DNA of 64,000 nucleotides from Synechococcus sp. A15-62. GTDB taxonomy: Bacteria > Cyanobacteriota > Cyanobacteriia > PCC-6307 > Cyanobiaceae. Positions 1-64,000 of the stretch are shown here, piece after piece (position 1 is the first letter of the stretch; each line of letters starts with the position of its first letter). Where the stretch lies: assembly GCF_014280075.1 (NCBI RefSeq), contig NZ_CP047950.1, forward strand, positions 868,001 to 932,000, written 5' to 3'. A program made the position numbers and the translations under genes. Under the pieces are notes generated by a model, which saw only the letters and a list, made by a program, of their open reading frames with translations, ran no database searches and was not told the origin of the DNA.

Positions 1-295
1 CAGCGGTTTTACCTATCTGGTGAGTGTTACTGGCGTCACCGGTGAGCGAGCTCAGATGGAAAGCAGGGTTGAAGGTTTGGTGCAGCAACTCAAACAAACC
101 TCTCCGGTTCCTGTTGCGGTTGGTTTTGGCATCTCTGGGGCGGAGCAGGTGCGACAGGTTCGGGGCTGGGGTTCCGATGGAGCGATTGTGGGCAGCGCGC
201 TCGTGAAGCGGATGGCTGCAGCATCGCCGGGAGAAATTGCACAGGAAGCTGGTCGTTTTTGCGCTGAGCTGCGTGCCGCGGCAGATCAGCCTTAA
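1..295 (+). CDS. trpA: Tryptophan synthase alpha chain, C-terminal part
   Basis: Only the last 97 codons are present; the gene enters from the left edge. The product with TrpB makes tryptophan, the alpha subunit cleaving indole-3-glycerol phosphate. The visible part carries the family's typical SVTGVTGER segment followed by the phosphate-binding VGFGIS segment and the GAIVGSALV strand near the end. The frame is open from the first full codon at base 2. The following terminator-like hairpin belongs to the opposite gene. Assignment rests on these conserved motifs and is strong. Confidence 0.93.
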
Positions 296-331
296 CGGCT
301 GCCATTCGGTTAGAGCACGAACCAGAGCATG

Positions 332-357
332 AAAAAACCCCAGCCAAGGCCGGGGTT
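332..357 (-). terminator. Rho-independent terminator of the AbrB gene
   Basis: Read on the minus strand, AACCCC/GGGGTT arms with an inner GCC/GGC pair form a hairpin followed at once by six T residues. It lies 20 bases after the stop of the AbrB gene. Confidence 0.75.
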
Positions 358-377
358 CATCGATCACGGTGATTGAA

Positions 378-749
378 TCACTCCTCGTCTTCGTCACTGC
401 CACCAACAGGTGTCAGACGAATTTGTTTGCGCCCCAGTTTGATTTCAAATTCATCTCCAGGCTTCAGGTCGAGCAGAGCCGTATACGCCTTGCCTATCAG
501 CAGATTGCCGTTGCCTTGAACGGTGGCCACATAGCTGAGTTTGCGGCCGCCTTTGCCTACGCCGCCAACACCACCCATGCCAAGACTCACTCCTTTGGCT
601 TCCAGCAGTGCCTCATAAAAAGCGGTGAAATTCAAACGTTCTCCACCGTCCTTTTTATTGGAGACATAGCCACAGGCACGAACAAGATCAGACTTGCTTA
701 CGTCACCAAGGTCTTTGACTTTATTGAGAAGGTCGCTCCCAGTGAGCAT
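378..749 (-). CDS. AbrB family transcriptional regulator (cyanobacterial type)
   Basis: A 123-residue DNA-binding regulator. Cyanobacterial AbrB-like proteins bind promoters of carbon, nitrogen and photosynthesis genes. The N-terminal half (MLTGSDLLNKVKDLG) and the C-terminal AbrB-type swapped-hairpin region (residues about 70-112, with the GNGNLLIGKAY and KPGDEFEIKLGRKQI segments) match the cyAbrB family, in which the AbrB domain is C-terminal. It ends with an acidic DEDEE tail. It is divergent from the YciI gene and has its own terminator, so it is probably monocistronic. Which genes it controls cannot be seen here. Confidence 0.9.
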   Translation of the reverse strand: MLTGSDLLNKVKDLGDVSKSDLVRACGYVSNKKDGGERLNFTAFYEALLEAKGVSLGMGGVGGVGKGGRKLSYVATVQGNGNLLIGKAYTALLDLKPGDEFEIKLGRKQIRLTPVGGSDEDEE

Positions 750-847
750 CGCTTTCGAGAGAAATCAACCTTCACAACATAGCGTTTGTGCAAGTCGTTA
801 TGCCATCATTTTTCTCTGAAAAGTTCTTCGGTATTTCATCCTTCGCT

Positions 848-1117
848 ATGGCACGTTTCGTCTTGTGGGGCACTTACTGCACGGATGCTCTTGTGAAGCG
901 TGCTCCTTATCGTGATGAACATCTTGCTCGCCTTCAGGGCTTGAAAGATCAGGGAACGCTGGTCACGCTCGGACCCACTGAGGGAAGCACCCATGTTTTC
1001 GGGATCTTCGAGGCAGACAGCCTCGACGTCGTTCGCAAGCTGGTTGAGGACGACATCTATTGGAAGCAGGGAATCTGGACGGCGCTTGAGGTTTATCCCT
1101 GGGTCCAGGCGTTCTGA
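848..1117 (+). CDS. YciI-like protein
   Basis: An 89-residue protein starting MARFVLWGTYC. The pattern of an N-terminal strand, RAPYRDEHLARLQ, a GTLVTLGPTEG segment and a final strand EVYPWVQAF fits the YCII ferredoxin-like alpha/beta fold. Members are small dimeric proteins of mostly unknown or lyase-like function. An in-frame upstream ATG at 800 exists, but homologous proteins begin at the MxxFVL strand, so 848 is preferred. The 3' end overlaps the convergent cytochrome gene by 25 bases. Confidence 0.8.
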   Translation: MARFVLWGTYCTDALVKRAPYRDEHLARLQGLKDQGTLVTLGPTEGSTHVFGIFEADSLDVVRKLVEDDIYWKQGIWTALEVYPWVQAF

Positions 1118-1449
1118 GCCTGCATGAGCACCCATTCCGCCACAAGCTGATCTCCCTCGCTCCCGAGAACGTCGGCGTAACCACTCATCTGGCCTCGACC
1201 TTCACGGGCAATGGCTGCGATGGCGTCCACCGTTGCGATCTGCTCACGCTCGAGGGTCTTCAGCTTCAAGTTTTTCCCTCGGCGAATGATGTTGCCGCCG
1301 TTGATGTGGCATCCGGCGCAGTGCTGTTCGAACAACAGGGCGCCGGTGCTGGCATCCGGTCCGGCGGCCAGCGATGCACCGCCTGATCCAAGGCTCAGCA
1401 GCAGCACAAGAAACGCACCAATGCAGCAGCGAAGGATGGAGCTCAGCAC
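1093..1449 (-). CDS. Cytochrome c6-like protein
   Basis: A secreted c-type cytochrome of 118 residues with a GTG start and a hydrophobic signal peptide (residues about 1-28, ending SLAAG). The haem motif is CAGCH, followed by INGGNIIRRG. A methionine in GQMSGYADVL is the likely axial ligand, and a tryptophan lies near the C terminus as in cytochrome c6. It would act in the thylakoid lumen or periplasm as an electron carrier. It is one of two such genes in the window (the other at 16074-16451). Being shorter and more diverged, it may not be the main plastocyanin alternative. Confidence 0.88.
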   Translation of the reverse strand: MLSSILRCCIGAFLVLLLSLGSGGASLAAGPDASTGALLFEQHCAGCHINGGNIIRRGKNLKLKTLEREQIATVDAIAAIAREGRGQMSGYADVLGSEGDQLVAEWVLMQAQNAWTQG

Positions 1450-1468
1450 AGGGACGGTGTGGCTTGAA

Positions 1469-1702
1469 TCAGTCTGCTTGAGCAGGTGATGCCTCCTTCT
1501 GGAACCGCTGGATTAGTTCATCGGGAGAGCGGTAATCCTTCGGAAGCGAGGTGTGCAATCTGTTGAGGTAATCCCAGCAGACCGTCCGGCGAATGGCGTT
1601 GAGATCGCGTCCATCGGCCACAAGGCGACGCAGGGCTTGGCAGTAGGTCGAGAATCCAGCCTCCAGATCTCCGATGGTGAGCGCCTTGGTTGCGGACGGC
1701 AT
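1469..1702 (-). CDS. Conserved hypothetical protein, 77 aa
   Basis: I do not recognise the function. It is a mostly helical protein starting MPSATKALTIGDLEAGF, with a central AIRRTVCWDYLNRLHTSLP segment and a charged C terminus. The frame is open further upstream to 1978, but that part overlaps the divergent Nif11-cupin gene, so the ATG at 1702 is chosen. It sits 19 bases upstream of the cytochrome gene on the same strand and is probably cotranscribed with it. Confidence 0.6.
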   Translation of the reverse strand: MPSATKALTIGDLEAGFSTYCQALRRLVADGRDLNAIRRTVCWDYLNRLHTSLPKDYRSPDELIQRFQKEASPAQAD

Positions 1703-1792
1703 GAAACAGAAGGTCAGGATCCTCTGACTTTTGCGTCGATCTCCTGATTGGTCTGTTGTCAAGATCACTGTTGGAGCTGTGCGGTGGTCCCC

Positions 1793-2314
1793 ATGGCGGA
1801 ACAGGATCTGATCCGTTTCCTCAACAAGATCTCCCAACTTCAGGTCCTTGCGGAGCGTGTGCGGAACGACTCCAGCAGCCGTGAACAGCTGGCGGCCTGT
1901 GCGGACCACAATCAGGTTGTACAGCTGGCCAGATCCTGGGGGTTCGACATCGGTCGGCGCTGGGGTGAGCGTGACCATGGGCCTGGGGGAGAAGCCAACC
2001 TGCTGGCGACTACGTGCCCTCCCCCCGGTGAAGAATCAACGCGCGTGTTGGCGTCTGCTGAGACGTGGAGATTGCTGCTGATTGCGTCCAACGGCTACCG
2101 GTCCCCCGATGACGCATGGATGGACCAGTTCGATCACGAATGGGTGCTTGTGCTGCGGGGCAGCGCCTGTGTTGCGCTGCAGAACCCCGATCGGATCGTC
2201 GATCTCAGCCCTGGGGATCATCTTCTGCTTCCGCCCCATCAGCGCCACAGAGTGGAGCGCACCGATCCTGCGCCTGGAACCCTTTGGTTGGCCTTGCACT
2301 GGGATGCGGCTTGA
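1793..2314 (+). CDS. Nif11 domain-cupin domain fusion protein
   Basis: A 173-residue protein. Residues 1-60 (MAEQDLIRFLNKISQ... and ARSWGFDIGRRWGE) form a Nif11-type helical domain, the family used as RiPP leader peptides and in many free-standing cyanobacterial small proteins. Residues about 80-170 are a cupin: VLVLRGSACVAL, the turn DLSPGDHLLLPPHQRHRVE and a closing strand GTLWLALHW. The single HRH cluster suggests a reduced metal site. The start at 1793 is chosen because the Nif11 domain begins there. It is divergent from the 77 aa gene. Function unknown. Confidence 0.72.
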   Translation: MAEQDLIRFLNKISQLQVLAERVRNDSSSREQLAACADHNQVVQLARSWGFDIGRRWGERDHGPGGEANLLATTCPPPGEESTRVLASAETWRLLLIASNGYRSPDDAWMDQFDHEWVLVLRGSACVALQNPDRIVDLSPGDHLLLPPHQRHRVERTDPAPGTLWLALHWDAA

Positions 2315-2798
2315 ACCTGCATTGGCACGCCTCTTCCACGATGGCTCGTGCCGCCCCAACAAAGCAATGAGCACGACAGCTGATTGCCGTTGGCTTCATC
2401 GCGGACGAGAGTGTGTGCATCGAGACCGGAGGAGCCGATGACGGCCGACACTCCACCTGAGCAAATCCCAGAAGCAGACTGACTTCCTGGCCCCTGCTCC
2501 AACAGTTTCCACCCATTCGTAAGCGATTCGTCTGGCGCGACAACGAAGAGCGTCAAGCCAGTCGACTTTCCTCTGCATCGTTCGTAGGTGCCCTGCAGGA
2601 GAGCCGCTTCACACCTGGACCAGATGGCCCCAGGGTGCCTTAAGCCAGGCGCTTCGACCTTCCTGTATCAGTTCCATCGCTGGAGGAGATCTCCCGAGGC
2701 ATCAGACACTGAAGTTGAGGTCGATTGCCATGCGCAAACGAGCGAGTTAGGCCGTCTTTCTATCGGGAAGGGCGGCCTTCCTCTTGGCTCATCAACCG
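2315..2798. other. Gene-poor interval
   Basis: No convincing gene. A 60-codon minus frame (2396-2578) exists but has no recognisable family. A possible imperfect hairpin (AGGCCG/CGGCCT arms, 2749-2775) lies just downstream of the PsiE-like gene's stop but lacks a clean T-run. Confidence 0.4.
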
Positions 2799-3293
2799 TC
2801 AGTCCTCGAAATCAAGCTTGGTGGCCGATCCACCACGGCCCAGACGTTTGCGGGAGGGAGTGGCATTGGCTCGCTTGACCAACCAGTAAGCAGCCGACAG
2901 TGAGACGACTGCGATCCCAAGACCCACCAGAAGCTGGGGTTTGTTTTCAGCACCGGAAGGCAACAGGATCACCTTTCGAGCCACTGCCGTAAGTGCTGTC
3001 ACCAGAACCAGTTCGATCTGCACCACGTGGCGCCTCAGGTAACTGGTGATGTTTTGCAGCACCTCCAGAGCGATCAACACGGTGAGCAGATCGCCAAGGA
3101 TCTTGATCAGATCGTCACCCAACCACGTTGCCGATGTTCCGGTCAGCAACTTTGAGCCCAAGGAAATGATCAGCTGGATGATGGCGGCGCTGATCACAAC
3201 AGCTGTGATCAGGGTGAGCAGCCGAGCAACCTCCCGCTCACCAGCATCAACGAAACCGAGGAAACTTCTCTTGGATCGATTGGGTCCGCTCAC
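2799..3293 (-). CDS. PsiE-family membrane protein
   Basis: A 164-residue protein with about four membrane segments (LTLITAVVISAAIIQLIISL, ILGDLLTVLIALEVL, a third around ELVLVTALTAVARKVILL, and a fourth LLVGLGIAVVSLSAAYWLV) and a basic tail. This arrangement and the REVARLL and VLQNITSYLRRH segments fit the phosphate-starvation-inducible PsiE family; its biochemical role is unknown. The frame runs open to 3401, but the GTG at 3293, five bases after the upstream gene's stop, is the sensible start and makes a two-gene operon. Confidence 0.65.
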   Translation of the reverse strand: MSGPNRSKRSFLGFVDAGEREVARLLTLITAVVISAAIIQLIISLGSKLLTGTSATWLGDDLIKILGDLLTVLIALEVLQNITSYLRRHVVQIELVLVTALTAVARKVILLPSGAENKPQLLVGLGIAVVSLSAAYWLVKRANATPSRKRLGRGGSATKLDFED

Positions 3294-3298
3294 GAGGT

Positions 3299-3541
3299 TC
3301 AATCGTTGAAGGGGTTGTAGTAAGGGCGAGCTTTGGTGTCGCTGGCTGGATTCACCACCTTGGTGTCGCAGGTGACCGAGCCGTCTTCTGCGGTGACGCA
3401 ATCGGCCTCAATTTTGCTGTCTTTTCCCGTGGTGCTTCCCGGCCCCCGAAGCCATCCCTCGGTTTGGGCGAGGGCGGGGGATGCGCCGAACACCGACATC
3501 ATCAACAGGAGGGAGGAGCTGAGGAGTTGAGTGGGCGTCAT
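3299..3541 (-). CDS. Secreted hypothetical protein, 80 aa
   Basis: Starts MTPTQLLSSSLLLMMSVFG with a signal peptide and a likely cleavage after ALA (SPALA|QTEG). The mature part of about 55 residues is hydrophilic with two cysteines (ADCVTAEDGSVTC). I do not recognise a family. It is probably cotranscribed with the PsiE-like gene. The longer open frame to 3799 runs antisense to nothing useful and overlaps the upstream gene, so the ATG giving a signal peptide is preferred. Confidence 0.6.
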   Translation of the reverse strand: MTPTQLLSSSLLLMMSVFGASPALAQTEGWLRGPGSTTGKDSKIEADCVTAEDGSVTCDTKVVNPASDTKARPYYNPFND

Positions 3542-3581
3542 TGCGGCATTGACTGAGCAACCACTTTGCCGGTGAAGTCCC

Positions 3582-3902
3582 CTAATCGGTGCAGTCGTCT
3601 CGAATTTCCTGCAAAAGCAGATCAAGTTGACCGAACGGATCATCCTCGGCTGTGGCCCCACCGGCACTGTCGTTTGCAGGCTGGCCATGCCATTCGGCTT
3701 CAACGCTGCAAAGCTGATCAGCCAGCCCGGCAAGGCCACGCAGTTTGTGTTCGCGCTCCAGCACCTCAAGTAGGGCGGGCATTCGGGTCGACACCGCACG
3801 CAGTTTGCGACGCAGGTCGGCCTGTGTGCGCCCTTGCTGCTTCAACCAATCCTTCAGCAGCAGAGTCAGATCCGCTTCAAATTCAGGGTTCCAGCCAGAC
3901 AT
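3582..3902 (-). CDS. Conserved hypothetical protein, 106 aa
   Basis: A soluble, mainly helical protein starting MSGWNPEFEADLTLLLKDWL, with a helix-rich middle (RKLRAVSTRMPALLEVLERE) and an acidic end (DDPFGQLDLLLQEIRDD). No family recognised. It lies between the secreted protein gene and the YkvA-like gene in one minus-strand run, so it could be part of a longer transcript. Confidence 0.6.
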   Translation of the reverse strand: MSGWNPEFEADLTLLLKDWLKQQGRTQADLRRKLRAVSTRMPALLEVLEREHKLRGLAGLADQLCSVEAEWHGQPANDSAGGATAEDDPFGQLDLLLQEIRDDCTD

Positions 3903-3926
3903 TGATCAGCGATTCAGTTCAGCGAT

Positions 3927-4292
3927 TCAGTGCGTCAGGGGAAACCAGCGATCCAGTTTGCGGCGAGCCCGCATCCGGATTGCCGGTGTGACGTGATTGC
4001 TCCACAAACCCACCATGGCCGTAAGCGCCACAAGATCATCACTGAAACCGGCCACCGGCAGCAGGTCGGGGATCAGGTCGGCGGGCATTAGCAGATAGCT
4101 CAGGGCCGCCAGCATGGTCAGCCGCGCGGCTGAAGGCGTCTCGGGGTCAAGCATCAACTCCAGGGCTTCCAGGGCTGGGGCGGCGAGACCTCGGCCGGCC
4201 CGCTTCAGCAGGCGCCGCAGCAGGCTTTCATCGATCACCTCCCGTTCGAGCACGTCGGCTTCAACGGTGGTATGCGCAGCATGGTCAGTCAT
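3927..4292 (-). CDS. YkvA-like DUF1232 protein
   Basis: A 121-residue protein. The C-terminal half has the DUF1232 hallmark: a hydrophobic helix LTMLAALSYLLMPADLIPDLLP followed by VAGFSDDLVAL. Proteins of this family are small and probably membrane-associated, with no settled function. The start MTDHAAHTTVEAD at 4292 is chosen over a longer frame that overlaps the sigma factor gene. It lies 68 bases downstream of the sigma factor gene on the same strand. Confidence 0.8.
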   Translation of the reverse strand: MTDHAAHTTVEADVLEREVIDESLLRRLLKRAGRGLAAPALEALELMLDPETPSAARLTMLAALSYLLMPADLIPDLLPVAGFSDDLVALTAMVGLWSNHVTPAIRMRARRKLDRWFPLTH

Positions 4293-4360
4293 GCGGAAGG
4301 GGCCGATTGAACCCACTCTCTCCAGTCCCTCAACAAGACGCCAGCGGGACAAGCCGAAGT

Positions 4361-5290
4361 TCAGAGTGTGGATTCCACGAGTCCGCTCTGAATGCCTGTC
4401 TTGCGCAGTTTGCGCAGGGCCCGCTGCACCACCTGACGGCAATACTCACGGGAACAGTTCATATGGCGAGCCACTTCTGCGAGGGTGCGCCATTCGTTGG
4501 TGCCATCCAGCCCAAAGCGCAAGGTCACAACGGTGTGCTCTTTTGGGGTGAGATTGGCTTTGGCCAGCAAGGACCAGACCGACGCGGTGCGCTCGGCGAT
4601 CTCGGCCCGTTCCATCGGCGGCAGCTCCTCGCTTGGCAGCACGTCCACCAGCTCTGAAGGATCGGATTTCGATTTCACAACCCCCTGCAGGCTCACGGTG
4701 ACGCTGCGCAGTTCACAGGCCAGCAGATCCTCCACCTCAGCGATGGGGATCTCCATGAACTCCGCCAGCTGCTCACCGCTCGGGCTAAGGCCGTTGCGCT
4801 GCATCAGGCGTGCCTTGGCGGCCCGCAATTTCGTGAGTTTTTCGTTCACATTCACAGGAATGCGAATCGTGCGGCTCTGGGTCGAGAGCGCTCGGTTTAG
4901 GCCCTGCCGAATCCACCAATAGGCATAGGTGGAGAAACGATGGCCGCGGGTGGGGTCGTATTTCTCGACGGCACGGGTCAGGCCAAGGGTTCCCTCCTGA
5001 ATCAGATCGAGCAGATCCAGGCCCTTGCCCTGATAACGCTTGGCCAGATTGACAACCAGGCGAAGGTTGGACGTAATCATCTGATTCTTGGCCCGTTCGC
5101 CACGGCGAATCACACCTTTTTCTTCGTCGCTGTACTCACAGGCCGGACCACTCCCGCCAGCCAGATGACAGCGTTCTGTGATGGCGACCATCGCCTGAAC
5201 CTTTCTCCCCATCATGAGTTCCTGCTCTGGAGTGAGCAGTTGATGGCGACCAATTTCGCCGAGAAAAGCACTCAGAGAACTCGTCATCAT
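4361..5290 (-). CDS. Group 2 RNA polymerase sigma factor (sigma-70 family)
   Basis: A 309-residue sigma factor directing RNA polymerase to alternative promoters. Region 1.2 begins near residue 5. Region 2 is well conserved (NLRLVVNLAKRYQGKGLDLL, DLIQEGTLGL, RGHRFSTYAYWWIRQ, the -10 reading helix). Region 3 spans about 165-240, and region 4 ends with the helix-turn-helix ECRQVVQRALRKLR-like segment (NCSREYCRQVVQRALRKLRK). It lacks the long N-terminal extension of the primary factor, so it is a group 2 type (SigB/C/D/E class). The inserted segment around residues 40-60 (AGGSGPACEYSDEEKG) is loop-like. Which regulon it serves is not visible. Confidence 0.92.
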   Translation of the reverse strand: MMTSSLSAFLGEIGRHQLLTPEQELMMGRKVQAMVAITERCHLAGGSGPACEYSDEEKGVIRRGERAKNQMITSNLRLVVNLAKRYQGKGLDLLDLIQEGTLGLTRAVEKYDPTRGHRFSTYAYWWIRQGLNRALSTQSRTIRIPVNVNEKLTKLRAAKARLMQRNGLSPSGEQLAEFMEIPIAEVEDLLACELRSVTVSLQGVVKSKSDPSELVDVLPSEELPPMERAEIAERTASVWSLLAKANLTPKEHTVVTLRFGLDGTNEWRTLAEVARHMNCSREYCRQVVQRALRKLRKTGIQSGLVESTL

Positions 5291-5430
5291 GACGATACGG
5301 CTGAATTGAACCTAGAACCAAAGTGTTTTTTCTGGCGGTCATAATAAAGACTCCCGAATTAATACTTTGTGCGCTATTTCACTCTTTCTTCCTGTTAGTG
5401 AAGTGAATCTTTCATTGTTAATACAATTGG

Positions 5431-5958
5431 GTGGCTAAGGTCGCCGCACCTTCCGTTGCTGCGCCCATGCCCCTGGCCGTCGCTCTCACGTCCGACATCG
5501 CCAAAAACGCTGGCGTTGCCTACGTTCACTACCTCAGTTTCATGCTCTGCTTCGGCGCCCTGGTGCTGGAGCGGAAGCTGATCAAAGCTGATCCGAATCG
5601 CCAGGAAGCCACGGCGATGGTGATCACCGATATTGTTTATGGCATTGCCGCCCTTGCTCTGCTCGTCAGTGGAATCCTGCGGGTCATCCACTTCGGCCAA
5701 GGGGCTGAGTTCTACACCCAGAATCCGCTGTTCTGGTGGAAGGTTGGTTTGTACCTTTCCGTGGGGGGGCTGTCGCTCTATCCCACGATCACCTACATCC
5801 TCTGGGCGATTCCGCTGCGCAAGGGTGAGCTGCCGAAGGTGAGCGAAGCTCTCGCCAAGCGTCTGGCCTGGATCATCAATATTGAATTGTTGGGCTTCGC
5901 CAGCATTCCGTTGATGGCGACCCTGATGGCCCGCGGTGTTGGTCTCCCAGCCGCCTGA
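5431..5958 (+). CDS. DUF2214 family membrane protein
   Basis: About 175 residues with four membrane segments: VAYVHYLSFMLCFGALVLE, IVYGIAALALLVSGILRVI, WWKVGLYLSVGGLSLYPTI and IINIELLGFASIPLMATLM. This spacing and the histidines in the first two helices fit DUF2214, a cyanobacterial family of unknown function. The start is uncertain: GTG at 5431 or ATG at 5467 (MPLAVALTSD); neither has a clear ribosome site. The stop codon overlaps the next start (TGATG), implying translational coupling with the metallopeptidase. Confidence 0.85.
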   Translation: MAKVAAPSVAAPMPLAVALTSDIAKNAGVAYVHYLSFMLCFGALVLERKLIKADPNRQEATAMVITDIVYGIAALALLVSGILRVIHFGQGAEFYTQNPLFWWKVGLYLSVGGLSLYPTITYILWAIPLRKGELPKVSEALAKRLAWIINIELLGFASIPLMATLMARGVGLPAA

Positions 5959-6623
5959 TGCAGCCCGAGCTCTGTCCTCCACAACAGCAGGTTCGAACGC
6001 TGCAGGTGGCTTTGGAGCGGCAGGCTCCCGGCCAAAGACCCGGCTATGCCTCCTCCATCGCCACCACCTCTCTAGGCCCGCCTGTGTTGAAGCACTGGTG
6101 CATCTGGGTTCAGCCCGCCGCCGCCACGCCGGCCAACCGCTGGGACCAACGCTGGCTTGATCAGGTTTCCTCGGCGCTGACCACCTGGGGTGGTCTGGTT
6201 CCGCTCACGCTGGTGGACAGTCCGGACCAGGCCAACGTGTTGATTCATCGGCAACGTCCGGCTCGCCGGCAGGTGGCTGGGGTGTGGCGCGCCAGCAACG
6301 GACGCACACAGCTTCAGGTTGTGGATGTGCAGCGCCAGGGCCGCCGAAGGCTTGAACCCCTGGTGAAAGTGATGGTTTCACCAGGGCTGCGCGCTGAAGC
6401 ACTGCAGGCCACGGCTCTGCATGAACTGGGTCATGCCTTTGGCCTCTGGGGCCACAGTTCTGTTCCCACTGATGTTCTGGCGATCAGCCAAGGCGAACGT
6501 CCGGTGTTGGTGCCATCGGAGCGGGATCGCCTCACGCTGACGTGGGTGATGCAGCAGCCCAGCCGTTTCGGTTCGACGATTCAACAGCCCGGCGAACCGG
6601 TCAAATCTGAATCACCGGAGTGA
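5958..6623 (+). CDS. Putative zinc metallopeptidase (matrixin-like)
   Basis: A 221-residue protein with the zinc motif HELGHAFGLWGH near residue 156, which matches HExxHxxGxxH of metzincins. Upstream strands (LVPLTLVDSPDQANVLIHR; RTQLQVVDV) fit a matrixin-type catalytic half. No clear signal peptide, which is unusual for such peptidases; the first 35 residues are glutamine- and proline-rich. The ATG overlaps the stop of the DUF2214 membrane gene, so the two are probably cotranslated and may act together at a membrane. Substrate unknown. Confidence 0.75.
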   Translation: MQPELCPPQQQVRTLQVALERQAPGQRPGYASSIATTSLGPPVLKHWCIWVQPAAATPANRWDQRWLDQVSSALTTWGGLVPLTLVDSPDQANVLIHRQRPARRQVAGVWRASNGRTQLQVVDVQRQGRRRLEPLVKVMVSPGLRAEALQATALHELGHAFGLWGHSSVPTDVLAISQGERPVLVPSERDRLTLTWVMQQPSRFGSTIQQPGEPVKSESPE

Positions 6624-6669
6624 CGTCACCATTCGTGCGCGGCATGCTGCCGGCAGTCGTGATTGATCG

Positions 6670-7326
6670 ATGCAGCTGATCCGTTCTCTGGCACTGGCTG
6701 GTTTGCTGATGAGCCTGGTTGGTTGTCGTTCCAACAACAGCCTGCCCCAGCAGGACCCTCAGGTTCGGGAACCGATTCGGATTCAGCTGGACGGCAGCAA
6801 TCCAGCAGCCAGTGAAGGTGTGTTGGATCGTGCTGAAGGACCTTTGCGGTTCACCGTTGGCCATGGTCGCCATGGCATCGGCTGTGAGGGCACCACCTTC
6901 GAAGAGGGCGTCACCCCGCTTGGAACGTTTCAGGTCAACGCCATCCTCAGCAACGACCGCTTCGAGATGGATCCCGCACTGGTGGAGCAATCCGGAAAAT
7001 CGCAAGAGGAACTGCGCGAGAGCCTCTTCACCAATATGAACTCCATCGACTTCAAGGGTGACGGGGAAACCGGGGAATACGGCATCGGTTACATCAGCCT
7101 GGCTCCTGTGCCGGCTACGGAGCAGCCCTTCCGTTTCAACACCTACGACGGCGTCTTCCGCTGGTACAGCTTCGCCATTCACGGCACCAATGACGAGAGC
7201 CGTATCGGCAAAGCGGTGACTGGCGGGTGCATCAATGCCGGAAAGCTCACCATGGGGGTGTTGTTGGACACCGTGGAGCTTGGCGATGAGGTGGTGATCA
7301 GCACCGACAGCCCCTGCTTGCCTTAG
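6670..7326 (+). CDS. L,D-transpeptidase (YkuD family) lipoprotein
   Basis: A 218-residue protein with a lipoprotein signal (hydrophobic helix, then LVGC at about residue 18). The C-terminal half has the YkuD layout: HGTN near residue 178 and a catalytic cysteine 16 residues later in TGGCIN. The usual signature is SHGCIR, so the histidine and arginine of that motif are replaced. Family members crosslink peptidoglycan or anchor proteins to it in the periplasm. The frame follows the metallopeptidase by 46 bases on the same strand and converges with hisIE, overlapping its stop by four bases. Confidence 0.8.
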   Translation: MQLIRSLALAGLLMSLVGCRSNNSLPQQDPQVREPIRIQLDGSNPAASEGVLDRAEGPLRFTVGHGRHGIGCEGTTFEEGVTPLGTFQVNAILSNDRFEMDPALVEQSGKSQEELRESLFTNMNSIDFKGDGETGEYGIGYISLAPVPATEQPFRFNTYDGVFRWYSFAIHGTNDESRIGKAVTGGCINAGKLTMGVLLDTVELGDEVVISTDSPCLP

Positions 7327-7991
7327 TGCCGGCGCGGGGCGCCCCGTCGTGCGGCCAGCACTTCCTGCACCTGCCGCCAGCTGACGCCGTGATGGGCCAG
7401 GGCTACCTGCATGTGGAAGACGATGTCCGCAGCCTCGCCGGCGATCTCGGCAGCGTTGTCGTCTTTGCAGGCCATCACGAATTCAGCGCTCTCCTCCCCG
7501 ATTTTCTTGAGGATGCTGTTGTCTCCCCCCGCCAGCAGCTTGTTGGTGTAGCTGCCTTCCTCCGGTTGCTCGCGTCTCCCTTCGATCACCCGGAACAGTT
7601 CAGTGCAGGCATCCGTTGGCGGCGCTGGAGCCTCGGCTCCACCAGCGGTTCGGGCGTCGCTGTTTTCGTAGAAACAGCTGCGGGAGCCGGTGTGGCAGGC
7701 CACATCCCCAGCCTGCTCCACGGTCACCAGCAGCACGTCGGCATCACAGTCGTAGCGGATCTCCCGCATCGTCTGGATGTGACCGCTTGTGGCCCCTTTG
7801 TGCCAGAGCTCTTGGCGTGAGCGGCTCCAGTAATGCACCTCACCGCTGCGCAGGGTGGCTTCAATCGCGTCCCTGTTCATCCAGGCCACCATCAGTACGG
7901 CCCCATCCAGCCAGTCCTGGGCCACAGCTGGAATCAGCCCCGCTTCGTTAAAACGGAGTTGGTCAATGAAGGCGGGGCTGAGGGGCTGCAT
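7323..7991 (-). CDS. hisIE: Bifunctional phosphoribosyl-AMP cyclohydrolase / phosphoribosyl-ATP pyrophosphatase
   Basis: A 222-residue fusion catalysing steps 2 and 3 of histidine synthesis. Residues 1-115 are HisI, with YDCDADVLLVTVEQ and the metal-binding ACHTGSRSCFY. A linker rich in alanine and proline leads to HisE at about 128-222, with KKIGEESAEFVMACKD and the MazG-like helices. The frame is open to 8159, but homologues start at MQPLSPAFIDQLRF (7991). It is divergent from the QueD-like gene with only 42 bases between starts. Confidence 0.93.
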   Translation of the reverse strand: MQPLSPAFIDQLRFNEAGLIPAVAQDWLDGAVLMVAWMNRDAIEATLRSGEVHYWSRSRQELWHKGATSGHIQTMREIRYDCDADVLLVTVEQAGDVACHTGSRSCFYENSDARTAGGAEAPAPPTDACTELFRVIEGRREQPEEGSYTNKLLAGGDNSILKKIGEESAEFVMACKDDNAAEIAGEAADIVFHMQVALAHHGVSWRQVQEVLAARRGAPRRH

Positions 7992-8033
7992 CAGGCCTCG
8001 GACATTCGGGCAACGCCTGAATCTTCCCGCAGC

Positions 8034-8543
8034 GTGCTCCATTCCGCGTTTCACCCCTTGCTCGTTTCTCCGACCCCCTACAGCTGCAGCAAAGCCTTTA
8101 GCGGCTATCCCTGCTGTCACCGGCAGTGGCGCCACCAGGGCCATTGCCGCTTCGTGCATGGGTACAGCCGTTCATTCACGGTGCACTTCGCTGCAAGTTC
8201 GCTGGATAGCTGTGGCTTTGTTGTTGATTTTTCCAGCTTGCGGCCTCTGGAACAGCAACTCAGTCAGCAGTTCGATCACACCTTCCTGGTGAATGCCGAT
8301 GATCCTTTGATGGAGGAATGGAAGCGTCTTGATCAACTTGGTGCACTTGATCTCCGGGTTATGGACAATGTCGGCATGGAGGCATCAGCTCGTTTGGTTT
8401 GGTCCTGGACGAATGCGTTGCTGCTGGAGCGGGATGGAGGGAGGACCTGCTGCTGGCTTGTGGAGGCCCGCGAAAACACTCGCAATGCTGCTAGCTACCA
8501 CATAATTCCTGATTGGTTTGGCTCGTCCTCCAGTGGATCGTGA
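8034..8543 (+). CDS. 6-carboxytetrahydropterin / 6-pyruvoyltetrahydropterin synthase-like protein
   Basis: A 169-residue member of the QueD/PTPS fold. Known enzymes convert dihydroneopterin triphosphate to pterin precursors of queuosine or biopterin. Recognisable parts are the N-terminal FSGYPCCHRQWRHQGHC, FVHGYSRSF, LDSCGFVVDFSSL and QQFDHTFLVNADDP. The zinc site usually contains HGH; here it reads HGY, so it belongs to a variant subfamily. The start GTG at 8034 is the first usable one in frame after the hisIE start. Whether it makes queuosine precursors here is inference. Confidence 0.8.
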   Translation: MLHSAFHPLLVSPTPYSCSKAFSGYPCCHRQWRHQGHCRFVHGYSRSFTVHFAASSLDSCGFVVDFSSLRPLEQQLSQQFDHTFLVNADDPLMEEWKRLDQLGALDLRVMDNVGMEASARLVWSWTNALLLERDGGRTCCWLVEARENTRNAASYHIIPDWFGSSSSGS

Positions 8544-8750
8544 CGAGGGGATCAGGTTGTTCATCGCGCAAACCCACGACCTGAGTTTTTGCTAGTTCTG
8601 ATGGTGGACTGCTGACTGCTGCTGGTCACCATGTCCTCCCGATGGATTCAAAGTTGCCTGAACGATCACACCCTGCAGCAGCTGCACAGCATCTGAATCG
8701 GGTGGGGTCTTCCCTTGCCTGGTCAACGCAGGTTCGATGAGGTTTTTGTC

Positions 8751-9395
8751 ATGACAATGCCTTTATGGCAACGCACTGCACTGGAGGCCTTCGGAACAGG
8801 CTTTCTTGCCTTCACGGTGGGTCGACTGGGCAGCAGCGAATTCAATGGGTTCGAACAGGCCATCGTGATCGGTCTGTGTCTTGCGCTCCTGATCCATCTC
8901 ATTGGTCGTGCGACTGGCGCCCATTTCAACCCTGCCGTCACATTGCTCTTGAATGCGCAAAGGTTCGGCCGAGCAAGGCTCCTGTCACGGGGTGCTCTCC
9001 GTGAATCTGTCGCCTACATCTCAGCTCAGCTGCTGGGAGCCACCGTGGGGCTTGGGCTCAACCCCGTTGAAAGGCCGATCAATGACTTTGCTCTCGAAGC
9101 CTGGCTGCCGGAGTTTGTCCTCAGCTTTGTGCTGTTTGGGTTGATTCTGCGTTGGAGTCACGAAGGTCGCATCTGTCCTGTGGCTCAGCCCTTGTCTGGC
9201 CTTGTGATCGGTAGTGGGTTGAGCGTGCTTGTGATACTGGGAGGTTTGACTGAATCCGGCATCTACAACCCAGCGATGGCAATCGCATTCGCTGTTAAGG
9301 GGATGGGTGGTTCATTCATCGCCATCGTGGATCAATTCCTGGCAGCCGGATTAATGCTGCTGTTGTTGCCCTCTCAGCCACAGTCATCCGATTGA
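8751..9395 (+). CDS. MIP family channel (aquaporin/glycerol facilitator-like)
   Basis: A 214-residue protein with six hydrophobic segments and both pore motifs: [10 protein letters not shown] near residue 61 and [10 protein letters not shown] near residue 179. These are the NPA boxes of water and glycerol channels. The start is ATG at 8751 or 8757. The 3' end overlaps the clpB stop by 12 bases in convergent orientation. Water versus small-solute selectivity cannot be decided from sequence here. It stands alone between two unrelated units. Confidence 0.85.
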
Positions 9396-11972
9396 GAGCT
9401 GTTCTCCCTCGACGTCAACCGCGATGGAACTGTTCTCGCCCAGTCGCCCGGAAAGGATCAGCTTGGCAATGGGTGTCTCCAGTTCCCGTTGCACAGCGCG
9501 TTTCAGCGGTCGTGCTCCATAGACGGGGTCATATCCGGCACTGGCTAGCCAGTCGGCGGCCCCATCGCTCAGGCTCAGCTCCAGCTTGCGCTCAGCCAGG
9601 CGTTGGCGCAGGCGCTCCACCTGGAGGGTGACGATCTGGCGCAGTTCCTCCCGCCTGAGGCTGTGGAAGATGATCTGATCATCGAGGCGATTGAGGAATT
9701 CCGGCCGGAAATGGGCCCGGAGAGCGTCATTCACCCGGCTTTCCATTGCTTCATGTTGCTCGGGATCGCCGGCCAGCTCCAGGATCGACTGGCTGCCGAT
9801 GTTGCTGGTGAGAATCAGCACGGTGTTGGTGAAGTCCACGGTGCGGCCCTGCCCGTCGGTGACGCGGCCGTCATCGAGGATCTGCAGCATCACGTTGAAG
9901 ACATCCGGGTGGGCTTTCTCCACCTCATCGAACAGGATCACGGCGTAGGGCCGACGACGCACGGCTTCAGTGAGCTGACCCCCGGCCTCGTATCCGACGT
10001 AGCCGGGAGGTGCCCCGATCAAACGGCTCACGGTGTGCTTCTCCATGTACTCCGACATGTCGATCCGCACCATGGCGTCGTCGCTGTCGAACAGCCGGTT
10101 GGCGAGCGCTTTGGAAAGTTCCGTCTTGCCCACACCGGTGGGGCCGAGAAACAGGAAGCTGGCGATGGGGCGATTCGGGTCGCTCAGACCAGCCCTGGAG
10201 CGTTGAATCGCATCCGCCACAGCGGTGACGGCCTGTTGTTGGCCGATCACCCGCTGATGCAGGTCATCCTCCAGCTGCAGCAGCTTCTCCATTTCGCTCT
10301 GCACCAGCCGCGCCACAGGGATTCCGGTCCACTTGGCGATCACCTCGGCGATGTCGTCTTCACTCACCTCTTCCCGCAGCAAGCCTTTCTCGCCTGGCTC
10401 CTCTGAGGCGATCTGGGCTTCCTGTTCGAGCAACTGCTTCTGCAGCGAGGCCAGGGTGCCGTATTCCAGTTCCGCCGCTTTGTTGAGGTCGTAGCTGCGT
10501 TTGGCCTGTTCCACCTGCAGCTGCACCCGTTCGATCTCTTCTTTGAGCGACGACAGCTCATCGATCGCGCCTTTCTCCTGCTGCCACTGGGCATTCAGGG
10601 AGCTTTGCTGTTCGCCCAGGTCTGCCAGTTCCCGCTCGATCCGTTGCAGCCGCTCCTGGCTGGCACTGTCGGATTCACGGCCGAGGGAGAGTTTCTCCAT
10701 CTCCAGCTGCAGGATCTTGCGATCGATTTCATCGATCTCCTCCGGTTTGGAGGTGATCTCCATCTTCAGGCGCGCGGCGGATTCATCCACCAGATCGATT
10801 GCCTTGTCGGGCAGAAAGCGGTCGGCGATGTAGCGGCTGCTCAAGACAGCCGCCGCCACCAGGGCACTGTCGGCAATGCGCACACCGTGGTGCACCTCAT
10901 ACCGCTCCTTCAGACCCCGCAGGATTGAGATTGTGTCTTCCACGCTGGGTTGATCCACCAGCACCTGCTGGAAGCGTCGCTCCAGGGCAGGGTCTTTTTC
11001 GATGTGCTGGCGGTGCTCGTCGAGGGTGGTGGCGCCAATGCATCGCAGTTCCCCCCGGGCCAGCATCGGCTTGAGCAGATTGCTGGCATCCATGGCTCCA
11101 CCGGTGGCTCCAGCGCCCACCACCGTGTGGATTTCATCGATGAACAGCACGATCTGGCCTTCCGAGGCGGTGACCTCCTTGAGCACAGCTTTGAGCCGTT
11201 CCTCGAACTCACCGCGGTATTTCGCACCGGCGATCAGGGCTCCCATGTCGAGGGCGATGAGCTGACGGTTCTGCAGGGCCTGGGGCACATCGCCGTTGAC
11301 GATGCGCTGCGCCAATCCCTCAACAATGGCGGTCTTTCCCACCCCTGGTTCGCCGATCAGCACGGGGTTGTTTTTGGTGCGCCGGCTGAGGATCTGGATG
11401 GTGCGCCGGATCTCCTCGTCGCGACCGATCACCGGGTCCAGCTTTCCGTCACGGGCGGCGGCTGTCAGGTCCCGTCCGTACTTCTCAAGCGATTCATAGG
11501 TCCCTTCCGGGTTTTGATCGGTCACCGTCTGGTTGCCTCGCACGGCTGTAATGGCTTCGTTGAGTTTGCTGGTGTCAACGCCCGCCTGGCTCAGCAGTTG
11601 CCTGCCACAGCGTTCATCGTCGGCCAAGGCCAGCACCAGATGTTCGATGGCGATGTAGCTGTCACTGAATCCATCGCGGGCTGTTTCGGCGCGATCCAGG
11701 CAGCTGTTCAGGGATCGTCCCAGAAACACCGATTCCGGTGGAGAGCCAAGACTGGGCTGCTGCCTGAGATGGCTGTCGACGGCCGCCTGGAACGTGCCAG
11801 CGTCGACCCCTGCTTTGCTGAGGATGCGTCCAGCCAGCCCGTTCTGCTGCAACAGCGCAAGCAGCAGATGCTCCGTTTCCAGTTGCTGATGCCTGGCGCT
11901 CTGCGCCAGTTGCTGGGCGGCGACGATGGCGGCCCAGGCTTGTTCGGTGAACTGTTCAGCCGTGGGTTGCAT
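9384..11972 (-). CDS. clpB: ATP-dependent protein disaggregase ClpB
   Basis: An 862-residue Hsp100 chaperone that extracts proteins from aggregates with DnaK. The layout is full length: N domain (residues 1-145), first AAA module with Walker A GEPGVGKT near 207, the long coiled-coil middle domain (about 400-520), second AAA module with GPTGVGKT near 612 and the D2 small domain with [13 protein letters not shown]. No P-loop residue is missing. The upstream region shows no CIRCE-like repeat. It is transcribed alone, convergent with the MIP channel gene. Confidence 0.97.
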
Positions 11973-12110
11973 CTCGGATGCGTTTCAAACTGGGTTCACC
12001 GTATGGGGCTTGATCCGTTTTCAGGGGGGGCAAACCGAAGCCTTGGGATCGGTCCTCACGCCAGGGGGCGGCTAACCGGGGTGTCTTTTTAGAGTTTGCC
12101 GAACTCTTGG

Positions 12111-12317
12111 ATGCCCATGCCTGATCAGCCGCTGGTGGACTCCCTCGTGCAGCAGGGCTTGGCGCTGGCAGCAACGGCTGGCGGTGAGCTTGAACGCAGT
12201 TGTTGGATGGTGGTGCATGAGCACCACCACGGGGTGAAACCCACGGAGTACGACATCCGGGAAATCGACGAGGACCTCTACCTTGCAGTCCTAGAGGCAG
12301 CTCGTCAGTTGCAGTAA
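12111..12317 (+). CDS. Small hypothetical protein with YDIREI tail (copy 1)
   Basis: A 68-residue protein of unknown function, MPMPDQPLVDSL..., ending PTEYDIREIDEDLYLAVLEAARQLQ. A central cluster HEHHHG is histidine-rich. The last 20 residues match the C terminus of the protein at 14929-15111 almost position for position, so the two are paralogues. ATG at 12117 is an alternative start. It is divergent from clpB and ends 13 bases inside the convergent gene at 12305-12544. Confidence 0.7.
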   Translation: MPMPDQPLVDSLVQQGLALAATAGGELERSCWMVVHEHHHGVKPTEYDIREIDEDLYLAVLEAARQLQ

Positions 12318-12544
12318 TGGTTCTCAGGGAATCTGCTGTTCTCAGCTTCGAAGTACTGGAACAGCTCGCCTTCGTTCTCAATCAGGACAGGGTCGTAACC
12401 CTTCTGCAATGCAGCCACGGCCAAGAGGATCTGCTGGGGCCCTTCGATCATTGCAATCCGTTGATTAACACAGACGGCAGTCGTGCTCTGAGGCAGAACG
12501 AACGGCTGCATTGAGTCGATATTCAGGAGCAAATAGCTACTCAT
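12305..12544 (-). CDS. Conserved hypothetical protein, 79 aa
   Basis: Starts MSSYLLLNIDSMQPFVLPQS and continues with IEGPQQILLAVAALQKGYDPVLIENEGELFQYF. Predicted mixed alpha/beta, soluble. Function unknown. Codon use is consistent with a real gene and it runs convergently with the YDIREI copy. I see no motif that identifies a family. Confidence 0.6.
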   Translation of the reverse strand: MSSYLLLNIDSMQPFVLPQSTTAVCVNQRIAMIEGPQQILLAVAALQKGYDPVLIENEGELFQYFEAENSRFPENHYCN

Positions 12545-12696
12545 CAGTGCATGAAAAAGCAGGTGGCGCTGATGTTGTCGCTATCCATCTCCCGATATAC
12601 CTCACACACTCCACCCCCTTAGCAATGGCGGGTCTTTACATGGTCCACCAAGGAAGCTGGCGGAAAACACTGACTTGTTCAAGCCAATCCAGGCGT

Positions 12697-12921
12697 TTAC
12701 TTCTGCCCCCAGTTGAATCCGAACCGCTGCTGGGCAGCTGCCTCCATCTCCTTGCGGATCAGCTGCATTGCTTCACGAGCAAATGCCTTCTCATTTTCCT
12801 GTGCCGTAATGATCTGCTTCGTAAGGGCACGGAGCTTGTCAATGTCCTCGCAGCTATCGATCTCTCTGAAGGCTGCCTCCAGGTGAAACCTTTGCTCTAC
12901 TGACAGGTGCTGGTTGGTCAT
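12697..12921 (-). CDS. Small helical protein of the L(S/T)xxQxF family, copy 1
   Basis: A 74-residue, all-helical protein: LSVEQRFHLE, REIDSCEDIDKLRALTKQI, then a second helix. The spacing L(S/T)xxQxFxxE...R.I(D/N)...D...L matches two tandem small proteins at 60006-60164 and 60200-60373, defining an in-window family. The opening LSxEQxF resembles the phycobilisome-degradation adaptor NblA, but the rest does not clearly match; treat that as suggestive only. Function unknown. Confidence 0.65.
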   Translation of the reverse strand: MTNQHLSVEQRFHLEAAFREIDSCEDIDKLRALTKQIITAQENEKAFAREAMQLIRKEMEAAAQQRFGFNWGQK

Positions 12922-12986
12922 TGGAAGTAAGTAAAAGCAGTTACAACCTTGCTTTTATTGCAAGGCTGCCAATCAGTGAGTGAAAT

Positions 12987-13151
12987 TCAGGCTGCAGAAA
13001 TGCTCAGAGGAGCAGCTGGGTAACTCGTGGGCTTGGGGTCAGGATTGCCCTCTGCAAGTGCTTTTGCTCGACGGTACATTTCGCTGTTGGTTGCACCCTG
13101 AGCTTCCATTGCAGCTGCGACAACAGCCCAGTTACGAATTTCAGTTGTCAT
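12987..13151 (-). CDS. Small hypothetical protein, 54 aa
   Basis: Starts MTTEIRNWAVVAAAMEAQGA, then TNSEMYRRAKALAEGNPDPKP and a proline/alanine-rich tail. The open frame reaches 13259, but the ATG at 13151 gives the sensible product. No family recognised. It lies 65 bases downstream, in the same direction, of the 74 aa gene. Confidence 0.5.
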   Translation of the reverse strand: MTTEIRNWAVVAAAMEAQGATNSEMYRRAKALAEGNPDPKPTSYPAAPLSISAA

Positions 13152-13673
13152 CCTTAAATCAATGAAGACCTGTTGAGTCTTGCAATCACTGCTTCTAGCT
13201 GTGTGGTGGGTAACCGAATGCAGGCCGAACCACAGCTGATGCATGTTTTTTGTTATCACTCAACTTTCAGGTATGAGATGTAGCCTTGGTCACTTTTTAT
13301 CTATTAGAGATGTCAGTACTTAGATGGCTTGTTGCTAAAACTTGGTTCTTTGCCTGAAGGTCTTTTATCCGATTAAACCCCCGACAGAACATTCACCCCG
13401 TCAGAAATGGCTGGGTTTTTTTATGGCTATTGCTGATCTTCGGTTGTGAATGCTGCGGGGGGAGAGGCCCCTCCGGTCCTCCATCCCCCTCAGTGGTGGG
13501 GAGAGTCCGTTAAGCCTCGATCCCCGTGTGGCGGCCGCAGAGCTGCCAGACCCACACCATCAACATCGCCATCAGCCACTCGGTGGGGACCCTGTTCCAC
13601 AGGTTTTCTTCAGGCGATGCTGTTGAACTCTTCACAACTCCTCTGCTAGTGCATTTGTACTTGATTGGAAGGG
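13152..13673. other. Gene-poor interval with structured GC-rich segment
   Basis: No gene supported. AAACCC (13375-13380) and GGGTTT followed by a T-run (13413-13422) could form a weak plus-strand terminator. Bases 13441-13620 are strikingly G/C-runny (GGGGGGAGAGGCCCCTCC near 13457) and may fold, but I recognise no RNA family. Confidence 0.4.
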
Positions 13674-13922
13674 ATGTCGGTTGATCATTCGAGCGGTGTT
13701 GCAGCGCCCAAGGCGGACCCCGTCTTTCTGCACGTGAAGTCGGGAATGACGGTGATCGTCACGGGCACGGATGGGACCTGGCGGATGGCCGACGTGATTT
13801 GGGTGGACGGTGGCGCCAGAAACCCGAAGGTGCCGACCCTGTTCCAGGTGGCTGATGTCGATACGGGCGTCATCAACTGGATCAACGCTGACCTCGTCAC
13901 CCACATCGTTCCCAGGGTCTGA
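13674..13922 (+). CDS. DUF3104 family protein
   Basis: An 82-residue cyanobacterial protein of unknown function. The core SGMTVIVTGTDGTWRMADVI WVDGGAR (about residues 26-52) and the end TLFQVADVDTGVINWINADL are typical of DUF3104. It looks like a small all-beta domain. TTG at 13665 could also start it, but ATG at 13674 is more likely. It stands between two gene-free intervals. Confidence 0.75.
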   Translation: MSVDHSSGVAAPKADPVFLHVKSGMTVIVTGTDGTWRMADVIWVDGGARNPKVPTLFQVADVDTGVINWINADLVTHIVPRV

Positions 13923-14329
13923 TTGGGGAAGCGCTGGGCCCTCGTTAAACCCAGCACTACCAATAGGGATGCAGCTCTGCAACCCGCTGGGACACTCCCA
14001 GCAACAGGCAATGCTGGGGAGTTCGGATGGTTACACCCAGTCTTTAGGGATTGTTAAGGGGAGAGAGCAGGTTGGTTGCGTGCTCTCCATTCCCTCGCGT
14101 GACTTTCGAGTCAAAACGAAAGCTCGATTAACAAGTCACGTCCAATTGATAGCCACCAAATGAAGACCTGTCAGAGCCTGTGAGGCATTGTCCCCAAGTA
14201 GGGGTATTGGCGCGCAGCAAAGAGGAGTTAATCGACCCTATCGGCAGAATCCACCGTTACTTCTGTCGGTCATCGAGGAGAGGCCTTGTTACTGAGCTGC
14301 CAAGGCTTCCTCGGATGAAAGGAAGACGA

Positions 14330-14357
14330 CCCTGGAGCCAACTCTCCAGGGTTTTCT
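14330..14357 (+). terminator. Rho-independent terminator without an obvious gene
   Basis: CCCTGGAG and CTCCAGGG arms with a six-base loop, followed by TTTTCTTCT. The nearest upstream plus-strand gene ends 400 bases away. Confidence 0.65.
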
Positions 14358-14465
14358 TCTGATCAACCCAGCGCAGCGGCGGCCTGAACACCCCTGGATG
14401 AGGGCTCGCTGACCCGAGTTGCCGCTTCTTCTATCAATTGCCAGCCTGAGCAAGTCGATAAACAC

Positions 14466-14500
14466 GAGCCCCTTCATCAGAGCTGGGGGGCTCTTTTTTT
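14466..14500 (+). terminator. Second rho-independent terminator without an obvious gene
   Basis: GAGCCCC and GGGGCTC arms separated by 14 bases and followed by seven T residues. It lies 110 bases after the previous terminator with no coding frame between them. Confidence 0.65.
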
Positions 14501-14928
14501 GGCGAACGAAACCACCGGCAAGTCGACCAAGCGATGGTGGTTCCGTTGCTCCTGCTCTGCAAATCAACTGGAGCTCTTCTGTCGTAACCCTGCTTCGCCA
14601 GGACACGACGCATCATCTGACACCTATCTACAGACCCGACTGGTCAACAGGGTGGAACAAAAGGGGTGACCGATCGATCTGCTCAAGGAAAAGAGGACAG
14701 CAACCCGCAGCTCATAGAGGTTGTTGCCTCCCTGACTCTCAGAGCCAAAGGCTCAGAAGAAAACTATTGAGCAGTACCTGAGGCCCAGGTTGAAAACTGC
14801 TGAGAGCTTTCTGAGAAAAGCCTGAGAAGCGGAAACAAGGGGGCGCTCGTTCTGCACATGGCACACCCCCCTGGGACCGAATTCATGTTGATGAGCTCAG
14901 TTGGAGTTGGTGGGCCGAAAAGTCCACG

Positions 14929-15111
14929 ATGCAGGATCGGCATACCGAGCTGAGTGAGGTGGAGCCATGGCCTCTCTGTAAGCAGAATTTATGGTGCTAT
15001 GCCGAAAAACTCATTCAGGGGCTGGGATATGAGTACGACATTCGGGAAATCAACGAAGATCTCCACCTGGCTGTGTTGCAGGCGGCCAAGCAGGCCCAGT
15101 CTGCGGCTTGA
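14929..15111 (+). CDS. Small hypothetical protein with YDIREI tail (copy 2)
   Basis: A 60-residue protein, MQDRHTELSEVEPWPL... ending YEYDIREINEDLHLAVLQAAKQAQ. The C-terminal 20 residues are shared with the protein at 12111-12317, while the N-terminal part differs, so this is a diverged paralogue or a fusion of a shared tail to a new head. Function unknown. It converges with the gene at 15112, ending one base before its stop. Confidence 0.6.
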   Translation: MQDRHTELSEVEPWPLCKQNLWCYAEKLIQGLGYEYDIREINEDLHLAVLQAAKQAQSAA

Positions 15112-15405
15112 TCAGCCCTTAAGCAGCTCCCGCAGAAGTGCGCGGTGAGCGTTTTCAGCCTCGATGCTCTCCCGCATTTCTTTGGGGAGGCGGGCCTCCA
15201 GGATGTCCTGTTTTTTCATCTCTGTGGCGTAGCGGCTGCTAAACGCGCTGAAGCGATTGAGATAGGGCGTCGCCGTCTCTGGGGTGAATTCAATCACCTC
15301 CAGGGCATGTTTGAAGTGGAGGTAGGACACGGTCCACTCCACCAGCTCGTCAAAACTCTGCAGGCCAAGCGGATTGTCAGGGAGTGTCATCGCTGCATCG
15401 CCCAT
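15112..15405 (-). CDS. Conserved hypothetical protein, 97 aa
   Basis: A soluble, helical protein: SFDELVEWTVSYLHFKHALEV, then ATPYLNRFSAFSSRYATEMKK and a charged C-terminal helix. Unknown function. The start could be ATG 15405 (four bases after the preceding stop) or 15390. It is the last gene of a four-gene run led by cytochrome c6. Confidence 0.6.
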   Translation of the reverse strand: MGDAAMTLPDNPLGLQSFDELVEWTVSYLHFKHALEVIEFTPETATPYLNRFSAFSSRYATEMKKQDILEARLPKEMRESIEAENAHRALLRELLKG

Positions 15406-15409
15406 GGCT

Positions 15410-15805
15410 TCAACCAAAACCCTCGGCCTTGGCCTGGGCCGTCAGGTCCTTCAACCGGCCGTTGAGCAGAACATCGCGTTCACGGTCTGCCCCCACATGG
15501 GGGGCGATCTCCACCCCAGCGCTCCGCATGGCCTGCATCGCTGCTGCTTCCTCGGCTGAGCCCGTTTCACTGCCGAGGTAGCGCTCCACGGCGGCAGCCC
15601 CTGGGGCGTCCGCGGCGAAATACACCGTTCCTGGGCCTCGCCGCTCGATGGTTTGCTGCCGCTGCCGCCGGCGCTGCTGCACGCTTGCCCAGAGCCGTCC
15701 TTGATTGGCGGTCATGAAAGCGTTCAGATCGGCGGCGTCGGTGTCTTCCGCCAGGGCCATGCTGGTGCCGTCGATGAAATCACTGAGCAGGGTGACAACG
15801 GCCAT
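15410..15805 (-). CDS. Conserved hypothetical protein, 131 aa
   Basis: Starts MAVVTLLSDFIDGTSMALAED. The middle (NQGRLWASVQQRRRQRQQTIERR) is strongly basic and helical, and the last third is alanine-rich. No family recognised. Its ATG overlaps the stop of the Nif11 gene (ATGA), so it is translationally coupled to it. Confidence 0.65.
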   Translation of the reverse strand: MAVVTLLSDFIDGTSMALAEDTDAADLNAFMTANQGRLWASVQQRRRQRQQTIERRGPGTVYFAADAPGAAAVERYLGSETGSAEEAAAMQAMRSAGVEIAPHVGADRERDVLLNGRLKDLTAQAKAEGFG

Positions 15806-16077
15806 CAGGTCTTTGGTGATTGCGGGGGTGTTGATTTGGAAAGTCTTGATTGGGAGGGATTTGATTGAAACGAGCGCTGGATCCGGCTGGTCTTGAACCA
15901 GCGGGTGATGGCTGATTCCCGGGCGTCGTCGTACAGATCCTGCTGGATCACATTGAACCCGTGGCAGCGTGCCAGGGCCAAAAGTTGATCGTCATCACGG
16001 CATTGGGCCACATCACGCCGCAAGCCCTGGTGGTGCTCCACAGCCCGCAGAAAATCCCGAAGAGCTTCACGACTCAT
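15805..16077 (-). CDS. Nif11 family protein
   Basis: A 90-residue protein. Residues 1-50 show the Nif11 layout: SREALRDFLRAVEHHQGLRR, then DDDQLLALARCHGFNV. The tail is serine- and proline-rich (NPSQSRLSKSTPPQSP) and may be disordered. There is no cupin, unlike the other Nif11 gene at 1793-2314. The ATG overlaps the cytochrome c6 stop (ATGA). Free-standing Nif11 proteins have no settled role; a RiPP leader role would need a modification enzyme nearby, and none is visible. Confidence 0.75.
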   Translation of the reverse strand: MSREALRDFLRAVEHHQGLRRDVAQCRDDDQLLALARCHGFNVIQQDLYDDARESAITRWFKTSRIQRSFQSNPSQSRLSKSTPPQSPKT

Positions 16078-16451
16078 CGCCTGGACCAGCCCAATTCGGC
16101 CCGTTGTTCAACGTAGGTGGCAACCGCCATGATCTCCTCCTCACTCAGTTTGTCGGCATAGCTGGGCATTGCATTCAGCCCATCCTCGATCTCATGTTCC
16201 AGGGCTTCCAGCGGGGAGCTGGAGTAGGCCTCCACATGCTCGTTCAAGTCGCTGATCTTCAGCGTTCGGTTGGCGCGGATCACATTGCCGCCCCCCATGT
16301 GACAGGCCGCACAGTTGCTGTTGAAAATCTGCTCACCTCGCTCCAAGGCGGAGCTTTCCATCGTGTCCATCGCCATCACCGGAGCAGACAGCAGACCTGT
16401 TGCGCCAACGATCAACAGCAACGTCAGCATCAGGCCTGATAGGCGTGCCAT
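16074..16451 (-). CDS. Cytochrome c6-like protein
   Basis: A 125-residue secreted c-type cytochrome. The signal peptide spans about residues 1-28 (LSGLMLTLLLIVGATGLL, then PVMAMD). The haem site is CAACH with MGGGNVIRANRTLKI, very close to cytochrome c6. Met in NAMPSYADKL is the expected axial ligand, and the end holds a tryptophan. It carries electrons from cytochrome b6f to photosystem I or to a terminal oxidase in the lumen. It leads an operon with the Nif11 gene and is followed, in opposite context, by plastocyanin just upstream on the same strand. Confidence 0.85.
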   Translation of the reverse strand: MARLSGLMLTLLLIVGATGLLSAPVMAMDTMESSALERGEQIFNSNCAACHMGGGNVIRANRTLKISDLNEHVEAYSSSPLEALEHEIEDGLNAMPSYADKLSEEEIMAVATYVEQRAELGWSRR

Positions 16452-16493
16452 CGCAACCCCCCTCAATGACCCAAGCTATCCATCGTTGCCGGC

Positions 16494-16533
16494 AAAAAAA
16501 AGAACCCCGGGCTGCGATTGATACACAGCCCGA
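16494..16533 (-). terminator. Terminator of the plastocyanin gene
   Basis: On the minus strand CGGGCTG and CAGCCCG arms form a hairpin, followed by GGTTCTTTTTTTT. It separates petE from the cytochrome c6 operon. Confidence 0.85.
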
Positions 16534-16584
16534 GGCGTTCAGTTCAATCTGAAATTCTCGGAAATTTCCTCGGAAATCCAGGAA

Positions 16585-16944
16585 TCACTCAACAATCACC
16601 TTGCCGACCATGCCAGCACCGCGGTGGGGCTCGCAGTAGAAGTCGTAGGTGCCTGCGGTGGCGAAGGTTTCTTCCCAGGATTCGCCGGGGTTGAAGGCGA
16701 GATCAGAGTGGCTGTACTCGTCGTGGCCGTCGAAAACAGCGTTGTGAGGAGCCAATTTGTTGTTGACGAATTTGACGGTGTCGCCGGCCTTGATGTTCAC
16801 GGTGGCGGGCTCGAAAGCCAGCATGCCGCCGTCGGTGCCGAGCTTCACTTCAACAGTGGCGGCTTGAGCGCTGCCGACGTTGAGGCCGATCAGCATCAGG
16901 AAGGCGCAGCAGGCGGCTGCAATGGTGCGGATGACGGAGCGCAT
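16585..16944 (-). CDS. petE: Plastocyanin
   Basis: A 119-residue blue copper protein that carries electrons from cytochrome b6f to photosystem I in the lumen. The signal peptide ends SAQAA near residue 23. Copper ligands are visible: His in [12 protein letters not shown], then Cys-X2-His-X4-Met in [13 protein letters not shown]. The start at 16944 gives the signal peptide; the frame runs open upstream without sense. It has a strong terminator, and its 5' end is only 19 bases from the epimerase stop, so its promoter must be in that gap or within the preceding gene. Confidence 0.96.
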
Positions 16945-16963
16945 GAAAGTGCTAGGTCGATAC

Positions 16964-17971
16964 CTAAACCTTACGCGCGGGTCTAGGGGTTCCGCGATTG
17001 GGCAGGCCGGAATCGCTAAGAACTGTTGCCAAGTCAGGGGCATGGCTGCTGCCACCGAAACGTTCCGGCTGCGTCACCGGGTCATGGATGAAGTGGCGCT
17101 GTCGAATGCTGAATCGGTCCCAGGCATTCACTTCGATCGGCAGAACGCGGATCAGGGTCTCAATCAGCCATGGCCAGAGCGGAATGCCGGGCGTTCGGGC
17201 CACACCGCGCCAGCGGCAGAGGGTTTTCACGGTGTCGTTCACCGAGATGGCCGGCTGTCCCATCACCACCCGGCGCAGAGCGCCTTGACCGGGCTCACGG
17301 TTCGGCTCGTGGGGGCGTGTGGCCACCAGGCCACAGATGCGGGCGATGTCTTCCGCATGGATGAAGTGGAAGCTGGCATCCACCCGAAGCCAACGGGCCA
17401 GCCAGAGCCATTTGCTGGCTTCAGCCAAACCTTCGGTGAGATAACTGGTGGGGAAAGGGCTGGTGCCATCGACCCGTCCGCCGAACACCAGGGTGGGAAA
17501 CACCGCGACGACTTTGCTGGCAAGGGGATGCTGCTCCAGATCCCTGAGGCAGCGAGCCTTGGTTTGGATGTATTCCGTGCCGTAGGCCAAGGCTTCAGGC
17601 AAGGGGCGCAGGTGCCGATCGAGCACGCTCGCCGTTGAGAAATAAATGATCTGCTCCAGCTTGCTGGGATCCAGAAGCGCCAGCATCCGCTTCACCGCCA
17701 CCACATTCACCTGTTCGGCCCGCTCCGGATCACCCCAGGCCGTGGCGGTGTGAATCACCCGGTTCACCGAGGCCAGCTCATGGGCATAACGGTCGGTGTC
17801 CCGCAGGTCACCCACCAAAAGACGGATGCGGGGATGGTCTGGGGGAACAGCGGTGAGTTTGGCTGGGTCTCTGAGCCAGAGCAGCAACTCCGCATCGGAT
17901 TGGTCCAGCAGCCAGCGGGAGATGTACTGACCGACGCATCCGCTGGCGCCGGTCACCAGGATGCGGGTCAA
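16964..17971 (-). CDS. NAD-dependent epimerase/dehydratase family protein
   Basis: A 335-residue extended SDR with [20 protein letters not shown] (Rossmann GxxGxxG), the GDLRD strand, IHTATAWGD and a TSPFPTSYL region. The family modifies nucleotide sugars or pigments; the catalytic YxxxK reads YGTEYIQTK here. The TTG start at 17971 overlaps the hemE stop, so the two are coupled. A tetrapyrrole- or pigment-linked reductase role is possible from context but not shown. Confidence 0.82.
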
Positions 17972-19026
17972 ACGACAGCCCCGAGACGGTCCATCACGCT
18001 CTTGCCGGCCCGGAAGAAGGCTTCGCCGTTCTCTTCCGGTGTACCCGGCAGGATTCCATGGCCGAGATTGAGGATGTGCTTCCGGCCGCGGGCCTTGCGC
18101 ACGCAGTCATCGATGCGGGCCTCGATCGCCTCTGGAGTACCGAAGAGCAGACCGGGGTCCACATTGCCCTGAACACCAACGTGCTCCGGCAGACGTGCCA
18201 GGGCCTCGGCCATGTCCACGGTCCAATCCAGCGAGACGATGTCAACACCGGTGTTGGCCATCCGCTCGATCACGCCGGCGCTGCCGGAGATGTAAAGGAT
18301 GAAGGGAGTGTCGGGGTGGGTCTTTTTGACCAGATCCACCACTTTCTTCTGATAGGGCGCAGCGAAGGTGTCGTAGTCCGCTGGGCTCAGCTGGCCAGCC
18401 CAGGAATCAAACATCTGCACCACCTGGGCACCGGAATCAATCTGATAGCGCAGGTAGTTGGCGATCGACTCGGCGAAGTGGTCGAGCAGCTTGTGCAGGA
18501 TCTCGGGTTCGCGGAAGGCCATGGCCTTGATCACCGCGTAGTTCTTGCTGCTCTTGCCCTCCACCACGTAGGCGGCCAGGGTCCAAGGGGCACCAACGAA
18601 GCCGAGAACGGCTGCTTCGTTGCCAACGCTCTGGCGGAGACGACCCAGCACTTCACCCACGAAGGGCATCGACTCGGAGGGGTTCAGCGGGCGCAGAGCA
18701 TCCACCTGGGCCATGCTCCGGATCGGATCTCCGATCTGGGGGCCTTTGCTCTCGATGATGTCGAAATCGATTCCCATCCCCGGCAGGGGCGTGAGGATGT
18801 CGGAGAACAGGATCACGCCATCGGGCTTGAAGGCGTGAAACGGCTGCATCGAGATCTCATAAGAGAGATCGGGGTTCTCGGAACGCTCACGGAAGCTGGG
18901 GTACTTGTCCCGCAGGTCCCGGTAGGTCTTCATGTAGCGACCGGCCTGGCGCATCATCCACACCGGAGGACGCTCCACCAATTCACCGCGCGCAGCACGC
19001 AGGAGCAGGGGTAAAGAGTCGCTCAT
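17968..19026 (-). CDS. hemE: Uroporphyrinogen decarboxylase
   Basis: A 352-residue enzyme that removes the four acetate carboxyls of uroporphyrinogen III to give coproporphyrinogen, the branch to haem and chlorophyll. The signature [20 protein letters not shown] is near residue 26, with [20 protein letters not shown] and the catalytic-site [14 protein letters not shown] near the end. The ATG at 19026 follows a TTG that would add one residue. It is followed by the epimerase with overlapping codons. Confidence 0.97.
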
Positions 19027-19107
19027 CAAGCACGGTCAGGTCAGCCGGAAACCTACCCGAACCCAAGCCTCAGCTAGAGCTTTACCCCCTCTTTGTCATC
19101 ACGTTCG

Positions 19108-21405
19108 TCACACGATGTTGTCAGGCTCGCTGCTGTTCAGGCTGCGCTTCGGATCGTGCTTGAACACCATCAGGCTTAGCGGTGGCAGGCAGAGATCAAG
19201 GGAATTCTCGTAACCGTGGATGCCCCACTCGTCCGTTGGTTTGCCACCCATGTTGCCGAGGTTGCTTCCCCCGTACTTGGCTGCATCGGAGTTGAAGATC
19301 TCCTCGTAGAAGCCGGAGAGCGGAACGCCCACGCGGTAGTGGGAGTGACTTTGGGGCGTGAAGTTCGACACCACCACCAGCCAGGTGCCGCTGGAACTCT
19401 CCCGACGCATGAAGCTGATCACGGAGTGGCGGTTGTCGTTGCAATCGATCCACTGGAAGCCGAACTGGTCGAAGTCGTCCCGCCAGAGAGCCGGTTCTGC
19501 TTTGTAGAGAACGTTGAGGTCATCCACCAACCGCTGGATGCCCTTGTGGGGCTCGTAGTTGAGCAGATCCCACTGGAGATCGCCCCACACATTCCATTCA
19601 GCCCGCTGGCCGAATTCCATCCCCATGAAGATCGTCTTCTTGCCGGGGTGGGTCCACATGTAGGAGAGCAACGCCCGGGTGTTGGCGTACTTCTGCCAAT
19701 CATCTCCCGGCATCTTGTGCAGGAGATGGCTCTTCCCATGCACCACTTCATCGTGGCTCAGGGCCAGCATGAAGTTCTCGGTGTAGGTGTACCAGATCGA
19801 GAAGGTGATGTTGTTCTGGTGGAACTGGCGGAACCACGGGTCCAGCTCGAAGTAATCGAGCATGTCGTGCATCCAACCCATATTCCATTTGAGGTTGAAA
19901 CCGAGACCGCCGCTGTCCGTGGGCTGCGTCACCATCGGCCAGGTTGTTGATTCTTCCGCGATGGAGAGGGCGCCTGGGAAGTGCTGGAACAGCACGTGGT
20001 TGGCCTGCTGGAGGAAACGCACCGCCTCGGTGTTCTCCCGGCCGCCGTTTTCATTGGGGAGCCATTCCCCATCAGGGCGCAGGTAGTCGCGATAGAGCAT
20101 CGAGGCCACAGCATCCACGCGAATTCCATCGATGTGGAACTGCTCGAACCAGAAGATGAGGTTGGCAACAAGGAAGTTGCGAACCTCGTTGCGGCTGTAA
20201 TTGAAGATCAGCGTTCCCCATTCCTTGTGTTCCCCGATTCGGGGATCACTGTGTTCGTAGAGATGTGCGCCATCAAAGAAAGCCAATCCATGGGCGTCCT
20301 TCGGGAAATGACCGGGAACCCAGTCGATGATCACGCCGATGCCTTCAGCGTGGCAGCGGTCCACGAACGCTCTGAATTCATCGGGCGTTCCGTAGCGGCT
20401 GGTCGGGGCGTACCAACCCGTCACCTGATATCCCCAGGACCCATCGAAGGGGTGCTCCGTGATCGGCATCACCTCGATGTGGGTGAATCCCCTGTCCTTC
20501 ACATAAGGAATCAGTCGATCAGCGAGCTCGGCATAGGTGAGCAACCGTGCCCCGGGCTTCATGTCTGCCGCAGGGACAGGTGGGCGTGGGGTTCCATCGG
20601 GTTGGATCCAGGGCTCGTCCGCTGAGGCGTGAATCCAGCTGCCCAGGTGCATCTCGTACACCGAGATGGGCTGATCGAGCGCATTGCTGCTGTCGCGCTT
20701 CTGCATCCAGCTCTGATCGGACCATTGGAATCCGTTCAGACGTGCCACGACGGAACTGTTGTCGGGGCGAACCTCGTGCTGGAAGCCGTAAGGATCAGCC
20801 TTCTGGTAACAGTGACCGTCCTGGGTGCGGATTTCGTATTTGTAGAGATGTCCCTCCTCGAGTCCGGGGACAAACAGTTCCCAGATGCCTCCGACACGCT
20901 GCTGCATGGGGTGGTGACGGCCATCCCATGAGTTCAGATCACCAATAACCGAGACGGTGAGAGCGTTGGGAGCCCAGAGGCAGAACATCACACCGGTGAT
21001 CCCGTCACGCTCGGTGAGGTGGGCACCCATCTTTTGCCAGATGTGGTGGTGATTGCCTTCGGCGAACAGATGGTGATCCATTTCGCCCATCCACTCACCA
21101 CGGAAGGCCCATGGGTCGTGCTGTTCATGCACGATTCCGCCACGCTCAACCCTGACCCGGTAGTGACATCCGGGGTCTTGGCTGACCTGGGCCTCAAACA
21201 CCCAGGGGTGGTTTGGCGTGGTCATGGCGATCTCTTCGCCAGCCTGCAGCAGGGAGACCGATTGAGCTTCCGGCATCCACATCCGCACGGTCCATCCTTG
21301 ATCCGAGGCTTGAGGACCAAGCACCGCAAACGGGTGGTCATGGCGACAATTCGCCAACCGTTCGCCGTCCTGCACCATCCAGTCGAGGACTGCGGCGACA
21401 CCCAT
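19108..21405 (-). CDS. glgB: 1,4-alpha-glucan branching enzyme
   Basis: A 765-residue GH13 enzyme that makes alpha-1,6 branches in glycogen. Two N-terminal beta domains (carbohydrate-binding plus CBM48-like) precede the barrel. Catalytic residues are in [11 protein letters not shown] (Asp near 430), AEESTTWPM (Glu near 483) and [13 protein letters not shown] (near 552). The C-terminal all-beta domain is complete. It is a lone transcription unit 79 bases upstream of hemE. It fits glycogen storage together with the GH57 gene at 61049. Confidence 0.97.
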
Positions 21406-21465
21406 GGGAGACCTGAGAATTGGGCGTGATGTTAAGCCTGATTTACGAAACAGATCCGCTGTTGA

Positions 21466-22176
21466 TCAGACGAAGTCTCGGGAAATGTCGACGTTGGTGA
21501 TCCGACCGCGTTCGTCGAAGATCACGAACAGGTTGGTTGTGGCCTTGCCGAAGCTGACAGCCACCAGCACCAGCTGTTGTTCGCCCCCCTGATGGGCGAT
21601 CACGGCGTCTTTGACCTTGCGGAACCCCCCCGACGTCCGGCTGAGCTTGGTCCATTTGCGTTCCAGGTCTCCGGGGGCCAGATCTTCCTGCAATTGCAGA
21701 GACATCTTGGATCGAGCTGCTACCCAGCGCCCTGCTGCCAGATCGCGGGCGAATTCGACGGCCGTTGTCTCGATCGGCTTGATCTGGTCAGTCCACTTCC
21801 AGGCCAGCAGCTTGCCGTCTTCATCCAGCACCATCAGCATCCCTTCGTCACCGGATGCCGTGGTCACGACAGCATCAATGGTTGTCGTGTTGTATCCAGG
21901 AATCACGCTGACAACGCGTGTCGCCTCGATGGCCATGCGTTGGTCCAGGCGTTCCTGGACGGTCTTCACATCAACACTGGCCTGAACCGGGGTGGCGAGA
22001 GCGTCATGCATGACGTCTCCCTGGCGGTTTTTCAGGGCGTCCAGAAGCAGTTCAGCCGCCGCTGTTGCTTGGGCCGGGCTGAGTTCAGTTCTGGTGAGGT
22101 CCTCTGCTGCTGCGGGATTGATCACCCCCATGGGGGCTGACAGAGCAAGGGCCAGCAGGGCAGCGGAGAGCTTCAA
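21466..22176 (-). CDS. DUF3887-like secreted protein
   Basis: About 236 residues. A signal peptide (LSAALLALALSAPMGVINPAAA) precedes a region AAELLLDALKNRQGDVMHDAL and strands typical of DUF3887/SnoaL-like domains, repeated once in the second half (AVEFARDLAAGRWVAARSKM). The start is uncertain: TTG at 22176 is the only codon that yields the signal peptide without overlapping the CocE-type gene. Function unknown. Confidence 0.65.
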   Translation of the reverse strand: MKLSAALLALALSAPMGVINPAAAEDLTRTELSPAQATAAAELLLDALKNRQGDVMHDALATPVQASVDVKTVQERLDQRMAIEATRVVSVIPGYNTTTIDAVVTTASGDEGMLMVLDEDGKLLAWKWTDQIKPIETTAVEFARDLAAGRWVAARSKMSLQLQEDLAPGDLERKWTKLSRTSGGFRKVKDAVIAHQGGEQQLVLVAVSFGKATTNLFVIFDERGRITNVDISRDFV

Positions 22177-22186
22177 GGCACAACCA

Positions 22187-23791
22187 TCAGTCGAGCCGCA
22201 GTCTGCCGGAGTCAAAGGGGTTCAGCTGCAGGGTGGAGTCAGCAAGTTCCAGTGTCAGCGTCACCACATGATGCTCTGGGCTTGGTGCGCCGCAGGGCAC
22301 GGCTTCGTGGCCAGGGTTGACGGCGATGGCAGGCCAAGCTGCTGCGGCAATCGAGAGCCTCAGCCGATCGCCGGAAGCAAGGGTCGCCTGCAGTGGTTGG
22401 AGGGTCACGCTGCGCCTGGCTGGCTGCAAGGCCTCCTCTCCTCGAACGCGCACCACTCCCGTGCTGAGTTGTTCAACGCTGTTGGCGTTTGCAGGCAGGC
22501 GGGACAGGCTGATGCAGAGATCAAAGCCGGGTTGGTCCGCTTCGGCGTTCAGCAGGAGTGACGGTTGACCCGACAGCAGAAGCTCCTCAACCAGGGGAGC
22601 AGAGGTGAATGTCGCGACGTCGCTGCGTTGATCCACCGCCAAGCGATCAACGGGGCCAGGGGTTGTCCCCAAGTGTCCACCGATGGCCGGAACCGGTCGC
22701 CAGGGGTCATGAACGATGACCACGCTGCCTTCTCCTTCCCCACTCGCCACGAGTCCACCGTCGCTTGGATCGATGCAGGCCAGTCCATGGGTGCGCAGTC
22801 CCCATGACGCCGGCCCGCTGGTGCCGGGTGCGGGGATTGCCTCCCACTGATGCTGGGTGATGTTCCAGAGCTGGTGACTGGGCTTCGGCTCCTGCGGGCG
22901 GCAATCCTGCAGATGCTGTTGGAAGAACTGCAGCATCAGCTGCTGGGTTTCAGGCCACCACTGCAGATGGGAGGCCGGCCCGATGTGAAGGCAAGGCTGC
23001 CCCCCGGCGAGCTGGCTGCGATGCCAGAGGTCCAAAAGGCCCACCAGATGCGGATCCCACCATCCACCGATCAACAGCATCGGCCGTTGAAGCCAGCTTG
23101 CCGGTGAGCGATGAACCGTCCACTGCTGATCATTGCGGGGGTCGCTTTGCATCCATCTCCAAGCCATGCCTTCGGGGTCATGGCGCTCCAGCAGGGCTGG
23201 CCCGTCGCGCAAATAGCGGTTCTCCTCCAGGCTGCGGCGGATCTCCAGCCAGGCCGCCGCGTCTCCTCGTCGCTGGGCCTGAAGAGCGGCGAGCTGTAGC
23301 CCCCATCCCAGCCCCAGATGCCACCAGTGGGCACCGCCTTCACAACTCCAGTGACGGCGTTCGTCCAATCCGGTCATGGCTGGGGCGGTGCAATCCGGTG
23401 GTGGCGCGGATTCCGTTGCCGTGAGCTGGGTTAGCCCCTGATAGGAAAACCCGTAGGCCCCCAGGCGTCCATTGCATTCCGGCAACTGGCGCACCCAGGC
23501 GTGGGTGGCGCTGGTGTCGGCTGCTTCCTGACCAAACCCCCCGAAGCTGCCTCCTGACTCCCCCTGGCCTCTCACGTCCTGAATGACTACCAGAAAGCCA
23601 TGGGAAGCCCACCAGCGGGGATGGGCGTAGGTGACGGTTGAGGCGATGCGGTTCCCGTAGGGCTGCCGCATCAGCAGGGCTGGCCAGGGGCCTTCACCAC
23701 TTGGGTGCCACAGCCGTGACCGCAGCACAACTCCATCGGCAAGCGTCAGCGCTGCAGAGCGGCTGGAAACGATGCCCTTCTCAGCGCACAT
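22187..23791 (-). CDS. CocE/NonD family hydrolase
   Basis: A 534-residue enzyme of the X-Pro dipeptidyl-peptidase S15/CocE class. The alpha/beta hydrolase core has RQPYGNRIASTV, VIQDVRGQGESGG and the nucleophile GFSYQG near residue 117. The C-terminal third is the jelly-roll domain of the family (GDRLRLSIAAAAWPAIAVNPG). Probable acyl-ester or peptide substrates. It starts with ATG at 23791, overlapping the preceding gene's stop by 11 bases. Confidence 0.88.
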   Translation of the reverse strand: MCAEKGIVSSRSAALTLADGVVLRSRLWHPSGEGPWPALLMRQPYGNRIASTVTYAHPRWWASHGFLVVIQDVRGQGESGGSFGGFGQEAADTSATHAWVRQLPECNGRLGAYGFSYQGLTQLTATESAPPPDCTAPAMTGLDERRHWSCEGGAHWWHLGLGWGLQLAALQAQRRGDAAAWLEIRRSLEENRYLRDGPALLERHDPEGMAWRWMQSDPRNDQQWTVHRSPASWLQRPMLLIGGWWDPHLVGLLDLWHRSQLAGGQPCLHIGPASHLQWWPETQQLMLQFFQQHLQDCRPQEPKPSHQLWNITQHQWEAIPAPGTSGPASWGLRTHGLACIDPSDGGLVASGEGEGSVVIVHDPWRPVPAIGGHLGTTPGPVDRLAVDQRSDVATFTSAPLVEELLLSGQPSLLLNAEADQPGFDLCISLSRLPANANSVEQLSTGVVRVRGEEALQPARRSVTLQPLQATLASGDRLRLSIAAAAWPAIAVNPGHEAVPCGAPSPEHHVVTLTLELADSTLQLNPFDSGRLRLD

Positions 23792-24062
23792 TGGGGCAAT
23801 GCATCCCCACGACGTAGGTCACAAGGATCTCCGCATCCTGAAAGGTCAGGTTCTGACTCTCAGCAACCTTGCGTGTCGCTTTTTTGGAGTAGGCGGATTT
23901 GCCGTCGGCATTCATCTGCCGGAATGAACGACACATCGCCTTCGCTTTTTCAGGGTTGCGTTTGACGCTGTTGAGCAAGTCCGAATCTGCGGCACCGACG
24001 GGTGAAGCTGACCCAGTGAGGGCTAGAGCGACCAGAGCCGTGCGTAGGAGGTTCAAGCCCAT
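23781..24062 (-). CDS. Small secreted hypothetical protein
   Basis: A 93-residue protein with signal peptide LNLLRTALVALALTGSASPVGA and a mature part with two cysteines (KAMCRSFRQM and VGMHCPNVR). It resembles small cyanobacterial secreted proteins of unknown function. The open frame extends to 24272; the ATG at 24062 gives the signal peptide. It overlaps the CocE-like gene start. Confidence 0.6.
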   Translation of the reverse strand: MGLNLLRTALVALALTGSASPVGAADSDLLNSVKRNPEKAKAMCRSFRQMNADGKSAYSKKATRKVAESQNLTFQDAEILVTYVVGMHCPNVR

Positions 24063-24108
24063 AAACCACTCATACGCAGAATTGGACTTCAAGTCAGGGC
24101 TGCTGGGG

Positions 24109-24510
24109 TCAGTTCGCCAGTTGCCTCGCGCGTCGGATCCAATCGCCAGCAACCCGTAGATCAACAACAGCAGGCCGTTTGGTTCCAAGGCTGCGCTCCA
24201 GCCTCCCGGTCTGGCGCACGAGACGCTCTGGGGTGCACGCCGCCAGAGCGGTGGGCGTGGCAATGCCCGCATGCATCAGCAGCGCGGCGTCCTGGGGAGG
24301 CAGATTCAAACTGCAAACCAAGTCGGCCAAACCCCGCAGCCGTTTCAGGTTTCGGGCTGAAGCCTGGCCACTGCGAGCGAGCTGGCTCAGCTCCAAATCC
24401 GTCAGATCACGGATGCGGGACCAGCGGTTGATGCCGGCTCGATCAAGCTCCTGTTTTTCTCTGCGGAACGACTGGGGGAGTTCCTCAATCGCGTCGTTGA
24501 AGCCTGGCAT
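24109..24510 (-). CDS. DUF4332-like helix-hairpin-helix protein
   Basis: A 133-residue protein with repeated helix-hairpin-helix-like units (LDRAGINRWSRIRDLTDLEL, LMHAGIATPTALAACTPERL). DUF4332 proteins are thought to bind nucleic acid or act as scaffolds. Its ATG overlaps the stop of the Ycf51 gene (TGATG), so the two are cotranslated. Confidence 0.75.
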   Translation of the reverse strand: MPGFNDAIEELPQSFRREKQELDRAGINRWSRIRDLTDLELSQLARSGQASARNLKRLRGLADLVCSLNLPPQDAALLMHAGIATPTALAACTPERLVRQTGRLERSLGTKRPAVVDLRVAGDWIRRARQLAN

Positions 24511-24947
24511 CAACGCAAGGTCTTGCTCACCTCGCCCAGAATGACGGGCCGGCCCAGGCCATCGCCTTCCGTCTGGATTCCGCGCAGCCGCACCAGCACA
24601 GTGTTGCTGGAACGACCGGAGCCGCGCAGGTTGCCCTCCAACTGTTCCAGGGTGGCTTGAACGGTGTCTGGAGCTAGATCGGCTGGAACCTGCGCCACCA
24701 CCAGGTCATTGCCGTTGTCGAAAACGATCGGTGCCCGTACAGCACCTTCCACCACCACTGGTGGGGTGTAGCTCACGCCGAATGCCCAGCAGCTCACCGC
24801 GAGCAGCAGGGTGAAGCTGCTGACACCAACCAGTCGAAAACGAATGCCCCACTTGGTGAGGAAGGCAATGGCCGTCAGCGCGCCAAGCCCAAGCCCAGAC
24901 CAACCCAGCCAGGGAGCGGCAGTAAGCAGCAGCTGATCGAAAGCCAT
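24510..24947 (-). CDS. ycf51: Ycf51 family protein (DUF2518)
   Basis: A 145-residue membrane protein with two hydrophobic helices (LGLGALTAIAFLTKWGI, LLLAVSCWAFGV) and a soluble C-terminal half including PPVVVEGAVRAPIVFDNGND. Ycf51 is plastid/cyanobacterial, of unknown function. It is divergent from the TamB gene and couples to the DUF4332 gene. Confidence 0.75.
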   Translation of the reverse strand: MAFDQLLLTAAPWLGWSGLGLGALTAIAFLTKWGIRFRLVGVSSFTLLLAVSCWAFGVSYTPPVVVEGAVRAPIVFDNGNDLVVAQVPADLAPDTVQATLEQLEGNLRGSGRSSNTVLVRLRGIQTEGDGLGRPVILGEVSKTLR

Positions 24948-25013
24948 GGGGTCTGGTGGACTGAAAACAGTCTCCTTATATTGCGCGAGATTCCGGAGTG
25001 GCCGCCGCGTCTG

Positions 25014-28000
25014 ATGGGGAAAACGCGGCGCAGGGTTTGGTTGGTATCAACCGGTTTGGTTCTGATCGGGGCTGGAACAGCGGGCTTCATCGCTCTAGAC
25101 CGTGCTGCCGAACGCATCCTGAGCAGCGTGCGCCCCGGATTGGAGCGCACGCTTTCAGGCCCTCTGGGCCACGACGTGGACATTGGTCCCTATGAGGGTC
25201 TTCGCCCCCTGGGCTTGGGGATTGCCATTGGGCCGACTCGGATCTTGCCGGCGGCGGCGGATCGCTCTGAGCTGAGCCTGGCGGGGCTGGAGGTGAGCTT
25301 TGCTCCGCTGGCGAGTCTTCGGCTTCTGCAGCCGGTTCTGCAGATCACGGTGCACAAGCTGCGCGGCCAGTTGCAGGCCAATGAGACTGGGAATTACTGG
25401 ACCTTCGGATCACCGAGCGGCGACGGCGCCCTGCCGCGGCTTGGCGTGCAGTACCGCTTGGCCGACCCTGCGCTGATTCGTTTCGGCCCTCAGCAGCAGA
25501 CCCTTGAACTCCGCAGCCGGGGCGCGGTTCGGCTCGGGGAGGCCTTTTTCAGCACCGCATCGGAACTTCGCTGGGTTGAGCGTGAAGGGGCCCTGCGGTT
25601 GGACGGTCAAGGGCATTGGGATCGCCCCAGCTTCAAACTTCGAACTCGGCTGGATCGGCTCAAGCTGAAACCATTGGCGGCCGTCATCGCCCCCGCTCAG
25701 GAGCTGGACGCCTCCGGGACGTTGGAGGGAGATGTTCAGATCGGCTGGGCCGACGGCGCGTTGAACTGCCGAGGTGGGCTCAGCTTCAAGCGTCTCAAGC
25801 TTGCTTCGCTGAACAGCAATCGTCTCAGCGTCGCCTGCAAGGGCGATCAACTGACGCTGGAGCCCGCAACACTGGGGTTCGGAGTTTTTGAAGCTCGGGC
25901 CTCAGGTTCTGTCGCCCTCAACAAGAGCTTTGATCTCCGTGCTGAGGTGCACAGCTCAGACCTCAGCTCTGCAAGCAAGGATCGGTTGAAGCTCAGGATC
26001 CAGGGCCCCTGGGTGGAGCCCCGGTGGAGTGTTGATGGTGAGATCAAGTTGCCTGAGGCCATGGGGCTCAACAGAGCCCTGACGCTGGAGGGAGCCTGGC
26101 GCACCCCCTGGTTGCAAGACCAGCAACCCTCTGTTGCCGTGGACAGCCTGCGCCTCAGTGCCCCGGGACTGCGCTTCGGACTGGCCGGGACGATTGGATC
26201 CCAACTGGATCTGCGCAGCACGGAGCTGCAGATCGCTCCCCGCTTCTGGTCTGCGGTTCCGTCTCTGCAGGCCGGACTGGGCCAAACCGCTCCGGTCCTT
26301 GGAGCCGTCAACGTCAGTGGTGAATTGGCCTCACCGGAGCTGAGCCTGAAGCTTGGCCAGGCAGCCAACCCGCTGCTGGATCAATGGTCGTTTCTGAGCC
26401 GATGGTCCACGGAGGATTCCGCGCTGGTGCTGGATCGCTTCACCAGTCCTGTGTTGCGGGCGGAAGCGCGCCTGCCTTTGCAGCTGGCGCAGGGGCAGCT
26501 GCAAGTTGGTGAACTTCAGAGCGGCTTTGAACTCAAACCCCTCAACCTGAGCCGTTTCACCCCCTTGATCGGGATGCCGTTGGGGGGGCAAGTCGCAGCG
26601 CGGGGGCGCGTGAACGGTCCGCTGTCGGCGCTGCAGCCCGACATCAGCCTGATGCTGGATCAACCTCGCTTCGGAGCGTTGCAGATACCCGAGCGCTGGA
26701 CGGGACGTCTCAACGGTGAACTGGGCCGTGGTGCTCGCCTGGCGATGGCGGCCCAGCAGCCCAGCGTGCCCGGCACGCTCGAGGCCGTTCTCAATGCAGA
26801 TGCCTGGCCCCAGATCGTTCGCTTGGACCGTGGTGAGGGGCAGTTGCGCTTGGACGGACTGGCGCCCGGTGGAGATCAACGTCGCTACCGGTGGAGTGCG
26901 GCAGATCTCAACATCGATGGCCTTCGTTTCATCGTCCCGCCGGCTAACCAGCCCAAAGCGGCGGCGGGCCAGCTGACGGGTGCAGGTCGCCTGGCCATGG
27001 GCCCCCTTGCGATCCGTGGCTCTGCCTCCATTGCTGAACCCTCGCTGGCGGGTGTTGCCATGCAGAGCGTTGAGGTGGAGGGCGTCCTGACGGATGGTCG
27101 TTTTCAGGCCGATGCGGCGCTCACTCCTCTGCAGGGCAGCATTCAGCTGAAAGCCCGTGGCGACCTGGGTGGGCGGATGCACAGCGCGATAAAGGCCGAA
27201 GGCCTGGACGTGACCTGGCTGACACTTCTTGCTCGTCAGCTGAGAGGGAGCGACCCCCGTCCGGGTCTTGCTCCCGAGCGTGCTGAGGATCTCGGAACCC
27301 TATTCATCAATACCTTCGGCGGTTCCCTTGATGGGCAGTTGCGAGCTCTGGCGGAATCGCGCCGGGCTCTCGAGGCCTACGCCCTGGCCCATCCGTCCAA
27401 GGGACCTGAGCTGGAGCGCCTGGAAGGGCGGGTCAATCTGTCGGGAACGATCAAGGGGCCCGATCCCAAGCGCCTGAAGGCCGAGCTGATCGCCAAGGCA
27501 CACCTGTGGATTGAGGGGGATGACCAGGCCAAGGCACTCCAGCTTGAACCGGTGGTCGCCACGCTTCGCGGCTCGTTGTTCGGTGGATCCGGAGACCTCT
27601 CCCTGCTGCAGGTTCCGATCTCCCTCCTGGCGTTGTTGGCGCCTGTGCCGCAGCAGCTTCGCGGCAGCATCGGCATCCGCGGCCGCTACGACCTCAGCGC
27701 AGCGGCTCCTCTGCTGGTTTCCGATCTGCTGCTCGACTCCGCCAGCCTGGCGGGCCAGCCCCTGACGTTGGAGCAGCGATCAGTCATCGTTGACAGCGAG
27801 CTGATCCGTCTGGATCTGGCTCTCAAGGGAGGGGAGAGCAAGGAAGCTGTCACCGTGACCGGGACGGTTCCTTTTGATCCCGATGCCGACCTGAATCTGA
27901 GGCTGGAAAGCCATGGGGATGCCCTGGGCGTGTTGTCGGTCCTCGCTGGGGAGTCCTTCACCGCCAAGCAGGGGAGCACGGATCTGCGGCTGCTGCTGCG

Positions 28001-29462
28001 CGGGCCTTTGAACCAACCCCAGGCCAATGGCTTTGTGGTGGTGAGCAATGGAGACCTCAGCATCGGTGAACAGGAACTGAGCCGGATCAACGCTTCGATC
28101 CTGTTCGACTTCGATCAGGTCGAGGTGCAACGGCTTGAGGCCGAGGTGGGTCGCGGTGGCGTGTTGCGCGGTTCAGGAACCCTGGGCTTGTTCAGTCCCC
28201 AAAGCGATGGTTCACCGCTCACCTTGCAACTCAGTCAAGGTCAGATTCGTCAGCCGATTGTGCAGTTCCAGGCCGATGGCGAACTGCAGGTCTCCGGCGC
28301 CCTGGTGCAGCCGGTGCTCTCGGGAAATCTGGCCCTGTCACGAGGCACGCTGCGGCCGCAGTCAGGGTTCTTCGGACGGCTGCGACGGGGTGGACTTCGA
28401 TCCATGGTTTCCAACGGTGTCGAGGGCCCCTCAGAGGAGGTGCGTCCCGGTGCCGACTCGGTGATGCAACTGCTGGCGGAGCAGTGGGACTTCCAGGAAC
28501 CTCTGGTCCTGATGGGCCCCAACCGAACCATCCAGGGTCCGGATCAGCTGCAGCGGTTCATGCCGTCACTGCCGGCCATCCGCTTTGAGAATCTTCGGCT
28601 TGCCCTCGGCCCTGATATCGAGGTGCAGATGCCCCCCTGGATCCGCTTCAAGGGTGAAGGTGCTCTCACCTTGAACGGCCCCCTGGATCCCTCTCTGGAG
28701 GCGCGGGGCTTGATCCGACTCAATTCCGGCAGGATCTGGGTCCCCCCCCTTGCGCCACTGCGTTTGGATCCGCAGGCAGCGAATGCAGCGGTGTTCACAC
28801 CCTCGCTGGGGCTCGTCCCCTACGTGGATATCGCGATGCAAGCCAAGGTTTCTGACACCATCAGCGCGGGCACCAGCGATCAGATCACCAGCGCCAATCT
28901 GTTTGCTTCGAATGGCACGGGCAGCGCTTACGCCGAGGGTGGTCAGCTCCGTCTGGTGAAGGTCATGGTCCAGGCCACAGGGCCGGCCAACCGTCTGGTG
29001 AACAGGGAAAACCTTGTTCTTCGCAGCTCCCCACCGATGAGCGAGCAGCAGTTGTTGGGCCTGATCGGTGGAAATTCCCTGGCTTCCCTGGGCGGAACCG
29101 GTGGCGCTGCGTTGGCCACGATGCTGAGCCAATCGCTGCTCTCCCCTGTGCTCGGCACGTTGACCGATGCCATGGGGCAGCGGCTCCAGGTGGCGATTTT
29201 CCCCACTTACGTCAATCCCGATGTGAAATCGGAGAAGGAGCGCACCTCCGGCCGGGTGTCGCCAACACTCACAGTGGTGACGGAGTTCGGTGTGGCGTTG
29301 ACCGACAAGTTCGATCTCTCCGTGCTTATGGCACCGAATACAACCGACGTGCCTCCGCAGGCCACCGTTTCCTATCGCTTAACGCCAACGACGTCTGTCT
29401 CGGCGGCCATGGATGCCAATGGCACCTGGCAGAGCCAGTTGCAGGTGTTCTTCCGGTTCTGA
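25014..29462 (+). CDS. tamB: TamB/Tic236 family translocation and assembly module protein
   Basis: A 1482-residue AsmA-like protein anchored by one N-terminal membrane helix (residues about 8-28) and crossing the periplasm as a long beta-taco. The C-terminal 400 residues carry the DUF490 domain with MGPNRTIQGPD, MPPWIRFKGEGALTLNG and LLGLIGGNSLASLGG and end in a beta strand QSQLQVFFRF. In bacteria it helps assemble outer-membrane proteins or move lipids; Tic236 is the plastid homologue. A TTG start at 24981 is possible but the ATG at 25014 leads into the helix. It is followed three bases later by the ROK gene. Confidence 0.92.
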   Translation: MGKTRRRVWLVSTGLVLIGAGTAGFIALDRAAERILSSVRPGLERTLSGPLGHDVDIGPYEGLRPLGLGIAIGPTRILPAAADRSELSLAGLEVSFAPLASLRLLQPVLQITVHKLRGQLQANETGNYWTFGSPSGDGALPRLGVQYRLADPALIRFGPQQQTLELRSRGAVRLGEAFFSTASELRWVEREGALRLDGQGHWDRPSFKLRTRLDRLKLKPLAAVIAPAQELDASGTLEGDVQIGWADGALNCRGGLSFKRLKLASLNSNRLSVACKGDQLTLEPATLGFGVFEARASGSVALNKSFDLRAEVHSSDLSSASKDRLKLRIQGPWVEPRWSVDGEIKLPEAMGLNRALTLEGAWRTPWLQDQQPSVAVDSLRLSAPGLRFGLAGTIGSQLDLRSTELQIAPRFWSAVPSLQAGLGQTAPVLGAVNVSGELASPELSLKLGQAANPLLDQWSFLSRWSTEDSALVLDRFTSPVLRAEARLPLQLAQGQLQVGELQSGFELKPLNLSRFTPLIGMPLGGQVAARGRVNGPLSALQPDISLMLDQPRFGALQIPERWTGRLNGELGRGARLAMAAQQPSVPGTLEAVLNADAWPQIVRLDRGEGQLRLDGLAPGGDQRRYRWSAADLNIDGLRFIVPPANQPKAAAGQLTGAGRLAMGPLAIRGSASIAEPSLAGVAMQSVEVEGVLTDGRFQADAALTPLQGSIQLKARGDLGGRMHSAIKAEGLDVTWLTLLARQLRGSDPRPGLAPERAEDLGTLFINTFGGSLDGQLRALAESRRALEAYALAHPSKGPELERLEGRVNLSGTIKGPDPKRLKAELIAKAHLWIEGDDQAKALQLEPVVATLRGSLFGGSGDLSLLQVPISLLALLAPVPQQLRGSIGIRGRYDLSAAAPLLVSDLLLDSASLAGQPLTLEQRSVIVDSELIRLDLALKGGESKEAVTVTGTVPFDPDADLNLRLESHGDALGVLSVLAGESFTAKQGSTDLRLLLRGPLNQPQANGFVVVSNGDLSIGEQELSRINASILFDFDQVEVQRLEAEVGRGGVLRGSGTLGLFSPQSDGSPLTLQLSQGQIRQPIVQFQADGELQVSGALVQPVLSGNLALSRGTLRPQSGFFGRLRRGGLRSMVSNGVEGPSEEVRPGADSVMQLLAEQWDFQEPLVLMGPNRTIQGPDQLQRFMPSLPAIRFENLRLALGPDIEVQMPPWIRFKGEGALTLNGPLDPSLEARGLIRLNSGRIWVPPLAPLRLDPQAANAAVFTPSLGLVPYVDIAMQAKVSDTISAGTSDQITSANLFASNGTGSAYAEGGQLRLVKVMVQATGPANRLVNRENLVLRSSPPMSEQQLLGLIGGNSLASLGGTGGAALATMLSQSLLSPVLGTLTDAMGQRLQVAIFPTYVNPDVKSEKERTSGRVSPTLTVVTEFGVALTDKFDLSVLMAPNTTDVPPQATVSYRLTPTTSVSAAMDANGTWQSQLQVFFRF

Positions 29463-29465
29463 GGA

Positions 29466-30374
29466 ATGCCTGACGTGCAGGTGATTGGGGTGGACCTCGG
29501 GGGAACGGCGATCAAGCTGGCTCGGATTCGTGCTGATGGCACGGTGATGGCCGAAGCACAGTGCCCCACACCCCAGCCCGCGGTGCCTGGTGCGGTGACG
29601 ATGGCCCTGTGTGAGGCGATCGAACAGATCGATCCCGGGCATGCGGCTCAGGCGGTCGGTGTCGGACTTCCCGGTCCGATGGATGCGGCGGCCCGGGTGG
29701 CCCGGGTCTGCATCAACCTGCCCGGCTGGGAGGACGTGCCGCTGGCGGATTGGCTGGAGTCGCGGATCAATCGCCAGGTCACCCTGGCCAATGACGGCAA
29801 CTGTGCGGTTGTGGGCGAGGCCTGGCTTGGGGCCGCCCGGGGTGTTGAGGATGTGGTGCTGCTCACCCTCGGCACCGGTGTGGGAGGTGGAGTGATCTTG
29901 AGGGGGGAGCTGTTTACCGGCCATAACGGCGCTGCAGCGGAACCAGGGCTGATCGGGGTGCAGCCCGATGGTCCTGCCTGCAACAGCGGCAACCGTGGCT
30001 CTCTGGAGCAGTTCGCCAGCATCACGGGCCTGCGGCGGTTGTGTGATCGCGACCCCCGCGAGCTCAGTGCGGAGGCCGATGCCGGTGATCCTGCGGCCCT
30101 GGAGGTTTGGAGCCGTTACGGCGAGCGCCTGGGCTGTGGCGTCGCTTCTTTGGTGTATGTGTTCACGCCGCAGTTGGTGTTGCTGGGTGGTGGCCTGGCG
30201 GGTGCCGCCCGCCACTTTCTGCCAGCGGTGCGCCGCGAGGTGGAGTCGCGGGTTCAGGCCGTCTCGCGGGAGGGCTTACGCATCGAAGCCGCATGCCTGG
30301 GCAATGGTGCTGGACGACTGGGGGCAGCGCGGCTCGCTCTACAGCGGCTGAACGGGATGATGGCTCCAGATTGA
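29466..30374 (+). CDS. ROK family sugar kinase (glucokinase-like)
   Basis: A 302-residue ROK protein with the ATP site [16 protein letters not shown] and [15 protein letters not shown]. Residue ordering EPGLIG, then the family zinc region: [11 protein letters not shown] in place of the usual CxCGxxGCxE, so two of three zinc cysteines are absent. Sugar specificity is unknown. It begins three bases after tamB and is followed by proA. It is not the classical glucokinase, which is at 37307. Confidence 0.85.
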
Positions 30375-30382
30375 TTGCCTTG

Positions 30383-31690
30383 ATGTCCAGCGTTCCAGAG
30401 CCTTCCGCCGCGCTGTTGCAGCGTGCCGCGGCTGTCCGCCGTGCTGCTGTTGATCTGGGGCAGACCGATGACGGCCAGCGGGCCTTGGCGCTCCAGGCCA
30501 TGGCGGATGCGCTGACTGAGCGCGCAGCAACCATCCTTGCGGCCAACCGTGAAGACCTCGAACGCTCTGCTGCCGAGGGGCTGGCACCGGCCTTGATGGC
30601 GCGGCTGAAGTTGGACGACATCAAATTGGCTGCGGCCATTGATGGCGTGCGCAAGGTGGCAAGCCTCAGCGATCCGTTGGGTTGCCGTCAGTTGCACCGG
30701 GAGCTGGACCAGGGCTTGGTGCTGGAACGGGTTTCCGTGCCGCTCGGGGTGGTGGGTGTGATCTTCGAAGCCAGGCCGGATGCGGTGATGCAGATCGCCT
30801 CCCTGGCGATCCGCTCGGGCAATGGCGCTCTGTTGAAAGGGGGCAGTGAAGCCCGCTGCACCAATGAGGCTGTGATGGATGCCCTGCAGGCAGGCCTGGC
30901 GGCCAGTCCGGTGTCTGCCGATGCCCTGGCGCTGCTCACCACCCGTCAGGAAAGCCTGGCCCTGTTGCGTCTTGATGGCCTTGTGGATCTGATCATCCCC
31001 AGGGGAAGCAACGAGCTGGTGCGCTTCATCCAGGACAACACCCGCATTCCTGTGCTGGGCCATGCCGATGGGGTGTGTCATCTCTATGTGGATGCGGCGG
31101 CCGACATCGCGAAAGCCGTTCGCGTGGCGGTGGACAGCAAGAGCCAGTACCCCGCCGCCTGCAACGCCATTGAAACCTTGCTGGTTCACCGCTCCATTGC
31201 CCAGCCTTTTCTTGCCGCTGCGCTGCCGGCCTTCGCTGCTGCTGGCGTGAAACTGCGGGGCGATTCCGAGAGCGTGGCCCTTGGCGTGCCGGAAGCGGCC
31301 ACGGAGGAGGACTGGAGCACGGAGTATCTGGATCTGATCCTGGCGGTGAAGCTGGTTGATGATCTCGAGGCAGCCGCCGATCACATCCGCTCCTACGGGT
31401 CGCGTCACACCGAGGTGATCCTGACGGAGGATGCCCAGGCGGCTGATCGTTTTCTTGCGGCGGTGGATAGCGCCGGGGTGTATCACAACTGCTCGAGCCG
31501 CTTCGCCGATGGGTTCCGTTATGGATTCGGCGCTGAAGTTGGCATCAGCACCCAAACCCTTCCTCCCCGGGGACCTGTTGGCCTGGAAGGGTTGGTGACC
31601 TATCGCTATCGGTTGCGCGGCGAGGGCCACATCGCTGCTGACTACGCCAACGGCAGCCGCGTCTTCACCCACATCGATCGGCCGCTCTGA
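30383..31690 (+). CDS. proA: Gamma-glutamyl phosphate reductase
   Basis: A 435-residue aldehyde dehydrogenase-fold enzyme that makes glutamate-5-semialdehyde for proline. Conserved parts are [32 protein letters not shown], the catalytic cysteine in [14 protein letters not shown] and [21 protein letters not shown] much longer open frame (30107 onward) overlaps the ROK gene; the true start [12 protein letters not shown] is at 30383. Its stop overlaps the folB ATG. Confidence 0.96.
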
Positions 31691-32061
31691 TGGATTGCAT
31701 CGGTGTGCGGGAGCTTCGGTTGTGGGCCCATGTCGGGGTGTTGGAACACGAACGCCGGGATGGCCAGTGGTTCAGCCTTGATTTCAGTGTCCAGTTCGAT
31801 CTGAAGGCTGCTGCCGTGGCCGACGATCTGAGCCGGAGCCTGGACTACAGCCTGGCCATTCAGGCCCTGCAGGATCTGTCCCGGCAGATTCGTTGCCTCA
31901 CGATCGAGCACTTCAGCGAGCAGATGCTGGATCGCTTGGAATCCTTGTATGGGGCCATGCCGATGTGGCTGCGCTTGACCAAATGTGCTGCACCGGTTCC
32001 AGGATTTAACGGTCGGGTGTTCGTGGAACGCTCGCGCCATGGCGGCAGATCAGCCCTGTGA
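31690..32061 (+). CDS. folB: Dihydroneopterin aldolase
   Basis: A 123-residue tunnel-fold enzyme of folate synthesis, splitting dihydroneopterin to 6-hydroxymethyl-dihydropterin and glycolaldehyde. Typical features are CIGVRELRLWAHVGVLEHER, then DDLSRSLDYSLAIQAL and the IEHFSEQMLDRL helix. The ATG overlaps the proA stop, and the stop overlaps the next start by four bases, giving a coupled run. Confidence 0.93.
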   Translation: MDCIGVRELRLWAHVGVLEHERRDGQWFSLDFSVQFDLKAAAVADDLSRSLDYSLAIQALQDLSRQIRCLTIEHFSEQMLDRLESLYGAMPMWLRLTKCAAPVPGFNGRVFVERSRHGGRSAL

Positions 32062-32645
32062 GCATCCCGTTGGTGTTGGTGCATGGTCTCTGGGACACGC
32101 CCCGCCTGTTTCACCGATTGATTCAGGGTTTGGACCAGCCGGATCGCCCGTTGCTGGCGCCGCATCTGTCCCATGGTCTGGGTTGGGTTCCCCTGCGGCA
32201 GTTGGCCTCGCGCCTCGACCTGCACATTCAGCAACGCTTCGGGGCAGACACCCAAGTCGATCTTCTGGGGTTTTCGATGGGGGGCGTGATCGGCAGGATC
32301 TGGCTGCAGGAGCTGGGGGGAGCACAGCGCACCCGACGCTTTTTCAGCGTGGGTAGCCCGCAGCAGGGCACCCTTGCCGCTCAGATGATTCCTCGCCCGC
32401 TGCTGGCCGGTGCGGCAGACATGAAAGTGGGTAGTCGCCTGCTGCGGGATCTGAATCGCCAACCCGATGCCCTGGCTGGGATCGAGTGCTCAAGTTTCTT
32501 TTGCCGCTGGGATCTGATGGTCTGCCCCGGCTGGAGAGCTGTTCTGCCGCTGGGTCGGTGTGAGGAAATCCCCGTCTGGACCCACCAGCAGCTGATCAGC
32601 CACCCCGATGCGATCCGACGGCTCTGCAGCAGCTTGCGCCCCTGA
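32058..32645 (+). CDS. Alpha/beta hydrolase, lipase-like
   Basis: A 195-residue protein starting from GTG: SIPLVLVHGLWDTPRLFH (oxyanion HG), LLGFSMGGVIGR (nucleophile GxSxG near residue 73), and THQQLISH near the end providing the histidine. It is like compact triacylglycerol lipase-type esterases. Its start overlaps folB, but no functional link to folate is implied. It converges with prlC, two bases apart. Confidence 0.82.
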   Translation: MSIPLVLVHGLWDTPRLFHRLIQGLDQPDRPLLAPHLSHGLGWVPLRQLASRLDLHIQQRFGADTQVDLLGFSMGGVIGRIWLQELGGAQRTRRFFSVGSPQQGTLAAQMIPRPLLAGAADMKVGSRLLRDLNRQPDALAGIECSSFFCRWDLMVCPGWRAVLPLGRCEEIPVWTHQQLISHPDAIRRLCSSLRP

Positions 32646-32647
32646 AG

Positions 32648-34750
32648 TCAGGCCGCGGCCACCAGGCCGGAATGGCGAATCAATGCTTCGGTGCTGGCTG
32701 GACGCCCTCGGAAGGCTTCAAACACTTCTGCTGGGGAGCGACTGCCCCCGAGGCTGAGCACGGTGTCGCGGAAGCGGGCTCCCGTTTCGCGAATCTGCTC
32801 CTCCTGATCCAGACCAACCTCCTCAAAAGCAGAGAAGGCATCGGCACTTAGAACTTCAGCCCATTTGTAGGAGTAGTACCCAGCGGAATAGCCCCCCGCG
32901 AAGATGTGCCCGAAGGCGCAGAGGAACTGATCTTCTGGGATGGGAGCCATCACCGTGGTGGTGGCGGCAATCTCACGGCGCAGTTCGTCTGGGGTGATGC
33001 CAAGGTCGGGGGTCCACTGGCTGTGGAGGCGGAGGTCACTCAGGGCGAAGTGAACCTGCCGCAGGGTGGCCAGACCTGCATTGAAGGAGCGGCTGCTGCG
33101 CAGCTTGTTGAATTCCGCCTCGGGCAGGGGTTCACCGGTCTGCCAGTGGCGCGCCATGCCCATCAACGTGGCGTGATCAAGGCACCAGTTCTCCATGAAC
33201 TGGCTGGGGAGTTCCACGGCATCCCATTCCACGTTGCTGATGCCGGCTGCTTCCGGTTCCTCAACGGTGGTGAGCATGTGCTGGAGACCATGGCCGAATT
33301 CATGGAAGAGGGTCTCCACCTCTTCGAAGCTCATCAGGCTTGGCGTGTCGCCCACAGGTGGGGTCTGGTTGCAGACCAGATAGGCCACCGGCAGCACCAC
33401 TGATCCATCGGGTTTCTTGCTGAGGCCCAGGCATTCATCCATCCAGGCTCCACCGCGTTTGCTGGCAGGCCGGCTGTAAGGGTCGAGGTAGAAGCCTGCG
33501 ATCGGTGTGCCATCCGTGCGCTTCACACGGAAGAAGCGCACGTCATCGTTCCAGGTCGGTGCTTCGCCGTCGGCGGCGACGATCTCGACGTCGAACAGCC
33601 TTGAACACAGGCTGAACAGACCTTCGAGAACCTGCGGCAGTGGGAACCAGGGGCGCAGCGCTTCCTGATCCAGGTCGAACCTGGATTGGCGCAGCTTCTC
33701 CGACCAGTAGGCGATGTCCCAGGGAGCCAGATCATCGGCTTCAGGGGCCTTGTGCTCCCGGGCGATGGTTTGGAGATCCAGTAGTTCCTGCTGAGCTGCT
33801 GGATAGGCCGCAGCGCGAAGTTCTTCCAGCAGTGCTTCCACCGCCGGAACATCGTCGGCCATCTTGGCGCTGAGGCTCAGATCAGCCCAGTGGGCATAGC
33901 CCAGGCGGGACGCTTGTTCACGCCTCAGGGTCAGGATCTCCTCGATCAGTGCCCGGTTGTCGAGTTCCCCTTCACTGGCCCGCCCTACATGGGCCCGATA
34001 GGCCTTTTCCCTAAGGGATCGGTTGTTGGCGTGGGTGAGGAAGGGCAGATAGCGGGGCATGTCCAGTCCCAGCAGCCAGGGGCCGGACTCTGCAGACGCT
34101 TCAGCATTCCCCGCTTCGCGCGCTGCTGCGGCCAGCGCCTCTAAGGCCCGTTGCGGCAGGCCTTCCACCTCGTTGGGCTGGCTGAGCTTCAAGGTCCACT
34201 GCTGAGTGGCATCGAGCACGTGGTTGCCGAACTGGGTGGAGAGGGCGGCCAAGCGTTCACTGGTGCTGTTGAAAGCTGCTTTGTCCTCACCACTGAGGCC
34301 AACACCGCGCTGCTGCATCGAGAGCAGTTCTGATTTCAGGATCCGCTTCTGGGTTGGATTGAGCGGTTCGGCGGGATCGCTTTGAAGGGCCATCAGGGCC
34401 CGATGAAGAATCTGGCTTTGGCCGAGCCGGTTGCTGAGGCGCACAACATCGGGCTGCTGGGCGGCGTGGGCATCGCGCAGCTCCGCGGAATTGCAGACGC
34501 CATTGAGGTGCGACACCACACCCCAGCTCCAACGCAGCCGTTCGCCGATGGCCTGCAGCGGTTGCATCACCCGATTCCAGGACAGCTTCGAGGGTCCGGC
34601 AAGGGCTGACTCAAGAGCCTGCTCTAGGGCAGTGAAGTCCTGATCCAGCTGTGCGAGCAGAACCGGGATGTCTGTGCTGACGAGCTCAGGGGAGATGGCA
34701 CGGAACTCGGGAAGCTCTTGACCGCGCAGGAGGGGGGAAACAGTCGACAT
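32648..34750 (-). CDS. prlC: Oligopeptidase A-type M3 metallopeptidase
   Basis: A 700-residue cytosolic zinc peptidase that degrades short peptides. The HExxH motif is FHEFGHGLQHML, with the third ligand Glu in NVEWDAVELPSQFMENW. The N-terminal helical half (EFRAISPELV... DFTALEQALE) is complete. The start MSTVSPLLRGQEL at 34750 lies one base from the ndhD stop, so the genes may be cotranscribed. Confidence 0.93.
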   Translation of the reverse strand: MSTVSPLLRGQELPEFRAISPELVSTDIPVLLAQLDQDFTALEQALESALAGPSKLSWNRVMQPLQAIGERLRWSWGVVSHLNGVCNSAELRDAHAAQQPDVVRLSNRLGQSQILHRALMALQSDPAEPLNPTQKRILKSELLSMQQRGVGLSGEDKAAFNSTSERLAALSTQFGNHVLDATQQWTLKLSQPNEVEGLPQRALEALAAAAREAGNAEASAESGPWLLGLDMPRYLPFLTHANNRSLREKAYRAHVGRASEGELDNRALIEEILTLRREQASRLGYAHWADLSLSAKMADDVPAVEALLEELRAAAYPAAQQELLDLQTIAREHKAPEADDLAPWDIAYWSEKLRQSRFDLDQEALRPWFPLPQVLEGLFSLCSRLFDVEIVAADGEAPTWNDDVRFFRVKRTDGTPIAGFYLDPYSRPASKRGGAWMDECLGLSKKPDGSVVLPVAYLVCNQTPPVGDTPSLMSFEEVETLFHEFGHGLQHMLTTVEEPEAAGISNVEWDAVELPSQFMENWCLDHATLMGMARHWQTGEPLPEAEFNKLRSSRSFNAGLATLRQVHFALSDLRLHSQWTPDLGITPDELRREIAATTTVMAPIPEDQFLCAFGHIFAGGYSAGYYSYKWAEVLSADAFSAFEEVGLDQEEQIRETGARFRDTVLSLGGSRSPAEVFEAFRGRPASTEALIRHSGLVAAA

Positions 34751-34751
34751 T

Positions 34752-36287
34752 TCAGCTGGCGATGAACTGCAGGGCCAGAGCGTTGGTGGAAGCTTCGTAG
34801 AGATCCATGGCAATGCGGGGCCAGATGCCGATCACCAGGGTCGGCACTAGCAGGCTCAGGCCAATCACCAGCTCTCTGGGGCGCATGTCAGCCACGCTGG
34901 CGAGAGCAGGAATCCTTGGGCCGAAGAACACCCTGCGGCACATGGAGAGCAGATAGATCGGTGTGAGCACCAGACCGATGGCGGCAAGCAGCACGGTGAT
35001 CGAGCGGAACACTGAGGTGAAGGCTTCCTGGCTGGTGATGCCGAGGAACACGGTGATTTCACTGATGAAGCCACTCATGCCCGGAAGGGCAAGGGAGGCC
35101 AGAGAGCTGGCCAGGAAGAAGGCAAAGGTGATCGGCAGAGCCTTGGCCAGTCCGCCCATATTCGGGATCGAGAGGGTCTTGGTTCGCTCGTAGAACACGC
35201 CCGTCACGAAGAACATTGCTGCGGCGATCAGGCCATGGCTCACCATCTGAAGCATGGCTCCGCTGATTCCCAACGCATCAACGGCACCGATTCCAACCAG
35301 CACAAAGCCCATGTGGCTCACGGAACTGCAAGCGATCCTGCGTTTGACGTTGTCTTGGGCGAAGGCATTAAGGGCGCCATAAACGATGTTCACGATTCCA
35401 AGAATCACCAAGGCCGGCGCCAGGGTGGCGTGGGCTTCGGGAAGCATCTGCACGTTGAAGCGCAGCAATGCGTAGCCGCCCATCTTCAGGAGCACTCCGG
35501 CCAGCAGCATCGACACCGGCGCGTTCGCCTCGCCGTGGGCATCAGGCAGCCAGGTGTGGAGCGGGAACATCGGCAGTTTCACGCCGAAGCCGATCAGGAA
35601 GCCCACGTAACACAACAGGCCGAAGCTGCCGCCCGGCGAACGAGCCGCCAGTTCCGTGAGGTTGAAGGTGAAGGTGTCTCCGGAGAGAGCCAGCGCCAGG
35701 CCACTGATCAGGATCAGTAGAGAGGCCAGAGCGGTGTAAAGGATGAACTTGGTCGCGGCGTACTGGCGGTTTTGTCCGCCCCAGATGGCGATCAACAGGT
35801 AAACAGGAACCAGTTCCAGTTCCCAGGCCAGGAAGAACAGCAGGAAATCCTGCGACAGAAAAACCAGGCCCTGGGCCGAGGCCTGCACCAGCATCAGGGC
35901 GAAGTAAAGCCTTGATTTGCGCTGAACCGACCAGCTGGCCGCCACAGACAGAAGGGTGACCAGGCCGCTGAGCACCACCAAGGGTGCTGAAAGACCATCA
36001 ACACCGAGGGACCATTCGAGGCCTAGGGCTGGGAGCCAGTTCACCCGCTCCACCAATTGCAGCCCTTCAGTGCTGGGGTCGAAGCGGGTGGCAAACACCC
36101 CCATCATCAACAGAAGATCGACCAGCAGGACGCCCAGGGTGATGATCTTGGGCGCTGGGGATGGCTTCTCTTCGCTGCTCGGAACCAGTGGCAGCACCAG
36201 AGCTGCAGCCGCCGGCAACAGCACAATCAGCGACAACCAAGGAAAGGAACTGCCCGAGACAGCAAGCTCTGCTAACCCAGCATCCAT
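34752..36287 (-). CDS. ndhD: NAD(P)H-quinone oxidoreductase subunit 4
   Basis: A 511-residue membrane subunit of the cyanobacterial NDH-1 complex in the thylakoid, related to proton-pumping antiporters. About 14 hydrophobic segments; family segments are [42 protein letters not shown] and [13 protein letters not shown]. In cyanobacteria NdhD paralogues distinguish respiratory/cyclic from CO2-uptake complexes; this sequence looks like the D1/D2 type, but I cannot be certain. Confidence 0.93.
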
Positions 36288-36344
36288 TCCGTGTCCGCAA
36301 TCTTTAACAAAGCTAACAGGGCTGAACGCCCGGTTTAGGTGGAT

Positions 36345-37292
36345 CTACTCATCCTCGGCCGGTTGCCAGTGGCTGCCTGAGGTCTGCAAATTCAGCACCG
36401 GCGCGCGGCTGGCAACCCCTGCCGCTTCCCAGGCCTTGACCATGGCGCGACTCACGGCAGGGCCTTTGTCTTCCTCGCACAGAGCCAGGACGCTCGGTCC
36501 GGCTCCGCTGATGGCGCAGCCCCAGGCGCCCGCCTCCATGGCCGCCTGTTTGACCTGGTCACCGCCTTTGATCAGCCGCCAGCGGTAAGGCTCATGCAAA
36601 CGATCATGCATGCCGTCGGAGATCAGATCACCATTGCCGGTGCGCAGGCCCTGCAGCAGCAGCGTCAGGGCGCCCAGATTGACCACGGCATCGCCAACGG
36701 GAATGGCCTTCGGCATGGCCCGGCGGGCTTCGCTGGTGCTCAGGCGAATCGATGGGATCGCCACCACGGCCTTCACGCTCGGCATCCATTCGCATCGCAC
36801 AACACGCCAGCGCTGAGAGGCGGCTTTGGCGGTCATGCAGAGGCCCCCCAGCAGGGAGGGCACAACGTTGTCGGGATGCCCTTCGATGTCGATGGCCAGC
36901 TCGAGTAGCTTCTCCTTGGAGAGGGGCTCGCCAACGAGGGCATTGGCTCCCATCAACCCCGCCACGATGGCCGTGGCACTGCTGCCCAGCCCCCGTGCAG
37001 GCGGTACGGCAAGACGCACCCGTGCCTCAAGGGCGACCGGCTCAAGCCCGGCCGCCTTCCACACCCGTTGGGCTGCTCGGTACACGAGGTTTTCAGGCCC
37101 ACCGCGGAGGTGACTTCCCTCCGATCCTTCAATAATCAGCTCAAACCGTTCACCACCCCCTTCGATCCGACGCATCGCGAATCGGTTGTTCAGGTCGAGG
37201 GCTGCACCGAGGCAGTCAAATCCGGGGCCGAGATTGGCGGTGGTTGCCGGGACGTCCACGACCACTTTCTGACCGATGCGCGGCTGCGCCAT
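36345..37292 (-). CDS. thrB: Homoserine kinase
   Basis: A 315-residue GHMP kinase that phosphorylates homoserine for threonine. The ATP motif is PPARGLGSSATAIVAGLMGAN near residue 94, preceded by VPATTANLGPGFDCLGAAL. The C-terminal GCAISGAGPSVLAL is the third GHMP motif. It sits 14 bases downstream of glk on the same strand. Confidence 0.96.
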   Translation of the reverse strand: MAQPRIGQKVVVDVPATTANLGPGFDCLGAALDLNNRFAMRRIEGGGERFELIIEGSEGSHLRGGPENLVYRAAQRVWKAAGLEPVALEARVRLAVPPARGLGSSATAIVAGLMGANALVGEPLSKEKLLELAIDIEGHPDNVVPSLLGGLCMTAKAASQRWRVVRCEWMPSVKAVVAIPSIRLSTSEARRAMPKAIPVGDAVVNLGALTLLLQGLRTGNGDLISDGMHDRLHEPYRWRLIKGGDQVKQAAMEAGAWGCAISGAGPSVLALCEEDKGPAVSRAMVKAWEAAGVASRAPVLNLQTSGSHWQPAEDE

Positions 37293-37306
37293 CGCTGATC
37301 CTCTGC

Positions 37307-38341
37307 TCAGGCCAGTGTCCCACCTGACTCCGCCAGCATCCGGGCGCGACAGGCTGCACTGAACAGTCCGGCATCGGGATCGATCACCGCCGTGACCTGC
37401 ATCCCTTCGATCAGCTCGCGGAAGCGACCCTTATCGCGCATCGCATTGAGAAAGCTGGCGGATTGCAGTCCCTTCAGTTGTTTTGATGCGGTGCCCCCAC
37501 CAACCCAGAGACCTCCTGTGCAGAGTTCCTGGAGGGCAAGATCGCCTGCCGCTGCCCCATAGGCCTCCAGCCAGAGCTGTAGAGCGCGTTGCATCAAGGG
37601 ATCACCCCCTTCAGCAGCGACGCTCACCTGAGCGGGAAGATCGTTGGAGCTGTTGCGCCGCCAAGCCTCCGCCACGCTGCGCAGGGGGTGCATGGCGGCG
37701 TCGGGTTTCTGAAGCAGCCAGTGGGCCACATGCCCCAGGCCGGTGCCACTCACGATGCGTTCGATCGACAGCCGGCTGATGCCGAGGTCTTGTTTGAGCC
37801 AGCAGGCCAGCTCCCATTCCGATTCATTGCGCGGGGCAAATTCGCGGTGCCCTCCTTCGCTCGCCAGGGCCACCAGGCCCCGTTCACTCTGCAGTCCTCG
37901 TGCCATGCCGAGACCGGTGCCGGCACCAAGAATTGCCACGGGGCCCTTGTCCTGGTGGCCCCTCTGAAGGATCACCTGCTGATTGCCGTCGAAGTGGGGC
38001 AGTCCGTAAATCAGCACGCCGAAATCATTCACCAGTTCGAGCTGTTCTGTGCCCGCAGCCTTCGCCAGGTCGGCCTCCCGCAGTCGCCAGGGAAGGTTGG
38101 TGATCCGGGCCTCGCTCCGACGCACCGGACCGGCAACGGCGATGCAGGCATGCGTTGGGGCTTGGAGATCAGCGGGACGGTTGTTGAGGAAGGCCTCGAG
38201 CATCGGCTCAAGCGATGCCCATTCCCCTGAGCGGAAGCGTTCTTGATGCAGCAGGCGCAGCTGACCCGCCTCACTCCCGTAGAGAGCAAGCAGAGTCTTG
38301 GTGCCTCCCATGTCCCCCGCCAGGAGTGTGGTGGTGGCCAT
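37307..38341 (-). CDS. glk: Glucokinase
   Basis: A 344-residue classical glucokinase (Pfam glucokinase clan), phosphorylating glucose with ATP. It carries LLAGDMGGTKTLLALYG, VNDFGVLIYGLP, GAGTGLGMARG and a GGLWVGGGTASKQLKGL end. The ATG at 38341 is well placed. It is distinct from the ROK protein at 29466. Together they give two sugar-kinase families 7 kb apart. Confidence 0.93.
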   Translation of the reverse strand: MATTTLLAGDMGGTKTLLALYGSEAGQLRLLHQERFRSGEWASLEPMLEAFLNNRPADLQAPTHACIAVAGPVRRSEARITNLPWRLREADLAKAAGTEQLELVNDFGVLIYGLPHFDGNQQVILQRGHQDKGPVAILGAGTGLGMARGLQSERGLVALASEGGHREFAPRNESEWELACWLKQDLGISRLSIERIVSGTGLGHVAHWLLQKPDAAMHPLRSVAEAWRRNSSNDLPAQVSVAAEGGDPLMQRALQLWLEAYGAAAGDLALQELCTGGLWVGGGTASKQLKGLQSASFLNAMRDKGRFRELIEGMQVTAVIDPDAGLFSAACRARMLAESGGTLA

Positions 38342-38376
38342 CCAGGGCTGTGGCGTCTCCTACCAGCGTGGTTCGC

Positions 38377-38772
38377 TCAAGAAAAGAAGTCCAGTGGAAG
38401 TGGTCCCCAGGTGGTGCTTGGCGTGGTGTCGTCATCGCCGTGGCCACTGATCAGAATTCCTTCGCCGAGGCCGTGCTCGATCCGAATGCGGATCGTGCCC
38501 CCCTTCTGATTGGCTTTCAGGAAAACAGGACCCGCTTCCTCAGGGCTGTCGACGAGCTCCAGCGGCTCCCACTGTTGGCTTTGCTCCAGGCTGCGCAGCG
38601 CTGTGAGGGCCTGCTCGCTGGACGGAGCCATAACGCCGATGGTGAACCAGCTGGCCTTGGCCATGGTCTGATCGAGTTCTGCTCGCAGCTCACTTTTGAT
38701 CTGGGGCAGCAGCTCCGGTGCTCCGCGCAGACGCGCGAGATCGGCAAGGTTCTGCACGGGGGAATCCGTCAT
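38377..38772 (-). CDS. DUF1824 family protein
   Basis: A 131-residue cyanobacterial/plant-plastid family of unknown function. The helix AELDQTMAKASWFTIGVMAPS and the strands GGTIRIRIEHGLGEGILIS fit DUF1824. The ATG overlaps the thrS stop (ATGA), so it is translated with the synthetase gene upstream. Confidence 0.8.
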   Translation of the reverse strand: MTDSPVQNLADLARLRGAPELLPQIKSELRAELDQTMAKASWFTIGVMAPSSEQALTALRSLEQSQQWEPLELVDSPEEAGPVFLKANQKGGTIRIRIEHGLGEGILISGHGDDDTTPSTTWGPLPLDFFS

Positions 38773-40580
38773 CGGTTCAGCTCCAGGCCTGCTGCGCGCT
38801 CGCTGTTGGCCGTCTGGGCAGCACTGAGAAGGTCGGACACTGCTGTAACCCCGAGATCACCGTCATGTCGGCTGCGCAGGCTCACGGCGTTCTGCTCCGC
38901 TTCCTTGGCACCGATCACTGCCAACACAGGGATCTTCATCTGTTCGCCGGTGCGGATCAATTTGCCGAGCCGGTCGCCGCTGCGGTCGACGGTGGCGCGA
39001 ACACCAGCCTTGGTGAGCTGATCGAGCAGCTGCTCCGCGTAGGGCTGCACCTCGTCGGTGACCGGCAGCAGACGCACCTGCTCGGGGGCCAGCCAGAAGG
39101 GGTAATCGCCGGCGTAGTTCTCGGTCATGATCCCGAAGAACCGCTCCAGCGAACCGAAGATGGCGCGGTGGATCATGATCGGCCGCTGCTTGCTGCCGTC
39201 GGCGGCGATGTAGTCGAGCTCGAACCGTTCCGGCAAGTTGAAATCCAACTGGATGGTGGAGCACTGCCACATCCGGCCGATGGCGTCTTCGATCTTGAGG
39301 TCGATTTTCGGGCCGTAGAAGGCACCGCCGCCCTCATCGATTTTGTAAGCCCAACCCTTGCGCTCCAGGGCCTCAATCAGTCCCTTGGTGGCCAGGTCCC
39401 AGACGGCGTCTTCGCCGATGGACTTCTCTGGGCGGGTGGAGAGATTGATCTCGTAGTTGCTGAAATCGAAGGTGGAGAGGATCCGTTCGGTGAGATCGAG
39501 GATCTTCAGGATCTCGTCGCTGATCTGCTCCGGCAGGCAGAACACATGGGCATCGTCCTGGGTGAAGCCCCGCACCCGCATCAGACCGTGCATCACACCG
39601 GGCCGCTCGTAGCGATACACCGTTCCCAGCTCCGCCCAGCGGATGGGCAGTTCCCGGTAGCTGCGCAGTTTGCTGGCGTAGGTGAGCACGTGGAACGGGC
39701 AGTTCATCGGCTTGAGCTGGTACTCCCGCTCGTCCACCTCCATCGGGCCAAACATGCTCTCGGCGTAGAAGTCGAGGTGGCCTGAGGTCTTCCAGAGGCT
39801 GATGTCCGCCACGTGGGGGGTGTAAAGGAGCTCGTATCCGCCCTCGAAGTGGGCCTGGCGCCAGAACTCCTCGATCAACAGGCGCATGCGGGCACCGCGG
39901 GGGTGCCAGAACACCAGGCCAGCCCCGGCCTCATCCTCGATGGAGAAGAGGTCGAGGTCTTTGCCGATGCGGCGATGGTCGCGGCGAAGCGCTTCTTCCT
40001 TGCGGCGTTTGTGCTCCGCCAGCTGTTCCGGGGTCTCCCAGGCCGTGCCGTAGATGCGTTGCAGCTGCGCTTTGGTTTCATCGCCTCGCCAGTAAGCGCC
40101 TGCGACGCTTTCCAGCTCGAAGGCCTTGGCATTGAGTTGGCCGGTGTGATCCACGTGGGGGCCGGCACAAAGGTCCCACCAGTCCTCTCCAAGGGTGTAA
40201 AGGGTGATCGGTTCCTGCAGTCCCTCAAGAATCTCGAGCTTGTAGGGCTCGTTCTGGGCTTTGATTTTTTCCTCGGCCTCGTTGCGGCTTACTTCAACCC
40301 GCTGAAGGGGCAGCTTCTTATTGATGATTTTGATCATCCCCTTCTTGATGGCCTTCAGGTCGGCCTCCGTAAAGGGATCGGGATTGTCGAAGTCGTAATA
40401 GAAACCTGTTTCGGTCCAGGGGCCGATGGTGACGCGTGCCTTAGGAAACAACTGCTGCACAGCCATGGCCATCACATGGCTCATGGAGTGCCGAATCTTC
40501 AGCAGTTGATCGCTTTCGCTGGTCTTGGGCAGAACCACCGGTGCTGAAGGGGCTGGGGTGGTTGCTGCAGCGCTGCTCAC
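38769..40580 (-). CDS. thrS: Threonyl-tRNA synthetase
   Basis: A 603-residue class II synthetase. The editing-domain signature RHSMSHVMAMA is at about residue 32, meaning the usual N-terminal TGS domain of longer bacterial enzymes is absent. Then follow the catalytic motifs KPMNCPFHVLTY (zinc cysteine), RYERPGVMHGLMRVRGFTQDD and PIMIHRAIFGSLERF, and the anticodon-binding domain. GTG start at 40580. It is followed by the DUF1824 gene, coupled. Confidence 0.95.
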   Translation of the reverse strand: MSSAAATTPAPSAPVVLPKTSESDQLLKIRHSMSHVMAMAVQQLFPKARVTIGPWTETGFYYDFDNPDPFTEADLKAIKKGMIKIINKKLPLQRVEVSRNEAEEKIKAQNEPYKLEILEGLQEPITLYTLGEDWWDLCAGPHVDHTGQLNAKAFELESVAGAYWRGDETKAQLQRIYGTAWETPEQLAEHKRRKEEALRRDHRRIGKDLDLFSIEDEAGAGLVFWHPRGARMRLLIEEFWRQAHFEGGYELLYTPHVADISLWKTSGHLDFYAESMFGPMEVDEREYQLKPMNCPFHVLTYASKLRSYRELPIRWAELGTVYRYERPGVMHGLMRVRGFTQDDAHVFCLPEQISDEILKILDLTERILSTFDFSNYEINLSTRPEKSIGEDAVWDLATKGLIEALERKGWAYKIDEGGGAFYGPKIDLKIEDAIGRMWQCSTIQLDFNLPERFELDYIAADGSKQRPIMIHRAIFGSLERFFGIMTENYAGDYPFWLAPEQVRLLPVTDEVQPYAEQLLDQLTKAGVRATVDRSGDRLGKLIRTGEQMKIPVLAVIGAKEAEQNAVSLRSRHDGDLGVTAVSDLLSAAQTANSERAAGLELNR

Positions 40581-40606
40581 CGATTCAGGTTCAGGGCCTC
40601 CATCCT

Positions 40607-40963
40607 ATGGGCGAGACCCGAGGGCAACACGTGGGTGAGTCAACCAATCGGGAAGCTGGCGCACTCTTGGATGAGTTGCTGTCTTCCCTTCTCGATGACT
40701 TCGAGCACTGGTTTCAGCGGGGCGAGGAGCTTCTGCAGGCCTGTCCGGAGGAGGTGATGCCGCGGGAGGAGCGTCAGCGCATGGAGGAGCGGTTGCAGGA
40801 CGGCAAGAAGGCCATTGCTGCAACGCGATCACTTGTTGCTGCATCAACGCAGCCCATGGCGGTCTCCATGGAGGTTATGAGCCCGTGGCATGGCCTGGTC
40901 ACGGAGGTGTGGGCTCTGGCCGCGAGGTTGGGGTCGTCCCGCTCGACTCAGGCACCCAGTTGA
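40607..40963 (+). CDS. DUF2605 family protein
   Basis: A 118-residue helical cyanobacterial protein of unknown function: LLSSLLDDFEHWFQRGEELLQ and MSPWHGLVTEVWALAARLG match the DUF2605 pattern. It begins at ATG 40607, divergent from thrS with only 26 bases between starts, and its end overlaps the convergent GH24 gene by 16 bases. Confidence 0.8.
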   Translation: MGETRGQHVGESTNREAGALLDELLSSLLDDFEHWFQRGEELLQACPEEVMPREERQRMEERLQDGKKAIAATRSLVAASTQPMAVSMEVMSPWHGLVTEVWALAARLGSSRSTQAPS

Positions 40964-41622
40964 TTGCGCAACTCGCGCAAGTTGCTGCTGTAGAAGCTCG
41001 CCAGTTCCTGATGGCTCTTCACAGGTTGACCGTAGGCGGAGCGGCCAGTCCAGGTGGGGAAGGATGCCCATTCCGGAGCCAGCTTTGCCATGGCGTTCTT
41101 GGTCAGGCCCTGTCGGTCAATTTCTTTGAGAGCACCCCGGCGCTCAACAAGGTGCAGAGCGGCCTGATCCTGGTGCCTGGGTTCGAAGCTGCTCAGCCTG
41201 AGTTCCTTCGCCACTCCTTTCCAGGTCTTGGGCAGAAATTGATAAGCCCCGGCAGCGGCGCTGGTGTAGCGCTTCACGATCACCCGCTCGGGATGGCGTG
41301 AGAGGTCCTGAAACTGCCCTCCCCCGTACATGATCCGATAGCCCTTGTCTTCGCCGTCCTTCCAGGTTCCCTCGGCGTAGCGAATGGTGTTGAGCAGGGC
41401 GCGTCGCTCAGGCGTCAGCTCATAACGACCGCCCTCCTTGCCGAAGGACAGGGTGGCGCGGCTGCTGGTGGCGCTTTGCTCAGCCTGTTCTGCAGGCGCC
41501 TCTGCGTTCTGGATCGGCTGTTTGGCTCCTGCGGACAGCACCAATCCTGCAGTCAGGGCTGCACCGACCACAGGCCGGCTCCAACGTGTGGCTGGGCTGA
41601 ACACAGAAAAAAGACGATGCAC
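40948..41622 (-). CDS. Lysozyme-like GH24/GH104 muramidase
   Basis: About 224 residues. An N-terminal hydrophobic stretch (VVGAALTAGLVLSAG) may be a signal or anchor; then a low-complexity alanine/glutamate linker and a phage lambda lysozyme-like domain: ALLNTIRYAEGTWKDG (catalytic Glu), YTSAAAGAYQFLPKTWKGVAKEL and AALHLVERRGALKEI. Likely cleaves peptidoglycan in the periplasm. GTG at 41622 is preferred to a TTG three codons upstream. Its neighbours are housekeeping genes, not phage genes. Confidence 0.82.
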   Translation of the reverse strand: MHRLFSVFSPATRWSRPVVGAALTAGLVLSAGAKQPIQNAEAPAEQAEQSATSSRATLSFGKEGGRYELTPERRALLNTIRYAEGTWKDGEDKGYRIMYGGGQFQDLSRHPERVIVKRYTSAAAGAYQFLPKTWKGVAKELRLSSFEPRHQDQAALHLVERRGALKEIDRQGLTKNAMAKLAPEWASFPTWTGRSAYGQPVKSHQELASFYSSNLRELRNQLGA

Positions 41623-41737
41623 GCAGAACAATCGGGTGGACGGTCACAGTGCTGGCCCATGAGGCCTGGACGCGAGATCGGCGCCTGAGGGGTTGACTCG
41701 TCGTCTCCGCTGTGTATATGCAGCTGAGAGAAGGGTG

Positions 41738-41753
41738 AGAGTCTTGCAAGACT
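41738..41753. repeat. Perfect 16-bp palindrome
   Basis: GAGTCTTGCAAGACTC is a perfect self-complement in the 234-base gap between the GH24 start and the trpS stop. Directly downstream is TCGCGA-rich sequence. It could be an operator or part of a terminator for trpS; neither is established. Confidence 0.45.
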
Positions 41754-41856
41754 CGCGGTCGCGACTGAGGTTGTCTTGGTCAGGCCTTGGTGGCCAGCGC
41801 CCAAGGTCGTGCCAGCCGCATTGATAAGTGCGGCTGATGCTTGCCTTGGGTGGCGA

Positions 41857-42870
41857 TCAGGCTGGTCGGGCGAAGCCCAAGGCGTCCCGAACCCGTTCAA
41901 GCGTGGCGTTGGCCACGGTTTCGGCTTTCTCGCGGCCTGTGCTCAGCACATGGTCGAGCTCGGTGGGGTCCTGCATCAGCTCCCGGTAGCGGGCCTGGAT
42001 CGGCTCCAGGGCGTTCACGGTGGCTTCGGCCAGCAACGGCTTGAACTGTCCCCAACCCATCTCGGCACATTCAGTGGCGGCCTGCTCCCGCCCCTTGCCG
42101 CTGAGGATTGCGTAGAGCCCCAGCAGGTTGTCGGTTTCTGGTCGATCAGGGTTGCCGAATTCGAGGCCACGTTCTGGATCGGTTTTGGCGCGTTTGATCT
42201 TCTTGGTGATCAGCTCGGGAGGGTCCAGAAGCGTGATGCGACTCCCCTCGTTGGGATCGCTCTTGCTCATCTTGCTGCGACCATCCGTCAGGCTCATCAC
42301 CCGTGCCCCTTCTTTGAGGATCATCGGTTTGGGCACTTTGAGCACCGGCGTCTCCTTGTCGCCGAAGCGGGCATTGATGCGCTGTTGGGCGATGTCCCGC
42401 GCCAACTCCAGGTGTTGCTTCTGATCCTCTCCAACGGGCACCAGGTCAGCGTCGTAGAGAAGGATGTCGGCGGCCATCAACACGGGGTAGTCCAGCAGGC
42501 CCACGGAGACGTTGTCCCCCTGCTTCACGGCTTTCTCCTTGAACTGAATCATCCGCTCCAGCCAGTTGAGCGGCGTGACGCAATTCAGCAACCAGCACAG
42601 TTCGCTGTGGGCTGCCACCTGGCTCTGGACGAACACCGAGCAGCGTTTGGGGTCCATGCCACAGGCCAAGTAGAGCGCTGCTGTGGAACGGGTGTCCTCA
42701 GCCAAGCGGCTGGGGTCATGGGGAACGGTGATGGCGTGGAGATCCACGACACATACAAAGGTGTCGTGGGTCTCCTGCAGATCAACCCAATTGCGGATGG
42801 CACCCAGCCAATTGCCGAGGTGCAGTGCTCCGGTCGGTTGCACCCCGGAAAGAACCCTTGGCTGGCTCAT
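41857..42870 (-). CDS. trpS: Tryptophanyl-tRNA synthetase
   Basis: A 337-residue class I synthetase: SQPRVLSGVQPTGALHLGNWL (HIGH-like HLGN) near residue 17, and KMSKSDPNEGSRI as the KMSKS loop. The tryptophan-specific body and the C-terminal anticodon-binding helices are complete. The ATG at 42870 is four bases after the preceding RG-rich gene's stop. Confidence 0.95.
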   Translation of the reverse strand: MSQPRVLSGVQPTGALHLGNWLGAIRNWVDLQETHDTFVCVVDLHAITVPHDPSRLAEDTRSTAALYLACGMDPKRCSVFVQSQVAAHSELCWLLNCVTPLNWLERMIQFKEKAVKQGDNVSVGLLDYPVLMAADILLYDADLVPVGEDQKQHLELARDIAQQRINARFGDKETPVLKVPKPMILKEGARVMSLTDGRSKMSKSDPNEGSRITLLDPPELITKKIKRAKTDPERGLEFGNPDRPETDNLLGLYAILSGKGREQAATECAEMGWGQFKPLLAEATVNALEPIQARYRELMQDPTELDHVLSTGREKAETVANATLERVRDALGFARPA

Positions 42871-42873
42871 CAA

Positions 42874-43389
42874 TCAGGCCTCGGTTGCTTCGGTTTTGGT
42901 GTCGTCGCTGGAGGCGGCTTCTGACTCCACCACCGGCTCCACAACTGGTTCCACCTCTGGCTCGGCAACCGGTTCAGCCGGGACTTCCGGCTGGGGTTTG
43001 GCCGGTCGGGCAAAGGGATTCGGACGGGACCCACGGCCACCACGCTCATCGTCAGAGCGGCGGCCACGACCGCCACCATCGCGGCCACCACCATCACGCC
43101 GTCCCCCCCGGGCAGGCTGATTGCGTTGCTGCTCGATCAGGGCGTCGAGTTGGCCGTCCTCCAGCATTTGGCCGAGGCTGCGAACCGCGAAACCCAGAAC
43201 GGCGACGGTTGAGCGGAGGTTGAAGGCCTCCTGCAGTGCCCTTGCCGAGCGCATTTCGTTGTCACTCAGGCGAATCCGGAAGCCTCCGCCTTCACGGCCG
43301 CCACCACGGTTGCCACGACTGCGCTGACCGTCTCGGCCGCCGTCTCCCTGTCCCGCCTGTTGTTGGGGATCGCTGTAGGAATCACTCAT
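42874..43389 (-). CDS. RG-rich conserved protein
   Basis: A 171-residue protein of unknown function. Glycine/arginine-rich stretches (GQRSRGNRGGGREGGG and RRDGGGRDGGGRGRR) flank a folded domain at residues 36-85 (RIRLSDNEMRSARALQEAF, LRSTVAVLGFAVRSLGQML). The C-terminal 45 residues are acidic, with repeats like PVAEPEVEPVVEPVVE. RG repeats suggest RNA binding. It precedes trpS closely and may share its transcript. Confidence 0.75.
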   Translation of the reverse strand: MSDSYSDPQQQAGQGDGGRDGQRSRGNRGGGREGGGFRIRLSDNEMRSARALQEAFNLRSTVAVLGFAVRSLGQMLEDGQLDALIEQQRNQPARGGRRDGGGRDGGGRGRRSDDERGGRGSRPNPFARPAKPQPEVPAEPVAEPEVEPVVEPVVESEAASSDDTKTEATEA

Positions 43390-43405
43390 GGCCCATGGCC
43401 TGGAA

Positions 43406-43933
43406 TCAGGCGCAAGTGTGACGCATCACCGGGGTGGTTTCGGTGATCCAGAGCAGCTGGTGGCATTCAACGCTGTTCTCGCGAGCCAGCACGAGCATCG
43501 GAACCGCCGTGACCCCCCGCTCAATCCGTTCGCGATAGCTGCTCACCAGTTGTCGGTACCGCTCGGCTGTCCAACCGTGGAGGGCCGTGTCACGACTGTT
43601 CCAGTAGTCCTGCAGCGCCCTCTGGCAGTCCTCGATGCCGAAGTCATGCCAGCAGTTCTGTTGGGCCAACAGTGGATCCATCCCCTGCTTCAGCAGGCGC
43701 CGGTAATGCACCAGTTCCGGGGCTTCATCGCGTCCATCCGGAGGGAGCAAACGGTGCAGTTGCGTGAGGGGGGTTCGAGACAGCCGCAACCAGCAGCGTT
43801 CCCGCAGCAACACAGGAAGTTGCCACGACCAGCCGTCGGCACGGCGAACTTCATCGAGCACCTCAATCAGTCCTCGCTGCTGACGCTCGGTCAGCCCAGT
43901 GAGCGCGTGGGTTGTGGTCTCGACCTCAGCCAT
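43406..43933 (-). CDS. Conserved hypothetical protein, 175 aa
   Basis: A helical, soluble protein starting MAEVETTTHALTGLTERQQ, with QQNCWHDFGIEDCQRALQDYW and RYRQLVSSYRERIERG segments. No motif I can name. The open frame extends to 44113, but the ATG at 43933, overlapping the CDF stop by eight bases, is the sensible start and implies translational coupling to the transporter. Confidence 0.65.
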   Translation of the reverse strand: MAEVETTTHALTGLTERQQRGLIEVLDEVRRADGWSWQLPVLLRERCWLRLSRTPLTQLHRLLPPDGRDEAPELVHYRRLLKQGMDPLLAQQNCWHDFGIEDCQRALQDYWNSRDTALHGWTAERYRQLVSSYRERIERGVTAVPMLVLARENSVECHQLLWITETTPVMRHTCA

Positions 43934-44852
43934 GGGCGCCGGTGTAGGTGATCCCGTCCTCCACGTAGTCCTTGGGTTCCAGATGAATGGTGCACCGCAC
44001 CGGCCCGAAGCTTTCGTCCAAGCGCTCTTCCACCTGTTCGGTGATCCGGTGCGCCTTGGTGAGGTCGTCTGCGTCGACAACCATATGCATTTCGATGAAC
44101 ACCTGCTGGCCAAGAACGCCCCGGCTGGCGATGTCGTGGCAGTTCATCACCCCTGCGGTGGTCATGGCTTCGGCATAGATGGCTTCAGGCGCAACCGCCA
44201 TGTGGTCCACAAGCCAGGGCAAGGTGCCGCGCAGCACCTGCCAGCAAACACGAATCAAAAGCAGTGCCATGGGGATGGCCAGTGCAACGTCGAGCCAGCT
44301 CACCTGCAACCAGACCGCCCCCGCCATGCCCACCAGCACCACCACGGTGGTCCAAACGTCGCTCGCCGCATGTTGGGCATCTGCCTTGAGCAGGTTGCTG
44401 TTCAGTCGCCGACCTTCCCGCAGCTCATATCCCGCGAGCAGGAGGTTGAATCCCAGCACCAGCGTGAGCAGCACCAGCTCCTGGCTGGTCACACGGATGG
44501 GAGGCAGGCCTTCCAGGAGCCTCTCCCCTGAACGAAGCAGGATCTCGATGGCTGTGAACAGGATGAAACCAGCGATACCCAGGGCTCCCACCGCCTCGTA
44601 TTTGCGGTGGCCGTAGGGGTGATCCCTGTCGGGACGTGGATCGGAAAGCTTGTTGGTGACCAGTCCCGTGAGGCTGGACAACGCATCGGTGGCGCTGTGC
44701 ATGCCATCAGCGATCACCGCAAGGGAACCACTCATGGCCCCCACCAGAAGCTTCAGCAGCGACATGCTGATGTTCAGGGCCAGGGCCACCATGAGGACTC
44801 TCCGCACCCCCTGGCGGTTGTCGACCATCGCGATGGGATGACTGTGCGTCAC
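43926..44852 (-). CDS. Cation diffusion facilitator transporter
   Basis: A 308-residue CDF metal exporter. Membrane helices occur in the first 210 residues, with the metal-site pattern GSLAVIADGMHSATDAL in helix II and NLLKADAQHAASDVWTT in helix V, then a C-terminal cytosolic domain with EMHMVVDADDLTKAH. Probable Zn/Fe/Mn export from the cytosol; metal not assignable. GTG start at 44852. Confidence 0.9.
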   Translation of the reverse strand: MTHSHPIAMVDNRQGVRRVLMVALALNISMSLLKLLVGAMSGSLAVIADGMHSATDALSSLTGLVTNKLSDPRPDRDHPYGHRKYEAVGALGIAGFILFTAIEILLRSGERLLEGLPPIRVTSQELVLLTLVLGFNLLLAGYELREGRRLNSNLLKADAQHAASDVWTTVVVLVGMAGAVWLQVSWLDVALAIPMALLLIRVCWQVLRGTLPWLVDHMAVAPEAIYAEAMTTAGVMNCHDIASRGVLGQQVFIEMHMVVDADDLTKAHRITEQVEERLDESFGPVRCTIHLEPKDYVEDGITYTGAHG

Positions 44853-44997
44853 GGCTAACTAGGGCCTCATCCCAACTTATGGAGAAGTCGTGCTTCTGGC
44901 CTGATGTTCTGGTCTCGGGTGGTGGGTTGAGCTAAGAAGGGCCACTGCTACAGCAGCCGTTCTGTTGAAACTCCCGGCTTCATGGCCCGACCTGGTG

Positions 44998-46281
44998 ATG
45001 CCACCGTCGTCGCTGCTGCGGCCGTTGGCTCTTGCTGGAGCTGGCCTGCTTGCGGGACAGTGGCTGATCAGTGATGTGATGCACGTTCCCGGCGGGGGGC
45101 TGGGGCTGCTGGCAGCTGGTGGCGTGGTGATCTGGCTTGGCCGCAAGCCAAGCCAACCTCGGTTCACTGCACCGGTCTCACTGGATGGCTGGCTGACTCG
45201 ATGTCAGCAAGTGCTGGATCAGTTCGCACATTTCGAGCAGCAACCCTCTGCGGATCTGGCCCGTCGTGCTGAGCTGAAGTCGGTCTTGGAGCGCAGCGGT
45301 CCTGTGCGCATGGCGATGGTTGCCTTGGGAGGCTCCCAGGGACCGAATGAAGCAGACCTCAGCAGCTCTCTGGCTGGCCCGGTGCCGTTGACGCTGTCAC
45401 TCTGCCATCCACTAACCACCGATGTCGGCAGACGTTGCTGGCCCCGCGGCCTGGTGGATCAGGACCTGATCCTGTTCAGCCTGCAGGCGCCACTGCTGGC
45501 TTCGGATCTGCTCTGGCTTCAGCAGGTGCCGGAGGATCAGCCGGCCTGGTTGCTTTTGGCGACTGAAGCTGAGAACGCATCCACCGACGCTGTCTCTGCT
45601 GTTCGGGATGACCTTCCCCCGCGCTGGCGCGAGCGAATCCTGGTTCAGGAGCCGTCGATGCAGCTGCGCACTGCCCTTGCACCGCTGCGCCGTTCGCTCA
45701 AACAGGCTGCAGTTGAGACGCGGCCGCGGCTGTTGGCGGAACTGCACCGGCGTTGGCAGCGGGACCTCGAATTGCTGCGGCGTGAACGCTTTCTGCAGAT
45801 CCAGCAGCGCACCCAGTGGGTGGTGGCAGGGTCTGTGATGGCCTCCCCCATTTCCAGCCTGGATCTCTTCGCTGTCGCCGTCGGGAACGGTTTGATGATC
45901 AAGGAGATGGGAGAGATCTGGGGGACGTCACTGCAGCCCGATCTGCTGAGGGAGGCGGCGACACAGCTGGCTCGGGTGGCCCTCGCCCAGGGCGTGGTGG
46001 AGTGGACCGGTCAGACCTTGCTTGGACTGGCCAAGCTTGATGGGGGCAGCTGGCTGATCGCCGGTTCGATGCAGGCGCTCAGCGCTGCTTACCTCACCCG
46101 TGTGGTGGGCCGATCCATGGCGGATTGGCTGGCGATCAATGCTGGTGTGGATGAGCTTGATCTTGTGGCGTTGAAGCAGCAGGCACCGTTGCTCGTGGCT
46201 CGGGCTGCAGAGGAGGAGCGGGTGAACTGGAATGGCTTCGTTCAGCAATCCCGTGACTGGTTGCTTAATGCAACTTCATGA
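44998..46281 (+). CDS. DUF697 family membrane protein
   Basis: About 427 residues. N-terminal membrane helices (ALAGAGLLAGQWL, GLGLLAAGGVVIWLG), a long soluble centre, and a C-terminal DUF697-like membrane part (QWVVAGSVMASPISSLDLFAVAVGN, LAKLDGGSWLIAGSMQALSAAYLTRVVG). DUF697 proteins are usually tied to GTPase domains; none is evident here. Start may also be GTG 44995 or TTG 44965. It is upstream of psbA but with its own 139-base gap. Confidence 0.7.
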   Translation: MPPSSLLRPLALAGAGLLAGQWLISDVMHVPGGGLGLLAAGGVVIWLGRKPSQPRFTAPVSLDGWLTRCQQVLDQFAHFEQQPSADLARRAELKSVLERSGPVRMAMVALGGSQGPNEADLSSSLAGPVPLTLSLCHPLTTDVGRRCWPRGLVDQDLILFSLQAPLLASDLLWLQQVPEDQPAWLLLATEAENASTDAVSAVRDDLPPRWRERILVQEPSMQLRTALAPLRRSLKQAAVETRPRLLAELHRRWQRDLELLRRERFLQIQQRTQWVVAGSVMASPISSLDLFAVAVGNGLMIKEMGEIWGTSLQPDLLREAATQLARVALAQGVVEWTGQTLLGLAKLDGGSWLIAGSMQALSAAYLTRVVGRSMADWLAINAGVDELDLVALKQQAPLLVARAAEEERVNWNGFVQQSRDWLLNATS

Positions 46282-46420
46282 ACGCTTAGTAAAGTGCTTA
46301 ATGAAGTTTTTTTGAGAGCTGATTCCGATTGTTGAGATGTCATGTAACGGAACGTTCCATCCATAAACTTGATCCACCTTTCCCTTTTTTGGGAGAGGTT
46401 CATCCGTCTTCTTTTCTTCC

Positions 46421-47497
46421 ATGTCCACCGCAATTCGCAGCGGACGCCAGAGCAATTGGGAAGCCTTTTGTCAGTGGGTGACCGACACCAACAACCGCAT
46501 TTATGTGGGTTGGTTCGGCGTGCTGATGATTCCCTGCCTCTTGGCGGCCACCATCTGCTTCACCATTGCTTTTATCGCCGCTCCCCCGGTTGATATCGAT
46601 GGCATCCGCGAGCCTGTCGCTGGCTCCCTGATCTACGGCAACAACATCATCTCTGGTGCTGTTGTTCCTTCCAGCAACGCCATCGGCCTGCACTTCTACC
46701 CCATCTGGGAAGCTGCTTCCCTCGATGAGTGGCTGTACAACGGCGGCCCTTATCAGTTGGTTTGCTTCCACTTCCTGATCGGCATTTCCGCCTACATGGG
46801 TCGTCAGTGGGAACTCTCCTACCGCCTGGGCATGCGCCCTTGGATCTGCGTCGCCTACAGCGCTCCGCTGTCTGCAGCGATGGCTGTTTTCCTGGTTTAC
46901 CCCTTCGGTCAGGGTTCCTTCTCTGATGGCATGCCCCTGGGCATCTCCGGCACCTTCAACTTCATGTTGGTGTTCCAGGCCGAGCACAACATCCTGATGC
47001 ACCCCTTCCACATGCTGGGCGTCGCAGGTGTTTTCGGCGGCAGCCTGTTCTCCGCCATGCACGGCTCCCTGGTGACCTCCTCCCTGGTGCGTGAAACCAC
47101 CGAGAGCGAGTCCCAGAACTACGGCTACAAGTTCGGCCAAGAGGAAGAGACCTACAACATCGTGGCTGCCCACGGTTACTTCGGTCGCCTGATCTTCCAA
47201 TACGCCTCCTTCAACAACAGCCGTAGCCTTCACTTCTTCCTGGGCGCCTGGCCTGTTGTCGGCATCTGGTTCACGTCCATGGGCGTGTCAACCATGGCCT
47301 TCAACCTGAACGGCTTCAACTTCAACCAGTCCATCCTTGATGGTCAGGGCCGTGTTGTGAACACCTGGGCTGACATGGTGAACCGTGCCGGCCTCGGCAT
47401 GGAAGTGATGCACGAGCGCAACGCTCACAACTTCCCCCTCGACCTAGCAACTGTTGAGTCCACTCCTGTGGCTCTGCAGGCTCCTGCCATCGGTTGA
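46421..47497 (+). CDS. psbA: Photosystem II protein D1 (D1:1-type residue)
   Basis: A 358-residue reaction-centre protein binding the special-pair chlorophylls, QB and the manganese cluster. All hallmarks are present: [25 protein letters not shown], the [16 protein letters not shown] region, [13 protein letters not shown], and the iron/QB-binding histidines ([10 protein letters not shown]). The residue equivalent to 130 (here 129) is glutamine, as in the low-light D1:1 form. Processing after DLA is expected near residue 343. One copy only in this window; other copies normally exist elsewhere. Confidence 0.99.
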
Positions 47498-47534
47498 TCT
47501 GGAATCAACAAACGATTCAGATCAACTGAATCGG

Positions 47535-47562
47535 AAAGCCCCCTCCTCGGAGGGGGCTTTTT
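47535..47562 (+). terminator. Strong terminator of psbA
   Basis: AAAGCCCCCTCC and GGAGGGGGCTTT arms with a two-base loop, followed by TTTGTT. It lies 38 bases after the psbA stop. Confidence 0.95.
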
Positions 47563-47600
47563 GTTGCTGTGTTGGCTGCGAAGGATGAGTGTGGGGGTGC

Positions 47601-47777
47601 TCAGGCTCCCTCAGGGCACCAGCCGATCTGATTCTCCAGCCGCTGCATCCATTGATGGCAGCGGTGGGTGAGGTGTGCCCCCTGGGGGATGCGCTGTTGG
47701 TGGTGTGCGCAGGCTGGCTGGGTGATCCCTGCCTCTCCAAGGGTGTGCTGAAAGTGCTGGCAGGTGAGGCACACCAT
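47601..47777 (-). CDS. Small cysteine/histidine protein, 58 aa
   Basis: MVCLTCQHFQHTLG starts it, with further cysteines at CAHHQQRIPQG, HRCHQWMQ and WCPEGA. Five cysteines and five histidines in 58 residues suggest a zinc or iron-sulfur mini-protein. Function unknown. It converges on the psbA terminator from the other side. Confidence 0.6.
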   Translation of the reverse strand: MVCLTCQHFQHTLGEAGITQPACAHHQQRIPQGAHLTHRCHQWMQRLENQIGWCPEGA

Positions 47778-47929
47778 GAGGGACCGGCTGGGTCGGAGCT
47801 GCCCTGTTCCCATCGGCGGCCAGGCGCTTGGCGGCGGAGCGTTGACAAGGCCCATGGTCTTTTGATTGGTAGCTATGTACTACTCGTTCCCCCGTGAGCT
47901 GTCAACGTGGTGTTGGGGAGAATGGAGTC

Positions 47930-48127
47930 ATGAGTGAGCATCAACCCACCCTCCAGTTCGATCTGGATCTTGAAGCTGTTCGCCTGCTTCACCGCTCGGT
48001 GAGCTTTCACCTTGAGAAATGGCCCGGGGGGCCAGATCCCAGAGAGCAGGAGGCCCTGCAGTCGATGAAGACCTTGCTCACGGCAGCGCTGCTTGAGTTC
48101 AGCCTTGATCAGGATGGTCAGCGCTGA
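47930..48127 (+). CDS. Small hypothetical protein, 65 aa
   Basis: MSEHQPTLQFDLDLEAVRLL, then HRSVSFHLEKWPGG and a helical end QSMKTLLTAALLEFSLDQ. Soluble and helical; no family recognised. An upstream in-frame start at 47894 would add 12 residues without sense. Confidence 0.65.
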   Translation: MSEHQPTLQFDLDLEAVRLLHRSVSFHLEKWPGGPDPREQEALQSMKTLLTAALLEFSLDQDGQR

Positions 48128-48174
48128 AACGTGCGCCCTTCACTCCTGAGCGGTGAAGCAGCAACAGCGATGCG

Positions 48175-48321
48175 TTGGTAGGTCTACAACGCATTGAGTC
48201 GGTTCAGGCCTGCCTGGACTGCATCCCCACCTGTTGCATCGACGATGGGAAAGAGCAGGGCTGCAGAAGCCTGTGTCTCCTGCGTTGTTCTCCTAAACCG
48301 TTGTCCCTGTGGGTTGGTTGA
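48175..48321 (+). CDS. Candidate cysteine-rich mini-protein, 48 aa
   Basis: From TTG at 48175, the frame reads VGLQRIESVQACLDCIPTCC, then IDDGKEQGCRSLCLLRCSPK. Seven cysteines in 28 residues. It overlaps the start of the following small membrane gene by 13 bases, which fits translational coupling. Start and reality are uncertain; it was read from the bases directly. Confidence 0.4.
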   Translation: MVGLQRIESVQACLDCIPTCCIDDGKEQGCRSLCLLRCSPKPLSLWVG

Positions 48322-48461
48322 TCGCCGTTGCAATCGTCGTGCTGCTGTCCTGGCTGGGATGGCGTTGGAATCAGCTCGAGTGTGCTGAAAGCCGCTCCGT
48401 CAGCGGCCGCTTGGTGAAGCGGATGCGTCGTCATTCGCGGCGACGCAAGCACCATCACTAG
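48309..48461 (+). CDS. Small membrane protein, 50 aa
   Basis: From GTG: one membrane helix (WLIAVAIVVLLSWLGWRW), then a hydrophilic segment and a very basic tail (RRHSRRRKHHH). No family recognised. It follows the cysteine-rich frame with overlap. Confidence 0.55.
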   Translation: MGWLIAVAIVVLLSWLGWRWNQLECAESRSVSGRLVKRMRRHSRRRKHHH

Positions 48462-48469
48462 GCCTGCAA

Positions 48470-48652
48470 TCAGGCCATGGGCATGCGACAACCCAGCTGA
48501 ATCGTGCCTTCGTCGATCAACCGGCCCAGCCGTTGAGCGATAGCCTCCTCAGTTCGTGTGAATTGATCCTGGCGGGCGGTCACCCACGCCATCTCGCCGT
48601 TGGTGATCACGCCGGTGGACATGGCTTCGAGAAAGAGTACGCCGAGCGTCAT
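48470..48652 (-). CDS. Small protein of the LEA-VITNxE family (copy 1)
   Basis: A 60-residue protein: MTLGVLFLEAMSTGVITNGE, then ARQDQFTRTEEAIAQRLGRLIDEG. It aligns along its whole length with the protein at 52697-52867 (SLVQIYLEAVTHQVITNEEL, NQDRFDRTELKLTARLEQLI), so the two are paralogues. Function unknown; the shape suggests a small helical bundle. Start at 48652 chosen by that alignment. Confidence 0.7.
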   Translation of the reverse strand: MTLGVLFLEAMSTGVITNGEMAWVTARQDQFTRTEEAIAQRLGRLIDEGTIQLGCRMPMA

Positions 48653-48719
48653 GACACGGATGTGGTTGGAATCACGTTGATGGGACTCCACCGGGGCTGC
48701 ATGACCTGCTCACCTTTCT

Positions 48720-49259
48720 TCATGGCGAGGGATTAAGGATGGTCTTGAGGGCCCTGTCGATCTGAGTGTTCAGGTGTGAGCCGGCGGGATTGAGGCGAAT
48801 CAAGCCTGTGAATCCTTCGCTGAGTTCGGGCCTGTCAGGGGGACTGCTCAGCCTGAAGTGCATCGCACGAATCACGGTTTCTGGAACGGATCGTTGACGA
48901 GAGCGGTTCCAGACCAGGCACTGATCCAATGGTGTCTGCAACCACCAGCCGGTCCATTGAGCGTGCTGGCCCCCCATGCTTCGGTGCATCAACCGTTGGC
49001 GCCAGTCCCGCTGCGCATGGGTTGCATCCACAAGCACGTTGTCGCCATCAGCAATGGCGCGGTCGATGGCCCCATGCAGATGGGGCTCCAATTCAGACCA
49101 AGGGCCCTGGACATTCGCGTCCCCCCACAGCTGCTCTCTCAGAGCGTCAGTGGAGATCACTTGTGCAGGGAGAAGCGGAGCGAGGATCGCCGCGAGAGTG
49201 GACTTGCCGCTGCCCGGTGGGCCGATCAACAGATGGCCCTGGGGCCGTGGTTCAGGCAA
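48720..49259 (-). CDS. P-loop kinase-like protein
   Basis: A 179-residue protein with Walker A LLIGPPGSGKSTLAAIL near residue 10 and DNVLVDATHAQRDWRQRL, similar to zeta-toxin/polynucleotide-kinase-like ATPases. The TTG start at 49259 overlaps the preceding gene by eight bases. It is the last gene of the DUF481-NTF2-kinase run. Substrate unknown. Confidence 0.72.
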   Translation of the reverse strand: MPEPRPQGHLLIGPPGSGKSTLAAILAPLLPAQVISTDALREQLWGDANVQGPWSELEPHLHGAIDRAIADGDNVLVDATHAQRDWRQRLMHRSMGGQHAQWTGWWLQTPLDQCLVWNRSRQRSVPETVIRAMHFRLSSPPDRPELSEGFTGLIRLNPAGSHLNTQIDRALKTILNPSP

Positions 49260-49698
49260 CGAAGCGTTTGTAGAGCCACCGCACCAGTCCACCAATCACG
49301 GGCACCGGAGCAAACGTGGGGCCAACAAAATCGAAGTAATCGCGGTGGTCTCCGATCTTTCCGTCTGGATTGAAGCTGAGTCGGGTTGCTCCCGGGTAGA
49401 TGAACTCAATTCCTTTGATCTTGAGGCCCATACGCCATTCAACAAAGGCTGTATCACCATTGACCACCACTGACTCCGTTTCCAGGAAAACGTCATCACA
49501 GCGCTGCATCAGACCGTCCTGAGCAAGGATGTAGGCGTCGATCCCCTGCCGTTCCTGGGTTGGATCGGTGAAATGCACGTCGTCGGCGTAGACGGCTTTC
49601 CATTGCGCAGCTGTGGGGCCAGCAGTGCCGTACGGCTTAGTGAACAGGGCACGGATCTGTTCGGCGTCCAGCGGGGGGTGAAGCATGGGAGTGGTCAT
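49252..49698 (-). CDS. NTF2-like (SnoaL-type) protein
   Basis: A 148-residue cone-shaped NTF2-fold protein: QIRALFTKPYGTAGPTAAQWK, VYADDVHFTDPTQERQGIDAY, NGDTAFVEWRMGLKIKG and YPGATRLSFNPDGKIGDHRDYFDF. Such folds bind small ligands or act as isomerases. ATG overlaps the DUF481 gene's stop (ATGA). Function unknown. Confidence 0.8.
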   Translation of the reverse strand: MTTPMLHPPLDAEQIRALFTKPYGTAGPTAAQWKAVYADDVHFTDPTQERQGIDAYILAQDGLMQRCDDVFLETESVVVNGDTAFVEWRMGLKIKGIEFIYPGATRLSFNPDGKIGDHRDYFDFVGPTFAPVPVIGGLVRWLYKRFVA

Positions 49699-50597
49699 CA
49701 GAAGTCGGCGCCCACCTGAGCGGTGATGGTGTTGTTCAACTCGGGCGTGCTCATGCTTTGGTAGATCGATTGCACCCGCAATGTTGTGAACAACTTGCTG
49801 TTCTCTGCGGGGTAGTAGCGCACCTCAGCGGTCAGGGTATTGCCCGGTTGAACTTCATTTGCCCAGACCGCTGTGAACTGGTTTTGAAGTCCGAACTGAA
49901 GCGAAGGCCAGGGTTTCCAGCTGAGATCGGCCGTCAGCGTTGCGCCGCCATAGCTGTTGCCGCAGAAAGTGTCGCTGGCACAGGTGATCCCACCCCCGCT
50001 CCACTGCAGAGAGGGACCGATGGACATGGTTAGTTCAGTTGTTTCTGACTTCAACAATGGGAAGGCCACACCGATGTTTCCCAGAACGGTGTTCACCCCG
50101 GAATCATTGGTGCCGTTGTATTGGTAGTTGCTCAGTGCAAACAAATCGAGGTTGGCTGCGATCGGTTTGTCGTAGCGGAGTTCTGCAGATCCTTTCTCTG
50201 TATCGATCGAGAGTGGCTCGCCTGAATCCTTCGACTTGCTGGAATTGAAACTGCCGCTCAACGACAGCTTCTGTTGGTCGTCTTTGTAGCGGGTTTTTCC
50301 GCTGAAGCTGATCGAGAGGGAGTTGTCGCCATCATTCTCATTGCCGATCACTCCGGCGGAGATCGAGCTGGCCCAAAGGGGCTTGGGCTTGGCTGGTTTG
50401 AGTTGGTCTGCGGTGAGTTCCAACCGTCCCAGCTGGGGATGGTTCAGCACCGTGGTCCCGTTGTTTGGATTTCGCTCAACCAACTCCCCGTGCAGGCTGT
50501 CGCCGTTGCGCAGGGTCAAGCTGACGGTCTCGGCCCAGCTCATGCCTGGAGCCAGGCAGAGGCTCAAGAGTCCAGCCGTGGCGAGGGAACGATGCAT
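49698..50597 (-). CDS. DUF481 family outer-membrane protein
   Basis: A 299-residue protein with signal peptide (ATAGLLSLCLAPGMSWA), a short SH3-like region (LRNGDSLHGELVERNPNN), and a beta-barrel of alternating strands that ends in a phenylalanine (ITAQVGADF), the outer-membrane signature. DUF481 barrels are probably pores. It begins at 50597, four bases after a 41 aa gene, and is followed by overlapping NTF2 and P-loop genes. Confidence 0.82.
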   Translation of the reverse strand: MHRSLATAGLLSLCLAPGMSWAETVSLTLRNGDSLHGELVERNPNNGTTVLNHPQLGRLELTADQLKPAKPKPLWASSISAGVIGNENDGDNSLSISFSGKTRYKDDQQKLSLSGSFNSSKSKDSGEPLSIDTEKGSAELRYDKPIAANLDLFALSNYQYNGTNDSGVNTVLGNIGVAFPLLKSETTELTMSIGPSLQWSGGGITCASDTFCGNSYGGATLTADLSWKPWPSLQFGLQNQFTAVWANEVQPGNTLTAEVRYYPAENSKLFTTLRVQSIYQSMSTPELNNTITAQVGADF

Positions 50598-50601
50598 GGC
50601 T

Positions 50602-50727
50602 TCAGCTAAAAAAACCCTTGGACTGAAGCCAGAGGCCGATGGCAAGCAGGGGCCCGAAGCCGGCGATCAACACGGTGATCTTCAGGCGCAGCGGCGAAAC
50701 CTGAGGTTTGGTCTCTCGAAGAGCCAT
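50602..50727 (-). CDS. Small membrane protein, 41 aa
   Basis: Read directly from the bases: starts MALRETKPQVSPLRLKITVL and continues through one membrane helix (ITVLIAGFGPLLAIGLWLQ) to SKGFFS. It is four bases upstream of the DUF481 gene on the same strand, hence likely first gene of that operon. No family recognised. Confidence 0.6.
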   Translation of the reverse strand: MALRETKPQVSPLRLKITVLIAGFGPLLAIGLWLQSKGFFS

Positions 50728-50779
50728 GGCAAGGCACAAAGGCAAGTGAACTTAAACGCTGTAAGGCGTTGGTACCTGT

Positions 50780-51076
50780 TCAGAGCTCGTACTCCTCTTC
50801 AAACTGCTGAATCAGACCCTTGTAGAGCGCCAGAAGGCCCTCGGTTTCTTCGCAGAAACCGTCCGTTGTGTACTTCGCGATCAGATTCACCACGGCGCTG
50901 CGGATTTGCGTGAAGGCGCCGAGGTACTCACCCTGGATGTCCTCATCGCGGATGTCATTGATCAGCGCGCCCACCAGCTCAATCTTCCGCTTGGCAGCGG
51001 CCATCTCCGCTTCCATCTCTTTGTTGAGCTTGCGGCGTTTCTTCGGCATCCCCTCAACCGGTTCAGTCAGCGACAT
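50780..51076 (-). CDS. Conserved hypothetical protein, 98 aa
   Basis: A basic N-terminal helix (PKKRRKLNKEMEAEMAAAKR), then IELVGALINDIRDEDIQG and a helical C-terminal half ending acidic (FEEEYEL). No family recognised. Start could also be the internal ATG at 51049. Confidence 0.6.
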   Translation of the reverse strand: MSLTEPVEGMPKKRRKLNKEMEAEMAAAKRKIELVGALINDIRDEDIQGEYLGAFTQIRSAVVNLIAKYTTDGFCEETEGLLALYKGLIQQFEEEYEL

Positions 51077-51146
51077 TACGGGAGCCGCAGGCCTTCCTCG
51101 TTCGAGCGGCTTCCCTTAGCGTCGGGTTCGCTCGACCCATGGCCTT

Positions 51147-51377
51147 GTGAATCGGACATTTCGCGGTGTTGCTTACGTGTCCGTCTGGGTGGTGATCTGG
51201 GGAACGGTGGCGTCCTTGATGGACTGGATGCTGCTGACGGGCGAGGTTTATGAAACGGCCAGCTCTGGTCAGGCGGTGACGTTCATCGCCTACGGGGCCG
51301 CAACAGTGGTGTTGGCCACGCGGTTCTCGGGGCGTTTTCTTACAGAGGCTGATTCAGAGGCTTCGGATCAGGAGTGA
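51147..51377 (+). CDS. Small membrane protein, 76 aa
   Basis: From GTG: two membrane helices (VAYVSVWVVIWGTVASLMDW, AVTFIAYGAATVVLATRF) and an acidic tail. It converges with the TauE gene, overlapping by 24 bases. Function unknown. Confidence 0.55.
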   Translation: MNRTFRGVAYVSVWVVIWGTVASLMDWMLLTGEVYETASSGQAVTFIAYGAATVVLATRFSGRFLTEADSEASDQE

Positions 51378-52124
51378 TCCGCCCATCAGCAGCGCCAGGA
51401 TCTCGAAGGCTTGCTTGACCAGGCGGCTTCCTTTCACCAGGGAATAGTGCGCCCCCAAAAAGCCACCGATCAGCGATCCGAGAACGAGAGCGGGAAGCCA
51501 GTCCCAACGGATTTCACCGCTCAATCCCAGCACCAGCGCCCCGGTGCCATTCCACCCCAGACCCACCAGAACCAGGGTGTGGGAGACGGCTTTGGCATAG
51601 CTCAGCCCGAACCAGCGCACCAGCCAAAGGGTGACGAATAATCCCGTTCCTGAGGTGAGTGAGCCGTTGAGGATGCCGATGATGAAGAGGCCGCAGCTGC
51701 CAAGTCCGACGGTGCGGGCTGTCAGGGGTCGGGGCTGGTCTGTCGTTCCCAGATCAGGTTTCCGGGCCGAGTACAACCCCAGCCCCAGGGTCAGCAGCCC
51801 AAGGCTGCCGGTGGCCACTTGATCGGGAAGCGCAAGAACCATGCTGGCCCCCACAAACACCCCTGGAAGACCGGCGGCCAACACCAGCGCGGAGCGTTTG
51901 AGATCAAGGCTGCTGGCCCGCCAATGACGTCCCGTGGCTCCCAGCCCCAGGGCCACACTGGCCACTTTGTGGGTGGCCAGCGCCATGGAGAAAGGAAGGC
52001 CCAGAAGGATGAGGGCGGGCAGTTGCACCAGTCCTGCTCCCCCTCCCGCCAAAGCTGAGAGTGCATTGGCGCCTATGGCGATGCCCAGCAGGGCGATTTG
52101 CATCAGCAGTTCAGACACACTCAA
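51354..52124 (-). CDS. TauE/SafE family sulfite exporter-like protein
   Basis: A 256-residue membrane protein with about eight helices and the family pattern ALAGGGAGLVQLPALILLGL, IGILNGSLTSGTGLFVTL and LVLGSLIGGFLGAH. Family members export sulfite or organosulfonates. Start GTG at 52124, overlapping the preceding gene's stop. Substrate not assignable here. Confidence 0.85.
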   Translation of the reverse strand: MSVSELLMQIALLGIAIGANALSALAGGGAGLVQLPALILLGLPFSMALATHKVASVALGLGATGRHWRASSLDLKRSALVLAAGLPGVFVGASMVLALPDQVATGSLGLLTLGLGLYSARKPDLGTTDQPRPLTARTVGLGSCGLFIIGILNGSLTSGTGLFVTLWLVRWFGLSYAKAVSHTLVLVGLGWNGTGALVLGLSGEIRWDWLPALVLGSLIGGFLGAHYSLVKGSRLVKQAFEILALLMGGSLLIRSL

Positions 52125-52618
52125 GCTCGTGTCAGGAAGGCGATCGGCACCGAAAACGTGATGATGCGATGGGGATCGCCGGGAAGAATGGCGACGCAGG
52201 CCACCTCACGATCAGCGTGGGCTTCTCGGGACTGCACCACAAAGTCCGTGGCGTCTTCGATGCTCCACATCGGGGCGTCACCGCAACGGCGTTCATCCCT
52301 GTAGGCCTGCCAGACCTCGCAGAACGCCTCTCCATCGTCACCGCTTTTCATTTCCGTCAGCGCCTGTTCCAGGCCCACGTCTTCGAAACGCTCGAACAGG
52401 CGCACCATCAATGGATGGGCAATGGTGGATGAGGCCTTCAAGGTGGAGTTGATGGTGCCAATGGCACTCACCATCAGCTTCGGTTTGGAGCGTCGTGCAT
52501 CAATCACTCCCACTGGCAGGTTGAGGTCCCAACTGGGGTGTCCGCTCACAGCACAGGCCAGATCGAACAGCCCCAAACTGCACTGCTTGATCAAGTTCTG
52601 AATGGTCTCTCGATCCAT
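52121..52618 (-). CDS. Conserved hypothetical protein, 165 aa
   Basis: Starts MDRETIQNLIKQCSLGLFDL, with LMVRLFERFEDVGLEQALTE and a strand-rich end (PHRIITFSVPIAFL). Mixed alpha/beta. Not recognised. Coupled to the exporter gene by overlap. Confidence 0.6.
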   Translation of the reverse strand: MDRETIQNLIKQCSLGLFDLACAVSGHPSWDLNLPVGVIDARRSKPKLMVSAIGTINSTLKASSTIAHPLMVRLFERFEDVGLEQALTEMKSGDDGEAFCEVWQAYRDERRCGDAPMWSIEDATDFVVQSREAHADREVACVAILPGDPHRIITFSVPIAFLTRA

Positions 52619-52696
52619 AACTTCAGTTCCGCGCGGCCTGATTCACCGTTTGCCTTCCAGTGTTGCCAAGATGACCGCCGGATGGTTCCTGTTTGG

Positions 52697-52867
52697 ATGT
52701 CCTTGGTTCAGATCTACCTTGAAGCCGTCACCCACCAGGTGATAACCAATGAGGAGCTTGCCTACGTCGCTGGCAATCAGGATCGATTCGATCGCACTGA
52801 ACTGAAACTCACTGCACGTCTGGAACAACTGATCGGTGCAGGGAACATCAGTGTGGGGACACGCTGA
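52697..52867 (+). CDS. Small protein of the LEA-VITNxE family (copy 2)
   Basis: A 56-residue protein, full-length paralogue of that at 48470-48652. The shared features are LEA at residues 8-10, VITNEELAYV and DRFDRTELKLTARLEQLI. Start ATG 52697 is set by the alignment with copy 1; ATG 52682 is possible. Function unknown. It is divergent from the 165 aa gene. Confidence 0.65.
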   Translation: MSLVQIYLEAVTHQVITNEELAYVAGNQDRFDRTELKLTARLEQLIGAGNISVGTR

Positions 52868-52957
52868 TTAACCGAACAGAAAACGTTGAAGCCGATTGAG
52901 CAATTGCCGCATCGGTCTTTTGTCACGACTGAAGATCATTCGCTCATGTGACAGCAT
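52868..52957 (-). CDS. Possible 29-aa peptide
   Basis: MLSHERMIFSRDKRPMRQLL to a stop at once abutting the neighbouring gene's stop. Basic, amphipathic, short. Nothing else supports it; listed only because the gap is otherwise empty. Confidence 0.25.
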   Translation of the reverse strand: MLSHERMIFSRDKRPMRQLLNRLQRFLFG

Positions 52958-53016
52958 CGCGCGACTCACCTGATCTTCGCTCCCTGATAGACAGAAATAA
53001 AGGGGAAGTCAAGTCA

Positions 53017-53175
53017 TCACGGAAGGGCAACCACCCCCGACCAACTCTGGAGAACATCGGGTGCGCCTTGGGTCAGGGCAGCAACAGCACTGGCTGAGCC
53101 AATCCCGATTCCCACCACAACCCCTACGGCAAAAACAAGCATCCCCGTCAGAACACTGCGTTCGGAAAATGGCAT
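53017..53175 (-). CDS. Small membrane protein, 52 aa
   Basis: MPFSERSVLTGMLVFAVGVV starts it; one glycine-rich membrane helix (VFAVGVVVGIGIGSASAV), then a polar end. The frame extends upstream to 53214, but this start precedes the helix best. Function unknown. Confidence 0.5.
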   Translation of the reverse strand: MPFSERSVLTGMLVFAVGVVVGIGIGSASAVAALTQGAPDVLQSWSGVVALP

Positions 53176-53363
53176 CCACTCAACGATCAGCCGTTCTGAC
53201 TTTCCTTCGGCCAACGACCAATGGCCACCATGGTGTCACAGGATGTGATGGGCTCCCGAGCCGATCTGTTGTGTTGTTTCGGCCATAAAGGTAGATCTAC
53301 CGACTGATTGATCGGGGTGGTCTTCGCTAACAACCGGATGTCAGCCAGATGACCGTTTTAGTC

Positions 53364-53582
53364 ATGAAAACGATTGACGAGCACATCCAGAAGGACCAAG
53401 AGGAGTTCCTCAAGGCTCTGTCTGAGCACAACGAAGGCAAGGTGCGTCATCTCACAGAGGAGCTGCAGTGGCTGTTGGATCACAAGAAGGAATTTCCTGA
53501 TGATCCCCATGACCCCTCACCCCTTGAGCTGTTCTGCGAGCAGAACCCCGATGAGCCCGAGTGCCTGGTGTACGACGACTGA
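53364..53582 (+). CDS. CP12-like protein
   Basis: A 72-residue acidic protein starting MKTIDEHIQKDQEEFL. CP12 is an intrinsically disordered linker that in the dark holds GAPDH and phosphoribulokinase inactive in the Calvin cycle. The C-terminal hallmark CEQNPDEPECLVYDD is present, with one cysteine pair, but the N-terminal cysteine pair of plant-type CP12 is absent. ATG 53349 is an alternative start. Standing alone, no Calvin gene nearby. Confidence 0.88.
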   Translation: MKTIDEHIQKDQEEFLKALSEHNEGKVRHLTEELQWLLDHKKEFPDDPHDPSPLELFCEQNPDEPECLVYDD

Positions 53583-53630
53583 GCAGAAATACCTATTCCT
53601 TGCTCCAGCTAGGCGCGAGGCCGCGCACTT

Positions 53631-53656
53631 ACACACAACTTACTTAAGTTGTGTGT
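53631..53656. repeat. 26-bp inverted repeat before the DoxX gene
   Basis: ACACACAACTT and AAGTTGTGTGT, perfect 11-base arms around ACTT. It ends 17 bases before the DoxX GTG start. It may be an operator or a leader hairpin covering the ribosome site. Confidence 0.6.
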
Positions 53657-53673
53657 AGTCGACGTGCTCCCTG

Positions 53674-54177
53674 GTGATTCGCGCCATCCTGACCCGCCCC
53701 ATTGCTGGCGATCTCGGTTTGCTTCTGCTTCGGGTGTTCACCGGAGCGCTGCTGATTCACCACGGTTACGAGAAGCTCGCCAACATCGAGAATTTCGCCG
53801 ATGCGTTCGTTCGCCCTTTGCATCTGCCCTTCCCGATCCTTCTCTCCTACGTCGCAGCTTTCTCTGAGGTGATCGGTAGCTGGTTGTTGATCACTGGGTT
53901 GCTGACCCGGATGGGAGCCTTGGCCGTCGCCGGAACGATCTCCGTCGCCATCTATCACGCCATCGTCACAGCGGGCTTCAACATTTATCTGCTTGAGCTG
54001 CTGGGTCTTTATTTCGCCGCTGCTGTCGCTGTTCTCGCCTGTGGCCCTGGTGTCTTCTCCATCGACGAGCTCATTGCCCGCCGGCTCGAACCAGACATGC
54101 AGTTCTCCGCTGCGGAAGGCACGGATTACGCCGGCGGCGAGGTTGCTGTTCTGGAAGAAGCCGTCGCCAGCCGCTGA
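53674..54177 (+). CDS. DoxX family membrane protein
   Basis: A 167-residue protein with four membrane helices, DLGLLLLRVFTGALLIHHGYEKL, LSYVAAFSEVIGSWLLITGLL, and two more, matching DoxX. The conserved GYEKLANI follows the first helix. GTG start at 53674. DoxX proteins form small redox-linked or antioxidant membrane complexes in some bacteria. It has a strong terminator and stands alone. Confidence 0.85.
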   Translation: MIRAILTRPIAGDLGLLLLRVFTGALLIHHGYEKLANIENFADAFVRPLHLPFPILLSYVAAFSEVIGSWLLITGLLTRMGALAVAGTISVAIYHAIVTAGFNIYLLELLGLYFAAAVAVLACGPGVFSIDELIARRLEPDMQFSAAEGTDYAGGEVAVLEEAVASR

Positions 54178-54198
54178 AAACCAAGGTGATTAGCTTCA

Positions 54199-54226
54199 AA
54201 AGCCCCACCACGGTGGGGCTTTTTTA
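54199..54226 (+). terminator. Terminator of the DoxX gene
   Basis: AAAGCCCCACC and GGTGGGGCTTT arms with a two-base loop, followed by TTTAATGG. Confidence 0.92.
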
Positions 54227-54277
54227 ATGGTTTGGCGTCGGTTTGGGCAACAAACGCGTCAGAATCATCAAAGTTGA

Positions 54278-54442
54278 ATGAACGCGATGAAAGAGGTCAG
54301 CTTGCTCGAGATGATTGGCCGTTCATTGGCAAAGGTTGCTGCAGGAGCTGGTATTGCAGCAGTTTTGATTTGGCTCACCTACGTGATGCTTGATGTTGGT
54401 CATATGCAGTCGGGTTTCACCCTGCCTCAATCCAGTTACTGA
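54278..54442 (+). CDS. Small membrane protein, 54 aa
   Basis: Read directly: MNAMKEVSLLEMIGRSLAKV, a membrane helix (AAGAGIAAVLIWLTYVMLDV), and a polar tail. It is followed six bases later by another small membrane gene and then a 98 aa one, a three-gene run. Confidence 0.6.
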   Translation: MNAMKEVSLLEMIGRSLAKVAAGAGIAAVLIWLTYVMLDVGHMQSGFTLPQSSY

Positions 54443-54448
54443 GCCCAG

Positions 54449-54634
54449 ATGCAGTTGAGTGGTCTTGAATCTCCGGTTCTGATCATTGCTTCGCTACTGA
54501 TTGCCCTGCAGGTTTGCTGGATTGAATCTGTGCTTCGGCGCAACCAACGCAGGCTCCTGGGAGAACCTCTCAGTGCAGCAGCATTTCAGCGTGAACTCCA
54601 GCGGATTTTTTCAAGAGCGAATGGACTGTCCTGA
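54449..54634 (+). CDS. Small membrane protein, 61 aa
   Basis: One helix (PVLIIASLLIALQVCWIESV), then a basic stretch RRNQRRLLGEPLS and a helical end. Second gene of the run. Unknown function. Confidence 0.6.
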   Translation: MQLSGLESPVLIIASLLIALQVCWIESVLRRNQRRLLGEPLSAAAFQRELQRIFSRANGLS

Positions 54635-54637
54635 ACC

Positions 54638-54934
54638 ATGAAGCAACTTCCAGGTCAACGGAGCAAGACCCTGCCGCGATGGCTGAAGGCGATCATGGCG
54701 GGAGCAATCACTGTGATCGCCACCATTTGGCTGGTGTCGTTGCTTCCCTTTCTGCTTCTGGCAGCTTTGGTGCTTTCAATCGCGCTTATTCCAATCACAG
54801 GTCGTCTGCGACGGGAGATGGAAGAGGCTGGATTCAGTGTTGATGAACCGAGAACAACCCATCAACGCCCTGACCTCAACATCACTCCCTGGCATCGCCA
54901 GATTCGCAACCTCTGGAGAGATTTCAATTCTTGA
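54638..54934 (+). CDS. Membrane protein, 98 aa
   Basis: Two close membrane helices (AIMAGAITVIATIWLVSLLP, LLLAALVLSIALIPIT) with a basic start and a charged tail. Third gene of the run. Its end overlaps the convergent 218 aa gene by 11 bases. Confidence 0.6.
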   Translation: MKQLPGQRSKTLPRWLKAIMAGAITVIATIWLVSLLPFLLLAALVLSIALIPITGRLRREMEEAGFSVDEPRTTHQRPDLNITPWHRQIRNLWRDFNS

Positions 54935-55580
54935 ACAGGTCGCTCGCCATTGAGCGATAACGACCAAGAGAACTACCGGCGCGACGAGATTTTGTGGGCA
55001 CACTTTGACCCGGCAAAAGGTTCAGGGGAGCGAAATTCACCAACGTCAGCTCCGGCTGCTCTTCCTGCTCAGCTGCCAGCAGCTCCGCAATGGCTTCTGC
55101 TGTGGTTTGTGCTGGAGGTTCGCTCTCCGAAACAGCTTCGGTTGTTTCGACCGGCTTGACCTTGAGTGGACTTTTGGCTTTTGCGCCACCGAGGGGCCAA
55201 AGAAAAACAAGACTCAGCAGAAGAGCAACGGCGGCCGTCAGGGTGCCGGTGAGTCCAAACGCCAAACCCTGAAAGTTCCACAGCAACCCCGAACCCGCCA
55301 TGCCGAAGGTGCCGAGGATGGCCAGCATTAGGCCGAGGAAAGATGCCTGTGGTGCTTTGATTTTCAGCGGCTGGCTGGATTCAGAGACTTCAACGGGTGT
55401 AAGTCGTGGTTCAGGCCGAAGCAGAACAAAGCTGATCCCCAGCAGAACCAACGACGTGATGGTGCTGCCAAGCCCCAGAGTGCGGCCTTGAAAATTCCAA
55501 AGCAGACCACCGCCAGCAAGACCTGAAACCCCGAGGGTTGCTAATGCAAGTCCGCTCAAGAAAGGGAGACGATTGCGCAT
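54924..55580 (-). CDS. Membrane protein with an internal duplication
   Basis: A 218-residue protein. Two similar halves are visible: residues 8-56 (SGLALATLGVSGLAGGGLLW, NFQGRTLGLG) and residues 79-128 (LGLMLAILGTFGMAGSGLLW, NFQGLAFGL), each with two helices and a WNFQG turn. The acidic C-terminal 90 residues are disordered-looking. Function unknown. Confidence 0.65.
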   Translation of the reverse strand: MRNRLPFLSGLALATLGVSGLAGGGLLWNFQGRTLGLGSTITSLVLLGISFVLLRPEPRLTPVEVSESSQPLKIKAPQASFLGLMLAILGTFGMAGSGLLWNFQGLAFGLTGTLTAAVALLLSLVFLWPLGGAKAKSPLKVKPVETTEAVSESEPPAQTTAEAIAELLAAEQEEQPELTLVNFAPLNLLPGQSVPTKSRRAGSSLGRYRSMASDLFKN

Positions 55581-55583
55581 GAC

Positions 55584-55736
55584 TCAGTTGTTTCGGTTTT
55601 GCGTGGCGGCGTAAGCAACGGCTCCGCCTGTGATCACGGTGAGTAGGCCTGTGGTCAGCAGAAAGCCCACCAACATGGCGAATCCAAGAACAGATCCCAG
55701 GAGGGACATCTTGATTCGCAGCAATTTCGATTTCAT
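55584..55736 (-). CDS. Small membrane protein, 50 aa
   Basis: MKSKLLRIKMSLLGSVLGFA, then a membrane stretch (AMLVGFLLTTGLLTVITGGAV) and a polar end. Three bases upstream of the duplicated-domain gene, same strand. Function unknown. Confidence 0.5.
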   Translation of the reverse strand: MKSKLLRIKMSLLGSVLGFAMLVGFLLTTGLLTVITGGAVAYAATQNRNN

Positions 55737-55922
55737 CAACATCACCAACAGCAAGACCACGGTGGTCTTCAAGCCAGCGATTTTCGCCGCGCTGATCGGG
55801 CAAAAAGGATTAATCAACACCATCGTCTGGTCTTGGCGTTCTTAAGCGTTTGTGAAGTCTGGCGAAAACAAGAGCGCACCGTGGCGTGGCGACTTGATCC
55901 GCTTTGAGCGAGGGACGGGCAC

Positions 55923-55948
55923 AAAAAAACGGGCCCTTGGGCCCGTTT
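55923..55948 (-). terminator. Terminator of rpsU
   Basis: AAACGGGCCC and GGGCCCGTTT arms with a two-base loop, on the minus strand followed by TTTTTTTGTGC. It lies 20 bases after the rpsU stop. Confidence 0.95.
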
Positions 55949-55967
55949 CCTTAATTGACGTGTCAGC

Positions 55968-56144
55968 TCAGCGACGACGGTTGCGGGAACGCTGCTTCAG
56001 CTTGCGCTTGTATTTCTCAACAGGGGTCTCGTGGTGACGGATCCGACGCAGATCAGAAAAGATGCCGGCTTTGGCGACGGAGCGCTTGAAGCGGCGCAAC
56101 GCGGATTCAATACCTTCGTTTTCGCCGACTGTGACCTGACTCAT
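55968..56144 (-). CDS. rpsU: 30S ribosomal protein S21
   Basis: A 58-residue small-subunit protein. [20 protein letters not shown], then [20 protein letters not shown] and a basic RNRRR tail match S21. The ATG at 56144 is chosen over an in-frame upstream start. It has its own strong terminator. Confidence 0.95.
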
Positions 56145-56483
56145 CCGTTCCCCGAAAGAGAGCAATAAACATCAACTTTACCAGCCACCCCCTACCCCTT
56201 TTCCCACCCCCTGCCGGCAGTGGGCTGAGTCTTTTGCATGACGCTTGTTGAAGAGATCGTGGCGCGTCCCAGCTTCTGCTTTGGGATGGGTCCATCACTC
56301 CGGTAGGCCCCTGTCTTGACCCTCACGCACTGCCCCCTGTGCATTGGTCTGGCTGTTCTTTCGGCCGTTCGATTCATGGCCCACTGCGTCATGGCCGTTC
56401 AGCTCGAACGCAGCACGGCAGGAGCGTCGACCCATCCCGCCATGCTGTTGGGAACTTTGTTCGAGCTCTGAAGGAGTTCCGCT
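56145..56483. other. Interval without a supported gene
   Basis: Contains the rpsU promoter region and two short plus-strand frames of 22 and 31 codons (starting near 56238 and 56376) with no supporting features. Nothing else is recognisable. Confidence 0.4.
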
Positions 56484-56810
56484 TCAGGGATCCCTGGGAT
56501 CCACCAGCTGCAGATAGGCCGCGTCGGCGTTCTGCAGGGCTTCATCATCGTGATGAGCTTCAACGCTGTAGATGAGGTGAAGCAGCCGGCCGCGGTCCAT
56601 CCCACGGTCGGCCACGTCTTTCCAGAGGCGTGAACTGAGCTCCGCATCACGCCATTCGAGCTGGGCCTCGACCAGCGCCCGGGTCATCGTGATGTAGCTC
56701 TGCCGGTCGTTGCGCAGCCGGTCTTCGGAGAAGCTGTGTTGAGCAGCCGGCTTGAGCAGATTGCGAATCGTCTGTGAGGCCGCCTTCAGCACCTTTGGCA
56801 TCGTCGTCAT
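56484..56810 (-). CDS. Conserved hypothetical protein, 108 aa
   Basis: MTTMPKVLKAASQTIRNLL begins it, followed by QSYITMTRALVEAQLEWRDAE and LLHLIYSVEAHHDDE. Helical, soluble. No family recognised. ATG 56801 is an alternative start. Confidence 0.55.
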   Translation of the reverse strand: MTTMPKVLKAASQTIRNLLKPAAQHSFSEDRLRNDRQSYITMTRALVEAQLEWRDAELSSRLWKDVADRGMDRGRLLHLIYSVEAHHDDEALQNADAAYLQLVDPRDP

Positions 56811-56972
56811 CCGACTCAGTTCAGTCTGATTCGGCCGTCTGGACTGACAACGGAGTGAAATGCCTATGCCTAAACCAGAAATGAGTATTTGAACTCACTC
56901 CTGCGGGACGGTAGTGCTGATGACTTTTTGTAAAGTTAAATCCGTTAGTGTCATTACAAATATAAAGAACCC

Positions 56973-57071
56973 GTGGAAATACTTGTTATGGCGGCCGTTT
57001 TTGTGCCCCTTTCTGCTCTCGTGATGAATGCATTTTCCGGTGATTCGGAAGACGATTTCGATTTCCTCTGA
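56973..57071 (+). CDS. Very small hydrophobic protein, 32 aa
   Basis: From GTG: VEILVMAAVFVPLSALVMNA then FSGDSEDDFDFL. One membrane helix with an acidic tail. Its stop is immediately followed by the next ATG. An A/T-rich run TTACAAATATAAAG upstream resembles a promoter. Read directly from the bases. Confidence 0.45.
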   Translation: MEILVMAAVFVPLSALVMNAFSGDSEDDFDFL

Positions 57072-57194
57072 ATGGAAGCAAAGCTCCTGGCGATGTTGGC
57101 CTTTGGTGCCGCAGTTATGACCCTCTGGGCTTGGTTGATGGCGAATCTGCCGCGGATGGCGTCTGACCGGAACAAGCCAGACAACCGCCGTTGA
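57072..57194 (+). CDS. Very small membrane protein, 40 aa
   Basis: MEAKLLAMLAFGAAVMTLWA then WLMANLPRMASDRNKPDNRR: one membrane helix and a basic tail. It starts directly after the stop of the 32 aa frame, so the two look like a translationally linked pair. Its last 80 bases overlap the convergent cysteine-motif gene, which weakens confidence. Confidence 0.45.
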   Translation: MEAKLLAMLAFGAAVMTLWAWLMANLPRMASDRNKPDNRR

Positions 57195-57612
57195 TTCGGT
57201 ACGGCGCTAAGTGTCCACGAAGACAGGTTGTGCCACGGAAGAAGAGTTTTTGCCCTAGTTCGCGCGCGTGGGCATCAGTGAGCGGTAGAGATAGCCAGCG
57301 TTCGGGAACCTGACCCTTCAGTTGTGATCTTGCTTCAAGCGCTGACTGGCGGCGTTGTTTTTCTTCGCGATCGTTTTTGCGATACACCCCTTCAATCTGT
57401 AATTCGCGGGCACAGGTTTCACAGGCATTCACGGTGGGCTTGCGGCGGGCCGTGTTCAGCGACAACTTGTCGCTGGGAACTTCCCGCTCGGCCCCGCAGC
57501 TGCAGCGGCACCACCAGAAGGAGTTTCCTGCTTTGGTTCGCCGTTCGGATGCGCGCACCACGGTGAGTTTGCCGTAAACCTCGCCAATGCGGTTGCGTGG
57601 ACTGGATGGCAT
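57115..57612 (-). CDS. Cysteine-motif (zinc-finger-like) protein
   Basis: A 165-residue protein with two metal-like sites. N-terminal: GEVYGKLTVVRASERRTKAG, WWCRCSCGAEREVPSDKL and NACETC, a layout seen in phage- and HNH-associated zinc ribbons. C-terminal: CLRGHLAPYRINGGCLAC. It is three bases downstream of the DUF2130 gene on the same strand, so the two form a unit. Function unknown. Confidence 0.65.
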   Translation of the reverse strand: MPSSPRNRIGEVYGKLTVVRASERRTKAGNSFWWCRCSCGAEREVPSDKLSLNTARRKPTVNACETCARELQIEGVYRKNDREEKQRRQSALEARSQLKGQVPERWLSLPLTDAHARELGQKLFFRGTTCLRGHLAPYRINGGCLACSGQTPSAADSPSTKPRGS

Positions 57613-57615
57613 TGG

Positions 57616-58992
57616 TCAGGCGGATTTCTGATCAGAGGCGTTGTTTAAGTCGGCAAACTTGGCTGCCATCGTTGGATTGCGTCGGGTCAACTTTTTAACG
57701 GTCACATCCTGTGCCTTGTCATTGGCAAGCCGCAGGTTTCGATCAGCACCCATCAGTGCATCCTTGGTTTTTTGCAGGTGATCGATCGACTTATCGATTT
57801 CATCGATTGCCGTTTGGAAACGTCTGGAGGCGAGGTCGTAGTTGCGGGAAAAGGCCGTTTTGAAGGTTTCCAGGTCGTTCTCGAAGTTGGTGACATCGAT
57901 GTTCTGGGCTTTTACCAGAGCCAGTTCAGCCTTGTATTCCAGAGATTTCATGGCTGCATTGCGGAGCAATGTGATGAATGGAATGAAGAATTGTGGGCGA
58001 ATGATATAGGTTTTAGGGAAGCGATGAGATACATCAACGATGCCTGAATTGTAAAGCTCATTTTCAGGCTCCAACAGGGAGACGAGCACTGCATACTCGC
58101 AATTTTTTTCGTTCCTGTCCTTGTTTAGCTCTTTGAGGAAGTCTTCATTTTTCTTCTTGGTCGCCGTTGTATCGGCCTCGTTTTTCATCTCAAACATGAT
58201 CGAGATGATTTCGTTGTTGTGGTCGTCCTGGTCGCGGAAGATGTAGTCACCCTTGCTTCCACTGCGCGCGTCGTTGTCTTTTTCGAAATAGGCCTTCGGA
58301 AAAGCGGCTGCACGAATCCTGTTGAATTCGGTTTCGCAGTGTTGTTCGAGGGTTTCCCCCACCATTTTGGTGGAGAGCCGTGCCTTCATGTCGCGCAAGC
58401 GTTCAATGGCCTGATCCCGCTCACTGAGCTGGGCTTCGTAGCGATCCTTCAGTGATTGAGATTCCAGCTGATGCTTCAGTTCTGCTTCCTTCAAGCCGCT
58501 TTGAAGTGCATCCCGTTGTTTCTCCACGGAATTCACCGCTTCATTCACGGCCAGCTGGCGTTGCATGGCCCCGGCCTGGAGCTGCGCTTGCAAATCTCTC
58601 ACCTCATTGTCTTTTTGCAGCGTCATCGCCTGCATTTCTTTGGCGAATTTGGTTTCGGCTAGGCGTAGTTCTGTAGCCTGCTGCTCGCGCATTTGCTGGA
58701 GTTCAGTGGCAATGCGATCCCGCTGCTTCTCCGCTTTGTTCACGGCATCCTTAATCGCCAGTTCTTGATGCATTGCACTTTGCTTGAGTTGTGCCTCAAG
58801 CGTTTGCATTTCCCTGTCTTTTTTGGCAATGGCCAACTCGATGGCGTTTCGTTTGTCCTGTTCCGCCAGGGCGAGCCGCTTGTTCAGTTGCTGCTCGAAA
58901 TCTCGATCCCTCACCTGTTTGAGGATGTCGGCATACCCGGCTTCATCCACCTTGAAGGCTGTGTTGCAGTGAGGGCAGATGATGTCGTGCAT
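57616..58992 (-). CDS. DUF2130 protein, nuclease-like with coiled coil
   Basis: A 458-residue protein. [20 protein letters not shown] starts it with a zinc-ribbon-like CPHC. Residues about 30-230 are a long coiled coil with repeated heptads ([20 protein letters not shown]). The C-terminal part contains [10 protein letters not shown] and, 20 residues on, [11 protein letters not shown]: the G-D...E-x-K pattern of PD-(D/E)xK nucleases. The GC content is visibly lower than its neighbours, which fits recent transfer. The start ATG at 58992 follows an upstream frame extension. Confidence 0.8.
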
Positions 58993-59078
58993 GTCTGACG
59001 ATTTGTGTTGAACGTACGCGCTACGTGCTGGGATTTTATCGGCTCTGGCTAACACGAGATCAGCTCACGGTTCATGCC

Positions 59079-59219
59079 ATGCCCGATTGGATCGATCCAC
59101 GTTCACTGCTCGACACACTGATCATCGTCAGCATCGTGGCCCTGGCTGCCGTCGGATTCGTCGTTGGCATAAAGCAGATGATCATTGATCTGAGCAACCT
59201 GCGTCGCGCCAAGGTTTAA
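59079..59219 (+). CDS. Small membrane protein, 46 aa
   Basis: MPDWIDPRSLLDTLIIVSIV then ALAAVGFVVGIKQMIIDLSN: one membrane helix and a basic end. Divergent from DUF2130. Function unknown. Confidence 0.55.
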   Translation: MPDWIDPRSLLDTLIIVSIVALAAVGFVVGIKQMIIDLSNLRRAKV

Positions 59220-59226
59220 GCCAGCG

Positions 59227-59667
59227 TCAGCCTTTCAGCCTGGATTGCAGCGCCGCCAGTCTTGCGGCGTTCACACCAAGATCCGAGTCGCCGAGGCGCG
59301 ACTCGGATCTTGCCTGGATCCGGTTGTTATCGCGATCAGCAAACAGTTCGAGGTCGTCCACAAAACCAAAGAATGCGCTGCTGGCCTCGGCATGGAGGTA
59401 GGTCACGGTTTGATCCATGACAACCGTCCTCGGCGTCTCCTGCACCAACTCACTCAGCCTGTTGAATTCAGCCATCGTGTTGGAGCTTTCCCAGGTTTGG
59501 TTGGAACAGTGAGCTGTTGTCGGGCAGTCGCGTAAAGCCCCGTTGCTGACGCCGAGATCCGCTGGAACGGGGCCAGCAAGATGGAACAGCATCAGTACGG
59601 GGGCCAGTAGGCCGGCAAGGAAGGTCACTGGTCTCTGTGGGAATGACCTCTCCAGTTGAGCATCCAA
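59227..59667 (-). CDS. DUF1499 family protein
   Basis: A 146-residue protein with an N-terminal hydrophobic segment (VTFLAGLLAPVLMLFHLAG) and the DUF1499 core: LGVSNGALRDCPTTAHC, YLHAEASSAFFGFVDDLE and QARSESRLGDSDLGVNAAR. A cyanobacterial and plastid family of unknown function. It overlaps the following upstream gene by 43 bases. Confidence 0.82.
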   Translation of the reverse strand: MDAQLERSFPQRPVTFLAGLLAPVLMLFHLAGPVPADLGVSNGALRDCPTTAHCSNQTWESSNTMAEFNRLSELVQETPRTVVMDQTVTYLHAEASSAFFGFVDDLELFADRDNNRIQARSESRLGDSDLGVNAARLAALQSRLKG

Positions 59668-59813
59668 AGCCAGATGCCAAAAAGGGTTCCAACCGGTATT
59701 GCGATCACCACCAACTGGCTGATCACGAACTGGCGCACCTCAGGATCCACGGTTGTTTTGATACGGGGGGATGCGGGCAAAAGTCGCGTTCCGTCCGCCA
59801 TCATGGAGCTCAT
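59625..59813 (-). CDS. Small membrane protein, 62 aa
   Basis: MSSMMADGTRLLPASPRIKT, then TVDPEVRQFVISQLVVIAIP with one membrane helix and an RGHSHRDQ end. The 43-base overlap with the DUF1499 gene is unusual; if real, the two are translated together. Confidence 0.5.
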   Translation of the reverse strand: MSSMMADGTRLLPASPRIKTTVDPEVRQFVISQLVVIAIPVGTLFGIWLWMLNWRGHSHRDQ

Positions 59814-59825
59814 TGCTGGGCAAAG

Positions 59826-60002
59826 ATGACGAATCCGGGGTGGATTGTGCTCGCGTGGATGGTGGTGGCGCTGGCTTCTGGCTTCAAGTTTTGGTCGATC
59901 ACGCGCCCCTACCGCAACAAAACTGCTCCCTTGCGTGAGCAAACCGTTGACGAAGCACGTCAGCGCCTGGAACGTCGCTGGAGAAGCGACAGCAAGGTGT
60001 GA
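59826..60002 (+). CDS. Small membrane protein, 58 aa
   Basis: MTNPGWIVLAWMVVALASGF, then a charged tail (REQTVDEARQRLERRWRSD). Divergent from the 62 aa gene, 12 bases apart. Function unknown. Confidence 0.55.
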   Translation: MTNPGWIVLAWMVVALASGFKFWSITRPYRNKTAPLREQTVDEARQRLERRWRSDSKV

Positions 60003-60005
60003 GAC

Positions 60006-60164
60006 TTATTTCTCGGCGATCACCCAGGCTGTTGCAGCTCTCTGACGCACGTAGAGGTCTGCGAGCTCCCGTGCTAGAGCCTTCAACTGGTCGAGATCGT
60101 CCGTGTCGTCGATGGACCGCTTGATCGCTTCAGCTTCGAACTGCTGAGGCAAGCTGAGGTTCAT
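60006..60164 (-). CDS. Small helical protein of the L(S/T)xxQxF family, copy 2
   Basis: Read directly. A 52-residue protein, MNLSLPQQFEAEAIKRSIDD, then TDDLDQLKALARELADLYVR. It matches the proteins at 12697-12921 and 60200-60373 in spacing: L-S-x-x-Q-x-F, E, R-x-I-D, D, L. Function unknown. Converges on the 58 aa gene. Confidence 0.65.
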   Translation of the reverse strand: MNLSLPQQFEAEAIKRSIDDTDDLDQLKALARELADLYVRQRAATAWVIAEK

Positions 60165-60199
60165 GACTCACATGCATGTCAACCAACTGTAACGAAGCG

Positions 60200-60373
60200 T
60201 TATTTCTGGTGTGGGCTTGCTGCTGCCCGTGAGCGGGCAATCTCCTTTTGCCAAGCCAAAAGCAGATCTTTGCTGATCTCCTGGAGCTGTTTGACGTCGG
60301 TCATTGAATTGATATCACGACTGCGCTGTTCGATGTCGAACTGTTGGCCAAGTGTCAGAGCGATGGGCTCCAT
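60200..60373 (-). CDS. Small helical protein of the L(S/T)xxQxF family, copy 3
   Basis: Read directly. A 57-residue protein, MEPIALTLGQQFDIEQRSRD, then INSMTDVKQLQEISKDLLLA and WQKEIARSRAAASPHQK. It lies in tandem 35 bases upstream of copy 2. Function unknown. Confidence 0.65.
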   Translation of the reverse strand: MEPIALTLGQQFDIEQRSRDINSMTDVKQLQEISKDLLLAWQKEIARSRAAASPHQK

Positions 60374-60601
60374 GGTGACGTCGGCAGATTGAATTCAAAG
60401 TATTGACTCGAACCTGTGTTGTCGTAACAACGGGCACGGTTCATTGCCGATGTGTGCTGTTGCAAATTTTGTTTTGATGAAAAAGGATCGCCTTTCATTG
60501 TTGATGGATTGATCGTCATCCAGAGCCGATCGCTAGATGTTGACATCACAAACAAAATGATTTCGTGTTGCCTAGATTGAAATGGAGACGTTGGGAGAGC
60601 T

Positions 60602-60763
60602 TTGGACGGTTCCGGACAAAACCTTGAGCGCCGTTATCGCCTGGAAATCTGGAGGGAAACTGTGTATTGGATGCAAACGCGATGCAGCGACCTGGAAGAC
60701 CTTGATCGTGAGCGTGATGCCGCCTCGATCTACACAGAATTTCGCTTGAAGGGCACGGGCTAA
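60602..60763 (+). CDS. Small hypothetical protein, 53 aa
   Basis: From TTG, preceded by GGGAG at a good distance: LDGSGQNLERRYRLEIWRET, then VYWMQTRCSDLEDLDRERDA. A charged, helical protein. No family recognised. It converges with a pair of small membrane genes. Confidence 0.5.
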   Translation: MDGSGQNLERRYRLEIWRETVYWMQTRCSDLEDLDRERDAASIYTEFRLKGTG

Positions 60764-60771
60764 GCGTGAAA

Positions 60772-60867
60772 TCAGTTCTGGGACTCAGCGACGGGCAGGG
60801 AAATAGCCACCAGGAGGGCAATTCCGATTTCAGTGGCGGCGATCAGCAGTTCAGTAACAATTCCCAT
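60772..60867 (-). CDS. Very small membrane protein, 31 aa
   Basis: Read directly: MGIVTELLIAATEIGIALLV then AISLPVAESQN, almost all one helix. Two bases downstream of the next gene, so cotranscribed. Confidence 0.45.
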   Translation of the reverse strand: MGIVTELLIAATEIGIALLVAISLPVAESQN

Positions 60868-60869
60868 GC

Positions 60870-60992
60870 TCAATTTCGGTTCTCGTCGATGGGTGGCATG
60901 TCACTGGGGCGCATCAGGGCAAACACCACAGCAGCTGTCAACACGATGCCGATACCAACCATGGCGATGATTGCCGTTGTGTAATCGCCCAT
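60870..60992 (-). CDS. Very small membrane protein, 40 aa
   Basis: Read directly: MGDYTTAIIAMVGIGIVLTA then AVVFALMRPSDMPPIDENRN, one helix and a polar tail. It leads the pair with the 31 aa gene. Such short proteins often belong to membrane complexes, but no family is recognised. Confidence 0.5.
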   Translation of the reverse strand: MGDYTTAIIAMVGIGIVLTAAVVFALMRPSDMPPIDENRN

Positions 60993-61048
60993 GGAGCGTG
61001 CTCGGATAGCTCTACGTTACACGAATGTAACGCTCTGTAAAGCGCTTC

Positions 61049-62509
61049 TCAGTTTCGGTTGGGCGTGACTGTGTTCCGGTTCAGCGAATCCTCTCCACGT
61101 CGATGGATCTCCCTGGCGTATTCGGTCCATGCCCCTTGCCCCCAGTACCGAAAGCAACTGGTTTCCAGCAGCAGCAGATGCAGTAACGACTCCTGATAAG
61201 CCAGGGTGCGGGTGGTGGTGGGGTCTGCGGCGACTGATGGGTCGAACCGCGCATGAAACTGAGCGCTGAGTTGATTCATCGGGCCCAGAACATTCGCGTA
61301 ACCCTCGACCCAGCTCAGGTTGTTGGTCCAGGACGCACCCTCCATGCTGAAGCTGGTGTCGTCAGCCATGAGTTTGCTGATGGTCTCTTCCAGCCCTTCG
61401 GTTGAGGTGTTGTCGCCAAGTTCACTCCAAAGGCGGTGTTGTTGCACCGCCTGGATGGCGGGGAAGTGGTGAGGATCCACTCCGTTGCGCTCCAGAGCCT
61501 CCAGGTATTCACTTCCGTTGATGGCCGCGGTGCCTTTGGGGTTGTCACGGATGTGGCGATTGGCCTGCCGGAAAGCCTCTGGAAATTCATTCATCATCAC
61601 CCCACCGTTTTCTCCATCGGCAATCTGGCTCACCAGTGCTGGCACCTCGACGTCACCAAGACGTTGCCGTTCGCAACCCAATGCCTCGTAATAAGGCTGC
61701 ATCTGCCCCACAAGTTTGGTGTCAGACCCCTGGGTTTTGATCAGTGCCGTGATGCTGATCTCCTCGCCCCGACTGTTCCTGGCCAGAAGTTGATTGGGAA
61801 CGAAGCATTGGCTGCGCTGCAGTGGGCTCCCGTCCATGCACTCAACGCTGTGCTCCTGCACCAGGAGCCACTGATATCCCGCTTCCTTAAGGGCTTTGAT
61901 GAATTCGAAAAGGGTGTCGGGATGGTTGGGTAACGCCATCTCCGGTGGAGAGAACCCTTTGACTCGTTCCAGGGCAGCGCTGCCAAAACTGGCCTCGAAC
62001 TGCTGTTGCCAGGCGCTGATCTGCAATTTCAGGTCTGGGATGGGTGTGGACGGAGCCACGGCATGGCTCCAAAAGGTTCCAAGCCACTCCACATGCCCCT
62101 GCATTAAAGGATCACAGGCGAGGTAGTCGAGTGCATCGCCAATGTCGCGGCGCCCCATCTGCTCGATTCCCCAGAGCAGATTGCCCGAGTAATCGAGCAT
62201 GATTCTTGGGCTGCAGCCCTCATTGATCAGTTCCGGCAGCAGGTCGGCAAGACGCCGATAGCAGTGGGCGAATGGTTCGGCGTTGTGGTTATCACCCTCA
62301 TTGGGGTGATCCAGCATGTACTGGAGATGGGAGATCAAGCTCTTGTTCGCTCCCGCTGGCACCGTCGGTTGGTGCATGTGGAGAGCGCAAGCAAAGCCGG
62401 AATGCAGGTGTTCAAGATCGATCGCACTGTTCGACCAGACCTGCCGTTGTTTCCGCATCACAGCAGCAACGTCGGCTTCTCGTCCGCTGATCGGTGGACA
62501 GCCTGTCAT
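61049..62509 (-). CDS. Glycoside hydrolase family 57 protein
   Basis: A 486-residue enzyme of the GH57 fold, which acts on alpha-glucans. Recognisable parts are FACALHMHQPTVPAGANKSL near the N terminus, EGCSPRIMLDYSGNLLWGIE, WLGTFWSHAV, FSPPEMALPN and an active-site-like VLVQEH-type segment (YQWLLVQEHSVECMDG). The start MTGCPPISGREADVAAVM at 62509 is chosen over a longer frame. It may work on glycogen with glgB, by inference. Confidence 0.85.
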   Translation of the reverse strand: MTGCPPISGREADVAAVMRKQRQVWSNSAIDLEHLHSGFACALHMHQPTVPAGANKSLISHLQYMLDHPNEGDNHNAEPFAHCYRRLADLLPELINEGCSPRIMLDYSGNLLWGIEQMGRRDIGDALDYLACDPLMQGHVEWLGTFWSHAVAPSTPIPDLKLQISAWQQQFEASFGSAALERVKGFSPPEMALPNHPDTLFEFIKALKEAGYQWLLVQEHSVECMDGSPLQRSQCFVPNQLLARNSRGEEISITALIKTQGSDTKLVGQMQPYYEALGCERQRLGDVEVPALVSQIADGENGGVMMNEFPEAFRQANRHIRDNPKGTAAINGSEYLEALERNGVDPHHFPAIQAVQQHRLWSELGDNTSTEGLEETISKLMADDTSFSMEGASWTNNLSWVEGYANVLGPMNQLSAQFHARFDPSVAADPTTTRTLAYQESLLHLLLLETSCFRYWGQGAWTEYAREIHRRGEDSLNRNTVTPNRN

Positions 62510-62525
62510 TGCACTCCGCTCGTGA

Positions 62526-62786
62526 TCACCAGCCGGCACGCGGTGTTTGGCGCAGCATGCCTTCCCAATGATCGCGCCAGGTGCGCTGATCGCCAATGCC
62601 AGCCAAAAGTTCAACCTCAGCAGGGGCCTGATTCAGCCGATGCCTCCAGCGGGTGATGTCTTCGGCTTGATCAAGCCAGGTGCTCATCACGTCGTGACGA
62701 ATCGCCTCCCCATCCCAGTGGTGCTGGTCGGCTGTGTTTTGCGACCAGCGCATCAATTCATCCAGGCTCAGTGGTCTGAATCCCAT
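62526..62786 (-). CDS. Small hypothetical protein, 86 aa
   Basis: MGFRPLSLDELMRWSQNTAD, then TRWRHRLNQAPAEVELLAGI. Helical, tryptophan-rich. It is 16 bases upstream of the GH57 gene on the same strand, so probably cotranscribed. An in-frame start at 62876 would add 30 residues. No family recognised. Confidence 0.6.
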   Translation of the reverse strand: MGFRPLSLDELMRWSQNTADQHHWDGEAIRHDVMSTWLDQAEDITRWRHRLNQAPAEVELLAGIGDQRTWRDHWEGMLRQTPRAGW

Positions 62787-62970
62787 GATTGTCAGACCTG
62801 TGATTTGCTCGAGTTCAAAGCGACGCAGAACGTCTCCAAGGCCAAAGAAGTGAAGAAGGATCATTGAGTTGATCACTTTTGCGTGAAATTTATGAGCCTT
62901 TTTTGTCCGAATTGTTCAGGTTGATGGTCTTTGCTTTTGGAAATATTTCAATTAGATCAACATCCAGGGC

Positions 62971-62997
62971 TTGGCACTCATGGCTTGAGAGTGCCAA
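62971..62997. promoter_or_regulatory. CIRCE-like HrcA operator
   Basis: TTGGCACTC, nine bases, then GAGTGCCAA. The CIRCE consensus for the heat-shock repressor HrcA is TTAGCACTC-N9-GAGTGCTAA. Only the third base and its symmetric partner differ, so pairing is kept. It lies 24 bases before the MIF-like gene, upstream on the plus strand. Confidence 0.75.
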
Positions 62998-63021
62998 GCT
63001 TCTCCCAGCATTCTTGAGCCG

Positions 63022-63360
63022 ATGCCTCTGATCAATGTGCGCACGTCGCTTCCAGCACTGAAAGACGGATCAGCGTTGTTGCAGGAGCTTTCGTCTGAGT
63101 TGGCCAATCAGACGGGCAAGCCGGAGGCTTACGTGATGACGCTTCTGGAGACAGGCGTTCCGATGACCTTCGCCGGCAGTCATGAGCCCTGTGCCTATGT
63201 CGAGGTGAAATCGATCGGTGCGCTGCGTCCGCCTGCGATGACAGCTGCGTTCTGTGAGCTGATTCAGGCGAGGACGGGAATCCCCGCCAACCGGGTGTAC
63301 ATCGGGTTTGAGGATGTGCAGGCCAGCTGCTGGGGATGGAACGGCAACACCTTTGGCTGA
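63022..63360 (+). CDS. MIF-like phenylpyruvate tautomerase family protein
   Basis: A 112-residue protein of the macrophage migration inhibitory factor fold, trimeric in known members, with the catalytic N-terminal proline as Pro2 (MPLINVRTSLP). Family strands ELANQTGKPEAYVMTLLETG, ALRPPAMTAAFCELIQARTG and RVYIGFEDVQASCWGWNGN are clear. In plants the relatives are light-inducible ATLS1-type; the bacterial role is uncertain. A CIRCE-like operator is directly upstream, so heat-shock control is inferred. Confidence 0.9.
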   Translation: MPLINVRTSLPALKDGSALLQELSSELANQTGKPEAYVMTLLETGVPMTFAGSHEPCAYVEVKSIGALRPPAMTAAFCELIQARTGIPANRVYIGFEDVQASCWGWNGNTFG

Positions 63361-63394
63361 TGCTCTCCCATACTGAGGCCGAGATCGCGCTCTG

Positions 63395-63574
63395 GTGGTG
63401 ACAAGCTCTCCTCCCGGCACTCCGGGCAACCCACGTCAAACCACGTTGATCGCATCGTTGCGTGAAAGGTTTCGCTTGGCGGAACAGAACCGTGATGCCA
63501 AGGCGAAGCAGGCTCTCTTCCGCGAAGCGATCTATCTCGGCATTCAGCCGCAGGTGATTACGGAAATCCATTGA
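63395..63574 (+). CDS. Small hypothetical protein, 59 aa
   Basis: Read directly. From GTG: VVTSSPPGTPGNPRQTTLIA, then SLRERFRLAEQNRDAKAKQA and a hydrophobic end IQPQVITEIH. Its stop overlaps the next TTG start. Unknown function; likely cotranscribed with the MIF gene 34 bases upstream. Confidence 0.55.
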   Translation: MVTSSPPGTPGNPRQTTLIASLRERFRLAEQNRDAKAKQALFREAIYLGIQPQVITEIH

Positions 63575-64000
63575 GCAGCCCCAGGTTGCTGCTGTTCAAA
63601 ACACTGTGGGGCTGGACTGGGTCCCTTGAACAGGCCTGCTCCTCCGCTGAATGCGAGCGCTTTGATGGCCTTGAGGTGAACCTCGATCACCCTTGTCTTA
63701 AGGCTCTTCAGCCTGAAGGGATCCGTCGCTGCCTCTCCGATGCAAAACAGCATCTGATTGTTGAAATTGTTACCGGGGGGGATTACACCCCCGATCTCAA
63801 CTGCTCTCCATCGCAGCATCTGGATCAAGTTCAGCGCGGCTTGGAGCGAGCCATGGCGCTGGCCCCGCTCAAGATCACTTTGATCACCGGCAGCGATAGC
63901 TGGCAAGAAGTTGAGCAGCATCGTTTTCTCGACAGACTTTTGGACAAAATTGATGCGTGTTCGATTCCGGTGACGCTCGAGACGCATCGCAGTCGTTCTC
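63571..64000 (+). CDS. Sugar phosphate isomerase/epimerase-like TIM barrel, N-terminal part
   Basis: The frame is open from a TTG overlapping the preceding stop to the window edge, 143 codons. It shows a xylose isomerase-like barrel pattern: FKTLWGWTGSLEQACSSAEC, FDGLEVNLDHPCLKAL, HLIVEIVTGGDY, KITLITGSDSW and SIPVTLETHRSRS. The enzyme and substrate are not identifiable from this part. The gene continues off the right edge. Confidence 0.7.
   Translation, partial: MSSPRLLLFKTLWGWTGSLEQACSSAECERFDGLEVNLDHPCLKALQPEGIRRCLSDAKQHLIVEIVTGGDYTPDLNCSPSQHLDQVQRGLERAMALAPLKITLITGSDSWQEVEQHRFLDRLLDKIDACSIPVTLETHRSRS

Follow-up and report, generated by a model that had tools for sequence, protein, structure and literature searches.

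What kind of element is the long inverted repeat immediately ahead of doxX in Synechococcus sp. A15-62: a site bound by protein, a hairpin acting in RNA, or a sequence with no function of its own? The repeat lies in a 64,000-nucleotide stretch of the genome (hereafter, the window), in the leader of a plus-strand gene for a DoxX-family membrane protein of 167 aa with a GTG start (53674-54177; PF07681, E 9.6e-19). Directly upstream is a plus-strand ORF of 77 aa with a CP12 domain (53349-53582; PF02672, E 1.3e-13), while a terminator-like hairpin, AAAAGCCCCACCACGGTGGGGCTTTT, detected by inverted-repeat analysis and absent from the terminator-scan output, is located 3′ of doxX on the same strand (54198-54223). 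The DoxX protein also scored 53.6 bits, below the cut-off of 80, against the NCBIfam model of HvfX, a RiPP maturation protein that binds copper. As set out below, the repeat is real and most likely a protein-binding regulatory site of an ordinary kind.

The first-pass annotation had described an inverted repeat with 11-base arms at 53631-53656. Direct inspection of the sequence bore out the repeat and the perfection of its arms, but its real extent is larger, namely the 28 bp from 53630 to 53657, TACACACAACTTA-CT-TAAGTTGTGTGTA, in which 13-base arms that are 100% complementary flank a 2-base centre (axis 53643.5, no strand assigned). The palindrome's right end is separated from the GTG by 16 bases, in agreement with the 17 bases counted earlier from 53656. 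Perfect inverted repeats with arms of at least 13 bases and a spacer of at most 10 occurred twice in the 64-kb window, compared with 0.0 on average when single bases were permuted inside 500-base blocks (10 shuffles), and those with arms of at least 10 bases occurred eight times, compared with 0.9. Of the perfect inverted repeats detected there, the longest is at 59277-59312 and has 15-base G+C-rich arms, a 6-base loop, and no T-run.

A genome-wide search for further copies had been proposed, and none turned up in the 2,294,140-base genome: the other match in the DNA search was the palindrome's own opposite strand, and the core pattern with one mismatch allowed gave no second copy. With up to three mismatches, the pattern matched a single other place (G000:C1:1060304-1060327, two mismatches), before an ORF that appears by eye to be LptA/OstA-like, which we took as chance. 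We therefore rejected a genome-wide repeat family, the palindrome being single-copy. Nor does it resemble an intrinsic terminator, as had been argued before, since its centre is A+T-rich, it is followed by GTCGACGTGC rather than a T-run, and a terminator scan of 53300-54300 found none.

In the window's genus, doxX was matched in 31 of 34 genomes, and we compared 29 orthologous leaders (L003-L031), leaving a paralogue with 39% identity (L032) out of all genus counts. It had been reasoned earlier that absence of the repeat from close relatives with the gene would speak against it; instead, the inverted repeat is conserved in the orthologous promoters of all 12 loci of the nearest clade (L003-L014, the window's own included), each of which retains 11-14 Watson-Crick pairs of 15. 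Beyond this clade the repeat decays and becomes weak or absent at greater distance, with 12 pairs in L016, 11 in L041 and L020, 10 in L015, and 6-9 in the others. Ten of the 29 genus loci have at most eight pairs, around five of which (by eye) the A+T-rich core alone would supply. No comparable dyad was seen by eye in other genera, and it is limited to one genus plus L041. Its strength also does not track the CP12 neighbor, as L016 and L041 lack CP12 in the 600 bases upstream, yet have the dyad, and L024, L026, L027, and L029 have CP12 but little dyad; a 3′ hairpin of the CP12 gene was rejected on these grounds.

Among the 12 nearest loci, mean pairwise identity was 0.906 for the inner left arm and 0.988 for the right arm, compared with 0.630 for the spacer between the palindrome and an upstream site (block A, see below) and 0.667 for doxX third codon positions, with none of 133 third-position windows reaching the value of the inner left arm. 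The left arm is therefore constrained, at least in the nearest clade, although its outermost bases vary freely (identity 0.591). No both-side changes were present among these 12 loci, and the pairing evidence comes from the other 18 of 30 orthologous loci (27 distinct rows), where the arm sequences differ while part of the pairing stays. Across the 30 loci, we counted 32 both-side changes that kept a pair, compared with 14.2 in shuffles (0 of 2000 as high), or 26 compared with 11.5 when only Watson-Crick pairs were considered. A smaller alignment of 23 leaders took in L041 and 22 genus loci of the 29, leaving out L017, L018, L022, L024, L026, L027, and L029 with their weak dyads of 6-9 pairs; there the corresponding values were 25 and 9.2, and the excess persists once all 30 loci are counted. 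The same alignment had no excess of further pair types (16 compared with 14.1, 96 of 500 shuffles as high), and the covariation term of its consensus fold was small (-0.69). We regard the pairing excess as support rather than proof, in that the shuffles leave relatedness in place.

The palindrome does not stand alone in the leader. To place it within a promoter, we drew on 148 genomes with a doxX match, from which 40 regions were fetched. Twenty-five of these (L092-L116) joined a count of 89 leaders, which took in all 35 named loci, from contigs titled Synechococcus, Prochlorococcus, and once Synechococcaceae; the count excludes the other 15 (L117-L131, from g24 and genera further removed), where no block A was seen and several matches start inside longer frames. 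An upstream palindromic site with the consensus TRRGTANNNNTACTYA, termed block A, was present at 9 or more of 12 positions in 87 of the 89 leaders, from the window's genus, the named contigs, and four other genera, and was missing from L102 and L104; L116, which a stricter rule had rejected, is counted as bearing it. In the window, block A is degenerate (TGAGCAGAAATACCTA, 10 of 12 positions; 53580-53595, no strand assigned). Unlike the palindrome arms, block A keeps its sequence, without covariation above shuffles, and we dropped the idea that it forms a hairpin for that reason. In L114 and L115 (g56), block A centers a perfect or near-perfect palindrome of around 50 bases that ends T-rich and by eye is like a terminator hairpin merged with the site.

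A TAnnnT motif was located at a near-fixed distance, 56-58 bases from the center of block A, in 79 of the 87 loci, across Synechococcus-like and Prochlorococcus genera, although many of the 79 are close kin and independent lineages are far fewer. By group, this spacing was found in 23 of 29 loci from the window's genus, 13 of 13 g34 loci with block A, 4 of 4 from g17, 33 of 33 named contigs L043-L075 (32 titled Prochlorococcus), 4 of 5 from g56, 1 of 1 from g25, and L042, compared with a background rate for TAnnnT of 0.9-3.4% per offset (groups with at least four loci). The sequence in between is variable. The exceptions have a spacing of 46 (L016, L041) or 53 (L024, L026, L027, L029), or no box at the tested offsets (L010, with a box at 59, and L116). 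A spacing of 46 falls 11 bp short of the usual distance, close to one turn of the helix, and so fits protein contacts along the DNA, whereas the class at 53 does not. The four loci in that class belong to one clade, in which the usual phase is broken, block A is degenerate, and there is a better -10 sequence, TATAGT. We had also entertained a Prochlorococcus -10 box ten bases further out (TTAA at 66), dropped because TAnnnT sits at 57 there too.

In the window, the motif at this spacing is TAAGTT on the plus strand (53645-53650), inside the right arm, with its mirror image AACTTA at 53637-53642. We take it to be the probable -10 box of doxX; this assignment rests on the phylogenetic footprint, because a generic sigma-70 consensus scan of the region gave no promoter. 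The form TAN3T is described as the sigma-70-like -10 box of cyanobacterial CRP promoters in PMC2633013. With the -10 box at 53645-53650, transcription of doxX on the plus strand would begin near 53656-53659, 6-9 bases past the box, which would put block A near -69 to -71 and the palindrome at about -27 to +1. A -35-like CCGCGC, read from the -10-anchored alignment, is located 18 bp before the box (53621-53626, plus strand), and near this position relatives have, by eye, TTCACA, TTCGCG, CTCGCG, or CCACG. Class I activators work from around -70, and we propose that block A is an activator site. On this reading, the stretch covered by the palindrome takes in the spacer, the -10 box, and the predicted doxX start. 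Its axis is 1.5 bp 5′ of the -10 box in the window and likewise, by eye, in L016 and L020, despite their differing arms.

The earlier annotation had left a choice between operator and hairpin, of which we favor the operator, because the core promoter on which the repeat sits is conserved and the predicted start falls at the right edge of the repeat. Specifically, we propose, and are evenly divided as to whether it is so, that the palindrome is an operator, specific to the clade, at which a dimeric regulator (probably a repressor) acts on a promoter of older origin. That promoter would comprise block A as an activator site some 70 bp upstream of the start, the -35-like element, and the TAnnnT -10, and the palindrome would have been built around the pre-existing -10 box within the window's genus. 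Bound to the two symmetric arms, a DNA-binding protein that acts as a dimer, and most likely as a repressor, would cover the promoter from the spacer through the -10 box to the start point, leaving RNA polymerase unable to open the doxX promoter. The position is of a repressor type: according to PMC13421787, RpaB acts as a repressor from sites at -38 to +23 and as an activator from those further upstream, and the resemblance of -27 to +1 to the repressing positions makes an operator the best reading. Several points run against it. Arms that change while partly paired, as outside the nearest clade, would be more usual for an RNA stem, and the single genomic copy gives no regulon to which the palindrome can be tied. 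The weak dyads of ten genus loci, the lack of both-side changes in the nearest clade, and the negative sigma-70 scan count against it as well.

None of the consensus sequences for LexA, NtcA, SufR, RpaB (HLR1), CRP, RexT, and ChlR fits within the palindrome, the best matches in 53560-53680 having at least two mismatches each. As noted, the palindrome shares with RpaB repressor sites an overlap of the -10 and start, both predicted here (PMC13421787); however, HLR1 is there a direct repeat, KTTACAWW-N2-KTTACAWW, while the doxX site is a long inverted repeat, and none of the 29 genus leaders (120 nt) had HLR1 exactly or with one mismatch. The SufR operator, given in the same text as CAAC-N6-GTTG, is alike in that the palindrome also has a CAAC...GTTG inverted repeat, but with a spacing of 8 rather than 6. 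With N6, the closest sequence in 53560-53680 differs at three positions, the SufR consensus was found exactly in none of the 29 genus leaders and with one mismatch in three, and the palindrome's CAAC/GTTG is absent from L015 and L016. The two best NtcA matches (53570 and 53579) are outside the palindrome. In the 120-nt leaders, 4 of the 29 genus loci carry an exact copy of the short NtcA consensus elsewhere. The Rre1 sequence GTNCGGK occurs with one mismatch immediately left of the palindrome (53622-53628), and was exact in 2 and had one mismatch in 24 of the 29 genus leaders, numbers for which chance is a likely explanation given only six specified positions.

Three other explanations have to be weighed against an operator. 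In the first, the 28 bases would be part of a transcript that starts further upstream or runs on from the preceding gene, and would fold 16 nt ahead of the GTG into a stem-loop that affects translation or the stability of the RNA. The palindrome strand does fold well (z -4.8, with none of 200 shuffles as stable), and the pair-keeping changes on both sides across 30 loci would suit a stem, as would a left-arm position in the nearest clade that toggles between A and G opposite a constant T. On a midpoint-rooted FastTree of doxX, parsimony gave nine changes from Watson-Crick to G-U pairs compared with five to A-C, a difference that settles nothing. However, the conserved -10 box inside the right arm implies that the doxX transcript should begin at the palindrome's right edge, and the hairpin is less likely because doxX's own transcript would then not contain the left arm. 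The dyad also does not follow the CP12 gene, and six Rfam 15 matches obtained over 53000-54400 at E up to 1 were all under gathering scores and all within 54114-54271, none overlapping the palindrome. It is possible that a hairpin forms in read-through RNA, and we consider this explanation rather unlikely overall.

Perfection of palindromes by template switching is a known mutational process, and the right arm might simply be promoter sequence, and the left arm a copy of it that arose when the template was switched within an imperfect palindrome and that has since persisted without a function of its own. Confinement of the dyad to one genus plus L041 and the freedom of the outermost left bases to vary are consistent with such an origin, which we nonetheless think improbable, since conservation of the inner left arm clearly exceeds that of the spacer and of third codon positions. 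Lastly, the -10 box and its mirror could represent a symmetric bidirectional promoter, from which polymerase starts both ways and produces an antisense transcript into the CP12 gene. The palindrome resembles the bidirectional promoters with symmetric -10 boxes of PMC12825309 in having a -10 on each strand, and that work describes them as common in E. coli, with starts most often 18 bp apart, and 10 and 23 also common. The mirror -10 (ANNNTA) is readable by eye in 11 of the 12 nearest loci (L010 excepted). Against this, the predicted starts here are about 27 bp apart, a separation that fits poorly, as does arm length, since a shared -10 does not require 13-bp arms, and the mirror box is missing in L015, L016, and L023, the loci inspected beyond the nearest clade. 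This explanation we hold to be decidedly improbable.

Block A, as opposed to the palindrome, has a candidate regulator. The PedR consensus, published as RWWTRGGYNNYY (PMC13421787), is matched exactly on the minus strand at 53587-53598 (GAATAGGTATTT), in a position that overlaps block A's right half, and PedR is encoded in the genome (NCBIfam NF052366, 138.7 bits, cut-off 120). The site is in this respect like those of PedR-type (LuxR/GerE) regulators, but differs in that an exact match occurs in only 7 of the 87 block A loci, all of the window's genus; 9 of 10 positions match in 51 of the 87, many of them near-identical. A selection-matched null gave 2.7% exact matches and 22% at 9 of 10. Small GerE proteins that resemble PedR, with the tail CRDGFNCC, were read at nine loci in nine genomes and six genera, and of these nine pedR leaders, that of L166 alone had a good block-A-like site (11 of 12 positions). 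We suggest PedR as a lead, for block A only and not for the palindrome.

Elsewhere in the 12 genus genomes, exact block A sites numbered 0-5 per genome, the doxX site included, and summed to 37 strand hits compared with 23 for a reversed control pattern, so most sites other than that of doxX may be chance, and we rejected block A as the mark of a genome-wide regulon. Matches to block A, exact or with two mismatches, were observed ahead of ORFs in L147, L143, L151, L091, L132, L148, L149, L142, and L084. The ORFs behind these other matches are, presumably, ndhD, psbD, and phycobilisome or phycoerythrin linker genes, going by names assigned by eye. The window itself has a block-A-like sequence, TGAGTTCAAATACTCAT, with three mismatches to TGAGTAGAAGTACTCAT, on the minus strand at 56881-56897, 5′ of a minus-strand ORF (56484-56810).

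To our knowledge, few regulatory sites have been mapped in marine Synechococcus and Prochlorococcus beyond those for nitrogen, phosphate, and light control, and the open-access papers found on DoxX in marine Synechococcus or at cyanobacterial promoters did not, by title and abstract, deal with the doxX promoter; none were found on DoxX in Prochlorococcus. The frame found across genera, block A followed at 57 bp by TAnnnT, offers a regulatory site that is concrete and open to testing, ahead of a gene without a known role, and the palindrome would illustrate how a core promoter gains a second control within one lineage. A fuller scenario, unlikely as a whole, is that one genus of marine picocyanobacteria added a private single-site operator onto an older, activator-dependent doxX promoter, common to several picocyanobacterial genera and possibly under PedR, a redox-sensing photosynthesis regulator, and that the arms were rewritten several times around an axis fixed at the -10 box. 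If that is true, doxX would be a membrane gene under redox control that also has, in this lineage, a second switch to turn it off.
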